From Alitta virens (Eukaryota; Annelida; Polychaeta; Phyllodocida; Nereididae), in contig OW028579.1 of the NCBI GenBank assembly GCA_932294295.1, positions 31,011,250-31,075,249 on the forward strand: a stretch of 64,000 nt of DNA. Direction: 5' to 3'. The number at the start of each line of letters is the position of its first letter. Within the stretch, counting starts at the first letter, position 1. Shown one piece after another: positions 1 to 64,000 of the stretch. The notes under the pieces were generated by a model. That model saw only the letters and a list, made by a program, of their open reading frames with translations. It had not been told where the DNA came from and did no database searches. A program made the translations under genes and the position numbers.

Positions 1-388
1 TGCATAGAAAGGTAATAAGTAACAAGTTTAGCAAGTAAAATGACACTACTGTGTTAAGTATAAATCTCTCTGAAATTCGTGTCACAGAAATGCTAGTCAT
101 AAGTATATGTTGATTGGAGTTTCTTATCATTTCTACGCCTGATGAACTGATTCAATATTTTATTTTATTAGTCTGTAGGTGTTTTCCCCAACTGAGATGG
201 TTGACACTCCTGACTGTTTGTATCATTCTTGATACTGGGAGTGTTGTGGTTATTGATTATAGTTGTCTGTTTTGTTTGATGTTCACACCTTTTGTTTGCC
301 TAGCAACCAAAAAAAAACAAAAAAAGTAAAAAAGCTGGTGGTGGGATGCAGGTAGGGTACTATTGATGTTGGTGCTGATGCATAAAAA
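1..388. other. Unannotated left edge
   Basis: I see no supported gene here. The only open frame of note (114-329, +) is a short AT-rich frame with no coding character, ending in a poly-A-like run of lysine codons. The sequence is ordinary AT-rich DNA. Confidence 0.5.
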
Positions 389-484
389 GGATCGCCGCAA
401 GGGTCCATTTTGTCACCAGTGCTGTTCTCTATGCTTGTACCAATCTGCATTTGTTTACCTGTCCTTAGAACTGACTTGGTTGCC
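389..484 (+). pseudogene. Non-LTR reverse transcriptase fragment
   Basis: In the frame starting at 389 the sequence reads GSPQGSILSPVLFSML, which matches the PQGSxLSPxLF block of the reverse transcriptase domain of non-LTR retrotransposons (LINEs). A TAA stop lies just upstream (383-385) and a TGA follows at 485, so only about 32 codons remain open. I could not find the YADD/FADD catalytic block downstream in any frame, so this is a dead fragment. The family assignment to LINEs is by motif knowledge; which clade is not determinable. A chance match over this many motif positions is unlikely but possible. Confidence 0.5.
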
Positions 485-848
485 TGAACGATGAGAGTGT
501 TTCTTTATGACTCCTGAGTGTTTTTTTTGTGGACGCTGTGGGGGAGCCATGGGGTATTAGGTAGGCACTGGGAGTCATTTTGACTCATCTGTGAGTGTTT
601 TGAGTGTTTGGTTAGTATCATAGTACTCGTGAAGACATCCATAAGATGTATTAGCAACTTGAACATGTTTGCAATGGTGGTAATCAGTAACCTAATCTCT
701 TGTCCTAAGGATGCAGTGTTAGCATTACACTTAATGTTGACATTAATGGTGCTCCAATTATTCTCCAAGTGCATGATATACATACTCCCAGTGCATAGAA
801 TACTTACACCAAGTACATGATAGACCATGCTATAGTTGAAGGAAGTTT

Positions 849-986
849 GAGGACACTTTGGGTGATATGCACACTCTGCTTCAGCAGCTGCTGAGGACGA
901 TCCAAGATGCATTCAGAGATGTGGAGAGGCATACAGGACCGCTTTGGATGTTGACAGTCCTGGCTGTAGCAGCTCAACTGGTCTTG
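849..986 (+). other. Short open frame with helical, hydrophobic end
   Basis: A + strand frame beginning after the TGA at 837 stays open to the TAA at 984-986. It encodes an amphipathic stretch (LLQQLLRTIQDAFRDVERH) followed by a hydrophobic run (LWMLTVLAVAAQLVL). It could be the last exon of a gene entering from the left, or a decayed transposon frame related to the RT fragment 400 bp upstream. There is no good pyrimidine-rich acceptor before it, and an open run of this size is not rare by chance. An overlapping 135-codon frame on the minus strand (505-912) has no recognisable content. Confidence 0.12.
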
Positions 987-1934
987 TCTTATGAATAATC
1001 TGTGGCCACTGCTGTTCTTTACTGTCCTCTAGTTCCCTTTGTTGATATATTTTGAATGTTATGCGTGACGAAAAAAAAGACTAAATTGTATAATTGGATA
1101 TATCTGAATGCTACAATTATCACAATCATGTGTAGTGCTTTAAAAGTATTATATATATGATGTGGTCTTAATAGAAACATTTGGCAAAAATGCTGCTGTT
1201 GGGTCAGAAAAGAGACTGTCTAACTGTATCTCTTTACTGGAAAATTATATTTAAATTATTATTGCTGGCTAAGTGGTGTATGATATTACTCTACCAGTAT
1301 TGAACTGTGTAAATACTTAAGAAGAGAGTAATATCAATTCCACACTGTAACAAAATCATGTAGTCGTAACAGGCTGGTGGTAAATGTCTCACATAGTGCT
1401 ATTAGTGCATGTAATTTTGTTTATGCTGATAATCTAATACCCTCGATGTTACACCATTAGTGTAGTGGATGTTGACTGTTTAAAGCCCTGCCAATTTGCT
1501 GCTGCTGCTGCGGCTAGTAGTTAGATGCTGTTGGTGGTAAAGGGGGGGGGGGGAGGTTGGGTGAATGATGATCTTGGGAGTGCAGCTTCCTCCCTAATTG
1601 AGACACAACATGACTAATTGATGAGGAGGTCCTGCTGTCAACTTTGCTGCTACTCATTGATCCTGTATCCCCATCTAGAGCACATCCTGTTTCATTGCTC
1701 CTGCTTCAGCAACCTTATCAGTCTTCACCTGTTATTTGCTCTTCTCCTAGTGGTGGGTCTAGCTCGTCTACTTGTTTAGTTATTTAGCAAGATCTCCTGA
1801 ATTGGTGTCCATATTAATGAGGTGCGAGAATGGACTTTTTTTTTCACAGAACACCTCAAAATGTGACACTCCAAAAGTCTCTTTTTCTTTTGCTATTACT
1901 CATTTTGCTTATCAAATCTAGAGGAGTGTTGCCT
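987..1934. other. Unannotated interval with a poly-G run
   Basis: No gene or structured repeat is supported. A run of about 12 G begins near 1542, just after a CTG-rich patch (1497-1512). Confidence 0.5.
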
Positions 1935-2150
1935 GATGATTCAATAAACACAACTTTCTAAGTATAGTTAACACGATTCATTATATTATAAGATGTCAAA
2001 AAAATAATTACCAATATACATTAAAATGCACAAGAAATACTGCAGCTTTAAAATACTTTGCTTCAGCCAATCTTAATCTAGACTGCCGACTTCTGCAGCC
2101 AATAGGGGGGGGGGGGGTTTATTCTGCGTAGCAACCTAGTGGAATTATCT
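1935..2150 (-). mobile_element. MITE family B, degenerate copy (B4)
   Basis: This stretch matches, with many changes, the inverted B copy at 61235-61550. Shared blocks include GATTCAATAAACACAAC, TAAGATGTC, ATTAAAATGCACAAGAAATA, CTTCAGCCAATCTTAATC and TATTCTG.GTAGCAACCTAGTGGAA. A G run of about 13 has expanded inside it near 2105-2117. The AATAAA at about 1943 belongs to the element and should not be read as a gene's poly(A) signal. Confidence 0.6.
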
Positions 2151-2707
2151 AGAAGCTTTATGTAAAATCTAATGCTCGTGGCTTAGAAGGTTTTCAGAAA
2201 TTTGGTGTTGGTCGTAGAAGTCAGAATGTGCACACTGTCATAATGGCGTTCAGAAGATTCTGTGAGAAATAACTCTACCGTGATAGTTTTGAGAATTGCA
2301 TGAAGCAAATCAAGGCCCTAATTTCACTTGGCCAAAATGACTTCCATACTATTAGGATCACTGCCCTAAGTCATTCCCCACCAATGTAAACTTTTTAGCT
2401 TTGGGACCAGTCTCATGTCAGGTTCTGTTGTGCCTGAAAGACTGGATGTTAATTATGAAATTGTGGAAAGTGATGAATTTAGGTTCTGAACTGGATGGTA
2501 TGTGTATAAATTCTTTATTGATTCATATTGGTATGTGTCTTCTATACTATAATGACTATATTTGATTCAAATTGACAATTATAGAGATACTTTTCTGCAA
2601 TTTTTTATGAGCTTTCTTTTGCAAATTATATCCCTCCTATTCTGTACCCCTTCCCAGTGGCCCAAATCGAAGTCAAGACAGATACATGAGGGAATAGCAG
2701 GGGGCCT
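2151..2707. other. Unannotated interval
   Basis: No coding frame or recognisable repeat is seen. The short open frames here run into the minisatellite that follows. Confidence 0.5.
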
Positions 2708-2751
2708 TGCAGTACACCTGCAGTACACCTGCAGTACACCTGCAGTACACC
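2708..2751 (+). repeat. 11-bp minisatellite, four copies
   Basis: Four perfect tandem copies of TGCAGTACACC. It gives rise to repetitive open frames on both strands (VHLQYTCST-type on +, VYCRCTAGV-type on -), which are artefacts of the repeat. Confidence 0.9.
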
Positions 2752-3206
2752 AGGGGCTCTGCTGCTAGAACTGGCAGGAAACAAGAGAGGAATGGTGTTT
2801 TTGCTGGAGAAGCCCAGGGCCATGTCTCATTTAGCAGGGCCACACAATTTGCTGTGAATCCCTGGCACTGCAAGTGACTGGCAACTTGATAGTTGGACAC
2901 AGTATTTCCATTAGCCACAGTATCTGTGTGTATGATGCTGGGATCCCCTTGCAGCAGCTTCTGTTTTCTCCATACAATGTATTCTGTGTCTTGCAGGTTC
3001 GGTTCTTGTCTCTGCTGTCTCTGCTCTCTGTCCATAGCTTGTTGCTTCTCTTAAGACATGAATCGAGTTAATGGGGTTTTTGTATAGCTATCTGATTGGT
3101 GTCATTGTACTTCTTAATTCTGCTGCTTTCTTCTGTCCATATGTTGTTAGTAATACCTTTAAGGTAACCAGTCAGCCATTAAACAGACTCAGGAACTCAA
3201 TTAGTG

Positions 3207-3374
3207 GCTGACCAACCAACCGACTGACTGACCGACTGATTGACCAACCAACTGACTGACTGACAAACTGACCGACCGACTGACCGACCGATTTACTGAC
3301 TTACTGACCGACTGACTGACCGACGTGCTGACTGACCGACTGACCCACCAGCCAGCCAGCCAGCCAGCCAGCCT
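3207..3374. repeat. Degenerate tetranucleotide array (GACT/GACC/CAGC)
   Basis: The interval is built from imperfect GACT, GACC and GATT tetranucleotides and ends in a clean (CCAG)n run near 3349-3373. The minus-strand frame through it encodes a repeated SVSRSVS pattern that reflects the repeat, not a protein gene. Confidence 0.85.
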
Positions 3375-4249
3375 TGTAAAATTAGATAACAGTTTTCTTA
3401 GACTTCGGATATAAAAATCCACACTAAATCTTTCCACCATATTCAATGGCATTAGCAGCTTTCATGGCTGAAGCAATTCATTTTTCGGGGTGTTTTATGA
3501 TGTAGTAGACTGTAGACTTTACTGTACTTCAAATACTTATCCTCAGTACAAAAGAGATAGACTATAAATCAACTGTATAGTTAAAAGGCTGCTTGCTGGT
3601 GGACATATATTGCAGTTAAGCGGAGTTTTATATGCAGGACCATGGAGCTTGCTTTAGTTTGCTTTAGTTCTAAGGTCGGTTGCATCTAATACCCTGTAAA
3701 TATGCCCAGGAGAGTAGCATGCATGCCCCAGACAACATTACATAGCAAATGCCTCTAATATCGCCCTATGAATAACAATGTGATAGACTGGGAGCCATCA
3801 TCACCAGCCCGAGGCAGAAAAAACAAGGGGGATAATTTCATCAGGCAAACTAATAATTTACATTGTGTCATTTGGACTAACTGTTTTTGTTTATATTGTG
3901 TAATGATGCAATATGTTCTTGTTGATATTGATGTCTGTAGCATTTGGTATTATTCTCAACAGCATGATAGATGTAATTTAAACATTACAGAGCTCTATGA
4001 ATATTAATTCATTGAATTAAAATGTAATGGCAATGACTGAAGTCAGATTTTGTCAACTCTAATGATATTTGTAGACCTTTATGTTCAGAATTTGTAGCCT
4101 TCCTAATAAGGTAATGGGGCACACGGATTTTATTGCAACCTTATACATTGTTATATGGTTGGATTTTAACAATGGTGTAGTTTACTATTTTAGAGCTGCT
4201 ATACCCATTAAGTGGTTTACAGCAGCTCCCTATCCTCAAACTCTGCTCC
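3375..4249. other. Unannotated interval
   Basis: AT-rich unique sequence. Short overlapping frames occur on both strands near 3755-4007, none with a recognisable domain. Confidence 0.5.
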
Positions 4250-4254
4250 CATGA

Positions 4255-4440
4255 GAGTATACAGCCATTCACATGCGTTATCAGCGCCATGGGTTTGTCT
4301 GTAGAGCCAGGTACCCACTTACTGCTGGGTGGACAGTAGCACTGAGGACTCGGTAGCTTGTGGTCACAAACAGAAGTCTGTGAGCAAGATTCGAACCCGG
4401 TTTCTTGGGATTGGGGGTCGGATGATATACCGCTGGACTG
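4255..4440 (-). mobile_element. tRNA-derived SINE, family G
   Basis: Read on the minus strand it has a tRNA-like head with a box-A-like CCAGCGGTAT region and a box B (GGGTTCGAATC, near 4388-4398). A body follows containing CACCCAGCAG and TGGGTACCTGGC. The same CACCCAG..TGGGTAC body occurs at 15184-15440. The head is the internal RNA polymerase III promoter usual for SINEs. Confidence 0.6.
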
Positions 4441-4849
4441 CATACTTTGTTGTCAGTCACAAACAAACTTGTTGTACTTGTGTACATCATACAAACAGTT
4501 TCATATTATCAAAGGGCTACATGTATGACCAAAATGTAAAGTTTAAAGCTTTTGTTACTTAAATCTTTCAAAGGGAGAGCTTTGCCTAAATCTTGCAAAG
4601 AGAATAACAAAGCGAGTCTGGAATTTCTCTTTCACCTAAAGTAGAAAAAGACAGGTTGGGAGAAATCTTCATATAGCATGTCAAACAGTCATCCACTTTT
4701 CACTGTCTTGAATAACTTTCATTTAAGATTTGAATCAATGAAAGAAACAGATTATTTTGGATCATTGTATCAAGTGAATTGTGTCCTTTACAATAACTGG
4801 TGTTTTGCCTTAAAACCCTTTTAAACTTCAAAGGTCTCTTAGAAAGGTA

Positions 4850-5400
4850 TCAGACGGGAAAGGCTTTGTGGTGATCAGATGAATAGGCAGACAGACGGAT
4901 GGTTGGTCAGAAAGTGGGACACTAAAATGCAGAGAGATAGACTTAGAAGATTAAATATGGAATATTAGGGCATACAATTGGACCTCGGACAACTCCAGTT
5001 GTCCAAGATTGGACAGATAGTTTGCTGGACAGACTTATTAACAAATTGATTGACAGATTGATAGAGACGAAAAATTAGAGACCTAAGATAGACCAATTAA
5101 ACGCAAGCAGGCTGACAGACAGACATACAGAATGGAAGGAATGACAAAGAATATGAGACGAACAGTAAGACAGACTCAGATTTATTCGTGATGAATATAA
5201 GATTTAAAAATTCAACTTCAGTTTAACTGAGATATAATTGTATCCGAGGAGATTCCTTTTAAAGACAGACCGTCCGTGATTCAGATGGACAGTGTTTGAC
5301 AGACAGCAAGACAAAGAGTGACAAAAATAGTGGAAGGGATAATATCAGAGACACTCAGACAGACACAATTATCTCAACCCAAATTGCCAGGCAAATAGCA
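4850..5400. repeat. Scattered CAGA-rich degenerate simple repeat
   Basis: Short GACAGACAGA-type runs are scattered through otherwise unique sequence, as in the interval 59330-59860. They look like a strongly decayed (CAGA)n array. No gene is seen. Confidence 0.5.
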
Positions 5401-7860
5401 AATAAAGAAAGTAAAGAAAGAAAAGAATCACAGAAATGTTAAGCTTATTCATCCATTGGACATCTGCTTTGTAAAATGGCTGCTCGTGGAATCTTTTCCT
5501 TTTTGGCTAAGGAGGATTTTCTCTCTGGTATTTATCTTGGAAGGGCTCTGAGAGGGGCTCTGTGCATCCTTTTAATACAAAATAAATGCTCAGAGAGGTT
5601 GGTTAAATGAGAAGAGATTGGAGTATTTCATCACACAGACGATTGAGATGAGCTTGAGCTAGCTCCAAAAATCCCTTCCATTATTTACTGATGTGAATTA
5701 CATCAAGAGCTGGACTAGGCTGTTTCCTCAATATTTGATGGAAATCATGCCACTCCTATTGAGTTTTGGTCGTCAAATTGGTGGATGTATTCCTTGATAG
5801 ATATTCACAAAATGGGTGAGCACAGAATTAAGATAATCAAAATACATGCAACTGAAAAAGGGTTTGCTACATACTCATATTTTATTTATAATTATTTACT
5901 CAGTTGTTTGTCACACTAATGATCTTGTGAATTATTTATAGCGCTGAGCAGCCAATTTTAGTATATCTCCTATGTGTTGCTGCTTTGTGTAGTGAATCTA
6001 GGTCACTATGACCTAAATTTGCTCACGTGGAGTTGCACAAGAGTGCCCGGATGATACTTGGCCCTTGAAAGTCCTTAGGGAGATGAGCTTGTAAGGTCCT
6101 TGCTCTTACAGAACCTTTTGATGATTATCCAAGTCCCTAGGGCTTTCCCTTTGTTATTGATGACCTCACAGAAAGGAGAAACAAATCCCTTGCCATTGTC
6201 TCTCAGTAATAGTCTGCAGTCGAGTCTATAATGCTAAGAAATGGTGTCTTCTGAGCATTGTAGACTGTTTTGTGCAAATGATCTTTTCACCAACGAAGCT
6301 GTTGGTTCGTGCATTTTTCGATGTTTTACCTTTGTAGTACAGTCTAATATCGCTCTAAGACCACCTCACAATTAACACCATTGGAATTAGACGGTATTCA
6401 TGGAAAAGTTGGTACATACTCCTATAAGTGCAATTTGAGTAGTACTGCACTCCAATCGGTTAATAAATTGGGGTAAAAATAGGGCAGAATTCAGGACATA
6501 ACATTTTATTAACAGTGTAACAATAGTCAGTAGTATTCCATAATAAGTTTACCTTTGGTGCAATTTTTTTGGCTAAATTGACAGTGCAAATTTTGGCTTA
6601 TTGGCAAAATGGCATTTATAGAGGAGTAGAACACTTTTTAGATGAGATTATATTATTATTATCACTGCACCCAGATCCTCTATAAAAGTCTGTGTGCATG
6701 GAACTAGATATACATATCATACTTCATGTAGTAAGGCATCTGTCTTATATTAGGATTCTTTGTGCGAAATATGCAATATTAACGCAATATAATGCTATAT
6801 ATGGGAAAGAAAGGATGTTGATTTGTCATGCTTTTCCCTTTGTGATATGCAGCATGGCGAATTGGAATTTTGTGTGCGTTATTTCAGGAAGTATCTAATA
6901 TCCTGTATCTGATTATTTGGCTCCTGTTTTTATCAAACGATGTCATGATGTCCGTCAATATCTCTATTGATATTATTCAGTGGAACTGCTGTTGGTGGAC
7001 ATTTTGCCAATTTAAACTGCCTCGAATTTGATAAGACCACCTAAATTAGGAGTTGACTGCGATTCTGTGAAGTAATCTACACTCAGACTTCAGACTAAAT
7101 CACCATCTGCAGCATATTATATACACACATTTTGATCTTACAAGTCATTAGTCTGGCTTTGCTATTTTAAGACGTTTGATCTTCAGCTCAATTCAATACA
7201 GATAACGTCAAAACCATGCTTTAGTAATTCCGCCTCACCCGCCAGGCGTCTCTGCGGTAGCTGTGCTGCGGCACCAGTCATTTGCTGTGGCTATGAAGCC
7301 ACGTGCTCTGTTGCTCTCAGTGTAAACAGTGGGCCATGCTGGTAGAGGATGCATGCGTCTCACTAAAGACCATGTGAATATGTCTTTTACCACCTTTTGG
7401 ATTAGTTTTCTTTAACAATTTAGTTAACGTTGTACCACAGTGAGGAAGTGGATTGTATATAGTGACTTTATAGCCACTGACAGCATGTAAATAGCTGTCT
7501 AAAGTTATGGAGTTACCCAGCTTTTAGCGAGATGAAACAAGAGCACACTTTTAAGTGTTCATTTAGTGGATAGTGTTGCTCTTCATGGATGCCATGAACA
7601 GCATAACAGTGTCAAGATTTCATTAGGATAAGTGATGCAAGGTAACTTATGTGCTACTTAATAATAGATCATTACGAATCACATGTCAGCTAGATTTAAT
7701 TGAGATAGTATATAAAACTATTTGATATTGGATATTGCAAAAAAAATTGACGCAGATCTACTGTTACTATTAAAAGTCATTCTTGTGTCTTAGCATGCAA
7801 ATGACTTAGTTGACCTGTGATGCAGTTGTAAACTTTGTGTGTAGAAGGTGCCGGAGGTAG
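5401..7860. other. Unannotated upstream interval
   Basis: No exon or clear transposon boundary is supported. A TAAGACCACCT block is repeated in direct orientation near 6354 and 7031, suggesting a decayed element I cannot delimit. A GC-richer patch lies at about 7225-7345. Confidence 0.4.
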
Positions 7861-7868
7861 CTGTATAG

Positions 7869-8020
7869 CAGCTGTACACCCAAACAGCTGGTTCTAATGC
7901 ATGTCACAGCTGTTTCGTGTGCTGCTGCTGGCTTCACATGAGCTAGCTTGACATTCAGGCTTTACCAGCTTGTATGATGCAAACTTGTTTACCTAGTCAG
8001 CATCCCATCAGCTGCAGCTG
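7869..8020. promoter_or_regulatory. Cluster of five CAGCTG E-boxes
   Basis: CAGCTG occurs at 7869-7874, 7885-7890, 7907-7912, 8009-8014 and 8015-8020, five times in 152 bp. CAGCTG is the class A E-box bound by bHLH dimers. The cluster lies about 4.5 kb upstream of the only convincing coding exon. Enhancer function is inference. Confidence 0.35.
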
Positions 8021-9470
8021 AGTTTGACATTCTGCCTCTACACTACATTGTTCTTTGCCCTTCTTTGTAATTAAGGATTCGGTGCTGAAAACTGCTTGAA
8101 TAGTATCCTAATATCCTGTATATTATATTACATCGCAGTGGGATATGATCTGATAGATATCAAGCCTAATCCACTAAGCGATTGAGAATTACACAGTATA
8201 TTGGATGGTATTTACAAAACGATTTTGTTGTTCAAAAGATTACTTCCATGAGATACTAGGATTACTTCATGACAGAAGATCACTACATAACATCAAAGAC
8301 TCAAGAGATATCTGTATCTGTAGGCAAGTTTATATCGAGTTATCTGTTGGCAAACATACATGTCTACATGTAAATGCATGTGAATTTAGTGTTGCATCAA
8401 CTGTTTAAAGCCTTTAAATTTTAAGTCAAATGAACTTACATAACATTGTTGGAAACTGCAGATGTTGTGATCATTATACATTTCATATCTGAAGCCTTAT
8501 TGAACATATAAGGAAAAAAACTAACTTTTAAATTACACAATACAGCAATTTAACATTATCTCATAGGTGTGTTGATAACATTGTGCTCACCGTGTGGAGA
8601 TTATTAGACCGTGTGTTTGAGCAGATAAAAGCAAGTTGCTGCTCGTGGCTTCTGATCACTCATGCTTATCAGCCCATGTGCTACAGCATGTTATTGATGG
8701 CCAAAGCAAAGCCCTAGGATTTAGCAAAGTCTACATGTCAAAGCTGTTGCCTTTCCTCCTGCTGCTTCTGGGTTGGGTAGCAAATTACACACGGGAGTAT
8801 AACAAGGCACTGCACTCAGCCTGCGTTTAAGGATTACTCGAGACTTTGGTTAAGATTATACGGCTGTGTGTGAATCTTAATGTGAGAGTCAGTTGCACTG
8901 GATGTTTGATGTATGTCACTGAACCACATTCAGCATATATGCTACTAATGAACTCTAGGTGCATCTGTACATAGATCTTACACTTCGCTTGCAATTGCTA
9001 AGTTGATACGGTAAATATACACAAAACCGAGCAAGTCATATCCAAGTATAGAAAGCAAGCAGAAGAAGATATAGGTGTGGCACGATCACTTGGACAGAAA
9101 AGTGTGAGATTCGATAAGTGATTGGAGCAACGCCTGAAAGTATCAGCAATCTAGAAAAGTAGCAAGTGCTAGCATCAACTTTGAGAATGATCGGATGTAA
9201 AATTGGACAGAATCTCATGGAATGACCTGCTGCTCTGGATAAATATATGGGGATCTACTGGATTAAAAAGTGGAATCATTTAACAGGAGTGCTGCTGTGT
9301 AGCATTTTACCAAGAACAAAGGAGTGGAATTAAGTGGAAAAAGGCCATGAGATGACTGCAGGGTGCCTGTGAAAGTCCAGCGGAGAGTAGAGCGGAGTTT
9401 ATGGGGCATTGCATGAGCTAATGCCTTTATACTTAAACAGAAGCAGGAGCAGCAGCTAAAACAGCAAGCC
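8021..9470. other. Unannotated upstream interval
   Basis: Unique AT-rich sequence with no supported exon. Short frames at 8205-8408, 8636-8830 and 9036-9218 (minus) show no domain or codon bias. Confidence 0.45.
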
Positions 9471-9475
9471 CTTGA

Positions 9476-9532
9476 CTAGCAGCAGCAGCAGCAATAACAG
9501 CAACAACAGCAGCAGCAACACTAGAGGCAGCA
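9476..9532. repeat. CAG/CAA-rich microsatellite
   Basis: Imperfect CAG and CAA triplets (AGCAGCAGCAGCAGCAATAA and following). It could lie in an untranslated exon, but I see no splice or promoter evidence. A short GTGGCCCCCA tandem lies at about 9711-9735. Confidence 0.7.
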
Positions 9533-10399
9533 GTCATTCTTCAAAGGCTGAGGACGTTGAAAGCCAGCGTTGGGGGCACGTCAAATACAGCGTCAAGCGT
9601 CGTGATAAACGCTCTCTGTAGACTTACACCCCTGAGCATAACGTCCTGCCATAACAGAGTGCTTACAGCCAGGGTCCTGGCACTAACGGCAAGAACAGCA
9701 CAGTAACTGTGGCCCCCAGTGGCCCCCAGTGGCCTCCAACCATAAGAGCCCCATCTAGCATAAACCATCCACCTCGTTGGTCTGCACCCTCCATAAACAT
9801 ATGATTGTTTGCTCTCCCTAGTTCTCCAATTTCTGCATTGTTTGTTGACGACCTTCAGGATAAAGACCTTTCCTTGTTCTCCATGGGTCGCTTGTCATTA
9901 TGACGTCATAAAGAGGACATAACAAGGTGGTGGCCATCTTTGATTGCCATCTTGAGTACAACTTTGCTGCCAATCCACTTCAGACAACCGCAGAGTTGAG
10001 TATTGTTTACTGGCTAACACTCAAGCAAAGAGCTAACAAGAAAACGAGCAAGTAAATACTACCTAAGAAAGCATTACTGAAGTAAAAGCAAGCGAACAAG
10101 CCGCCAAAAACCATTGAAATCACATCCATTGAAAGTTTAAATGGCTCCTTTTAAGAGGTCGACATTAATTACCTCAGTTGGTCCTTAAGAGGTGGGCAGA
10201 GAATTGGCTGAGACATCTGAAGAATGACTTGGGGACAAGTGGAAAAGCCCTAGGGACTAAAGCAGAGATGTTTGCAATGCCCTTGACTTGACCTTGTAGA
10301 CATACGAAAGACCCCTGGATTCTTAGGAGGAGTGTGTTGGTATTCCAACTGAGAGATTAATTAATGGTATGCACCAAAATATTGCACTTGGGTCCGTCT

Positions 10400-10720
10400 A
10401 AGCCATTTTGATACTTGGACACAACAGTGACACAACAGCAGTGAAACAACAATGACACAACAGTTACGCTGACACAATACTGACACAACATTGACAACAG
10501 TTACGCTGACACAATACTGACACAACAGTGAAACAAAAGTGAAACAATCATGACACAACAGTGAAACAATACTGACACAATACTGATACAACAATGAAAC
10601 AACATTGACAAAACAGTGACACAACAATAACACTGCAGTGAAACGACAGTGAAACAACAACTACACTACAGGGACACAACAGCAGTGAATCAACAGCGGC
10701 ACAACAGTGACAGCATTCTG
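10400..10720. repeat. Degenerate ACAACAGTGAC minisatellite
   Basis: About 300 bp of imperfect units based on ACACAACAGTGA, with variants such as AACAATGAC and AACAATACTGAC. Both minus-strand frames (10361-10660 and 10548-10736) encode CVSVVSLL-type repeats that are artefacts of the array. Confidence 0.85.
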
Positions 10721-12483
10721 CGCTTTCTAACAACAAAAATCAGATTTTAGTAGATGTGAAGTGGAGGTATGTGACCACTAGGCTTTTACACAAGTGCTTG
10801 ACAGCCCTAGAATAGCCAGAGGATAGATTGTTGGCCCTTACAATAGGGTGTAAGACAGATAGCTAAAAGCAGATGGCAGATAGCAAGATAGATTAAGCTA
10901 CTGCAATCTATAAGCATTTGTGACCTACCCCATAGGGTGGTGGTGCAACTGCTGTATGATGCAATTCCATCTCCTTAACAATTAACAATACTGGATTGCA
11001 ATACCAGTTGATGTTTAGCTGAATGAGCACCTGTGTCATATTAAACTGCATATTACTTAAGACACCAATCTACAGAACTACAACTGAAGTGAATTATTAT
11101 CCTGGTTATATCATGCATTGACTCTAACATCCAGGGGATTAATGCATTCATGATCATATATGCTGTTGGATACTAACATGAACATAGCCAAATACAAAGG
11201 ATTTCCATTGCATGCAACCATCCAACCACATATTGAGGAAGGTTCTTGATATACCAATTTTGGAGGATTAACACGAGATTGTTGTCAGCCACCTTGGGAG
11301 TAGTTGTCTTCATGAAAAGCAACTCTCTGAATCTGCCAAATAGTCATTAATGCTAAAAGAGAAATAACAATTCTACTTGGCTTGCTATTGTGAGAGCTCA
11401 TTCTTATTATCGAAGTTTCAACAGCCCTGGACAATATAATGAAGTTGCCATGATCTATGGACGATTTCTGCAGTCATAACCTTCCTGGAGAGTCACTTGA
11501 GACATAAAAGATATCGTTGATTGCCACAGGTTTGTTGAAGAGTAATCTGCTCTAGTAAATACAATTTAAATCTATTGATCATATTAAACTAATATCAGAT
11601 ACACTGCTTCACAGTAGATGAGGATGCAAACAGATATCACAGAGTAAAGTTGAGCTGTATTTAGCTGTTTAGAAGTAACCAAGGATATGGCAATCAAGTA
11701 GCACATAATTCAATTGAAATTGCAATAGCACATGAGTGAACTTGGCACTATTAGCACATGTTGAAAATACAAACAAAACTGATTCGTTATGGCTTGAAAA
11801 GTAACTAATTTAAGATAGAACTTGATATAAGCAACAATAGGTAAATTACATTAAACTGAACTAGATACAAGCTTATACAAGTAATGTTTAGTTAGAGTTG
11901 CATAATCCTGTGTTAGATTGGTAAGACTTAACTTTGCACAGGTAACATTACTGGAAAACAAACAACACTGTGAGATAGAACTTGATGCAAGATGATATAA
12001 GAAGCAAGGTGACCGTGGGAGCAACCTCATCACTGCATGTTGCCACTGCAGGTCACCCACCTCTTCGCAGCGTTTCGTGTTGTGTTAGCAACCGGAGAAG
12101 GTTATTGTCGAGAAGGTTTCGCTGGGAAGTTTTCGTCGTGATTCGCTCATCAGCTTCATGCCAGCTAAATTGAAAATCGCCTAGCATTCTGCATAATATA
12201 ACAGGATTACATGTGAAAAAAAAACAAAAACAGATCAGATGCCATTGTTTATTAATGGATGGTACAGGATTATCATCAAAAGGTCATATTAATTGAATTC
12301 GACCAGAAAGGACAAATTTATCTTGTCTGCATTGATAAATAGGATCGTTCATTATTATCATCAACATAAATTGTAAATAGCTCATACTGATAGATGCTTG
12401 ATTTTATCATAGTCTTCCTAGCATAGTGATGAAGTGTAGCATTAGGATTTCTTAGTGTTCACATATTCTGTGGATTAGAATAT
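10721..12483. other. Interval upstream of the coding exon
   Basis: This may contain the 5' UTR, an upstream intron or the promoter of the exon that follows, but I cannot fix a transcription start. Two possible acceptors in front of the exon are ATTTCTTAG (ending about 12455) and TCTGTGGATTAG (ending about 12478). A GC- and CpG-richer patch at 12004-12170 is the best candidate for an untranslated exon. No TATA box is clear. Confidence 0.3.
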
Positions 12484-13122
12484 ATGGGAATACTAGGACA
12501 TATGAACCCACAATTCAAAGAACTTGAAGCAGTGTGCACCAATGGGCACATTGTCACCCATTGTTGTAGGCCTAATTCCAGTTACCATGGCAACGGGCAT
12601 ATTGTGACGACATACCAAAATGAATTTGATGGCGGGAAATCGATGGGAGGAGGGACCTTGCCCCGTAACATTGGACGGTCCTCCCCACCACCGATCATCC
12701 GGTACCATCACCCGCAGAGGTACTCGACACCCGCGGTCTTCACCCGCACTGCACTCATCTGCTCACCCGCCAAGTCGGTGGTGCACAATCCGATTGTGGT
12801 GCACGCTCCGATCAAGTACTCGCCACATTCGCCATCAAATTCACCCATCAAGTCTGCCCTGCATTCTCCAAGCAAATCTGCCTTATGTTCTCCGAAGAAG
12901 TCTGCTCTGCATTCGCCAACCAAGTCCGCCCGCAACTCACCCACAAAGTCTGGAACTTACTCTCCCAAATGCGAGTCTCCTAGCCGCCGCGGGTCCGGCG
13001 GTATGGACTGGTTGCGGGGCGTTTATCTCTCCGCCGTGTTCTCCTGGTGCCAAATCCGACATCGACACAGGGTCAAGTCTGTCACTTTCAACAAGTACAT
13101 CGACACCATCACCTACGAAAAT
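12484..13122 (+). CDS. Coding exon, Ser/Pro-rich protein with SPxKS repeats
   Basis: This is the one convincing coding exon. From ATG at 12484 it reads 213 codons to AAT at 13120-13122, where a strong donor (gtaagt) ends it in phase 0. If unspliced the frame would run to a TGA at 13249. Third positions are strongly G/C, unlike the flanks. The protein begins with an N-terminal part containing two GHIVT motifs (about residues 22-26 and 38-42), then GGGTLPR (residues 55-61) and a Pro/His/Tyr-rich segment. Residues 120-163 are a tandem 8-residue repeat of SPxKSALH type. The exon closes with a basic part ending VTFNKYIDTITYEN. SPxK is the full consensus for CDK-type proline-directed kinases, so a multisite phosphorylated disordered region is likely; that role is inference. 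The frame is also open a little upstream (from 12433), so the exon may instead be internal with an acceptor near 12455 or 12478. I do not recognise the family. Confidence 0.75.
12841..12972 (+). repeat. In-frame 24-bp coding tandem repeat (SPxKSALH)
   Basis: Five complete 24-bp units plus a half unit encode SPIKSALH, SPSKSALC, SPKKSALH, SPTKSARN, SPTKSGTY and SPKC. Third-codon positions vary while the S-P-x-K-S core is unchanged. This pattern suggests selection on the protein rather than a recent DNA-level expansion. Confidence 0.85.
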
Positions 13123-13128
13123 GTAAGT
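13123..13128 (+). other. Splice donor of the coding exon
   Basis: GTAAGT directly follows codon 213 (AAT) and matches the U1 consensus at all six intron positions. The exonic side (AAT rather than CAG) is weaker. No matching downstream coding exon is seen up to 64000, which implies an intron of more than 50 kb unless the next exon is very small or unrecognised. Confidence 0.7.
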
Positions 13129-13442
13129 AACTTCTGGGTCGCCCATATATTTATGTACCACAATTGTCAACATGCTAAATTTGCACCAGACGGGGGGGTT
13201 TGCCTACAGAGTGGAATGGTACAGTTGAAATCATGGGGGTACATAGCTTGAAAGTTGAACAGGTATTCATGTGTGGAGTTAAACCATAACATTGGTTAGA
13301 TCCATTCAGGTTACTGTGCCATACTGTCACAAAGGTATTGTCGAAGGTGTCACTGCCAGATTCCTGTAGTACATGTATGAAGTATCTGTTTTTAAAACAC
13401 TGCATGAAAAAGTTGTTAGGATGTTTTGTGACTGGTTCAATA

Positions 13443-13582
13443 CTTGTCCGATACACAAACAAGTTGACCCTTGTCCAATACACAAACAAGTTGACCCTTG
13501 TCTGATAAACAAACAAGTTGACCCTTGTCCGATACACAAACAAGTTTACCCTTGTCCGATACACGAATAAGTTGACCCTTGT
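13443..13582. repeat. 27-bp minisatellite, five copies
   Basis: Five copies of a 27-bp unit of the form TTGTCCGATACACAAACAAG plus TTGACCC begin about 320 bp after the splice donor. Because 27 is divisible by three, both strands show long repetitive frames (PCPIHKQVD on +, VYRTRVNLF on -). These are repeat artefacts inside the presumed intron. Confidence 0.9.
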
Positions 13583-14032
13583 ACATTTCTAGGGTACATC
13601 ACATGCAGTATTGCGGATGTTCTATGCACTATATCTAGAGTTCACATCCATATATGGGATATAATAGGTCTTAAGGGGATCTGTATTATCAGTATTCCAG
13701 AAGGTTTCTGTGAGTGGGAGGTTATCTGATTTGCCCTGCTCCCTCTTCTGGGAAATGGATATGATTAGGTTGAATCTGCATTTCAAAGTGAAAAGTGAAA
13801 GACCTCTCTGTACAATCTTCAAATCATGCTCCCTGTCTCGTAGTACCCTCTGTTTTTGCTTCTTTAATACTCTTATGCTCTTTGCTGCTATTCTGAAGTT
13901 CAGTGTTCCCGAAATGACACTTGAATTTAATGCTAAGATTCTGTCGAGTTTTTGCAGAGTATATTCTTCACTTCGGTGAAAGAAAGACAAACTTGTATCT
14001 TTTCATACAAACCTCAATCCAGTGAACTGTTT
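13583..14032. other. Unannotated intronic interval
   Basis: Overlapping frames on both strands (13622-13990 minus, 13710-13979 plus) have no recognisable domains and no flanking splice signals. I regard them as chance. Confidence 0.45.
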
Positions 14033-14215
14033 ATTACAGCCAATTTCGTAGACTTGGAAACTAAACACCAGAGGACGTCATGTGTATCCAGGATTCCAAT
14101 TGGAGGGATTGCCTGAACCAATAGGAATAGTCGATTCACATGACGTCCACTGGAGCAGCTCTCTCTCTCTCTCTGCCCTTGAGTTTAATTTCCAAGTCTA
14201 TGAAATTGGCTGTAA
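14033..14215. mobile_element. Palindromic MITE family A, copy 1
   Basis: The copy begins TTACAGCCAATTTCGTAGAC and ends with the inverse, TATGAAATTGGCTGTAA. Its arms contain GGACGTCATGTG and CACATGACGTCC and the central CCAAT/ATTGG pair. A (CT)n run has expanded in the right arm at about 14160-14174. The whole element can fold into one long hairpin. A TA target duplication typical of Tc1/mariner-type elements is implied by the TTA...TAA edges. Confidence 0.9.
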
Positions 14216-14217
14216 GA

Positions 14218-14275
14218 GTGAATAGTTAGCTTAGCTTAGTTTAGCTTAGCCTAGCTTAGCCTAGCTTATCTAGTT
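14218..14275. repeat. TTAGC-type short tandem repeat
   Basis: Imperfect 5- and 10-bp units of TTAGCTTAGC and TTAGCCTAGC directly follow MITE A copy 1. This is not a canonical telomeric repeat. Confidence 0.7.
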
Positions 14276-14421
14276 CATTAAATAAGGCTTGTTTAAGTTA
14301 AATTTACCACATGAATGAATATTTTTGCTGTTGTCGACTACATTTCTTCGTAATTTGAACTCCTCTAATTAGGAACTTGCATAATACCAAGGTATTTAGC
14401 TACCTCCAGCAAGAATGCAGT

Positions 14422-14595
14422 TGACACGTTCAACAACATTGTCACAGCCTGGTTGTCACATTGTCACAATTAACAGGGAGAAAGTTGTGCTCATAACTGA
14501 AGAGAAGTCATGCTGGTAATGGCTCAATGACAGGCCATAACGAGTATTATGACAGCTCGTTAATGTGCTATGACACTTGTTAATGTGGCCTGACA
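14422..14595. promoter_or_regulatory. Cluster of TGACA/TGTCA motifs
   Basis: Eight TGACA or TGTCA pentamers occur in 174 bp, at about 14422, 14440, 14454, 14462, 14528, 14550, 14571 and 14591. TGACA is the core recognised by TALE homeodomain proteins such as Meis and TGIF. The factor assignment is inference. A comparable cluster lies at 39843-39966. Confidence 0.25.
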
Positions 14596-15183
14596 CGTTT
14601 CAGTTCGTCAGTTGTGATCCTGTTCTCATAATTCATGGTGTAGTATTTGCTTAATGGATTAGGGATTTGTGCTGAATAGGTGGAAATGTAGCTGGACAAT
14701 TCAATACAAAAACCATCGAGATTTTTTTTTAGTGTAATGTATGCAAAGCTTATTAATTTTGCAATATTTACAAGAAATGTAAAAAAACTAGTATATTTAA
14801 AAAATAAACCAGGTCAGGGATTTGGTACATTGCTGTAATAATTGAAGTTCTAAGATAAGATTTCTTTTGATTCGGATTGAATGAAAAAAAAAAGCTCTTT
14901 CTTTGATTAGATACAGTGGTTAAATGAATTATGAGATGAATATAGACAGTGATTTTGGAATGTTATCATCAAGAAGGTATGCAGACGTGATGTAGATGCT
15001 GAAAGGAGAAGATATCGCTATTTGATGTAACAGGTGTGATAAAGGTATTTTTGTCTTTACCTGTGATGTCTCATGTTGCATGGACAGCATTATTGTCAAA
15101 TATGCGACAAATCCTAGGCACTTCCTTATATTGTCAATGGCAGCTGTAATTAGCAATATAGGTCTTAATATGCAACTCACCCA
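14596..15183. other. Unannotated intronic interval
   Basis: AT-rich sequence with several poly-A/T runs. No exon or repeat family is recognised. Confidence 0.45.
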
Positions 15184-15440
15184 GGGATGCTGTGGTCTAG
15201 TGGTTAAGGTATTCGCCTGCTTTCTGCTAGGTTGTGGGTTCGAGGAGTTGGGCAGGTCCTCTTCAACCATTGTCTCACCCCACCCAGGTGCAATGGGTAC
15301 TTGGCATTAGGCACCCACAGTGATGGCACTTGTGTGAGCTCTTTAAGCCCCTGTGGTTAACCCAAGTTCAAGGCTGAATACTCCCCAGGGAATTGAGAAA
15401 GACTCTGGATTGGCCTGCCAAGGGTGTAATTGTGATGTCA
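15184..15440 (+). mobile_element. tRNA-derived SINE, family G
   Basis: The head GCTGTGGTCTAGTGGTTAAG (box A) is followed by GTGGGTTCGAGGAG (box B). A body with CACCCAGGTGCAATGGGTAC then follows, running to about 15440. The same body motif appears on the minus strand at 4255-4440 and at 63719-63760. The frame at 15080-15310 is an artefact of the SINE. Confidence 0.75.
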
Positions 15441-16619
15441 GTTGAGTGATAACATACTTTAAATTTACATTACAAAATCGGTTTGTCGTAATGGTAGAGT
15501 TCGCCCATATTTACATGCCGCCTAACAGCAAGCATTGTTCTCATATGATAATTCCCCAGGGCTTTTTTAAGAGGAGTCTTTGTCTGGAGGTGATAATTAG
15601 GAGGCTTTTTAGGAGAGGAAGTAGTTTTGCCCCCTCTTTTTTCTCTCTCTCGCTTCGTTTGTTAGTCTCGGCTGAAACCAAAACGCCGTCTCCCTGGCTA
15701 CCTGTCACGTGATCAGCGTAACAATCGCCTTTGTGTCCTTTGTTCGAATTGTGTGGTTTTGTTTTCTGTGATTCGTGCGGGTCCTCCACAGATTTGTTGT
15801 GGTGAAAAGTGGAAATTTGAAACCTTTTCACCTATATTTACATTCCATAATCCAGATCATATTTAATTGTTATTGGTTGCTATTTTGAGAACATGTGTAC
15901 TACATTAGAACCTCAATAAAAAGGCCATGATACTGATCATATTGAGGTGGTCGGAATAGTGGAATAGAGAAGTCATGTGTAATTTCTTCTGGAATATGTA
16001 GGACTTGTTTTGTGGTCTGTGGTAGGCTCTATTGTAGCCTTATAGTATTTCCGCATATTGTACATATTCATATCTCATAACATAATGGCACCTTATGAGT
16101 CATCTTAATAGTGGAGTAATGTGAAATCATAATTTTTTAGAATATGTTGGAAATTTTTTTTGTGGGATGGTCTTTTGGCAATTGTAGGGCTCCTGCATAT
16201 ACAGCTGTACACTGTTTTTGCATTTCTTTTGTACAGTGCTTACATATTCCTAACCTATGTGAACGATATTGTATAATAATGCTATACTTATACCATAACA
16301 AAACGTGCAGTTTTTCGTTGTGCATAATATTATGTACACACAGCGTGACAGCTTTACTATGTGATGTAGTGTACAGTTTCAAAACCGTTTCGTGCACCAC
16401 TATAGCAAATGCACTAATCTGGTGTACAGTATACTACAGACATTGTAAGCTCTTATGTTTTATGCCTTTAGCTTAGGGTCACCAGTGGTGCTTACATATT
16501 ATGCATTAGTTATGGGGCATATAAAGACTATGGTATCAGTGCGCATTATCATATTTGTATGTTTTCTGAAGATATGCACCATATTCAGTCATATGCTGAT
16601 ATCGTTGCCGTGCACTGTA
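15441..16619. other. Unannotated intronic interval
   Basis: No exon is supported. AGAACCTCAATAAAAAGGCC at about 15907 resembles the ends of pogo/Tigger-type transposons, but I could not find a matching inverted end. Confidence 0.4.
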
Positions 16620-16740
16620 TGTTTCAGTGCACTATGATATGTTTAAGTGCATTATGATATGTTTAAGTGCACTATGATATGTTTCAGTGCACTGTGATAT
16701 GTTTCAGTGCACTATGATATGTTTCCGTGCACTATGATAT
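16620..16740. repeat. 20-bp minisatellite, six copies
   Basis: Six copies of GTTTCAGTGCACTATGATAT with GTTTAAG, GTTTCCG and GTGATAT variants. Confidence 0.9.
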
Positions 16741-16794
16741 GTCAGTAGCTCATTTGATAGTTATTTGTATTTCTTTGAATTATTGTTTCGGGTA

Positions 16795-16935
16795 TAGGTA
16801 GACAAGTGGTCACAGTAGCCAGCTTCTGTGACATGGGTATGTGAGTTCGAACCTCGCTCCCTGCCCTACACTGTTTATGAGCCACATCTCAGTCCTTGTC
16901 CCATGGCATTGGATATATTCATCAGTGTTTCGACA
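16795..16935 (+). mobile_element. Decayed tRNA-like SINE head
   Basis: AAGTGGTCACAGTAGCCAGC is followed by a box-B-like GAGTTCGAACC. The next part, CACTGTTTATGAGC, resembles the section after box B in the family E copy at 41455. Assignment to family E is tentative. Confidence 0.45.
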
Positions 16936-16950
16936 TACGACCTTGCGGCT

Positions 16951-17517
16951 CGTGCAGATAAATTATGAACCTAGTGGTTTCTTTTGGTAAAAGCAGATAT
17001 GGTGTTAGGTCAGAGAAACCAATGTACCACACGCATTATGTACCTTTATTATTTCAATAACAGTGTACACTCCTTTTGTTTTTGCCTTTGATGTTCAGTC
17101 TTCCCACCTCCCAAATGATCTGAATGGATTGTCCCTGCTTACTTGATGCTGATTGCTGCTTCCACTTGTCAGTTTCCATGACAACAACAAATACCATCAA
17201 TTGATTGTGACGTGTCACTTTCCTCAACATTTGCCACCTTGTCTGTTGCTCATTGAGTATTAATGGCTTTCTGTCGTTTGTTATTGTAGCATTTGACTGC
17301 CAGCTGGTGCACTGCATTTATTTCCACACTTTATAGAAGTTTATTATGGGCATTTAGATAGACAGCAACCAGTTGTTAGGCTGAAGTCAATATAAGGCAG
17401 TATTGAAGACAAAGACTGGTGGTTTATGCCTGCTGTAACTTAGTGGGTTATGCTATATACACAAATATATACACAAATACATTCATCTATCGGTCACCAA
17501 AGAAAGATACAGGTTAA
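16951..17517. other. Unannotated intronic interval
   Basis: No exon or repeat is supported. The minus-strand frame at 17054-17317 has no recognisable domain. Confidence 0.45.
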
Positions 17518-18357
17518 CCTGATCTGAAGAATGTGTTATCCAGTAACTATATCTGAAGAATGTGTTATCCAGTAACTATATCTGAAGAATGTGTTGTCCA
17601 GTAACTATATCTGAAGAATGTGTTGTCTAGTAACTATATCTGAAGAATGTGTTGTCCAGTAACTATATCTGAAGAATGTGTTATCCAGTAACTATATCTG
17701 AAGAATGTGTTGTCCAGTAACTATATCTGAAGAATGTGTTGTCCAGTAACTATATCTGAAGAATGTGTTATCCAGTAACTATATCTGAAGAATGTGTTAT
17801 CCAGTAACTATATCTGAAGAATGTGTTATCCAGTAACTATATCTGAAGAATGTGTTATCCAGTAACTATCCCTGATGAATGTGTTATCAAGTGACTATAT
17901 CTGAAGAATGTGTTGTTCAGTAACTATATCTGATGAATGTGTTATCAAGTAACTATATCTGATGAATGTGTTATCAAGTAACTATATCTGAAGAATGTGT
18001 TGTTCAGTAACTATATCTGAAGAATGTGTTGTCCAGTAACTATATCTGAAGAATGTGTTAGCCAGTAACTATATCTGAAGAATGTGTTGTTTAGTAACTA
18101 TATCAGATGAATGCGTTATCAAGTAACTATATCTGAAGAATGTGTTATCCAGTAACTATATCTGAAGAATGTGTTATCCAGTAACTATATCTGAAGAATG
18201 CGTTATCCAGTAACTATATCTGAAGAATGCGTTATCCAGTAACTATATCTGAAGAATGTGTTATCCAGTAACTATATCTGATGAATGCATTATTCAGTAA
18301 CTATATCTGAAGAATGTGTTGTCCAGTAACTATATCTGATGAATGTGTTATCCAGTA
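17518..18357 (+). repeat. 29-bp minisatellite, about 29 copies
   Basis: A tandem array of the unit ATATCTGAAGAATGTGTTAT plus CCAGTAACT spans about 840 bp. Variant positions recur as haplotypes: ATCC, GTCC or GTTC after TGTGTT, GATGAATG for GAAGAATG, and ATCAAG in place of ATCCAG. These variants fall in blocks, which suggests expansion by unequal exchange or replication slippage. There are no unique spacers, so it is not a CRISPR-like array. Confidence 0.95.
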
Positions 18358-18789
18358 ATAGATTGGATCCTTACTCTGGGTAATCCATTTAGAAAAGTAT
18401 ACCTCTTGAAGTCCATAATCTGCTCACAAAGTCTTTCAACCACTTATTATCTTCTTCATTCTCTAAAAATATCTCGTTTTGATTTTGCCCATTAACAGTG
18501 TATGGATTGGGTAGCAGAACTTGGCAAGTCATATCACAAGATACCTAGTGTTATGATTCAAACAGCTCATGCATTGGCCACAGGACACCACTTGCATTTG
18601 AAAATTAGCGGTGTGAGGATGAAGGATGAGATGATGAATGTAGACGACCCATTCCATGGAACAGACTGAAATTTGGGACCTAAACAGTGCATGGCGGTGG
18701 ACTCAAGTTACCAGCAGTCGCGGCCGCAGAAGTTTGGTTTGAACTTACTTACTCAAAGTTGCTGCCACAGAAGCTGGGCATACTAGCCA

Positions 18790-19080
18790 TACATAGTCAA
18801 GGCATCCACCAAATCGGTCTTGGCCAGCTCTGCTGAAGGTCCAAGGCTCGATCCCTGGCCCATGCACTCTTCATGAGCTACATTCCAGCAGGATTGGAGG
18901 TACCTTGTACACGGTGTCTATGTATGCTGAGGCAAGTAAAGACCCCCACCCGTGAGGGTAAATGTTTAACATAGTATGGACTCCAAGCCTTATCATTTCT
19001 TCATTACGTCTGCCTCTGGACGTTGGTTATATAAGCTGACTAAGTTTCAGACCCAGTCGCATTGAGACATTGACATTTGA
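18790..19080 (+). mobile_element. SINE family E, tail type b
   Basis: A tRNA-like head (CCAGCTCTGCTGAAGGTCC, then CTCGATCCCTGGC as box B) is followed by the family body (CATGAGCTACATTCCAGC, GCTGAGGCAAGTAAAGACCC, GAGGGTAAATGTTTAACATA). The tail is CTTCATTACGTCTGCCTCTG followed by TTATATAAGCTGACTAAG. This tail differs from that of the copies at 57003, 36496 and 63810. Confidence 0.8.
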
Positions 19081-20172
19081 CATCGACATTGACCCCATCT
19101 AGCCCACTCAATTCAGTCTAGACCACCGGAAATACAGCAGAAGTATGGCCATAATAGGTAGATTCTGCTGTATAACTTTGACAACCTTGATGTCCTTGCA
19201 TCCATCTCTGCTGTAGTAAATCACCAAGACAGAGGCAGTTTTTCAGCATCACTTGAATGTCATCCACACATGTTGCTGCTGCTGCTGTTGCTGCTGAAGC
19301 CGCAATTAAATGATATTGATCAGCTGTATATCATTGAAGGGCACAATTTCCATATGCTAATTGCTACATCTGTCATCTGGCAACATTTTAATCATTCTTC
19401 TTTTCAAGGCATTTTTAAGATGTCTCAGGAAACAATTATCAAGTACTGCAATTTGTGATTTGCTCACTTTTTCACTAAGTTTAAACTTGTGCAATTAATT
19501 TCTGCACTTGATTATTTTTCGTAAGGGGTTTGATTAATTTTGTTCAGGGTTTTCCTTGCCGAGTTATTGATTGTGGTCGTGAGCGCGAACAACAAGAAAC
19601 AGAAAGATTGATGATTATGATTCAGTGGGCGAGCGGATAAGGTACACCGTCTCCTCACACTGCCATGTGTTCTAACCCTGATCCTAGAAATATCTATTGA
19701 TATCAAGTTGTGTTGAACAAAATCTCAACTAAAAATTGTATGCAGTAGATGCTTAATTGAATTTAGCCATAGAGACAGTGATAGTGGTTGGAAGCCAGAG
19801 CGCTACCACTGAGCAATAGAGACAGTCATAAGGTATAAGTGGAATTAGGTTCACAGTTTGTCATCTCATCATACCATCTGCCCCGGAAGCTGTTGAAATA
19901 AGCTATGTATATCTAATGAATAATGACCACTTGTTATGTATAGTGTAGATATGAAATACTCTTTTCTTAAAATTTCATAATGGCCATCCTTGACCATTGT
20001 GCAGTGACCCTTACTCCATACTTAGAGTTGATGTCCTTGTCAAGTCCTTGGGGCATACGAGTCTTCAATTGCCCTAATTCTGTGTAGTGCATATTCTCCA
20101 CAGAGATCTGGTGCCCTTGCTGCCCTTATAGATCTTAATGACACTTATTGTGAGGGGTCACAGGGCTCCTAA
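19081..20172. other. Intronic interval with tRNA-like scraps
   Basis: A CTG microsatellite lies at 19271-19298. GTGGGCGAGCGGATAAGG (19627) with GTGTTCTAACCCTGATCC looks like a decayed tRNA-like head. GCCAGAGCGCTACCACTGAG at 19793 is a minus-strand box A fragment of the family D head. No exon is supported. Confidence 0.45.
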
Positions 20173-20487
20173 TGACCTCAGTCAATTTATCTGCCATAAG
20201 GATGTCACTGAGTGACTGAAAGGGCATGGGGCAGTAATAAGGCAATCAGAGGTCATAATGACCTATTATGAAAGGTCAATGATGACATAGGTTGGGTGAT
20301 TATGGCTATGAAGTTTTTAAGATAAGGCAGGTCTGGAGGTCATAAGGCAGGTCTGGAGGTCATAAGACAGGTCTGGAGGTCATAAGGCAGGTCTGGAGGT
20401 CATAAGACAGGTCTGGAGGTCATAAGGCAGGTCTGGAGGTCATAAGACAGGTCTGGAGGTCTTTCACGTGACCTATGATGAAGGTCA
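20173..20487. promoter_or_regulatory. Nuclear-receptor half-site cluster
   Basis: Twelve AGGTCA/TGACCT hexamers occur in 315 bp. AGGTCATAATGACCT at 20250-20264 is an exact inverted repeat with 3-bp spacing, the textbook estrogen-response-element layout. An extended half-site, AAAGGTCA, lies at 20271-20278. Six more half-sites are supplied by the 20-bp minisatellite, with others at 20173, 20469 and 20482. The last part also has CACGTG (20466-20471). Nuclear receptors of many classes bind AGGTCA. Function here is inference, because six of the sites come from one repeat unit. Confidence 0.4.
20321..20460 (+). repeat. 20-bp minisatellite, seven copies
   Basis: Seven copies of GTCTGGAGGTCATAAGGCAG, where GGC alternates with GAC in a regular pattern. 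Six of the units complete an AGGTCA hexamer. Confidence 0.95.
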
Positions 20488-20649
20488 CAATTGAGCACCT
20501 TTGGTCTCATTCTTGGGTGGTTAGCAGTTATTTAGTACCGAGAATGTGTTGTCATCACTTTGATTAGGACTGCGTTTGCACATAGTACTTTGTGTGGGAT
20601 GACTGTTGTTTGTTTTCTAGAATTGACGATGTGGTATTGCAACATTTTC

Positions 20650-20810
20650 TTACAGCAGATTTCATACAGTAGAATTTGCATCTGAACTCATGAGGACGTC
20701 ATGTGGATCTGGAATGTCATTTGTTGAGGGACTGTCTTGACCAATAGGAGTCATGGATTCAAATGACGTCCTCTTGAGTTTTGTTTCCAAGTTCATGCAA
20801 TCTGCTGTAA
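20650..20810. mobile_element. Palindromic MITE family A, copy 2
   Basis: The ends are TTACAGCAGATTTCATACAG and TTCATGCAATCTGCTGTAA. The arms include GAGGACGTCATGTGGATC and ATTCAAATGACGTCCTC. It belongs to the CAGATTT-ended subtype also seen at 29890, 30459 and 53487. Confidence 0.9.
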
Positions 20811-21663
20811 TATTTGTTATTTGCCAGACTTATCACACGAATTACCGGACTTTAAATGCAGTTATCTACATTCTACCAGAAAGCCAATAATGCAAGCCAT
20901 TGTGGCCCAAAGTTACTCACTGGAACTAGGGACACATAGCTACAACAGTTACAAGCCCATTTCTTGGTCAGATATTGCTGAATAATGTTTTCAATTTCAA
21001 CCTAAAAGAGATTTAGAGCAAAGCCCAATAGCACTGACTCCGAGTCGACCCATTGAGAGCCTTTTAACAGGAAATCGTAATAGGTTTTTGCTGCTCTGAG
21101 ATTAAATGATTTGTCCTATCTGACTGTTAGAGGGGAGATACAGTATGTTGGATTCACTATCAGTCGAGCACAGCTAGCACATGGTGGCTCTATTGGTTGT
21201 GCTATTGATTTGGTCTCCTTTTTCTCTTTTTTTAAATCTTTTTTTTTTTTTTGTGTGTGTTGGAAATGAACAGGAGTTTTTTCTTGTTGTTAAAACGGCC
21301 AGTAGACTGAAATGAAGTCCTGCGGTGGTTCTTTTAAGGTTCTTTCCAGGACCTCCAGTTGTGGATTGAGAGATAATTGCCTCATCTAAAGGAAGAAATG
21401 GACTGCATACACAGCTTTTTAGGACGACAAAAAACTACTCGGAAAATACCTACTTTGGGCAAAATAAGTCTAGATATTACAAGGTCAGAGCAAACTAAAG
21501 TTTGAAGGTTGCGTTCTTGTAATGCGAAGATTACGATCCTGGCAGTAAATAGAGTACTCTCAAGTACACTCCGAAGTCCCAAGTACACTCTAAAGTACCC
21601 TATGAAGTACACTCTATAGTGCACCAATATCCAGCAAGTGTGCAGCTTCCAGTATGTATGACG
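20811..21663. other. Unannotated intronic interval
   Basis: A T-rich run at 21225-21252 is followed by GTGTGTGT. Imperfect AAGTACACTC tandem units lie at 21562-21620. No exon is seen. Confidence 0.45.
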
Positions 21664-21870
21664 GGGTGGGGCACTGGGGGCCTAGCTCAATGGTAACGCT
21701 CTGGGCTTCCAACCTCTAGGTCCCGGGTTTGATTCCCGGTCGAGCCTAAGTTGGATGGCTGTTTCATCCTTCATCTCATTGCTATGGTCCCTGCCTGTCC
21801 TAATTAGCCCATCAGGTGCAGAAATACATGATGTAAAGCCCTACTCCACCCACCCATCCAGTATATACAA
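21664..21870 (+). mobile_element. SINE family D (tRNA-Gly-like head), copy 1
   Basis: The head reads GGCCTAGCTCAATGGTAACG (box A), an anticodon-loop-like CTTCCAA, and GGGTTTGATTCCCGGTCGAG (box B and 3' stem). The body is GGATGGCTGTTTCATCCTTC, ATGGTCCCTGCCTGTCCTAA and AGCCCATCAGGTGCAGAAAT, ending near GTAAAGCCCTACTCCACCC. The copy at 49185 is closest to full length. The CTTCCAA loop matches tRNA-Gly(UCC). Confidence 0.85.
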
Positions 21871-23410
21871 CATCAAGTATGACTGCAATAATGTGTTCAG
21901 TCCAAGTAAAGCATCACTTAATGCTAGCACATTTCCTCTATTGTATCAACCCATTATGGCTGTGTATAGCTTATGACTCATTCATTGATGATAAAGTATA
22001 GCCAAGCAGAGGCATGTTAGCAACATAATGGTATCACCACATTAAAGGATCATCAATTATGTCATTATTGTTAGGTACTTGTAATGTTCTTTTTTGAAAT
22101 ACTTCATTTGCTATTAATTTGATCAATATTACGTTTACTTCATGCTAACTTTTTTATCACAGAAAAAAGGAAGTTGTCTGGTCTAGATATAACACCAACG
22201 CACACAAATGGTGGCAGCTTAAAAACTATGTCATTGGCGAGTAATTTGTGTAGTAAAATTACTGAAGTTTTAGGGCAAAGATTGCTGATAAGTTTGAAAA
22301 CTATTTATGATTTAAATGCACTCCCTATACACAATAAACTACAATAAGTCCTAGAAAAGAACATCTTTAATTGTGATATTTGGAGATATTTCTTACTCAA
22401 ATGTAACCGAAGAAATGCAGCTAAATCAGTCACACCCAATCATCAAGTCTGCACTTCGTGAAGTTAATGATAGCCCAGGAAGCGTAGGAATACTCCTGGG
22501 AACTTGTTTCCTGCGCTGTGGAACTACTTCATGTGTCGGATGAACACAAAGCTAGTGATGGATGTGACAGGATTGGGAGCTGCTTGTAACTAAATAGGAT
22601 AGAGGGAAGTCATAAATTGTGCTGATGAAGAACTACATGCTCCCTTGCTCATGTGTCTTATGGTAACTAAGGCTAACTCGCCCAAGCATAAATAATGGTG
22701 GATTTTGTAGATTTACCTCAAAGGGATTTAGCTATAACACAAAACAGAATAGTTTCATCTAATGGCATATTTTACATCATTGATTTATTATCATAGAACT
22801 GTAATGAAATGTAATGAAACGAGGATGCACTTTGGCTTTTGTAAATTGAATTTAGTGAAGTTTAGATTAGATGTGTAGATAGAATAGAGGTATTTTTAGT
22901 ATTAACTCTCATTTGGCTGGAAGCCCTTTTAAGTAACAAATTGAGACTTATTTTGACAAGGCCTGCCACTGATGTGTGTATGACCTAGGGTATAGCTGCT
23001 ATCTCACAAATAAACTCACGTCTTTTGAAAGTAAATGTCATGATTAACAGATTTTTTACTGATGTTTGTTCTTTAATACCATTTTAGCATAACTCCTGAA
23101 AAAAAAAAACACAAAAAAAAAAACCACCGAAATCCAGTTGAAATCATAACCTAACACAAATCGAGATTACCGTTTTTATAATGGCAGTATTGTCTTCAGT
23201 ATAAAATATTTGTAAATTATCAATAAATATGCCATTATTTGTTAATATCCATCCTGATTTGATATCTACTGGGTGTACGAGGACTATTACACCAAGTTTG
23301 CCATGTACAGTGTTGTAGTGTGGAACACCTTGAGGAAAGGAGTTTATGCGTGTGGATTAGCCTTACCCTGACCCAGCAAGGAAATTGATGTCGCTTCTTG
23401 GTAACTGATG
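21871..23410. other. Unannotated intronic interval
   Basis: AT-rich unique sequence with a poly-A tract at 23099-23125. No exon is supported. Confidence 0.45.
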
Positions 23411-23835
23411 TAACAGCTTGGAAGGTTAAGCTGGGCTGCTTGCCACGACATCACATGTGACTGATAGATTACTGACTTTCCTTACATCAGTTACATGGCC
23501 TTTTCTTACGTTATAAGAACAAAGTTCTACAACATGGTACAGCCATCTGTATAGTTGTGACTGGCTAGCTTCGCCGAAGGTCCTGGGTTCTTGGCGGCAT
23601 GGGTACGCTTCGTGAATTACACCCCTAATGTAACCGCCTGGAAGGTTATTCTGGGCTGCTTGCCACAACATCACATGACTGATAGATTACAGCTTACATG
23701 GCTATTTCTTACACTTTTCTTACGCTATATTATAGGAACACCATATTCAAGATTGTACAGCCATGTCTAAAGTTGTAACTGGCTAGCTGCGCTGACGTTC
23801 CCGGGTTCTCAACAGCCTGGATACTCTTTTTTAGC
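23411..23835 (+). repeat. Tandem duplication of a unit of about 210-220 bp
   Basis: The segment from about 23411 (TAACAGCTTGGAAGGTTAAG) is repeated from about 23632 (TAACCGCCTGGAAGGTTATT). Both copies share CTGGGCTGCTTGCCAC, ACATCACATG, GACTGATAGATTAC, TGTACAGCCAT and ACTGGCTAGCT. Each copy ends in a SINE-like GGTCCTGGGTTC or GTTCCCGGGTTC box-B region, so the duplicated unit includes a SINE head. Divergence between copies is moderate. Confidence 0.75.
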
Positions 23836-24075
23836 TGCATTTAAGCTAGATGTCGGTCGCATGAGATGTTAAATTGCTGGTGCTTTGTACTCGGTTTCTA
23901 TGCTGAGACTTGGATAAATAAATTTATCAAAGTCAACGACCCCACTCATCGGGGTAAGTTTGTGACGTGGCGTGCACTTCAAACCTTATAATCTCATCAT
24001 TACAGCTGCCTCTGGCAGCTGGTCTTATAAGCTGACACTAAGCTTCAGTTGCATTGAGACAATCAAAATAAATTC
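23760..24075 (+). mobile_element. SINE family E, tail type b
   Basis: After the second box-B-like CCCGGGTTCTC the body continues with GATGTCGGTCGCATGAGATG, TTAAATTGCTGGTG and CGGTTTCTATGCTGAGACTT. The type b tail follows: TCATCATTACAGCTGCCTCT, GGCAGCTGGTCTTATAAGCT and CAGTTGCATTGAGACAATC. Confidence 0.7.
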
Positions 24076-24528
24076 TACTTGTATCAGAAGAAAGTGAACT
24101 TTATGGTTTCAATTAGCTACAGTATTGTAAAACATAATATGTCATTGTAGAACAGATCAATTTGGTTATTTTATCCACACCAGACTACAATGTACATTCT
24201 ACATATACAATGCAACACCAAGTCTAAACTGCTTATTAGAAGTGTGTAGTCTTCTCATTATCACAGATTGATGGCCAACAACTTGCAAAGTCTTGATGGA
24301 TTGTGACCGTTGGCTTCATCTTCCCCTTGCTCACTACTGCTATTGCATGTTTAGTGTGTAAATTGTTTTACTATTGTCTCATATTCTCAGATTGATGGCT
24401 TCTGGTGTTAATAAGTTGATGGTGGGCTCTGGTTGTGTTGTGTCACTTACAAGTGATATTGTACTGGGAGAAAAATAGAGTACTCCGGACTTTTCTGTCT
24501 TCGAAAAGCTCCAAGCGTGTGTGGTATG

Positions 24529-24700
24529 GGGAGAAAAAGTACCACAAGAGGTCACTGACACTGTAGCTGGTTATTATTGTTTGATGATGTCATCTATATT
24601 GTGACATCATCCATGCAACAATAGTGTAGTGACGTCATCTTCATGTGGTTTTTATGTACTATGGTGGTAGTGCCCCCTGTAGGCTCTGTTACCTTTTCTC
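24529..24700. mobile_element. MITE family F, copy 1
   Basis: Terminal inverted repeats GGAGAAAAAGTACCAC and GTTACCTTTTCTC flank an inner palindrome containing GATGATGTCATC, GTGACATCATCC and AGTGACGTCATC. It matches the copy at 33693-33849 in inverted orientation, for example TAGTGCCCCCTGTAGGCTCT against AGAGCCTACAGAGGGCACTA. Confidence 0.8.
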
Positions 24701-26180
24701 GCCATTGTGAATCTAATTCACCGCTGACTTTCAAAGAACTTTGATCTTAAGAATATGCTTGACATGTGGTTGTGCTGTCCATAATGAACTAATGAAAGTC
24801 TTCGTTTGGTTGCAACCATGTTATGAAAAAAATATATAAATCTGTTCTTGTTGTTACAACCAGACTTTCGATACAAGCGCTCATTAGATTTGTTCTTATA
24901 ACCAGACTTTTGTTACAAGCGCGCTCATTATATTTGCTTCTGACTATACTTATTATATTATATCATCTTTATTCATACTCTTGGTATACTAATACAACAC
25001 TAATACAATACATGGTTTACACTACAGTAATAAAAGTGCAAAAATTAATTGAGACACATGTCCTCAATAATTGATTTAACTTCATTGGAAGTAAAGTCTA
25101 GCTCTGCAAGTCCATCTCTCACCATTGACATTTCACATACAGTGTGTGCTGCATGTAAATTAACAAGTGTTTTGCAGTCACATGTACATACTGTCCGAAC
25201 ACACTTTGTAACATCTTTGCATTTTGGAGTATAATGATGAGCACTGAGATGTGGACTTACCATTATTCTTGCACATTGTATCACGAAATTTGATTGAAAT
25301 ATCGATTTATGCAAGATATTTTATTGAAATGTAGCAACTGGTAATCGTTTGAAATGTAGCTACTGGTTTTCATATTTGCTTGTAGCAGAAGGACTTCCTT
25401 ATATGTATTGATTGCATTTTCATTGATAGTTATACAAGGTGGTATTGTATATCTTCAAGACCCTTCTTTTTGTGTATCAATTCTAATTTAGCCACTCATT
25501 TCAGTATAAGATAATGATAATATGTATAAAAAAAACTTCTCTTCATCCTGCCATAGCGGTTGCTTTTGTTCCGCAGAGCTCTTAGACTATAGTTTGTGGT
25601 ATATGACTTTTTCTCTTTTTTTCATGGGCTATATCTGTACATATGTATTCCTTGTGCATACATTTCGGATGGATGACCTGGGAGTATTTGGTAGGGCCTT
25701 GGAAGGGCCTTGCAAGGGCCTCGTCTCAATTACTGCTGGCTGAGAAGGTCCCCTGAGTATTGCCCTTATCAATCATACAGGACCTTTGTCTGTGATCACC
25801 TATTCCTTTCATAATTCATGACCTTTTATTTAGTTCCTGTCGCTCAGAGACAATGTCCCAAAAACTATGGACTGGTCTATTATATACATCTAGGCGTTTT
25901 GGTGTTCAGTGTTAGGTTGACTTGCATGCCTCAGTCAGTTATTACTTTCACAATTACAACAGACAAATAGTTTATTTAAATGAGCACTGACCTCACTTAA
26001 ATAAACGATAGTGTTTTGAGTGTTTAATCTGTATTCATTTTGAAATGTGAGTTCTAGAATAATTATATTGAATATTTGAATTGGTAATGACCACTGACTT
26101 CTGTTTAAATAGTATTCTTTAACTAATTGATGTGGGAATTGACTCCTGTTGTTGTTCTATGTACAAAATATATTGTATTT
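24701..26180. other. Unannotated intronic interval
   Basis: No exon is supported. A short direct repeat, AACCAGACTTT, occurs twice near 24858 and 24900. The sequence becomes AT-rich towards the ratchet site that follows. Confidence 0.45.
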
Positions 26181-26187
26181 GAGAATA

Positions 26188-26221
26188 TACTAATTGTACC
26201 TTATTTTCTTTTCAGGTGAGT
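26188..26221 (+). promoter_or_regulatory. Candidate recursive splice (ratchet) site 1
   Basis: In order on the + strand: a branch-point-like TACTAAT at 26188-26194, a pyrimidine-rich tract, TTTTCAG ending at 26215, and immediately GTGAGT at 26216-26221. A strong acceptor abutting a strong donor with no exon between is the defining layout of recursive splice sites, described first in Drosophila Ubx and later in long vertebrate introns. The site lies 13.1 kb after the coding exon's donor. A second donor-like GGTGAGTT occurs at 26257-26264, as expected for the short exon that is defined first and then spliced out. Confidence 0.6.
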
Positions 26222-26257
26222 ACCAATTTTTAAACTCCATGTTTGAAGGTCTGCTTG
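26216..26257 (+). other. Possible 42-nt RS-exon or microexon 1
   Basis: Between the acceptor (AG at 26214-26215) and a downstream GTGAGT donor at 26258 lie 42 nt, a multiple of three. Continued in phase 0 from the upstream coding exon it meets TAA at 26231-26233, so inclusion would truncate the protein. In one other frame it is open (EYQFLNSMFEGLL). The stop favours the recursive-splice reading over a conserved microexon of the same gene, but a microexon of another transcript remains possible. Confidence 0.35.
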
Positions 26258-26389
26258 GTGAGTTCTTTGTTGTTTAACTCTTGATTAATGTCTAGTTTGA
26301 TAGGGTATTAAGTTTTAGATGATAGATGAACCAGATTTGATAAGATTTTAATAACTTAACAAGAAGAAATATGCAGGTTTTTCAAGCGT

Positions 26390-26710
26390 TGTGGTTAACA
26401 ATGTGTGTCAAGATATGCTAGCGAAATGAGGTTTGGCGGTGATCAATCACAGTTTTTGTTTTTCGCGGAGAAGAATCGATCTCTGCGCCAGTTGGTCTTA
26501 TCGAAAGTTCCTCGTAGAACTTCTCGGAGGAGTGCTAGAATCTCTCTTAGCAAAAAAGCTAGAGACTTCAAGTAAGAAAAAAGTGCAGATATCAGAGAGT
26601 AGAAATAAGAGACCTAAGTTTTCGAGAGAGTTTTGATTAAAAGTCGCAATGGGAGGGGTCCTTCGGGGAACGAAAGTCGATGAGTTGTGATGTCCGACAT
26701 TGCGCGGAAT
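26390..26710. other. CpG-richer unique patch beside ratchet site 1
   Basis: Compared with its flanks this stretch has many CpG dinucleotides (TTCGCGGAGAAGAATCG, CTTATCGAAAGTTCC, CCTTCGGGGAACG, CATTGCGCGG). It belongs to no repeat family found here. A + frame (26433-26636) and a minus frame (26498-26818) cross it without recognisable content. It may be a conserved regulatory element or an undetected exon. Confidence 0.3.
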
Positions 26711-27012
26711 GAAGGAACAAATTGAGTGATTTGTACCACATAGATTCAGTGTGCTTGTATATTTACCGTTGGCTTCCGCTGATGCATTTTTGTGATGAGT
26801 TCTGTAGAATTCCATCACCGTGTTATCTCGGAATACTGTGTGCCATCTTGCTGTATGTTGTTCCTATATATTATCAGTTTTGAGGCTTATTCATGAATAG
26901 TCTCCTGCTTTGGGCATCCTCAGGATGCTATGTAATTGTGAATTTTGAAATTGAAACAAAATTGCCTCAAATGTGATTATTTAACATGTACTGCAGTTAG
27001 GAATTTTGGTTG

Positions 27013-27409
27013 TTACAGCTCCATTGTCTGTCAAAATTACTATTTTATAGAATTTCATCAAATGATTGAAAATCACTATATGTAATCAAGGCACACTAAA
27101 TTTGTTTAAGCTTATGAATCTATCAGACATAAATTACATAATATAAATGATACATTGAAAGAAATCAAGACCAAAACATAGGAAATACAATAGAAATGGC
27201 ATCATCACCCATTTTTTAGTATTGTGACGTCATCACTTGGATTTTTGATGGCATAAAAAATTAAGTACTAGGTGAAGTTTGTTAATTTTATAGAGAGATG
27301 GTGAACCCAGCAAGGCTCTGAATTGTAGGTAATCAGTATTAAGAAGACAATGAAGTGAATGCAAAAGATTTTGGCCACTATCGTATTGAGTGACAATCCA
27401 GCTTTAAAA
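27013..27409. mobile_element. Non-autonomous element family C, copy 1
   Basis: About 400 bp that match 38368-38760 over nearly their whole length, for example CTCCATTGTCTGTCAAAATT, GAAATCAAGACCAAAACATA, GAAATGGCATCATCACCCAT and GGTAATCAGTATTAAGAAGA. The ends (AAAGCTCCA..TGTCA and TGACAATCCAGCTTT) are partly inverted, which suggests a small DNA transposon. No coding capacity is seen. Confidence 0.85.
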
Positions 27410-27923
27410 GTATTGCCATCTAAATGGATCTGCTACCATAGTATATATATCTAGTCTTACAGTGCTATAGATGCACGCAACATATGAAGATGGCTGTAAC
27501 CTTCATGCACCTTAGCAATTTTCTCATCTGGTATATCTGCTGTATATATTTTGTCTATTACTGTCATAATGGGCCCATTTATGAAGGTGTAGTATATGAA
27601 TACACAACGAAAGCACTTGTTATTGTGTGCTGTGCATGGCTGTTATCTACTTAAAGTACATTTGTATGGTCTGCTGTGTCTAATAAGGCTCAGTTATTGG
27701 GGATATTAGCATAAATCAATTGTAAATTACATTCAGGAAACGTTAATATAATGGTTCCCTATAATCAACACCATATCTCTTCATTATGTCTATCTGATGG
27801 ATGATCAAGTTAAAGGCATAACTCCACCATAATGGCAATACGAGTTGAACTACTCTTTGTGCATTTGTGTACAAACAGATTGATCACATGAAAAGCTATG
27901 AAGCCTGTGTGAAACTGACAACT
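27410..27923. other. Unannotated intronic interval
   Basis: AT-rich unique sequence. No exon or repeat family is recognised. Confidence 0.45.
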
Positions 27924-28086
27924 TAGCAGCCATATCCATAGACTTGGAAACTAAACGGTAAACTCCAAAGGACGTCATGTGAATCCAGGACTTCCATTGG
28001 CTGCGGGATTCCTTAACCAATGGGAGTCTTGGATTCACAAGACGTGCTCTGGAGTTCAGTTTCCAAGTCTATGAAATTGGCTGTAA
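27924..28086. mobile_element. Palindromic MITE family A, copy 3
   Basis: The element runs from TAGCAGCCATATCCATAGAC to AGTCTATGAAATTGGCTGTA. Arms include GGACGTCATGTGAATCCAGG and TTGGATTCACAAGACGTGC. It is nearly a full hairpin. The minus frame at 27850-28038 is an artefact. Confidence 0.9.
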
Positions 28087-29889
28087 AAGCTCTTTCAGTT
28101 GAGAGTCCACTGTAACCACATTGTTCGTTTGTATAGATGGTCATAGGGGTTGACCAGGGCCAAGGGCACCATTAGGGAGGCCCACCCAAAGGGAAAGGTG
28201 ATGAAAGATTTACAAGACCTGAGCCCCACTCCCTGTCAGTCAGACACTCACTAGATGCAGTGTTGCTCTCATTGGCTCACTGCATTACTCTAGTATTGGT
28301 ATTTAGTACTACTAGACTACTATAACTTGTGCATTGCATGTTATGCATGGTGGTGCATAGATGGCTTTTAGTTTTGATAAAGATGGTCACAATATTGATG
28401 AGATGAATTAATCAGGTTGTGTTTTGATAGTTAAAGGGATTGCATTGTCAAATACAGAAAGACAGAAAACTGTGCAATACAACGATTCCAATGCTGTTAT
28501 TTGTAATAATAGTAATGATAATCTTTATTCTTGCAAAAGGCATATATAAATGTGTATTTACAATATATATACAATAATATACACACAATATATACACAGC
28601 CAAGATGGAACTTTAGTTTGTCATAAAAACTTTTCTGGAAGTTTGGAAGTGGATTACAGATTATACTGTAGTTTATTGAAGCACTGACATCATATAATGT
28701 GTGTCATTGTTTGATATTTGACCAAGGAAGTAGAGCAAGATGCATGTACACACCAGTGGATGCTATGCTGACAATACAATTTAGTGTTTAGTGTATACAA
28801 ACATTCTCCTTTTAGACCCATACCTATGACAACATCCTTCTGGTTTATTGTGTCTACCTCAGCAGAACTGAGATGAAGATGCTGCTTCTGCTGCTGTTGC
28901 TGCTGCTGCAGCTGCTGCAGAGCTAGACAGTGTTTACCTTGATCCACTTCCCATGAATATGGCATTAGTGTCTGGCAAAGAGGATCCCCGAAGCTACAAC
29001 AGGTCATGGGTGGAAGGGTTGAGAAGGGAAATAGGCTGTGTGAAAAGCAAGTCATAGGACTCCCTTAAGTCAAGTCTTTGTGGTGTGCGTCTATGTAATG
29101 GGGTGAAATTGAGTGGAATAAGGGTCGTTTGCTCTAGCAATTTCTGTCTTTAAAGATCGTTTTCTGTCTTAATGGGACCTTTTGGTAGCTTAGAATCAAA
29201 TGTGTTCACTGCATTAATGAGAATTGATTGGGAATTATTGTAGTAGGAGGGATCATTGTAATGAAATTTTGGAAGTAAGGTCTTATCGGATTGGTTTTAT
29301 TAATTCGATTCCTCTAGTTCAAACTTTTGTCTGTACTTTCCTTCTCCTCCTCGTCCTTCCTTCTCCTCCTCCTCCTCGTCCTCCTCCTCCATATTGCACA
29401 AACTTAGTCTATTCATCCAGTGGTTCGTTCTGTTGGTTTCATTATATTTCATTTCATTAAGGATATAATCAGCTGCAGCCAAGAAACTAAACCTACAATC
29501 ATACAATGTAGCAGAGGCAGTATGGTGCTTCTGCAAGGGCACTGACTTGAACCTCCACTATTTAGGCATTCTGTGAGCAAGCAAATGACCCGTATTACCA
29601 CCTTGTTTTGTCTGCCCAAGGTCCCAGGGGGGTCACTGCCTCCTATTAAGCTGTGCAACCCAGTCTATGTAAACTCACTGTCCTTCTGCCCAGCTCTGAG
29701 TGATAGTCTTTTCGAAGAAAAAAGAGATTTAAAAAAAGAGAAGTTCTTGAACCATCAGCAGGATTTCGGTTTAGACAAAAAATAGATGTCGTCCAATTGT
29801 CGCATGTTACTCTTTATCGTTAAGTAACTTTGATATAGTTTAAGCAGACCCATGTCATAACGTCCAAATATGGTATTATTTAGTACTTA
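28087..29889. other. Intronic interval with simple repeats
   Basis: Holds a CTG/CAG-rich patch at 28882-28921 (a Q-rich minus frame at 28690-29055 is an artefact) and a CTCCTC pyrimidine tract at 29340-29391. No exon is supported. Confidence 0.5.
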
Positions 29890-30010
29890 TTACGGCAGAT
29901 TTCATAGACTTAGGACCGAAACGCCAGAGGACGTCATGCTAATCCATGACTCCTATTGGCTTTTGGAATGCCTTAGTAACCGTGGGAGTTCCACGTCTAT
30001 GAAATCCGTA
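29890..30010. mobile_element. Palindromic MITE family A, copy 4 (deleted arm)
   Basis: The left arm is complete (TTACGGCAGATTTCATAGAC, CCAGAGGACGTCATGCTAAT). The right arm lacks the segment with ACATGACGTCC and TTTGTTTCCAAG. Only GTGGGAGTTCCACGTCTATG and AAATCCGTA remain, which shortens it to about 120 bp. Confidence 0.8.
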
Positions 30011-30458
30011 AACAGAACAAAGTGGCTACTTGTTTGGCGAGAAATTTGGCTTTTGTAGACAAGATGTACTTATTTGGACCAGGACTCTTTTATGCCTGTC
30101 AGTATGGATTGGGTTACCTTGTTAAATTACATGTTTTCAAGTTGGAAGTGAGTTAACTATTGGTATGGCATTTTTGTGCTGTTCTGGTCACATTTCTGAT
30201 TATTGTGCCAGCTGAATAGGTCTTGGAAAACTTTGCTGTTGCTATGTTATCAGACACCATAACATTTTGTGTTGAACGCAAAACCAGTGTATCAAGTTTC
30301 AGCTAAGTTTCTCTGGTTTGAAATAGAAACAAAGAGGTATCAATGCATGCAAAATTTACAGGTGTGTGATTTTAAAACCAGCCATTGCGTGTTGATAGTT
30401 GTGTAGTGGATGTGGCCTGCTTTGTAACTGAGCTTATTGTACCTGATAATGCTTGTCG

Positions 30459-30616
30459 TTATGGCAGAAGTGAAAGAAATTGGAAACTAAACTCCGGATG
30501 ACGTCATGTGAATCCAGGACTCCCACTGGCTGAGGGAATTTCTCAGCCAATGGGAATCTAGGATTCACATTATGTCCTATGGAGTTTGTTTCTTCGCCAA
30601 TGAAATCTGCTGTTAT
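30459..30616. mobile_element. Palindromic MITE family A, copy 5
   Basis: The arms read GGAAACTAAACTCCGGATGA plus CGTCATGTGAATCCAGG and CTAGGATTCACATTATGTCC. The element ends in AATGAAATCTGCTGTTA. The first bases of the left end are changed. Confidence 0.85.
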
Positions 30617-31184
30617 GGATCTCGGGAACGAAAGTAACTTGTGCAATTTGTTTGAAGGAATAATGATGAATATTTTTGGCATTGGGTAAAAAGGACAATT
30701 CTCTATAGTTAGTTGCAACCTTGCCATTAGTTATGACCTTTTTTTAATATCTGCCCCGAAATAGGTTATCTTAATATCATAGATTATAAAAATCTGCATT
30801 AGCTAATTTTACCATACTATGAGAAATTTCAGGACTATGCTGTATGACAGATATCAAGATAGTGGAAGCAGATATCTACATATACAGGTCTATTCATAGA
30901 AAAGATCTTTCACTATCACTGGGTGCAGCCATTTGACATCTGAGAGGAAATCCAATTGCTACAGATCTTTCCTATCTAGTTGCCCTAGACCCATGGAGCT
31001 TGTTTGCAGCGCTCTGGGGTTTCCCCTCGGTCTTATATCAACCCTTATAAAACCCCAGACTCACCTTGGTTGTGTTGCTTCTTATAATGTAGGTGATATA
31101 GGGCTTAAAACAGTGAGTAGAACTGAAGATAGGGGTATTTTGTAGGGAAATGTGCTGTTATGGAATACATAGTGCACATAGTAC

Positions 31185-31345
31185 AGGAATTAGTCGATTG
31201 CATGAGACGTTAAATTGGAGGAAGTGAGTAACCCCAGCCATGGGGTAAATGTATAGCATGGTGTGGAATCCCAGCCTTATCATCTCATCATTACGTCTGC
31301 CTCTGGCAGCTGGTTATATAAGCTTACTAGACATAAGCATAAAAC
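31185..31345 (+). mobile_element. SINE family E, tail type b, 5' truncated
   Basis: Starts within the body (GATTGCATGAGACGTTAAAT), then CCATGGGGTAAATGTATAGC. It ends with the type b tail TCATCATTACGTCTGCCTCT, GGCAGCTGGTTATATAAGCT. The tRNA-like head is missing. Confidence 0.75.
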
Positions 31346-31530
31346 ATGATAAACTCTCAAAATGTATGAACTGCTACGATACGATAGGACTTCAAGCCCC
31401 CCAAGGTTGGTTAAAGATAGGAGGAAATCCACACCATTTTACATATGCTCAGTAAATATGCTTATGGTCAGCCTGATGATATGCCAAGTTTTGAGTTTTT
31501 TACATTTACTTTCCTTTGTAGATTTTCTTT

Positions 31531-31678
31531 TACAGCCAATTTCACAGACTTGGAAACTAAACACCTGAGGACGTAATGTGAATCCTGGACTCCTATTGGC
31601 TGAGGGACTGCCATAGCCTGGATTCACATGACGTCATCGGAGTGTAGTTTCCATGGATACTACAATGTAAAGCTGTAA
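31531..31678. mobile_element. Palindromic MITE family A, copy 6 (damaged right end)
   Basis: The left end TACAGCCAATTTCACAGACT is intact. The middle has lost one of the two CCAATGGGAGT parts, and the right end is scrambled (CCATGGATACTACAATGTAA, then AGCTGTAA). Confidence 0.8.
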
Positions 31679-32455
31679 CTTTCTTAATGAGGAATTTAAT
31701 CCTTCATATTTTCTCCAAACTCTTGATTAAAGTTTCTCCAGCTGTCCTTGGAGTTGATAACTGAAATGCTTTGCAAATCTCAAAGTCACTTGTTTGGATT
31801 GTTGGATTTGGTTTGGGGAGGATTTAGCTCTGAAATCTTGGAAATGTATGTTTTTTTGTAATATTACAAAATCAGTTTGTTATTACTTCTCGGCTGTTTT
31901 AATTTTATGTCGCTTCCCAAGAACTATCCCTTAAATGCTTGAGAATCTGGAAGAATCAAAATTGCTGGCAGAAATTAGAAATTGTAGGAGAACAAGAATG
32001 TGTTGGGAGGGCTATCTGTTTCTAAAGATAGGAATGGTGAAACGTTTGAGGAGTTGATGCCTGTATAATTGCCTGTTGAGAAGATTAAATCCTACTTGGT
32101 CGGTTGCTGTTGAAATTGCTGTTGAAAATAAGGATGGGAATTTATGCGTGTGGATTCAGGAGTGAGCTAAGCTCTATTTGAGGACCAACAATTGAAAATG
32201 GCATTATTGCCATATTTGTAGTTGGAAACAGCATTACTATAGTAGTGTAATTGAATTGATCAAATTAGGTGAGTTGTTGTAAACAATGTATGGCAACAAA
32301 ATATGATAGATCGATGCCATTCGTGTTTGTAGATAGACTGCATGTATGCCATGTATGCCATGTAACCTTTTAACATTGTTTTACTAACATATTGCCTTTA
32401 CAGTCTGTAGGACTTACTTACAATGGATTCTATACTATTCTATTATATTCTGTTC
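31679..32455. other. Unannotated intronic interval
   Basis: AT-rich unique sequence. A short ATGTATGCC direct repeat lies at 32343-32361. No exon is supported. Confidence 0.45.
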
Positions 32456-32459
32456 TATT

Positions 32460-32469
32460 TCTTCTTCTT

Positions 32470-32512
<43 letters not shown>

Positions 32513-32526
32513 AACTGCTACAACTG

Positions 32527-32566
<40 letters not shown>

Positions 32567-32640
32567 CCTTACTATACTACTACTACTGCAATTACTATTA
32601 CTACTACTACTACTACTACTACATACTACTACTACTTTTG
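32460..32640 (+). repeat. (CTA)n microsatellite, interrupted
   Basis: About 50 CTA/ACT triplets interrupted by ACTGCTACAACTGC and ACCCTTACTATA. The two overlapping + frames (32392-32931 and 32423-32761), read as polyleucine and polytyrosine, are artefacts of this array. Confidence 0.95.
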
Positions 32641-32799
32641 GTATTCCATCCTTATATTCTTTTATATTCTATTCTATTATTTTCAATTTTATTCTATTTA
32701 TTTCTTAGACCATTCTGTTCTACTACTGATAGTTTTGTGTTCTTACTACTGCAACTGTTAGTATTCTTCTTACTATTCTGTTCTTCTATCAACATGCAA

Positions 32800-32880
32800 A
32801 ACTTCTATTCTATTCTATTCTATTCTATTCTATTCTATTCTATTCTATTCTATTCTATTCTATTCTATTCTATTCTATTA
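32800..32880 (+). repeat. (ATTCT)n pentanucleotide array, about 16 copies
   Basis: Perfect TTCTA/ATTCT repeats. The same motif occurs singly and in pairs on either side of the CTA array from 32433 onward, so the two microsatellites appear to have grown in one locus. ATTCT is the motif expanded in the human SCA10 intron; only the motif is shared. Confidence 0.95.
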
Positions 32881-33610
32881 TGTGTTGTTGCTACCAGCCT
32901 ACCACTGCTACTCTCAGCAGCTGTGGTCTAGTGATTCTGTAGTAGTACTCAGTGATTTGTGAAGAATATGGCATTCTATGGGAGACAAGTTATGAGGAGA
33001 GCAATCCTAAGTGTCATGTCATTTCACGGGCTGTCCCTCACACATGACATGGCAATCAAGCAAGGCCATGGAGCCAGCTCACAACTGCAAGAAAAGGGCA
33101 AAGAAAATAGGGGTAGACAATGTGCCCCTCTGCCATTCACTGCTTGTCTCAGCTGCTGCGTGTTCATGTGATGTTATGTAAGGGTGCGGCAGTGGGGCTG
33201 CAAGAAAGATTTCGAGAAATGGCAGGTCAGAGTGGTGTCATGATACTGTCATGTTTAGAGGCATTGTCTAGTGTTTGTAGTGGTCTGGGTTATGCCTATC
33301 TGACTTCTTCCTTGGTATTTTATGTAATTTTCTTCTTTTCTTTTTTAGTTCCTTTAAGAGAAAGCCAGTTCACTGATTTCGTCTAAGTGGGGCTTGCCAT
33401 GACATTTCCACCGTATTTAAATGATATTTAGTTCACATTTAGTCTTCATCTAGTCAGTTATGATGGGGTACCACCCAAAGATCTCATATAAAACCACCTC
33501 CCTATTAACTTAATAGACAACCTATTTTGCTGTAAGTTAGTCGTGTATACACCAATTCTAAGGTTACCTCACCATTAAGTCCCTGTCAATGTCATAACTG
33601 GACCAATTAA
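32881..33610. other. Unannotated intronic interval
   Basis: Two short + frames (32959-33171, 33120-33386) have no recognisable domains or splice signals. ACCACCTCCCTATTAAC near 33494 recalls the decayed element at 6340-7058 but cannot be delimited. Confidence 0.4.
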
Positions 33611-33690
33611 ATGGGTCCCTGCCTGTCCTAGTTATATAGCCCATCAGGTGCAGAAATACAGGACGTAAAGCCCCAATCCACCCATTCAAT
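33611..33690 (+). mobile_element. SINE family D, 3' fragment (copy 4)
   Basis: Only the last part of the body is present: GTCCCTGCCTGTCCTAGTTA, AGCCCATCAGGTGCAGAAAT, ACAGGACGTAAAGCCCCAAT. It directly abuts MITE F copy 2. Confidence 0.75.
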
Positions 33691-33692
33691 GA

Positions 33693-33849
33693 GGAGGAAA
33701 AGTAACAGAGCCTACAGAGGGCACTACCACCGTAGCGGATAAAAAGATAATAGGATGACGTCACTACATAATTGTTTCATCGATGACGTCACCAAGCAAT
33801 ACTTATCCGCTATGGTCTCAGTGACGTCTGCTGGTGGTACTTTTCCTCC
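33693..33849. mobile_element. MITE family F, copy 2
   Basis: Inverted ends GGAGGAAAAGTAAC and GTACTTTTCCTCC are flanked by AATGA on both sides, a likely 5-bp target duplication. Inside are ATGACGTCAC (33758), ATGACGTCACC (33783) and GTGACGTCTG (33821), so the element carries two full CRE octamers (TGACGTCA) and one partial. Confidence 0.8.
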
Positions 33850-35219
33850 AATGATAGCTTTAATGGTTAAGTAACTAAAGTTATTTTGTGTTTGGAGTTT
33901 TGTTACACTACGTCGGTATCTGTGAGAGACATTGTTATTTCTATTGGGCGTACATTTAAATTTAAAAGGAAATGCATTATGATTTTAAAGTGCTCTAGAC
34001 ACACCCAACAATCACAATGTGTGCGCATTACTAACTTGATCTCACTGTATACAAAAAGTGGCTAGTGCATCGTTTTAGCTTCAACTCCCAACATGACAAG
34101 ATAGTATCTAATAGCTGTGAAAGGCTTAGGATGTGATGCAGAGATTTTGAATGTGATATATGGATGCTTAATAATGCATGATGTAAAAGAGATTTTCAAA
34201 GTTTCTTCTGTAGCATCTCCTTGTATTGCAAAGATTGAGGAATGTCGTGACAGCCTGGAAGTGCACTCCCTTTCTCCCTCTTTTTATTTTGTTGGGGTGG
34301 GCTTCTACAGGTGTAATTGGGCCTGAAAATGGACTAGCATCTTAGCTGGGTGGACCACTAGTTCCTAACATTTTTGTGGTTTGTAAGGAATGGTGGTCAT
34401 CCTCACACACTCATTTTGCTTTTCATTCAACTAAACTGTACTTGTGTTGTTCCTATGTGATCTATTTATATAATGATAGTGCCGGATTGGGATCTACAGG
34501 TAGTTTTAATGTATGGAATATCATTTATCAAATTGCTGTATCACCCTCGCTATTGAGACTACCATTGGTTGAAGGTTCAAAATGTGCTAATTGCCATTTT
34601 TGAGGTGCTGTTTATTTTGTGGTAAGTAGCAATGTTAAGACGAAGGTCCTTCGTACATTTCTTAGGTTTGCTGTAATAGCAATAACCTGATCAGCAATAT
34701 AGTGTTCCTGGTTTTGATGGGTTTGTCTAGTTTCTGTCTGGTATGACAAAGCTGCACGTCCATGTCTTTGAAAGGCTTTTAATGGCATAGTAGCAGTCAC
34801 AGAGACGAACCCTGCTTTACACCTTCCCACAGCTAATGCAGAGGGAAGACCTTTTTTGTGTTGTAGATGACCGCTTCTTACTTCACTTCAGAGGTCATTT
34901 ACTCGGCACCAAAGTCACTGTTAGTGCCATTTAGACTTCTTAGGCGTATTTTTGCTTCTCAGTAAAGTAGTTGTAGTCGTGACTTCAACAGTATTGGATG
35001 TAAGTGACTTTAAAGTTAGCTTTTGGTTGTGGAGAAGAGGTGTGGTTTCTAGATGTTGTCAGAGTTAGTGATTTAGTTTTATAAACATTTTGTCTGCACT
35101 AGAGTGCCATAGTCATGCTTGTTATTAAGACTATTTCACCAACAAACTCTGGTCCATATGTTTCCATTATGGTCTTTCATTGAGAAATTTTCTTGGCTGG
35201 TGAAAATCTACTGGAGTTG
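33850..35219. other. Unannotated intronic interval
   Basis: No exon or repeat family is recognised. Frames at 34117-34326, 34376-34603 and 34612-34830 (minus) show no domain. Confidence 0.45.
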
Positions 35220-35224
35220 TCACA

Positions 35225-35450
35225 TCAACGCACCAAAATATGGTGTAGCGTGCTGGGATTCCAACCATTGGGTCCAAATTTCAATTCCCGGTCTAGCCTA
35301 AGTCTGATGGCTGTTTCATCCATAATCTCATGTTTCATCCATAATCTCATGTTTCATCCATTATCTCATTGCCATGGTCCCTGCCTGTTCTAATTAAAAA
35401 AAAGTCCAGAATTACAGGACGTAAAGCCCCAATCCGTCCACCCACGCACC
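35225..35450 (+). mobile_element. SINE family D, copy 2
   Basis: The head is mutated (GGTGTAGCGTGCTGGGATTC, TTTCAATTCCCGGTCTAGCC). The body holds three tandem copies of the 19-bp piece TGTTTCATCCATAATCTCA, which is single in the other copies. The AGCCCATCAGG part has been replaced by AAAAAAAAG. Confidence 0.8.
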
Positions 35451-36495
35451 TAAATATGTCATGTGCCCTGATTCCAAAAAGTGCTAAAACAAGCTTATTT
35501 CAGTTACTTGAGATGGTGACTTTATCGTCCTGAAAGTCTTGTTGCTGTGACTTGTGACCTTCAAGGTCATTGGTGTGGCCATCACCTTGAGACTTTCTTC
35601 TTGTTACCAGACACTTAAAGTGATGGAGATAAAAAGCTGCTGAGTTGACTTGTGAAGTGGATCAAGTTGATGAAGCCAAAGCTTCCTGGCCATTCTATAT
35701 ATAAATGGACGCTGGTCAGGCTGACTGAATGTCCGCCGGACGGATACTTAGCATCCTGTCCACTTCGGCCCTGTGTCGTTTTGAGCAGTAATTCCTCAAC
35801 GTCGTTCGGTCAAAAGTTCTCTTCGACTTTTGACGTATTACTTTCCTCCATTTTTGGCTTTGACATATTAAATGAAGCTGGATGTGTGTGGCATACATAA
35901 TGTTTAGCTAGATGTGGCAAGTCATGTTGTTTTGCAGTCATCAAATTTGTTAATATCTTACTCATTTATGTAATTTTCTGAAATTTAGTACCATCCCTTA
36001 CACGTCACACATTATAATTGAGCCATAAATTAAGAAACTGAAACTTTGATATCATGTGCAGAACTCATTGACCTTGAAGATGGAACGAAGGTCATTGGAT
36101 GAAAGCGATCACATGATTTCCCTAACAGAAGATCACGTGACACGGAAACAAACAGATGGGGTCATATTGGAGATTCACATGAGTTAATTAGAAAACCTAG
36201 AGTTGCCATGGTAACTGATGAGAATGCATTTTGCCTAAAGGTTTCTCGACAAGAAGGGAAGTTTAGCATTTGATAGGAACAGATTAATCCTGGTAATTGG
36301 ACTCCCCAATTATATGGGCAGCAGAATCACATCAGCACGGAACTTAGGAATTAGGTGAGTTTTGTGTGCTCTTCAGGCATACTCAGTGTATATAGTGATT
36401 GGTCTGTTAGTTGGTATGGGAACTGTAAGTGCTACATAAAGTTGTAACAGTTTATTGGCCTCTATACTAATTTAAAACATTTCCTTGTATAAGTA
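35451..36495. other. Intronic interval with nuclear-receptor-like sites
   Basis: Contains the exact 15-bp palindrome TGACCTTCAAGGTCA at 35555-35569. TGACCTTGA lies at 36069-36077 and AAGGTCA at 36088-36094. The frame at 35652-35900 has no recognisable domain. AATTAGGTGAGTTTTG near 36350 has no pyrimidine tract and is not accepted as a ratchet site. Confidence 0.35.
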
Positions 36496-36775
36496 GGTAT
36501 GGAAAGTGCATCCCTCCAAGGCAGGTTCTTGCCGCTATCGAGGGTTGATTGATGAGGTAAGAAAGAGGAGTCCATCCATACACATTTACCCCTTGGATGA
36601 GGTCATTTACTTGCCTCAGCATAGACACCGAGTAGTACGAGTACAAGATACCGCCAATTTTAACGTCTCATCCAAATGACATCCAGCTGGGATGTAGCTT
36701 ATGAAGAGTGCCCGCGCGGGGGTTTGAACCTGGGATCTTCATCAGAGCTGGCCATTGTGGAATTGTGGTGTATGA
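36496..36775 (-). mobile_element. SINE family E, tail type a
   Basis: On the minus strand: the head GCCAGCTCTGATGAAGATCC and CAGGTTCAAACCCCC (box B), the body ATCCCAGCTGGATGTCATTT and GCTGAGGCAAGTAAATGACC, then the type a tail AATCAACCCTCGATAGCGGC, AAGAACCTGCCTTGGAGGGA. Confidence 0.85.
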
Positions 36776-37139
36776 TTTGTTAGACAATTCATTACAACCA
36801 TATTCATATAGAATTGATCAATTTTTATAGGTGGTGGAAATGATGCGAAATACTATGAATTAACGGAATGACCGATAGAACCAAACGAAGTTCTTAATGC
36901 AAGCATTTTTACAGGTATACCTCACAGTAAAGTGATTCCTTACAGCATGTATCGGTTTTTTGTAATGGCTTGAAGGACCAAATGTTGTCTTCTTTTGCCA
37001 AGATTTTTTTTCTAGCTTTTCTCTGTTCTTGTGTTTTTCAGTAGCCCTTCTCCTTTCTTGATGTATAGGCCATAAACATACTAGCAAGGGAACCCCGCAA
37101 GTTACTGAGACTGTGGAGGCATTCTATTATTTTGCTCTC

Positions 37140-37910
37140 CATTCAATGAGCTGAAACAGACAGCTGAAAGAAATGAACGACACAGAGAAATAGGCCTAGG
37201 CCAACCAAAGATATGAGCATGGAGTCACTAGAGACTCCATGATATGAGACGCTGAAAAAGATTAGTCGCATAGAGTCAGAGAGATGAGAAAGGAAAGAAA
37301 TTGGCCTCCAAGAAGAAATTAGCCAAATAGTGAAGTGGTACACTTGAGAGAAGTTGACCACATAGAGAAGTGGGTCAACACCATGGGATTGGCTATCAAG
37401 AGATCTGGTCATCCTGTGGATGGCCTCATAGAGATATATGCCAACAGAAGATGTGGGTTATCAAGAGAAAAGGGTTGCATATTGACTCATCATGATGAAG
37501 ATGAGCCCCTGAGAGAAATGATCCACATGGAGAGATGGAAAACATAGAGAAGTGGGCGACCGCTTGATTTATCAGAGATGCAGGATGATCGCTTGGAGAA
37601 ATAGCCAAGCAAGAGATGTGGGTTATCAAGATAAGACATAAGAAAGGAGATAAACCACAAATAGGAATGACCCACTCAGAGAAATGGATTGACTATCGAG
37701 AGATATGGGCCACTTGTAGATGACAACATAGAGAAATAGTCGACCAGGAGTTGTGGGTGACCAGGAGAAATGGGTCACAAAAGAGATTGGATATATGCAG
37801 ATACTATCAAGATGGAGTTGAGCCTATGGAAATGGGCCACATGGAGAGATGAGCCACTAGAAGAAATAGGCCATCAAGAGAGGTGGACCACACACCTTGA
37901 GAAGTTGCAG
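37140..37910 (+). repeat. Degenerate purine-rich tandem array (unit about 18 bp)
   Basis: Imperfect units of the form GAGAGAAATGGGCCAC and variants (GAGAAGTGGGTCAAC, GAGAGATGAGCCACTAG, AGAAATAGGCCATCAAG) fill about 770 bp. The strand bias is strong: purines on +, pyrimidines on -. Open frames on both strands (37143-37412, 37335-37547, 37426-37629) follow from the repeat. I infer an old minisatellite that has decayed. Confidence 0.7.
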
Positions 37911-38367
37911 GCAAGGGTTGGTGGCAACTTGGTGCTCATTGTGTAAATCATTGAGGCTTTGGGAGAAGCAGGAGGAAGGTCTGCAGACGTCGTTTTGTTA
38001 GCAAATTACATGAATTAGTTGCAAGGAAGATCGATATGAAATGGGAGGGCATTGCAGTTAGATGACCTGCCACCAACCACAGCCTACAAAGGGCTTCTTT
38101 AGGAACCTGCAGGTCTGCAGGTCAGCTAGAGGTCTTCCCAGGTCATTCTTGTTTCTTCTGGGTCTGTCAGAGCAACGCTGTTATACTGGACATCGCTGTT
38201 GGTCTATGGGTGTTCAGGTTGCTGTCTGTAATGGTCCATCTGTTATGTGGATTCTGTATTGTGGTAGAGTTTGCGAGACACCTATTTTGACCTGTTGCAC
38301 TTGTGTTGATAATGTGGGTACATAGAATTCCATAGCCATGCTTAATTTTATACGTTTTCATTTTGGT
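37911..38367. other. Unannotated intronic interval
   Basis: A CTGCAGGTCTGCAGGTCAGC tandem lies near 38107. The + frame at 38062-38325 has no recognisable domain. Confidence 0.4.
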
Positions 38368-38760
38368 TAAAGCTCCACTGTCTGTCAAAACTACTATTTT
38401 CTTAAACTTCATCAAATAATTGAAAATCACCTCATTTGACCAAGGCACACTACATATTGTACGCCAAATAATCTATCAGGCATTAATTACAAAAATTAAT
38501 GATTCATTGAAATAAATCAAGACCAAAACATTGGAAATACAATGGAAATGGCATCATCACCCATTGTTGAGTATTGTGACGTTATCACTTGGTTTACATA
38601 TTGGGTTTTTGATGGCAAGATAAATTAAATGCTAGGTGAAGTTTATTTTATGGAGATAGTAAACCTAGAAAGGCTCTGGATGGTAGGTAATCAGTATTAA
38701 GAAGACAATGAAGTGAATGCAATAGATTTTGGCCACTGTCATGAGTGACAATCCAGCTTT
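38368..38760. mobile_element. Non-autonomous element family C, copy 2
   Basis: Same orientation and nearly the same length as copy 1 at 27013-27409, differing by point changes and small indels such as loss of GTATT before GAGTGACAATCCAGC. The ends are AAAGCTCCACTGTCTGTCA and TGACAATCCAGCTTT. Confidence 0.85.
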
Positions 38761-39842
38761 CAGCCTTGCTGCAATTACTGTTGCAGCAGTTATGCTCAAT
38801 GTAATATTTAGTCATTTTGGTTACTCCTTCTTTGTTTATTTTTTATTTTTCAAGATTTTTGTGCCATCCTTTCCTTTGATATTACCTGTGTCTGTTATTA
38901 CCTGACCTCGTAATTGATGTACTGCCAATGTAATTACACACAGACCCTACATATTAATAAATAATTATTACTTGAACATGTAAGATGTTAAGATGAAGCA
39001 TTTGATATGTTAGTCACCCTGCCTCTTTGTGTTGAATTATGGGGTGATTGTATATGCCCCATGGGTGTGTGTTCCTGTGACCCTATAAGCTGCATACTGA
39101 CTTGGGGTTGAAAAAGGTCATGGGTGAGATACGGGGGATTAAGGACCTCACAGCCTGTGTGGCTCCTGGGTCGGGCCTCGGTATGAGTGATGCTTAAACA
39201 ATATGCTATTCAGCCTCGCTTTCATCATATTGTTCACCACTGTGTCATTGTCCCTTCATAATATATCAATTTTTTTCTTCAATTTTTTCTATGTTGTACA
39301 ATTTCTTAGCATATATCTTCAAATTATTTTAAGTTGTGACACATGATATTTGTAATACATATTCTCAGTTTCACTGGTTACTCATCTTGTGGGTTATTCT
39401 AGGAAATAATTGATATCAAATATTGCTATCATAATGTAGGCATTGCATTTGTGGAGAAATTGTGAATAGACGCACGTCGGGAATCTTTCTGTGGGCACAT
39501 TGCTTTAATTCTATTGGCTATAGAGATTAGTAATCTTGTGTGACCACCTTCTTGAAGCAGATGTAATGATGCAGTGACGAGACCAGTTCTTGTCATGTAT
39601 TACATATACCCCATGGGTGGGGCATTTTACTAGTCCAATACAAGACACTGTTTTGGATGTCTGTTTCTGATTACACTGATGACAGTGCTGAGTCATTGAT
39701 ATTACCTAATATTTGGTCAGGTAATTCCGCTGCCCACGTTGAAGATACCATTTAACATGGCACTGTAGTTTTCCCTTACACCCACAGATGGCATTGTACT
39801 CGGAAACTGTTATCTGACACACGGTGTCTTTTATTGTTATGT
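38761..39842. other. Unannotated intronic interval
   Basis: AT-rich unique sequence. Short minus frames at 39511-39696 and 39706-39891 have no recognisable domain. Confidence 0.45.
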
Positions 39843-39966
39843 TGACACGCGCAATTTGCGCAGTGTGCAGTCGTGTCATTATGACATGCATGGAAGTGTG
39901 TCAACTTGTCATTCTTCCGTGACACTTATCCTTCCGTCATTTTGTCACAGTAATTGTTTGTCACCA
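39843..39966. promoter_or_regulatory. Second TGACA/TGTCA cluster
   Basis: Eight TGACA or TGTCA pentamers in about 124 bp, with a CGCGCAATTTGCGCA palindrome in the same patch (39848-39862). The sequence otherwise does not match the first cluster at 14422-14595, so this is not a shared repeat. Confidence 0.25.
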
Positions 39967-40077
39967 TAGGGACTTCTGTGTGTAGTAGTGCATATATTAT
40001 CAGCAGTCTTCCAGTTGTTTGGTAGTTAATAATTATTTAGGATAGTTTATTAAATATTTTCTCAGCTAAGGTGTACG

Positions 40078-40380
40078 GAATAGTGGATTTTCACGGAAGG
40101 TTCTCTGTATTTCCACCAGGTGGCTATGACAGAATACTGCAATGCTATTGGCTGAAAAAGTTCCCGCCCTTGGTTGTGATTGGCTGAAACGAAGTGCATC
40201 CTAGCAGCAGTATTTTTAGTGCATTTTAATGTATATTTGACTTCTGATCATTCAGTTGGTTTTTGTTATTTCCCTATGCAAGTTATATTTATTGAATAAT
40301 TTAGTTATGATCTACTATGTCTGAAAAGCAAAACGAGTAATAAGAGATTAAAGACTTATGTCCTGCTGAATTCAGGGCTG
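40078..40380 (+). mobile_element. MITE family B, copy 1
   Basis: Begins GGAATAGTGGATTTTCACGG, then TTCCACCAGGTGGCTATGAC, AATGCTATTGGCTGAAAAAG, GTGCATTTTAATGTATATTT and TATGATCTACTATGTCTGAA. It ends at GAATTCAGGGCTG, just short of the GTGAAAAGAC end seen in copies 2 and 3. It lacks the family H insertion found in copy 2. Confidence 0.85.
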
Positions 40381-41454
40381 CTATTGGTGCAATTGGGTGT
40401 CATCAGCTTTGACATTGTAGACCTCGTGTGTTGTTAATTTGCCATGATCTTTGCTGCTTGGTGCTGCCCAGAGGTCATTGACCGGTTGTCACGTGATAAG
40501 GTCGACACGTAAACAAAGTCACGTGGCATGGATCATCTTTTACCTGTAGATCTTCTGTCAGTGTGTCTGTCAGTCTGTCAAATTGTCTGTCATTTCCTCG
40601 AGGAATATGCCCTGCCACACCCATTTTAAGTACAGGAGTTGCATAAGATGTTGAAGCTAAACACAACAATTATAGGTTCTTAGAATTAGGTCAGATAGCG
40701 TCAATCTCATACTTTAAATTGCCACGTTATTTAGATTTTTACATGTTATTTGATCTAACGTTTGCAGTTTTAATCAACTATCGCATATTAGAATATGAAT
40801 ATGTGAATTCACGGGTAAGGTGTTTTTTTTTTGTTTTTTTTTTGTTTTTTTTAAGTAGAGTATGAAAACCTAGTTTCTTACGTTCGTGCCATTTTGGCAC
40901 GAGATTCTTTCATGAATGAGCTCGATTTTGTAGTTTTCCATAAACATTCTTTAGTAACACTTGAATCATTCTCATTAGCACCCTGACATTAACCCGAGTG
41001 AACTCAACACCCCACAACATTTTTTGTGTATAATGCATTATAGATGACATGCCAGACCTTTTTACTGCTTTTTTACTGCAGCACCATTATTATGATAATT
41101 GCTCCATCTCAATCTATGTATAGTTAATGCGAGTCTTACACACTAGGGCTATGCTAGCAATTTAGCAATTCCACGGTGTCCAGTGTCTGTCCACTATCTG
41201 ACCTTGTGGTCAAGGGCATGTCCCCCTGGGAGCCAATTATAGCAAGACAAGTACTTGATCAATTGCTCTGATGGGCCTGCTAATTAACTCAAGTGAAATG
41301 GCCAACAATTGAGAGAATACCTACACTCCAGGGCCCAAGACAATTAGCCATCAAGGAGCAACCACACTGTCTCTTAGTTCTGCATCTGATTTAACCACAA
41401 CTATAGTCCTTGAGTACAGTTATAGAACAGTTAAGACTGAATTGGCCTAAACAG
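40381..41454. other. Unannotated intronic interval
   Basis: A T-rich tract with repeated TTTTTTTTG lies at 40825-40852. No exon is supported. Confidence 0.45.
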
Positions 41455-41770
41455 GTATGTGGTCTAGTGGTTTAGGCTTTGGATAGCTCTTTTGAAGGTC
41501 CTGGGTTCAGTCCAGGGGGGGACTGTTTATGAGCTTAATCTTAGCCTGAAGTCATTCAAATGAGATGGTGTAAATTGGTGGTACCCTGTATTTGGTGTCA
41601 ATGCTGAGACAAGTGAAGTACCCCATGCACCCATGGGGTATGCATGTATTATGTGTGTGCATCAGACCTTTATCATCGATTCATTCCATCATTACATCTG
41701 CCTCTGCATCTAAGTTACAGACCAGTAGCACCGCATCAATATAATATATATTATGCAATATGACAATTAC
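41455..41770 (+). mobile_element. SINE family E, tail type b
   Basis: Head GTATGTGGTCTAGTGGTTTA (box A) and GGTCCTGGGTTCAGTCCAGG (box B). Body with AATGCTGAGACAAGTGAAGT and ACCCATGGGGTATGCATG. Tail CCATCATTACATCTGCCTCT, AGTTACAGACCAGTAGCACC. Confidence 0.8.
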
Positions 41771-42629
41771 AAGTTTTATTCACCATAAACATGTAATACA
41801 GGAAAAAATAAAATAAAGAAAAAAACGATTTAGACCTAAAAATTACTTTGGTATCCTAAAAGTATGCTCACTGGTGACTGTTCTGTCTGCTTTTGTCTTA
41901 AATTCAATACCCTTCCATTTGTCCGAATGTTGTCAGGCTTGTCTTAATCAATAGGCAGCAGCTGGGTGTTAATGCTACCCTTGTCTGTGACCAAATCTGA
42001 CGTGGCTGGACTGAAGATTTGTCCATTGATCCAAGTGGACAGAGCTGTGGACACTGCCCACTCCCAACCTGAGTAAAGCTTTTTCTCTAATCATGAGCTC
42101 ATGGGCTTTTTTGTCAAGCAAGGCAGTGATAGTCTCCTAATAGGTTCTTAGAAGTATGCTTACTGGGTGTATATGATGAATGGAAAAGGGTGAATATTAT
42201 ATGGCCTCTTGGATTGCTCATATTGAAGCAGAATTGAGTATTATGTGACCTTTTTTTTTTTTTACTCTAGATGTTTTTTTAAACCATCAAATATTTCTAA
42301 CGCTGTTCTGTATATATCTATTTCTATGCTAATGTGAATGTACACGTAGGTGTAGTTTTAACTTGCCTCAAACAAACTTTGTGTTGTCATAGAACATTTA
42401 TTTGCCTTGAGACCTGTTATGAAATATCGAACTGCACTGCAATTGTAGCCTTGGAAATGAAATAGCTGATCGTCATCGTAGGGTGAATGGGATTATTGTG
42501 AAGGAAAGGAGTCGATGTACTTTTAAGTGATGACAAAGTTTCCATCTGAAACATAAAGCCATGAGAAATTATAATGAAGTCATTCGATCTGGTTACCTTG
42601 GGAACTGTGAGTTGTATTGATCCTGGCCT

Positions 42630-42720
42630 CACAACAGGAGCATTTCAGTGACTTCTAGTGATGTCTTTGGGATTTCTAGTGATGTCTTAGGGATTTCTCG
42701 TGATGTCTAATGATCTGGTA
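42630..42720 (+). repeat. 23-bp imperfect tandem repeat, three copies
   Basis: Units of GACTTCTAGTGATGTCTTTG, GATTTCTAGTGATGTCTTAG and GATTTCTCGTGATGTCTAAT type. Confidence 0.7.
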
Positions 42721-43059
42721 ACTATGAGTAAGGACCCTGATGAATGTGGATTGCTTGCTTGGTTGACCTTAGTTGTGTGCTTGGCTGGTTTGGGCCTTTC
42801 TAGGGACTTTGTAGCTGCTGGATCCTGGGGTTATTTAAGACTTCTAGGTGGCTAGTATGTCCTCCGCATGTCAAAAGGTCATCAGGAGGACTTAAAGAGG
42901 ACCTCCAGAGGTCCTGCTGATCAATATCGAGTGAGGAGGACATCAATACTTGTTGCTGGTCAATACACTCAATCTCTCTTGCTGATTTGAAGGCACCTTG
43001 AGACCTCTCAGCTCTAAATCCTTGTATTTACAACCAATAGGAGGGGCAGCTGAAAAGTC

Positions 43060-43540
43060 CTGAGTCAGTCTCACACCAGTCAGTCTCAGTCTCACACCAG
43101 TCACAGTCTCAGTCTCAGACCAGTCAACGCCATGTGTGGCCAGATGAATGAATGAAGGCGTGGCTGCTACTGCTGCCTTCAACTTATTTATGGCCTTAAA
43201 GGACTTGAGAGTAACTTTATGTGGAAGAATCTGTACTTAGTTGAAGTATTTACACTTTGCAAGGTTTGTGATTTGGCTCGTGGAGTTGCCAAGTCAGGAA
43301 AGATATAGTGTACAAATGAGCCATGAACACGATTTCTTATTTTTTTTATTTATTCTTCTTTCTTCTTTTCTTTCTTCTTCTTCTTTCTTCTCCTCCTCCT
43401 CCTTCTTCTTGGGTCATGTGGATGTCACATGGGGATTTAATTATTTTCTGTGTCTTTTGGGCAAGTTATTTACTTTTAAAGCCAAAACGAGAGTCGTTGC
43501 ATAGGTTTTGGGTTCAGATTATGTTCATTGAACCACACCA
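43060..43540. repeat. CAGTCTCA units and a pyrimidine tract
   Basis: Imperfect CAGTCTCACAC units occupy 43065-43125. A TTCTTC/CTCCTC pyrimidine-only tract lies at 43350-43410. No exon is present, and the + frames over the tract are artefacts. Confidence 0.6.
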
Positions 43541-43625
43541 AACAGTTCCTTAGTGCCTTGTCATTTCATCATTACACCTGCCTCTGGAAGCTGATGATAA
43601 CTGGTCATACACTACAACATTCTAT
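43540..43625 (+). mobile_element. SINE family E, type b tail fragment
   Basis: Only TTGTCATTTCATCATTACAC, CTGCCTCTGGAAGCTGATGA and the following bases of the type b tail remain. Confidence 0.55.
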
Positions 43626-44875
43626 ATAGTAACCAACCCACCAGGGACACAATGCCCAAAAACAATCGTCTAGTCTGAGTCAGGCAATCTGAGAATGAAA
43701 GTCTCAAGGAAACCTCCACAACATCTTGGAATAGCATGTCTATAGCATGTCATTTGTTGCTTGTCAGAAATGGAGGAAAAGCCTGTCAGCTGTGAGGGAC
43801 AACCTGTGACAGGATAAAGCACTTCCATGTTTCTGTCTGTTCTGTCTGTTCTGCTCTGCACCCCTTGTTCTCCATTAACCCCATTGTAAGCCTCCGGGGG
43901 TATTACCCCTTGGCCATGAACAGGCCCCAGCTGGCTTCACTGGCTTAGGGTTAGAAAAACCCTTGTGAAGTGGACAGTAATGGAAAAAAGGGTGTAATGG
44001 TCAGAATTTCTTGGGCCATGGGATATAGAGGAATTTGTTTATGTATTTGTTTTGATACCTGAGACGGTTATAAGGCAATAGTGAGATTTACACAGCAGGT
44101 TTTGGGTTTTGTTGTTGCCTTGTTTATGTGTTCGATGATTCCTGTCTACTGGCAGTAGTGTTTTTGTGTGTAATTTATTACACCGAAGTAATTGTCATCC
44201 ACAAAATATAGATAAAGTTCAAGCTTTTTAGTTGTAAATCCTTGCCATAACATTAAAACAACAGTCATTGCATTCTAGAATTTCAAGTATCCAATTCCAA
44301 AGTCTATAAATTTACCAAGAGCTTCTCCTATAATGCTATGTAACCTTGGAGTAAGCCTAGGTGCTCCTGTATAGCCTGTACATCTGCTATATGTAATGCT
44401 ACGTCTGGGCAGTGATAGCTGGACGTCAGTAGTGCCTCAAGCATAGCAGCTTGAACCAATACTAAGGGACTAGAAATTGCTTGGCCACATGTCGTTACAT
44501 CTCTCATTTCTTGTGATGGGTCAGTAGTAGCTCATAGAACATTCTGTCAATACTTCTGGCGATTCCTGTCAGTGCTGTGTCAATACCTTTGAGGCTAATT
44601 AGGCAGAACATGGTGCTGCTAAATTAGTACTTCCTTTGCATTTGAGGTGACTAAGGGCCAATTCAAGCTCAATTGGTCATAACATATGGGAGGTATAAAG
44701 GAAATATATTAGGCCTTTAGGATGTATTATGGTTTATTTTTGGTTCGTTGGTTATTATGTAAAGTAGTCCGACAAACTGCCTCACAACAAAAGGCTATCG
44801 TCGTGCTTGCAAATGGCAGTAATGTTTTTGTCTAATCCGAACAATTTAGGAGTCTTGACTAACCAAATCATGAGA
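43626..44875. other. Unannotated intronic interval
   Basis: Unique sequence. CTGTCTGTTCTGTCTGTTCT at 43831 is a short simple repeat. No exon is supported. Confidence 0.45.
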
Positions 44876-45306
44876 TATACCGTAAAGGAGGGTATTTTTT
44901 TTTAAATATGTTAATTCACACACATGCATATACAATTCATGGTGTATAGTACAAAAAAAGAAATATTGGTAATCAAAATATATTGTAAATGTTATAAAAC
45001 TTTAAAAACATAACAGATAAAAACAAAAGTGAATAAAAACATAGGTGAACAAAAACAAATGCTGCGCTTTATGATGTACATATAAAGTGCAATATGACTT
45101 TTAGGTCATCTCTAGTGAACCCGTCTACTGTGGCTGCATCTGTGCGAACAATATTATCGACAGGGGGGGGGGGGGGTATTTTCGACACTTAAATTAAAAT
45201 GTTAAGAAAAAAATCTAATAAATTGTTAACATTTTAATGTGAGTGTCGAAAATACCCGCCCTGTTGATAATACCCGCCCTGTCGATAATACCCTCCGTTA
45301 CAGTAT
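44876..45306. mobile_element. Palindromic TA-flanked element
   Basis: The outer ends TATACCGTAAAGGAGGGTAT and AATACCCTCCGTTACAGTAT are inverted repeats flanked by TA. An inner inverted pair, GGGTATTTTCGACACTTAAA and GAGTGTCGAAAATACCCGCC, lies around AAAATGTTAA/TTAACATTTT. CGCCCTG-plus-GATAATACC units repeat at the right side. A G run of 14 (about 45163-45176) replaces the matching CGGG on the left. It resembles a foldback DNA transposon without coding capacity. Confidence 0.75.
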
Positions 45307-47219
45307 ATCAAAGCACTCGGACCACAAAGTCATTTATCTTTCCTAGATACAACATAGAGGTAAATGTGCATTTAGAACAATCTCTGACATAATGAATAAC
45401 ATATGATGATCTCAAGTATCCCATTACGATGTTATTCGACTTTATCTCTTTGGAAATGATTGCCTGACATAACCATGCATGCCATGATAAATTATAATTC
45501 AATTTTTTATAACTTTTTATTATAAAAGCAGATATATATATATCGATAACTGATAACTCATAGCTACATGTATATCTTGGGTGAATAGTTATAGCACACA
45601 AATGTATAATATAAATGTACGCCATTTGTCCCCTGTCAAAATTCGTTATTTAAGATGATGTATTTTCGCACAGAAATTCTCCAACCTTGCCTGCAATATA
45701 GAAATACCTTCACATATTGTAAAGATATATCTCGTGAAGCATTTATAGAAAAAACCTCCAAACTGACCAATGTCCATTTGGTGCTGCAAGGACTAGAGGG
45801 TCAAGTGGATGGCCAGCTGAATACTCTGGCCATACGTCCTTATAAAGGCTTATAAGTGGCTTCTAAGGGCTGATTAGTCTCCTAAGCCATTTATCTTACA
45901 GCAAGATAAATAGCAGTGATTGTCTCCAGCATCTTTATGTAATTTCTCCTGATCAAAGAAACTCTTAGTAAGGAGTTAAGCAAGGGGACCTATTGTGAGG
46001 TCTTGTATTACAGTGGTTAGTATGAAGAGATTATGGTGTTTAACGATACGAAAAGATATCTAGGTTAATTGGCTAGATTTGACATAACTGACCTTTTGTT
46101 CAGTATGTGGTATTTATTATGGGAAAAGCAATTTATAGAAAGAACAGGCTGTGTTGCCAGAAGGAAACCATGACTAAAAATACCTTGATACAGATGCCAC
46201 ATCATTTGGTACATTGACTTCTTTGTTCCTAGTAAGTCCTGTTTACTTTCTAAATAAACTAATCTGAATCCTGCAGCTTAAGAATTAAATACCAGGTACA
46301 CAACAACCAAGGATCTTTAGATTTAAAAAAAGACTTTAGTTTGAGTATGTGTTCAAATGCACATGCTGTCTTGTGAGATGAATTTCTGTTCATGTAGAGC
46401 TGTCAAATGCAGGTGTTATGAGCTTTGTTTCATGAACCTGTGGCACTCGGTTTAATTTGTTCTGCACCTTCTCCCCATGAATCATTTTCTTTTCTCCCTT
46501 CTTTTCCTATTTGGTGTCCCACTTGAACAAATCAATATAGGGTTTCTTGGTACCCAATGAATGCTGCATCCTCCTTTAATTATCTTGCTCTTTTTCAAAA
46601 TCCTTTCTCTTTCCTGCTTTGCATCCTCCCTTTTGAAGCAAAGCCTCGGTATCTTATCTGAATTCTGAACAAGCGTAGGTGCAACAGATAATATGATAAC
46701 ACTAATTCCACCTTTCCAGATTTCTGACAGATAAAAGACGCAAAATGAAAGTCAGACTACATGTAAAAGGAGAATGTAATTAAGCTACATATGTTCTGCA
46801 GCGACTTGGATTTTGCTCTCATGTAACATTAACATGCAGCTGTATTTAACATGAGGTTTATCGAACTACTCGTCTTATGTACACACGCAGTATTTGTTTC
46901 GAGAATAAGTCTAAAAACAGTTATGTTTATTTTATACCTATATTCTGCGCTCAACTGCAGAGAGAAAAGGAAAAAAAACTTAACAAAAAATACTGATACT
47001 TTTGTGATAGAGAACCATAATATTTGAATACATTCTAGTGTTCTCAGATCCCAAATGTATTGTTTTTCGCATTGGATTTTGTACCCAATTCATGGATTAT
47101 CCATATCTGACGACAGAAGTCAACGTGTCATATGACGCCAGATAGTGGACATGTACATGGAATGGCACAGCTGTAGGCAATCTTCGATATTAAAAAAAAA
47201 CTGAAGCTTTGCAATTTGA
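45307..47219. other. Unannotated intronic interval
   Basis: No exon or repeat family is recognised. Frames at 45308-45625 (minus) and 45655-45855 (plus) are AT-rich and unremarkable. Confidence 0.45.
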
Positions 47220-47332
47220 TGATATTTCCATGCAAAGGATAAACGCATGGAAAACGCATGGTTTTCCCCTTAATATAATCAGGCAAAAACCATGCATTTA
47301 TCCAAATGCATTGAAAACGCACATAACATAAA
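47220..47332. mobile_element. Small foldback family H, copy 1
   Basis: The core CGCATGGAAAACGCATGGTT is followed by TTATATTGATTAGGC-like sequence (AATATAATCAGGC), then CCATGCATTTATCC and GCATTGAAAACGCAC. It corresponds to the insertion at 48191-48283 inside MITE B copy 2. Confidence 0.6.
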
Positions 47333-48071
47333 TAGAAATTGTCTAATTTCTCTAGTCTCAACAATGCTCAATGACACATGTTGCCGAAAAATTTGTCCAA
47401 TATACGAATAAAGACACACTCAGTAATTGCTTGTCCATCCCAGCTGTTATTCCAATGCTCAAGACAAATAAGCCAACAAATAACACAGCAAGCAAACAGT
47501 TGTCTTGCAAATAGAATAAGGAAAGATGAAACCATATTACCCTGTGACAGATGCCCACCCCACCCTTTAGGCTTTTGTGGGGTTTAGGGAAGACTAAGTT
47601 GGTTACAGCATTTCCAGTCACAAGACATAAGTGGCACATATTGCTGAGACAGCCTCAAAGGCAACAATTACTGCTTTATGAAAATTTATTAGGCTCCTTT
47701 AGCTGTGTTGGTTGTTCTAGGCAAGGCAAGTCCTGGGGCTTTGTTGTTGGTTTATGATGAAGTTGCTTTTGCCATCCTCTGGATAATTGTTCGATTCTTC
47801 ATTGTTTATGGCTTCAGGCTAAAAGCTGTTATGATTGTGGTATTTCATAGGGATCTTTATTATCAAATCTGCTTAGCATTTTAGGCTTAAAGAGACTGAA
47901 ACCAGCTTGAATTGTAGCTGTCGAAATTTGTAGTGAAAAATGTCTTCGTACCAACTCGATGTCCAAACTGAAAACTATTTGTGAAGAGCACTAATATTTG
48001 TTTGTAGCGGTCAAATTTGCATGCTTGATATCAGTCAGTGAGTAATGTCTTGGTACCAACTCAAATGTCCG
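47333..48071. other. Unannotated intronic interval
   Basis: Three overlapping short frames on both strands at 47358-47757 have no recognisable domain. No splice signals flank them. Confidence 0.4.
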
Positions 48072-48491
48072 AATAGTGGATTTTCACGAAAGGTTCTCTA
48101 TATTTCCACCAGGTGGCTATGACAGAATACTGCAATTCTATTGGCTGAAAAAGTTCTTGCCCTTGGCTGTGATTGGTCGAAAGTGCATCCATGGAAAACG
48201 CATGGTTTTTGCCTCATTATAATTAGCTAAATACCATGCGGTTTCCATGCGTTTATGCTTCTCATGGAAAACGCACGTGGCACATTTGGCCATGTAGCAG
48301 CAGTATTTTTAGTTCATTTTAATGTATATTTGACATCTTGTCGTTTCAGTTGATTTTTGTCATTTCCCTGAGAAAATTTTATTTATGGAATCAGTTAGTT
48401 ATGATCTACTATGTCTGAAAAGCAAAATGAGTAATAAGAGGAGAGGAAAGACTTATGTCTTGCTGAATTCAGGGCTGCATAGTGAAAAGAC
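48072..48491 (+). mobile_element. MITE family B, copy 2, with nested insertion
   Basis: Matches copy 1 from AATAGTGGATTTTCACG through GAATTCAGGGCTGC and extends to the end GTGAAAAGAC. Between GAAAGTGCATCC and GTAGCAGCAGTATTTTT it carries about 95 extra bases (48191-48283 and flank) with CATGGAAAACGCATGG and TCATGGAAAACGCACG, a family H foldback. The + frame at 48385-48585 is an artefact of the element. Confidence 0.85.
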
Positions 48492-49184
48492 TATTGAAAT
48501 CTTAAGAGTCCTCCCTAGATTTATTTTTCGCCGTGAAGAGTACTTATTGACATTTGAGCATTTCACATGGCTATGGAAACCTTAAGTGCCTATATTAATT
48601 TAATCTTTTTGTTGACATGGCTGCTCAAATGAGACTCAGTTGAAAGAAGAGATTAATTGCCCCTAAAATTGACAATGCACCTTGAGCAATCATGAGCAAC
48701 CTGCCCGGGAACACCATGCTGCTAATTGAAGCTGGGATTTCTAATTGGCTCTGTGGGTACATTTAGAATTGGTGACATTTACGATGGGAATCCTGCCTTG
48801 ATGTAATGGCTGATTTTGAAATGTAATAAAAATATAGGTAAGGATATGAGATTATTTTTTGTTTTCGTACATTTTGGGAAGTCTCTGGAAGTTAGATTGT
48901 TGTGACAGTATGGTAACAATTTTTTTTAAATTTGAATCTGGAACACAGCATTTCTTGATCGTTGTGTTATTCGAGACATTGTTGATGACTATATTTCCAT
49001 TGTATTTCCATGAACTATAGCTGTGAAATGTACTTTGCAGTTTTGTAATTGCTGCACTTGGCTGTTATATCCAGTTTTCTTTATGTTAGAGCTGAGGCTA
49101 CTTTTATACATTTTATACAATCTTAGAAACAGAGTAGTTTAACCCCACAATTTACTCCCCAACAGGTGATTTACTCTGTTGAAG
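48492..49184. other. Unannotated intronic interval
   Basis: Unique AT-rich sequence. No exon is supported. Confidence 0.45.
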
Positions 49185-49375
49185 AGGGGTGGGGGCTTAG
49201 CTCAGTGGTAGCGCGCTGGGCTTCCAACCACTGGGTCCCGGGTTCAATTCCCGGTCAAGCCTATGTTGGATGGCTGTTTCATCCTTCGTCTCATTGCCAT
49301 GGTCCCTGCCTGTCCTAATTAGCCCATCAGGTGCAGAAATACAGGACGTAAAGCCCTTATCCACCACCACCACTC
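49185..49375 (+). mobile_element. SINE family D, copy 3 (best preserved)
   Basis: Head GGGGGCTTAGCTCAGTGGTA (box A), CTTCCAACC (anticodon-loop-like) and GGGTTCAATTCCCGGTCAAG (box B). Acceptor-like GGCTT pairs with AAGCC. The body is as in copy 1 and ends GTAAAGCCCTTATCCACC plus (ACC)n. The minus frame at 49197-49421 is an artefact. Confidence 0.9.
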
Positions 49376-50084
49376 TGTTGAAGAGTGACTTTCCTGCTGA
49401 AAGAGAGTACATTACTCTCACTCCATTCCAGTTTTAAGGTCAACTCAGTTGTAAGGTTAACTTGCTCAGTTTTTTCTTCTTCTGAAAGTGTATCTATTAA
49501 CAAGCCCAGCACACGATATTAACAGCAATCTCAAAGCAACAGCCTGATAATCATTATTGCCTTTTCTTATGGAGCTTTAGATCATTTGTCTGTGGTAGGT
49601 CCCGGGTGGTAGGTCCCGGGTGGTAGGTCCCCGAAATTATGATCTCTCAGCAGGTTATTTCTGTTGTCAATGACTCACAATGCCACGCCTGTCCTACTTC
49701 GCTTTGATGAATCGTAATTGTCTCGGACCTTTTTGCCGGTACCGAGCCAATTGGGAATTTGAGCTCCATTTTGTAGCATTACGTTTGTCAGGCGAGTTCC
49801 TCCGGGTGCATTGTAAATTTTAAGGGCGATTAATCTTGTCTTCTTTGTGAACCTTTGTGATTTAATTCTAATTTTGGTATCAAATAAATTACAAATAGGT
49901 TGAATAACCTGAACTGAAACTACTAAATATTCTCAAAACATAAGGTTAAACATGAGGAAATCACTAGTCAGTGATTCTATTGTGTTGATACCCTACTACA
50001 TTGTCCTACAACTGCTACTACCTCACCCTGACAAGTGAAACTGCTTGGGAGTATCAACTACTACTGCTACTACTACAACTACTA
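49376..50084. other. Intronic interval with a CpG-richer patch
   Basis: Tandem GTAGGTCCCGGGTG units lie at 49596-49632. A unique, CpG-richer patch follows at about 49690-49830 (ACTTCGCTTTGATGAATCG, TTGCCGGTACCGAGCC, GGCGAGTTCCTCCGGG, GGGCGATTAATC). I see no open frame across it. Confidence 0.35.
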
Positions 50085-50096
50085 AGTACTACTAAG

Positions 50097-50162
<66 letters not shown>

Positions 50163-50165
50163 CAC
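50085..50165 (+). repeat. (TAC)n microsatellite
   Basis: About 25 TAC triplets, preceded by AAGTACTACT units. The polytyrosine frame at 50001-50210 is an artefact. Confidence 0.95.
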
Positions 50166-51045
50166 TATTATGACATTGCTGCAATGAAATTTGTTTCTAT
50201 TATTTACTAATATTACTACACTTTTCAAAACCAACAACAGCTAAAAGAAATGTTTAACCACACGTAGGAAAACGAGAAGGATGGATTACTCTAAATCCAC
50301 GTTTACTGTTAGAAACACTAGCATGCGCAAGGAACACCATCAGAGACCCTTAGATGCACGAGAGGATGGTTCAATCAAGACAGGCAGATAGCTGAGTGTG
50401 GGGACATCACCTTTGTAAAGCAGTGAAGTGACAGGGCGTAAAAGCCAATGCTTAGGGTTGTTTAACTCACAGAGACTTGCAAAGGCTGGCAGATTGGGGT
50501 TACTTGAACACAATAGAGGGTTATTACCCTGGGGCAAGTGGAGTAGCTTCTTCATCCTCTGATAAACTCCTTTGACCAAAGCAACTTTGCCCCTAGCATC
50601 TGCCAGTGTGCTGCTGCTCCACAGTGTAGCAAGGGTCCATCCTCTGTTTGCACTGGCCTCAAGGTGCCCTTGGCTGGCTATAGAGGTATATGGAGCTGGT
50701 TCAGAGGCTCCGGAGCAGCCATGGTTTATTCCTACAGGCCATGGAATATTAATAGAAATCTTCCAGGAGACTAAAGAGAGAAAATAGAGAGAAAAGAGGC
50801 AACTCTTGTCTTTGTTCTTTGCCCCAGTGTCCTATGTTCTGCCTAGGCTTAATACATTGTATTTGCTTTGGTCAATGGACATCATATTGTTCTCAAATGT
50901 AGTAGAAAATGCAATGTGTATATAAATAGTATATAAATAAATATATGAGGGGGGTTCTGCTGTCAGATATGGCATCTTATGAATAGCATCTTGAGATATG
51001 TTCATCAGCTTTTTCTTATTGTAGAGATTTTGCTGTCAGAATTCT
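50166..51045. other. Unannotated intronic interval
   Basis: Slightly GC-richer unique sequence at 50340-50800 with overlapping frames on both strands (50340-50579 minus, 50572-50787 plus). Neither has a recognisable domain. Confidence 0.35.
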
Positions 51046-51046
51046 G

Positions 51047-51122
51047 TATATCCTCCTCCTCCTCCTCCTCCTCCTCCTCCTCCTCCTCCTCCTCCTCCTC
51101 CTCCTCCTCCTCCTCCTCCTCC
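51047..51122 (+). repeat. (CTC)n microsatellite, about 25 copies
   Basis: Uninterrupted CCT/CTC triplets. Minus-strand polyglutamate and polyglycine frames across it are artefacts. A short GATGATGACGATGATG run follows. Confidence 0.95.
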
Positions 51123-52822
51123 TGATGATGATGACGATGATGCATGATCATTTGATCCTTCATACCATGACACCAAATCTGACCATTTCCATCGAATCTC
51201 ATCGATTTTGGCAAATGACTGAATATTATGATTGGACTGGACAACCAAGACCTCAATCATGGCCAATCAAGAAACCCAATCAAAATGTCCTATCAAGAGT
51301 CTTTGAAGGTCCCTTGCGGCATTGTATTGGTGGAAATTCAGGCTGCAAAATCCATACCATCAGAGGAGCATGACAAAGGTTGCATGTCAATAGCTGAAGT
51401 GGACTGTTAATCTTGACCGCTGTGTGTTTGAACAAGACCTATTGGTCAAGTACAGGGCCTCTGATTTATGGCCATCTATTAAAATGGATCAAAGATAAGG
51501 TCAGGCAAACAATACCAGCCAGGAATATTGGCCCTGGGCCTGCCAGAGTGGACATGACCTGAAACCAAGGTCCATCTGATGACAAGTAGTGGCTTGGTAC
51601 TGTGCACCATTCAGTATGTGGTAGACTTTTCTGTACTATGTAGCGATCCACAACTTTAGGTCCCTCTTTCTATAATACTTTAGAATAAATAATATAAAAA
51701 ACTGCCAGTTTGAAACACAAATTTTCATGCAGATTTTAACTGTAATTGGAATAAATTTGTGAAGGGTGGTATTTTTTCTGATATCCTGATATAAATGTCA
51801 GTGGCTGGTTATTAGGATTATCATATTTGTCAGTTTGTAGAACTTTGTTGTTTTGTAAGGTTGGCCAAGTTATAGACACTTACATTAAAAATTAAATTGT
51901 AGAGGCTACAATTTGTTGCATTAATAACATTTTGACTAGTGCATATTTAATGTCAGAATATACTTTTCTATGACTATATGTGCATTTTGTGATATGGCTC
52001 TTTAGATTAAAATAGTTTACCTTACACTTTAGCATGAGGATGTTATTACAGATATATTTCTAGCTACCTGACACTAACTGTTGCACTGTTGGTGCCATAA
52101 TTCTTTCAGTATGATTATATTATTGAATACTTCCTAGTTTCTCCAATCCACATTGAATACAGCCTTAACATTCCATATCTAGTCTGTTTATAAACAGAAG
52201 AGAATCGTGTGAGAATCTCATTATGATTACATGGCATATATATCTCTCCTTCCACACTCTTATTTTCTATCTGTTATCTGATATTAATAAGATGCACTAT
52301 TTAATATCCTATATGATGCCATTCTTCATATTGCCTGCAGTGTATGCTTGCATCCTGGTACATATCTTCCATAATTTCATCTTCAGATGATCTGATGCTA
52401 TCAGCATAATATTTCATCTTTGAATCATTCTAAAATGTATATGGCATCTGCAATAATAATATTGGTGAATTTCGTGTCGAAACCTAAAATGAGTCGCATA
52501 TTACCTCGATTATAGTAATTAAAATCTGAATATATTCTGCCACTGTCATGTTTATGTAGAATTATATTGTTGTGTGTGTTTTGTTGATAGTAGTTTCAGG
52601 TCAATTATAGTATATACTGGCATAATACTGCCTCATCTAAGTTGGTGTATTTGCAACTGAGACAGCTAGCATAGTTTTGGGATTCCCATATAATGTGACA
52701 TGGTAATACCTTATAATGGAATTAAGATGCTAGACACGAAGACAGTTAGTGATTACTTTACTTTGGTTTCAAAACTAGGAATGAAATGTTAAAAAGTTCC
52801 CGAAGTAGGCTGATGTCGATAT
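51123..52822. other. Unannotated intronic interval
   Basis: Very AT-rich from about 51660 onward. No exon, SINE or MITE is recognised over about 1.7 kb, unusually clean for this window. Confidence 0.45.
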
Positions 52823-52979
52823 TACAGCCAATTTCATAGACTTGGAAACTAAGCTTCAGAGGACATCATGCGAATCAAGGACTCCCATTGGCCAATGCAA
52901 TCCTTCAGCCAATGGGAATCCTGGATTCACAGTGACATCATCTGAAGTTTTGTTTCCATGTTTGTGGAATTGGATGTAC
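52823..52979. mobile_element. Palindromic MITE family A, copy 7
   Basis: Runs from TTACAGCCAATTTCATAGAC to GTGGAATTGGATGTA. The central pair CCCATTGGCCAATGCAATCC and TTCAGCCAATGGGAATCC is well kept. It lies 319 bp upstream of ratchet site 2. Confidence 0.9.
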
Positions 52980-53265
52980 ACCACATCAGGAATTATTAAG
53001 GATGGTATTAAATGAATTACGATGTTCAAAAGTACCTCTGGACAACTAGAAAGATACATGAGGCCAAAATGTTGGCGTTTAATATGTATTGATGAAGCCA
53101 TTGCATTTTAATGTAAAACGATATTATTTAGTCTAAGATATTTCTGCTTGAGAGGAAAAAAGGCATCGAAGTTTTCATATTGTTTTGCACATGTTGAAGT
53201 CTTACATGTAAGGTTTAGGAGCTTTTGAAAGAGATTTTACCTGTTTCATGTGAAGTTTGTTCAAT

Positions 53266-53303
53266 TGACTAATGTCTTTCTTTGTTTATCTTTTCAGGTG
53301 AGT
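53266..53303 (+). promoter_or_regulatory. Candidate recursive splice (ratchet) site 2
   Basis: In order on the + strand: a branch-point-like TGACTAAT at about 53266-53273, the pyrimidine tract TCTTTCTTTGTTTATC, TTTTCAG ending at 53297, and at once GTGAGT at 53298-53303. The layout, spacing (25 nt from the branch A) and hexamer are the same as at ratchet site 1, in the same strand and presumed intron, 27.1 kb further on. A second donor-like GTAATG lies at 53331. Confidence 0.6.
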
Positions 53304-53330
53304 ATTCAAGCAACCAAACACAACAATCTG
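53298..53330 (+). other. Possible 33-nt RS-exon or microexon 2
   Basis: The 33 nt between the acceptor and the GTAATG at 53331 are a multiple of three. In phase 0 from the upstream exon they are open (VSIQATKHNNL), so inclusion would add 11 residues rather than a stop. Another open reading is EYSSNQTQQSG. A conserved alternative microexon is therefore a stronger rival explanation here than at site 1. Confidence 0.35.
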
Positions 53331-53486
53331 GTAATGTAAACTTATGCATTATTTTTATGATGAATCTATATGATATTGCAATATAGCTTTGAAAGAATAA
53401 GGCAAATAATGGTCGGACACTATTTCTGCTCTAATATTGATATATCGATTCCAGTAGAACATTTGTATGTATGCTTCATAAATGTT

Positions 53487-53641
53487 TACAGCAGATTTCA
53501 TAACTCGGAAACAAAGCTCCGGATGATGTTATGCGAATCCAGGACTCCCATTGGCTGAGGGATTGCTTTGACCAATAGGAATCCAGGATTCATGTGATGT
53601 CGTCTGGAGTTCAGTTTCCAAGTCTATGAAATCTGCTGTTA
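53487..53641. mobile_element. Palindromic MITE family A, copy 8
   Basis: Runs from TTACAGCAGATTTCATAACT to GTCTATGAAATCTGCTGTTA. Both GAATCCAGGACTCCCATTGG and its inverse CCAATAGGAATCCAGGATTC are present. It lies about 156 bp downstream of the 33-nt interval. Confidence 0.9.
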
Positions 53642-54804
53642 GCAAAATTTTAGAAACATAAAAATGTCCATTTCATAAAGCATATTTGGATCTACAACTA
53701 TAGGCCACTAGAAATGGAAATGTTAAATATATGATTTCCATAAATAGAAGGTTGACCTTATTATTTGACCTTAGGCATATGCTGTTGTATTAATACCTCG
53801 AACATGTATGACTTCCAATGAATATATATCATTATCCCATGTCCTATTATTAGACTATATAAAACACATGGTCTTACTTGTGTGAGTGATGGAATCGGTC
53901 AAAACTATTTCTGGAAAGGCCAGGAAAGCAACGAGACCTGCAGGGATTTGGGGACAAAAGATGTCTAGGCAGGGGTCAATAGGGATTATTGTGGTCTTTT
54001 CGCTATTGTGGTTACTCTATATATTGAGAACTGGTTGGCTCTTGTTTGCTTAGTAAATTGCTACATTGAGATACTGCTACATTGTGTGCAATAGACAATT
54101 TATGATGGTAACATCATATATATCATGATTTGCATGTGGTATTGATGAAATGTTCGTTTTTCAAATCATAAAACCTTTGGTTTGACTAATATGGCTTCAT
54201 GCCATTAGGTCCTTATAAGGTGGAGATTTTGCTATAGAATTTGGCTAATTGGTACAACATTGTTGCATTACCAAAAAATGGCAATATGAGGGAATATGTT
54301 GATGTTTAGGGAAATATCCTGTCTTTCCAATTAGGTGATTTAGTCATAAAACTAGTGATTTTGTCATAAAACTAGATGTACAAATCCACATTTTTGGATA
54401 GTTACACTTGAGAAATAGATAATCTGCATAGATGATTATCAAGACCTGATATTTATTTCCTCTTAATGGAAAACCCTGATTTATCCTGATTGTAAAAGGG
54501 TTAATACAGTGATAATACACTGCAATAAAATGTACAATGTATTAAGATCAATAATATACTGTATAATTACCATAAGGCAATGCAGTAAAGCATTGAATAA
54601 TAAGACAGACATATGGGTAGACATTGCTGAGGGTTTTTTATGCACTGCCTGCTTGACTCTTTTTCCTCTTTTTGCCCTCACCCACTTACTTGTTGGAAGC
54701 AATTTTTCAAGAACTGCAGGAAGCGTGCTTATCATCTGCTGACAACTACTAACTGTGCTAAGTCCTTGCTTCCTTTTTCCTAGTGGCCCATAAACTGCAG
54801 TCAT
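53642..54804. other. Unannotated intronic interval
   Basis: AT-rich. The minus frame at 54481-54840 (119 codons) has a basic stretch (KWVRAKRGKRVKQAVHKK) but no domain I recognise and no splice signals. It may be chance or a transposon scrap. Confidence 0.35.
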
Positions 54805-54885
54805 GCCTGAAACACTGGAGTTAGTGGAGTGCATAAACACTAGAGTTGGCGGAGTGCATGAACACTGGAGTTAGCAGCAGAATGT
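54805..54885 (+). repeat. 28-bp imperfect tandem repeat
   Basis: Two and a half units of AACACTGGAGTTAGTGGAGT plus GCATA, with AACACTAGAGTTGGCGGAGT as the second unit. Confidence 0.75.
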
Positions 54886-55077
54886 ATTGGCTGATGAAGA
54901 AAGTAGAACATTCTAGGAGGGTCTTAAAATGGGTGACAAGATTCACTGAATCAGAAATGGTTAGTAACATGGAAACACACTTAAGACAACAGAACAAATT
55001 AGACAGACAACATTTCGCCATTAAGATCACCTTAAGTGCAAGTTCTACGGGTCTGGCAACCATATTTGGTCCCAAAT

Positions 55078-55230
55078 GTATTCTATTGACATGGAAATTA
55101 AACACCAGATGATGTCGTTTGAATCCAGGAATACCATTGGCTGAGAGACTGTCTTGGCCAATGGGAGTCCTTCATTCGGATGATGTCATCAGCTGGAGTT
55201 TCTTTTCAAAGTCAACGAAATCGGCTGTAA
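55078..55230. mobile_element. Palindromic MITE family A, copy 9
   Basis: The left terminus is decayed (GTATTCTATTGACATGGAAA). The right end GTCAACGAAATCGGCTGTAA is kept. The centre holds ATACCATTGGCTGAGAGACT and TTGGCCAATGGGAGTCC. Confidence 0.85.
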
Positions 55231-55460
55231 GACCACCAAACCATTAAATTTGGTAAAAGATTGAGTGCCAATGAATGGCGGTCAATATGGTTGTGGATAG
55301 TTAATTCAGGTGCTGTGTCACATATTTTGACTAAGGTCTGTCTCTGGAAATATGCTGTTCATGATTATGGTTTAATGACCTTGACAGGTCTTACTGCAGT
55401 CGAAGGTCATCACTGATTGGGCTGTAGTTAATACTTGTCTCTCCGAGACCTCTCCTCTGC

Positions 55461-55479
55461 TTGCCCCCCCCCCCCCCCT
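55461..55479. repeat. Poly-C run
   Basis: About 15 consecutive C, interrupted once by T. It borders the GC-rich patch that follows. Confidence 0.9.
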
Positions 55480-55489
55480 CCCCTTGACG

Positions 55490-55625
55490 ATCCTACCAGC
55501 CCCACGAAACGTGACCTAATTACGACGTTCCATTTGGCACGTGGTGGTCGCGCGGCGCAGTGCACGTGGTGATGACGTCACTAGCCATTAGGACGACAAG
55601 TGTGGCCGGCAGAGGGAGCTAATGA
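55490..55625. promoter_or_regulatory. GC- and CpG-rich patch with CACGTG-like and CRE sites
   Basis: This unique patch contrasts with its AT-rich flanks. It includes GGCACGTGGTGG, GTCGCGCGGCGCAG, TGCACGTGGTG and ATGACGTCAC, i.e. two CACGTG E-boxes and one full CRE (TGACGTCA) in about 50 bp. It lies in the presumed intron, between MITE A copies 9 and 10. Enhancer or alternative-promoter function is inference. Confidence 0.35.
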
Positions 55626-55855
55626 AGCAGTAAAAGAAAGGAGACATGTCTAATCAAGCGGAGCAAGTAATTACGGCAAGGACATGGTCTTCAAGTCGTC
55701 ATGTTCTTTCACTTACATTGCATATTCCCCTGAGTACCTAATGGCTTGATTTAATGGTGGGTTATGGAGCAGTCAGGAAGTTGCTTGATTAACGCATTGT
55801 TAGTGTTCATAATGTCCGGCTTATTTGGTGGCTGCTGTCATGTTTACGTCAACTA

Positions 55856-56006
55856 TTACAGCCAATTTCATAAACAAAACTCCAGAGGATGTCATGTGAA
55901 TCCAGGTCTCCTATTTGTAGATGGACTGCCTTAGCCAATGGGAGTCCTGGATTAACATGACGTCCTCTGCAGGAGTTTTGTTTCCAAGTCTACAAAGTTG
56001 GCTGTA
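55856..56006. mobile_element. Palindromic MITE family A, copy 10
   Basis: Runs from TTACAGCCAATTTCATAAAC to GTCTACAAAGTTGGCTGTA. The left arm has lost GACTTGG. The centre is ATGGACTGCCTTAGCCAATG. Confidence 0.9.
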
Positions 56007-56919
56007 GGTAGATCTGCTTTATATTTGAAAGTAGATGTGATATTCCACTATTGTGGTAACTGATATTTGTGAAATATTTTCCACTTCCTCCGTTTGGCGT
56101 GGGTTTATCACACACCTAGCACTCGTAACAAACAAGAATGAATTGCTTGAGATATGATTATGCAATGCAATTTTCTTACTAAGTTATTTATTGTGATAAA
56201 CTAAGAAGGCACTCAAGAGTGAAAACATCTACCAGAGTCATGAAAAGTCTTCTGGATCCAGAATTTCTAAATATGATTATAATCAACTGGAAAACTTAAT
56301 CGCTGCTTCTCCAGGGCACCACTTATATGTCTATGAAATTTGACTGGCTTCGTCCGAAACTGGACATCTTGCTGAATGGACATCCACTGAATACTTTCGA
56401 AAGTACCATGTCAATGGAATAGACCAATCAGTTGTTATATTGTGACCACCAAGTTTAGAACTGATTAATAACTTTCAGCCTGAGGAATTTATTGCTTGAC
56501 AAAGTTTAGAGTTTGACAGCTCATATGGCTTTGATATTCAAATGATATTTCCTCTCCAATAAGTTAATAACCAGACTGCCATTAAAACGTCAAGTGTGGT
56601 TTCATCCAATCTTCTAGGACGTCATTTTCATTTTGAAAGCTGATTTTTATTGAATAATAGCCCCAATATTAATAGGCAGGATTTGCTAAACGATTCTGAA
56701 GTTAATAGCTCGTTAGTTGTTTTAACTTTTGAAGTTTTGCAATGGACAGAATTTCTTTTAGAGAAATTGATGATTATGACTGGGTCTTAACTGGATTAGC
56801 CTATTAGGGCAAGATTTATAGAAAGATTTATAGTTTTGACATTTCATAGATATGTTGTTATTTATTGGAAAGCAATACAATCCAATATAAAATAGCTATT
56901 GTGATGTTTCTGAGATCCC
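56007..56919. other. Unannotated intronic interval
   Basis: AT-rich unique sequence. No exon or repeat family is recognised. Confidence 0.45.
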
Positions 56920-56995
56920 AGGTGGTCTAGTGGTTAGGATTTGGCTGTCAATGCCGCGACCAGGGTTCGATTTCCCGTATGGGAACCACTGTATA
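56920..56995 (+). mobile_element. tRNA-Glu-like head, separate SINE fragment
   Basis: TCCCAGGTGGTCTAGTGGTT, AGGATT and AGGGTTCGATTTCCCGTATG plus GGA closely follow the tRNA-Glu layout, with a partly pairing acceptor (TCCCA/TGGGA). The anticodon stem pairs poorly and the would-be anticodon is not a Glu one, so it is a tRNA relic rather than a working gene. Confidence 0.55.
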
Positions 56996-57002
56996 GTGTT
57001 TC

Positions 57003-57300
57003 TGCAGCTGGGTGGTCTAGTGGTAAGACTCTCGCCAGCTCCTCTGAAGGTCCCGGGTTCAATCCCGGGGCTCGGGCAACCTTTCATGAGCATCATCCCA
57101 GCTGGATGTCGTTCGGATGAGACGTTAAATAAGCGGTCCCTTGTATGCAGTGTCTATGCTGAGGCAAGTAAAAGATCCCGCCCATGGGGTAAATGTGTAA
57201 CATGGGTAGACTCCTCCTCTCTCTCTCTTTTCATCAATCAATCATCGATAGCAGCAAGAACTTACCTTAGAGGGCTGCACTTCCCATATCTATCTATCTA
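57003..57300 (+). mobile_element. SINE family E, tail type a (best preserved)
   Basis: Head GCTGGGTGGTCTAGTGGTAA (box A) and GGTCCCGGGTTCAATCCCGG (box B). Body CATCCCAGCTGGATGTCGTT, GATGAGACGTTAAATAAGCG, GCTGAGGCAAGTAAAAGATC and CCCATGGGGTAAATGTG. Type a tail ATCATCGATAGCAGCAAGAA, CTTACCTTAGAGGGCTGCAC, then (ATCT)n. The 161-codon frame at 56930-57415 is an artefact of this SINE and the preceding fragment. Confidence 0.9.
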
Positions 57301-58147
57301 TCGGAGAGGAGAGTGCTCTTCCCTGGAATTGAACCTGGGACCTCACGCCCGGGAAGCAAGTGCGTTGAACATTACACAAAAAAGTCGCTTATTTCTCTAT
57401 GAACTCGTAGGCTGAGATGATCAGTATAAGTAAACAGCTCTGTCATTGCCATATTTGATGTTTACAATTTCACCCCTTGGTTGGGGTCTTTTACTTGCCT
57501 CAGCAGAGAAACTGAGGACCAAGTGCTCAGCTTTACTTAGTTAAATTCAATAAACTCTTATACGTGACAGTCGATAATAACCATTTTGATATTTGAATTC
57601 AAACGGTTTCATCAAATTTATTTTCATGTCTGTTTTATAATTCTCGTGGCAACCATGTAAAATCTTGAGAAATTCAGTTGTGACACTTGAATGGGCAATT
57701 TGATGAATTCACTAACAAGGAATTCAGCTTATGCAATTGAATTAGTGTGCAGAGGCTAATTGTCATAACTGATTTAAGGCAATTTTCCACTGGATTGAAT
57801 GAGATACAGCTTGGAATGCAAGACTTGATTCCTCGACACACTGTTTAATTCCCATCCTGTTAATCTAATCTCTGATCAGGTTGGTGGGAAAAACTTGAAG
57901 TCTGCATTTTATGGAGAAGAACGAGGCATAAATAAATGCCAATATGAATACTAATTTAATGGATTTGATAGATTGCTGCCATTTATTTACACAAAGACCT
58001 TAGAGAGGCCTCCCACACATAGAGAAAAATACCTTTTAAATATCTCTTTATTTGTGTATTTGTCTATGTATGTTTCAATCAATATTTGTATATGAAATGT
58101 GTGTCATTGTATAAATAAATGTCTTCGTCTGTCCGTCTGTCTGTCTG
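57301..58147. other. Unannotated intronic interval
   Basis: TTGAACCTGGGACCTCACGC near 57329 is a minus-strand box-B-like scrap, and CCTTGGTTGGGGTCTTTTAC near 57475 recalls the family E body on the minus strand. 57700-58000 is unique and AT-rich. A GTCTGTCTG run lies at 58130-58148. Confidence 0.4.
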
Positions 58148-58220
58148 AAGTTTAGTCAGCTTATATGACCAGCTACAGGCAGACGTAATGATGAGATGTT
58201 AAAGCTACTTGGAGTCCACA
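58148..58220 (-). mobile_element. SINE family E, type b tail fragment
   Basis: On the minus strand: CTCATCATTACGTCTGCCTG, TAGCTGGTCATATAAGCTGA, CTAAACTT, the type b tail without body. Confidence 0.65.
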
Positions 58221-59330
58221 CCATAAGATCCCAATACAGTGGATTTTTACAGCAAGACAATCTCATTATAGAGATTTCCCCCACAATTAAAATTGGTCCA
58301 TATGTCTAGACCAATTACCTGTTCAAAATTGAGACTTATCAATTTGCACAGATGGCTTGATAGGATGGCGCTTCATTGAGAACAGATGCAACAAAGCAAC
58401 GATGAAGTGGTCATCTTATCAACAAAGACTCATATTGTTAGGTCCTTATCAAAGCTGGAAGCACCTAGAAAAAAAGCTATAGTGAAACTTAACCTTTAAG
58501 ACAACTAGCTGCCAGCAGAAATCTGCATTCATTCAGTATTTCCAAACAGTAAACAATAAATAAGTAATATTATGACTCTAGACTGTAGAAGAAATGGCCG
58601 CATTGGACAGTGTTATTTCGTGATAATATGTGGTGGTTTTAATTGAGAAGGATTTTGGTAATCATCATGTTATTGCATGTAACTGTAGTTGTCTAATTTA
58701 TCATTTACCACTCAGTGGTGTAACATGGACTCTAAACTATTGATTAGAATGACATAAAAGACCTGGTGAAGCTCCCACAATTGCTGTTTTCACGTTTCAC
58801 GATTGTGTGATTTCACCCACTTTTAGTTGTTTGGATAACAGGCTGATGCTGCTGATGCTGCTGCTGCTGTCATGCCATGCCCATTCCCCTTCTGCTGATG
58901 GTTAGTTAATAAAACAATATTTTCGTTTTTTGTCTTGTGGCAATTTTGAAACTGCCATTTCAAACAATTGCGGAGTGACGCATGATTTGAGAAGACAATG
59001 TAGAGTGGGTTTTTGTGGTTGATTTAAAGGCTCTTCCTGGCTATTAGTAAGCTTTATGGGACCATTCGATTTGAATGTAAAAAGATTTCAACAGCTGTTG
59101 ATTTAAGGGTGCTGCTCCTTCTAAAGCAACCCACTCCAGTTGTTGATGCTTTGAGAGGTGCATTGGGAGACGTTCTTGAGATACACGATACATTTCTCTT
59201 GCTGTTGTGTTTCTTCTGTTTGATGTGAGAGTTCTCCTCTCCAAGCGTTGTCTTTCAAAAGGTGTTTCCAAAAGGTAATTGTTGCTGTAGCTGCAGCCGG
59301 TTGCAGCAAAGCTGGACAAATTTAGGAATT
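58221..59330. other. Unannotated intronic interval
   Basis: A short GCTGATGCTGCTGCTGCTG run lies at 58849-58868. The minus frame at 59044-59370 has no recognisable domain. Confidence 0.45.
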
Positions 59331-59860
59331 GACAGACATAGACAGAGAGCGTGACAGCTAGACTGCTCAACAGTACAGACGGACAGATATAGGGATTGAT
59401 GGATATACGATAATAGGTAGAGGAAGGACAGTCTAATCTCCTTTTAAAGTTTAGAACGAGATGATTGTCCGAGAATGGATTTTGTACCTATTTTATAACA
59501 CAACATCTGAATGTAGCGAAACCTGGTTATACCAAAGTCACAAATGCTTTATTTTGAGTGAGTCAAGTTGTCTATATGTGGACTTAGATAGACATGAGAT
59601 TGCAGAAAGAGAAGACCAAAAAATACTGATTGAGATGTACTGAGACAGACAGGCAAACATAGTCAGATAAGCAACCAGCAGATGCATACAGACACAATAG
59701 GCAGACACACACTGGATTAGAATACACAGCAAAAGAGGCACCTGTTAGAATGGACAGACAATCAAGGAAGCAGTAAAGATAAGAAAAATCAGTTAGTGGT
59801 CAGAAAAACGGTGAAACCGCAATAAATGACCGTAGAAGGTAGAAGATAATGGAAGGTCAC
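59331..59860. repeat. Scattered CAGA-rich degenerate simple repeat
   Basis: Short GACAGACAGGCA, ACAGACGGACAGAT and TAGATAGACATGAG runs like those at 4850-5400. Frames on both strands are unremarkable. Confidence 0.5.
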
Positions 59861-60599
59861 TCAACTGGCCATCCACTGGAAACATTGCAGTGGAGACAAC
59901 TATAAAGAGCAAATAACAAAGGTTGGAGGAAAGATTTGCCTGCTTAGGAAGCAACAAACTAGCAAGATGGAGGGACCAGAGTTATGAGGTAGAAGACATG
60001 CTGCATGGGACAGATGTCATTTATATGCAGGGGTCTTTGGGGTCAGGGGGTAAATCTCTTGTTATGGGGTGATGGTAGTTGCCCTTTGGTAAGGATCACA
60101 ACTGCAATTGGCTCCCCTCCCTATTGGCTTAGGTAGTAATGGGATTTTGTCTGCGTTAACTGAGACCTAAGGCTAAAAAAATCACCAGCTAGCCCCTAAA
60201 GGCTTACAAATATATGCTGTGTATGTGTTAGATGTTCTGTACAGCTGTTTCTACAGTAGTATGTGTAATATGTCCTTCTGATGGAGTGGTTTAAAGTACG
60301 TGAATGAAGTTTCAGTGTGTTTGTTAGTGTAAATTGAATGGTCTCTAGGTCAGTCTCCCTCTTTTGGTCCTTTACTTTTTCGTCTACTATTTTCTATTTT
60401 CCTTTCGCTTCCTGTGTATTGTGGTCTTTCTTTTGCACTTCGTTTCAATGCTCACCAATTGCATTCACCAATACGAAAGTCATTGGATATTTCTCATGCA
60501 CTTGATATTTCCAAATGCGTTTTCTTTACAAATATATTTCTCTGCTTTAGCGGTAGTAATCATACTCGTATCCAGCGTTTGGGGATAAAATAGTTAAAA
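59861..60599. other. Unannotated intronic interval
   Basis: No exon or repeat is recognised. The hydrophobic + frame at 60364-60588 comes from a T-rich tract. Confidence 0.45.
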
Positions 60600-60960
60600 A
60601 ATAAAGCGAGTTTTTTTTGCCGAGCATCGGATTTCAATTACCTTTTTTGCGCTGTTGATGAGTACTTTTAAAGGTTGTAACTGAATTTGCTTGGCATCTA
60701 TGGCTGCTGTTAAATTGTGCTTGTGCTTCGGTTGAAGCCGGTAGCATCAGATACGGCTTAATTAGAAAAACTCCACTGCGCTGCGGGAAAGCAAAACGAG
60801 CCGAAATAGATTCAGCCCTGTCACATCATGTATTCGTTTGATTCTTTGTTCGGAACATTTTCACATTTACGAATCTATTAACCGAAAATGATCGGAATCA
60901 TCGCGCTGTCCCTGAAGGGTGATGTGCAGCGAGATACCATCGATTCCCATTGAGTAGATA
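60600..60960. other. CpG-richer unique patch
   Basis: This 360-bp stretch has clearly more CpG than its flanks (TTGCCGAGCATCGGATTTC, CTTCGGTTGAAGCCGG, CTGCGCTGCGGGAAAGC, ACGAGCCGAAATAG, AATCATCGCGCTGTCC). It contains TTAATTAG, belongs to none of the repeat families here and has no long open frame. It may be a conserved non-coding element. Confidence 0.3.
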
Positions 60961-61234
60961 TCATATCTCTTTCATTTTTATGTGCATTTGCTCTTTTTCC
61001 ATTGCTAATGGATTTTCAGCAGTGTTAACGCCTGTCATTTATGGTTAAGCCTATTGTCCATGAACCTGGAATAGAAATGAAATGGTCATGGTTTATTGTA
61101 TGCAATTTTATTGCTGTTGAGTGTAGATAAAGGGATAAAAAATCCCTGAATGGCTGGATGGTGTTTTTTTGCTCAGTAAAACTGTAGGCCGAGTTCAATG
61201 TGGGTTGTGAAACAATTTTTCATTGTTCAGAAGA

Positions 61235-61550
61235 GTCTTTTCACTGAGCAGCCCTGAATTCAGAAGGACATAAGTCTTTCCTCTTTTCTGTGTACTCGCT
61301 TTGCTTTTCAGACATAGTAGATCATAACTGATTCCATAAATATAATTTTCTCCGGAAAAAAGCTAAAATCAGTTGAATGATAAGATGTCAAATATACTTT
61401 AAAATGCACTAAAAATACCGCTACTAGGATGTAATTCGCTTCAACCAATCAGAGTTAAGGGCGGGAACATTTTAGGCCAATAGAATTGCTGTATTCTGTC
61501 ATAGCCACCTGGTGGAAAGACAGCGAACCTTCCGTGAAAATCCACTATTT
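61235..61550 (-). mobile_element. MITE family B, copy 3
   Basis: Inverted relative to copies 1 and 2, from GTCTTTTCACTGAGCAGCCC to CCTTCCGTGAAAATCCACTA. It is a full-length copy without the H insertion. The ends AGTGGATTTTCAC and AGTCTTTTCAC form short imperfect inverted repeats. Confidence 0.85.
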
Positions 61551-62793
61551 GGTAATGGTGTATCCCCTGTCTGAAAAACTGTACGATTTGTCTACAGTAT
61601 ATAATTATACTTGTTCATGTTATTGTAAGTGTTATTGAATTCTAACCATAGATTTGCAAAACAAGTAGTGGCAATAATAAAATCCTAGTAGCTTGAAATG
61701 ACATGTGTCATCTAAAATATAATCCCACTTATGAATGCCTGAAGATCATGTAAGCGGATGGTTTATTGATTTCTTACCCAAATTCCTTCTAGGTTTTCCA
61801 GATGCTTAGCTTTCAGAGGCGTTTAATTTGTGACTCGAGTCTTGTGGTTATTAGATTATTCTGTCGTTGCAGCATGATTCCAGATGAATTGTAATGAGCT
61901 GGAGAATGGAGATGATTGTCTTGCGCCTTCAACTGGTTAAGATAGAGCCTTGAGGCATTCAATCTTTTGTTGTTAATCGCGATCTATGATCAGAGGAAAT
62001 GAGGTCCACATTGTCCTCTAGAGCTTCTATGGTGGTGCTTCTATTTAGCTGTAATTGCAATCCATGCAGTTAAATGCAAAAGGCCAAGAAGCCAAGTGCT
62101 CTAGATTGCACTAGATTGCACTGATGTTGCCCACGGACACAATTGCATGAAAGTGGCCACATTCAAGTCCTTTGGGGTTTAAACATAATAGAGTAAAATA
62201 ACCCTAATGTTTAATCTACACTGGAATTGATGCGGTTATAAACTACATGAGTGAGACGTGGGATAACTGAAGTTTAACATGCTTATGTTGGGAAACAAGA
62301 TCTGAGCTTCATGTTACTGTGAGAAAACATGTCCTGATAACAGTGTTAAGTAGTTCTTTCATGAAATTTTAGGAGCACCCTATGTCACCCATGAAATAAA
62401 ATTGTGAACACAAGACAACCAAGACTTAGTATTATAGTGCCTAGCAGAAAAATGGTTACACTGGCAAACAATAAACACTTTTTCAGTCTTTCAAAGTGCT
62501 CCTGTCACGTCACATTGGTAGTTATTTTTAATAGGTATAAGCAGTGAAATACCATGGATAATCCCTGTCTTGGTCAAAACTACCACCTGGTTGAGCCAAT
62601 TGAATAGTTTTTGAACAGTTGTTTCACAGTTTTCAAACAAAACAAAGCAATGATATACGTCACATGAGCAATTTGTTTAGTTATTCTCAGTGCTTGCCCA
62701 ACTCACTGTGTAACCACTAATGTGCTAGGCACTCTAATACCACCCTGGAGATAAAATGAACTGGTCTTAATGTATACATGTAGGCCTGCCCAA
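61551..62793. other. Unannotated intronic interval
   Basis: AT-rich unique sequence. A short CTCTAGATTGCACTAGATTG tandem lies near 62100. No exon is supported. Confidence 0.45.
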
Positions 62794-62929
62794 CTACAAA
62801 GACTTGGCAACAAAACTCAAAATGACGTCATGTGAATCCAGGACTCCCGTTTGGGTAAGGTAGTGCCTCTGCCAATGGGAGTTCTGGATTCACATGATGT
62901 CATCTGGAGTTATGTTTCCAAGTCTGTAA
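62794..62929. mobile_element. Palindromic MITE family A, copy 11
   Basis: Both outermost ends are lost (starts near ACTACAAAGACTTGGCAACA, ends TTTCCAAGTCTGTA). The inner arms AATGACGTCATGTGAATCCA and CTGGATTCACATGATGTCAT are intact. Confidence 0.85.
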
Positions 62930-62990
62930 TGAAAATCACCGATGGGTTGTGCACTGTACTGGCTGTTAGGGAGCCAGGATTGCTCAGATA

Positions 62991-63227
62991 TTAACACTGA
63001 AGGAGTGCAGACTCATCAAGCAAACCATTTTGGCTGGTGGTGGCAGCAGTGCTAGCATCTGTGATGGCCTGTGATGGTGTTGGCAGTGAAATTGGTTGGC
63101 TGAAACTGAGAAGGTCTGGTGTAACTGGCCTTGTCAGCTGCTGCTGCTGATGCTGCTGCTGTGTGCTGATGACGTCACTAAAGCGTGTTGGCCACGTGCT
63201 CAAGCTAATACGTCCTAACACTTCCAT
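62991..63227 (-). CDS. Weak candidate coding exon, S/T/P/Q-rich
   Basis: A minus-strand frame of 78 codons starts MEVLGRISLSTWPTRFSDVI, passes through a glutamine run (QQQHQQQQ, from a CAG microsatellite), then RPVTPDLLSFSQPISLPTPS and ends SQNGLLDESALLQC. The composition resembles a low-complexity activation-type region. The in-frame codon just upstream is a stop (TAA), there is no strong donor at the end, and open runs of this size occur by chance, so support is weak. If real it would be a gene on the opposite strand. Confidence 0.15.
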   Translation of the reverse strand: MEVLGRISLSTWPTRFSDVISTQQQHQQQQLTRPVTPDLLSFSQPISLPTPSQAITDASTAATTSQNGLLDESALLQC

Positions 63228-63718
63228 TTGCTGTTATTGCCATGGCAACTCGTGGTTTCTTAACAGCCACGGATTGTTGTGTGGTCGACAAATGAAAAAG
63301 AGGCAGCGGCTGGGGGTGTTTTGAATGCTTGTGCGTTGCCTGGAAGACCAAAGAAAAGGGATTTTGGTAACTAGGTTACAATTTGCCCAGTGGTTGAACA
63401 ATGTCGAATGACACAGCAGTGGGTCTTTATTAATCTGGAGTGTCTCTCTTTGTAGCTGATTTATTTGTGATCTGTGTGCCTGGTGGAACTTTGACCTTCT
63501 GTGACAGTTGTGTTACAGTTACTGTAATGTAGTAATGCATCAGTTCAGTCTGTTTTCACTGCTCCAAGAAGTCTCAACCGACAGTTACTATTTACACCCT
63601 TGGCAGGCCTGTTCAAGCATGAACCTTTCTTAACTACTAAGGGAATATACAGCCAGGAAGCCATAGTCAGTGCACACAGGCTAGGCCATCTACAATTGCC
63701 ATCACTGCCTGTAGCTAT
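63228..63718. other. Unannotated interval
   Basis: Unique sequence with no supported exon. The minus frame at 63545-63742 ends within the SINE fragment that follows. Confidence 0.4.
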
Positions 63719-63760
63719 CACTAGCCAAGTACCCGTTTGCACCTGGGTGGAGTGAAGAAG
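63719..63760 (-). mobile_element. SINE family G body fragment
   Basis: On the minus strand: TTCACTCCACCCAGGTGCAA plus ACGGGTACTTGGC, matching the body at 15275-15305. Confidence 0.55.
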
Positions 63761-63765
63761 TAGTT

Positions 63766-63808
63766 CATGGATGGATGGATAGATGGATAGATTGATAGAT
63801 AGATATGG
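63766..63808 (+). repeat. (GATA/GATG)n microsatellite
   Basis: GGATGGATGGATAGATGGAT plus AGATTGATAGATAGATA. This is the (ATCT)n tail of the minus-strand SINE that follows it. Confidence 0.9.
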
Positions 63809-64000
63809 AAAGTGTAGCCCTCTAAGGAAATTTCTTGCCGCTATCGATGGTTGATTGATGAGGTGAGAGAGAGAAGGAGCCCGTCAATTTAATGTCTCAT
63901 CCGAATGACATCCAGCTGGAATGATGCTCATGAAGGGTACCCGGGCGTGGGATTGAACCCGGGTCCTTCAGTGGAGCAGGCGAGCGTCTTAGCACTAGAC
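63809..64000 (-). mobile_element. SINE family E, tail type a, cut by window edge
   Basis: On the minus strand: box A side GTCTAGTGCTAAGACGCTCG, box B GGGTTCAATCCCACG, the body CATCATTCCAGCTGGATGTC and ATTCGGATGAGACATTAAAT, and the tail CAACCATCGATAGCGGCAAG, AAATTTCCTTAGAGGGCTAC. The middle body (GCTGAGGCAAGTAAA and CCCATGGGG) is deleted. The first bases of the head lie beyond 64000. Confidence 0.85.

Follow-up and report, generated by a model that had tools for sequence, protein, structure and literature searches.

The junction at position 53298 of the 64,000-nt stretch of Alitta virens DNA analysed here (the window) is probably a recursive splice site, the later of two in a very long intron with its 5' end at 13123. 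This reading draws on (i) the sequence elements found at 53298 (site 2) and at a second junction at 26216 (site 1), (ii) the rarity of such junctions in the window, (iii) their location on the + strand, which is the strand of a coding exon with a donor that lies upstream of both sites, and (iv) the conservation of that exon (exon 1). The features are listed below, with a slash at each splice junction.

12484–13122, + strand: coding exon upstream of the intron, 213 aa, phase 0 end, closing with ...TYEN
13123–13128, + strand: native 5' splice site, AAT/GTAAGT
26188–26194, + strand: branch-like TACTAAT of site 1, A at 26193
26209–26221, + strand: TTTTCAG/GTGAGT of site 1, junction at 26216
26216–26257, + strand: putative RS-exon 1, 42 nt, carrying a stop codon in the exon 1 frame
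26258–26263, + strand: donor of RS-exon 1, TTG/GTGAGT, strong, rank 24 of 4089 GT positions on the + strand
53267–53273, + strand: branch-like GACTAAT of site 2, A at 53272
53274–53297, + strand: pyrimidine tract and acceptor of site 2, ending in TTTTCAG (53291–53297)
53298–53303, + strand: donor half of site 2, GTGAGT, directly adjoining TTTTCAG
53298–53330, + strand: putative RS-exon 2, 33 nt, VSIQATKHNNL, open in the exon 1 frame
53331–53336, + strand: weak putative donor of RS-exon 2, CTG/GTAATG, rank 123 of 4089 GT positions on the + strand

Architecture of the two sites

At site 2, a strong 3' splice site directly abuts a strong 5' splice site (AG/GT), with a branch-like sequence and an AG-free pyrimidine tract in range. 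Direct reading of the sequence places TGACTAAT at 53266–53273, such that the branch-like A at 53272 lies 26 nt from the first donor base and ACTAAT lies 25 nt before the last intron base, and the 40 nt that precede the acceptor AG are free of another AG. An initial annotation had reported this architecture at 53266–53336, and each of its elements is present where it was placed. Site 1 has the same build, with ACTAAT 22 nt before the last intron base and 30 nt before the acceptor that contain no other AG. The downstream donor is stronger at site 1 (after 42 nt) than at site 2 (after 33 nt): 3% of random positions match the downstream donor quality of site 1, and a donor as good as that of site 2 is found within 15–100 nt downstream of about 14% of 5000 random positions. 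The GTAATG downstream of site 2 is weak, is not special when taken alone and could be there by chance.

The upstream exon and its relatives

Exon 12484–13122 has two relatives, encoded on contigs of 1243 and 1734 bases, with identities of 73% and 67% by BLASTP (86% and 72% over aligned columns). Both relatives read V-S at the donor position, as GTAAGT does when translated, and are divergent after it, as expected if the exon end at 13122 is conserved. Protein searches returned no spliced relative that could supply the next exon; the two real relatives both read into the intron, and an additional protein match at E 4.4 was left unused. The gene is left unnamed because its exon protein matches no Pfam or NCBIfam family and has no significant match in the PDB (best E 0.57 and 0.27, to a designed protein). 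The conserved protein start encoded by the exon has many SP-K repeats and a strongly conserved end, in which RHRHRVKSVTFNKYIDTITYEN is identical in all three sequences and contains KSVTF, which we take to resemble a PP1-docking motif.

Proposed splicing pathway

In the pathway proposed, the exon and the two sites would lie in one transcript. Exon 12484–13122 would be joined to the acceptor at 26215 in the first step, after the RS-exon at 26216–26257 has been defined as an exon by means of its donor at 26258, and the product would carry a rebuilt donor, AAT/GTGAGT. In the second step, this rebuilt donor would be joined to the acceptor at 53297, with a short RS-exon once more defining the acceptor, and AAT/GTGAGT would be formed anew. 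The third step would use the rebuilt donor for joining to an acceptor beyond the window, and the mRNA would keep no trace of either site.

The multi-step intron with ratchet points that the initial annotation had suggested is retained as the best reading of two exceptional AG/GT sites with unrelated flanks, both of which follow a conserved exon ending in GTAAGT and share its coding strand. Two amendments concern the interval that follows the junction and the expected behaviour of the two sites. At each site, the stretch between the junction and the following donor (42 nt at site 1 and 33 nt at site 2) is more plausibly an RS-exon. Inclusion of the 33 nt in mature transcripts had also been offered as a refutation of recursion; by itself it does not suffice, because Ubx microexons are made through RS-exons, according to the accessible portion of PMC8605326.

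An alternative takes the 33-nt interval as an ordinary microexon, perhaps a neuronal one, with an accidental GTGAGT at its start and VSIQATKHNNL present in the mRNA. The interval has a length divisible by three, is open in the exon 1 frame and is directly followed by the donor-like CTG/GTAATG; however, this donor ranks only 123 of 4089, an open frame of 11 codons is presumably common by chance, the corresponding interval of site 1 has a stop in the exon 1 frame, and the GTGAGT at the start of both intervals is left unexplained. An ordinary microexon is thus unlikely, and a microexon is in any case not exclusive of recursion, as Ubx m1 and other expressed RS-exons belong to both categories.

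The putative long intron

The distance from the exon to site 1 is 13,093 nt and from site 1 to site 2 is 27,082 nt, in agreement with the segments of about 13.1 kb and 27.1 kb proposed initially, and both sites fall within 40.2 kb of intron. The 3' end of the intron is not found within the 64-kb window, and in the best reading the remainder of the intron after these two segments falls outside it.

Ordinary exons within the interval were considered and rejected: exon-like acceptor-donor pairs over the putative intron number 18 on the + strand and 19 on the − strand, and thus show no excess of ordinary exons. The pair cut-offs were 4 and 3, which leaves the 33-nt interval of site 2, with its donor score of 1.8, outside the 18. 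A total of 127 ORFs of at least 55 aa are present on the + strand of the whole window. The 19 + strand ORFs tested downstream of 13123 (at least 80 aa and with no dominant residue by a composition filter, a range that places shorter exons outside coverage) have no Pfam domain above the cut-off; one weak match below it (PF13398, E 0.035) was set aside. No known RNA family reaches the Rfam gathering score within the window.

These counts bear on a further alternative, in which the sites serve some other same-strand transcript (a non-coding RNA or an alternative first exon) and not the intron of exon 12484–13122. Consistent with such a transcript, the intron end falls outside the window and further acceptor-donor pairs occur on the + strand, the best being 41082–41454 (score 12.5, with no open frame) and the only one open in phase 0 being 33153–33225 (donor GTCAGA). 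We nevertheless consider it very unlikely, given that the + strand has no more pairs than the − strand and that the tested ORFs are without a Pfam domain above the cut-off.

Rarity of the joined sites

A total of 452 AGGT positions of the window (241 on the + strand and 211 on the − strand) were scored with approximate metazoan splice-site matrices that are not trained on this genome. The two sites rank first and second with scores of 12.8 and 10.7, followed by 5.7 (on the − strand) and, on the + strand, 3.8. A normalised score of the joined motif, modelled on the procedure of PMC6110457 as given in the available part of that paper but computed with our own matrices, likewise places the two sites first and second (0.964 and 0.946), the next being 0.889 at 49166. 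The sequence TTTTCAGGTGAGT occurs twice on the + strand of the window and not on the − strand. GTRAGT is present 25 times on the + strand (8 GTAAGT and 17 GTGAGT); four of these follow AG, and only those of sites 1 and 2 follow CAG. From the separate rates of acceptors and donors, 0.007 joint sites are expected on the + strand.

Shuffle controls (dinucleotide shuffles in 2-kb blocks, one strand, score threshold 10.65) gave 8 sites of at least 10.65 in 400 shuffles, including one at 13.64 that is above site 2, and no shuffle with two sites. In 5000 further shuffles, 92 sites of at least 10.65 were obtained, with ACTAAY upstream in 4 of the 92. The tally of downstream donors in these 5000 shuffles, which used a cut-off of 1.77 narrowly missed by site 2 itself, is kept out of the argument. 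The earlier claim that two such similar sites are hard to explain by chance is upheld by ranks 1 and 2 among the 452 positions and by the single two-site shuffle in 5000. The flanks of sites 1 and 2 match over a 19-nt core only; thus, the sites are not copies of one element, and an origin as copies of one repeat is ruled out.

That a good acceptor and a good donor are juxtaposed by chance and have no function is considered very unlikely: the matrices are approximate, single sites of this grade arise in about 1 of 54 one-strand shuffles and site 2 was outscored once in 400, but two sites on the same strand are as rare as stated above, ACTAAT lies at the usual branch distance in both, and the best antisense score is just 5.7.

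Donor competition and RNA folding

In flies and vertebrates, splicing at a recursive acceptor begins with its recognition as the 5' edge of a short RS-exon; afterwards, the RS-exon donor faces competition from the donor rebuilt at the junction (PMC8605326 and PMC6224609, in the sections available). U1 pairing, computed with the U1 5' end sequence and, for the rebuilt donors, with the exon 1 end AAT, is −7.0 kcal/mol for the native donor. At site 1, the rebuilt donor pairs at −6.9 kcal/mol versus −9.2 kcal/mol for the donor of RS-exon 1; at site 2, the values are −7.4 kcal/mol for the rebuilt donor versus −6.4 kcal/mol for the donor of RS-exon 2. The rebuilt donors are only moderate because exon 1 ends in T. 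As the donor of RS-exon 1 out-pairs the rebuilt donor with U1, partial inclusion of RS-exon 1 with its in-frame stop is predicted, and donor competition in this model foresees that RS-exon 2 is skipped. Sites 1 and 2 should therefore, by the modelled pairing, behave differently. A possible though doubtful extension is that the two form an unequal pair in one intron, in which site 1 would be a regulated poison RS-exon and site 2 a silent zero-nucleotide ratchet.

Donor competition does not always predict the outcome. In the available text of PMC8605326, a fly hth reporter skips its RS-exon though the ratchet donor is the weaker one, and the Ubx m1 and msi RS-exons are included although the ratchet donor is the stronger.

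Predicted folding gives no sign of special openness at either site. The unpaired probability of the tract is 0.35 at site 2 and 0.47 at site 1, that of the donor is 0.21 and 0.25, respectively, and the regional means are 0.38 and 0.37.

Repeats and other features of the window

Site 2 sits between inverted copies of a self-palindromic MITE-like repeat (52824–52970 and 53488–53640, with 108-nt arms that are 83% complementary). A location of site 2 inside a transposon is rejected, as the site is between the two copies and not in one. The minimum-energy fold predicted for 52800–53660 (−308 kcal/mol, a value without a shuffle control) pairs the MITE-like copies around site 2. The family is found by BLAST at 11 places in the window; thus, the arrangement around site 2 may be accidental.

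A dispersed repeat with an acceptor-like end, CCACCAG followed directly by GTGGCTATGACA, is present at 40120 (+), 48113 (+) and 61508 (−), and two of its copies account for the third and fourth best AGGT scores of the + strand. ARAGORN detects a tRNA-SeC-like gene at 56916–56988, which may be a tRNA-derived repeat as no Rfam family is matched at the gathering score. A tandem array at 17522–18358 comprises 28.9 copies of a 29-nt unit with 93% matches.

Comparison with known recursive splicing

Sibley 2015, as cited in PMC8605326 and PMC6224609, is reported to have described cryptic RS-exons in long genes of vertebrates. The sites of the window are like vertebrate cryptic RS-exons in that each putative RS-exon is followed by a donor-like sequence of its own, weak at site 2, and that the RS-exon of site 1, if kept, has an in-frame stop. 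By contrast, a pair of sites in 40.2 kb of intron would be a high density for a vertebrate, the human rate being 0.122 per 100 kb by the scoring of PMC2773006 itself, as given in the part of the paper at hand.

A further likeness is to the intronic ratchet points of Drosophila (Ubx, kuz, Bx and others), where, in the accessible sections of PMC8605326 and PMC6110457, acceptor and donor are juxtaposed at AG/GT in long introns and a short cryptic RS-exon (about 50 nt in fly) is closed by a downstream donor. Another 5' splice site follows most fly sites at a distance of less than 100 nt (PMC6224609, available sections), a pattern that both sites of the window fit, site 2 weakly. Unlike the Drosophila ratchet points, the sites described here are predicted from sequence, and exon 1 ends in T, such that at site 1 the donor of the RS-exon is not surpassed by the rebuilt one.

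In the accessible text of PMC2773006, predicted RP-sites are enriched over the complementary strands in the large introns of five animals, namely sea urchin, fly, mosquito, bee and beetle; in sea urchin introns of more than 50 kb, the sense strand has 0.540 and the complementary strand 0.066 per 100 kb. The sites of the window share the motif class of the sea urchin, mosquito, bee and beetle RP-sites, which show a sense-strand excess in large introns, but differ in that the count of PMC2773006 is, in that text, genome-wide and does not describe individual sites. Among the titles and abstract openings retrieved from the non-subscription literature on recursive splicing, no single site of this kind is described in another invertebrate.

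The locus looks like a new example of a known mechanism and not a new mechanism. In the portions of the literature covered here, RNA proof of recursive splicing comes from flies and vertebrates only, whereas for other animals counts have served to predict it. A single intron with two clear sites, in what is probably another animal, would provide an added locus for the study of step order, exon definition and donor competition, and their unequal donors give a sharp prediction as to which RS-exon is kept. If the two sites do form an unequal pair, production of protein from the gene would hinge on the first step of intron removal.
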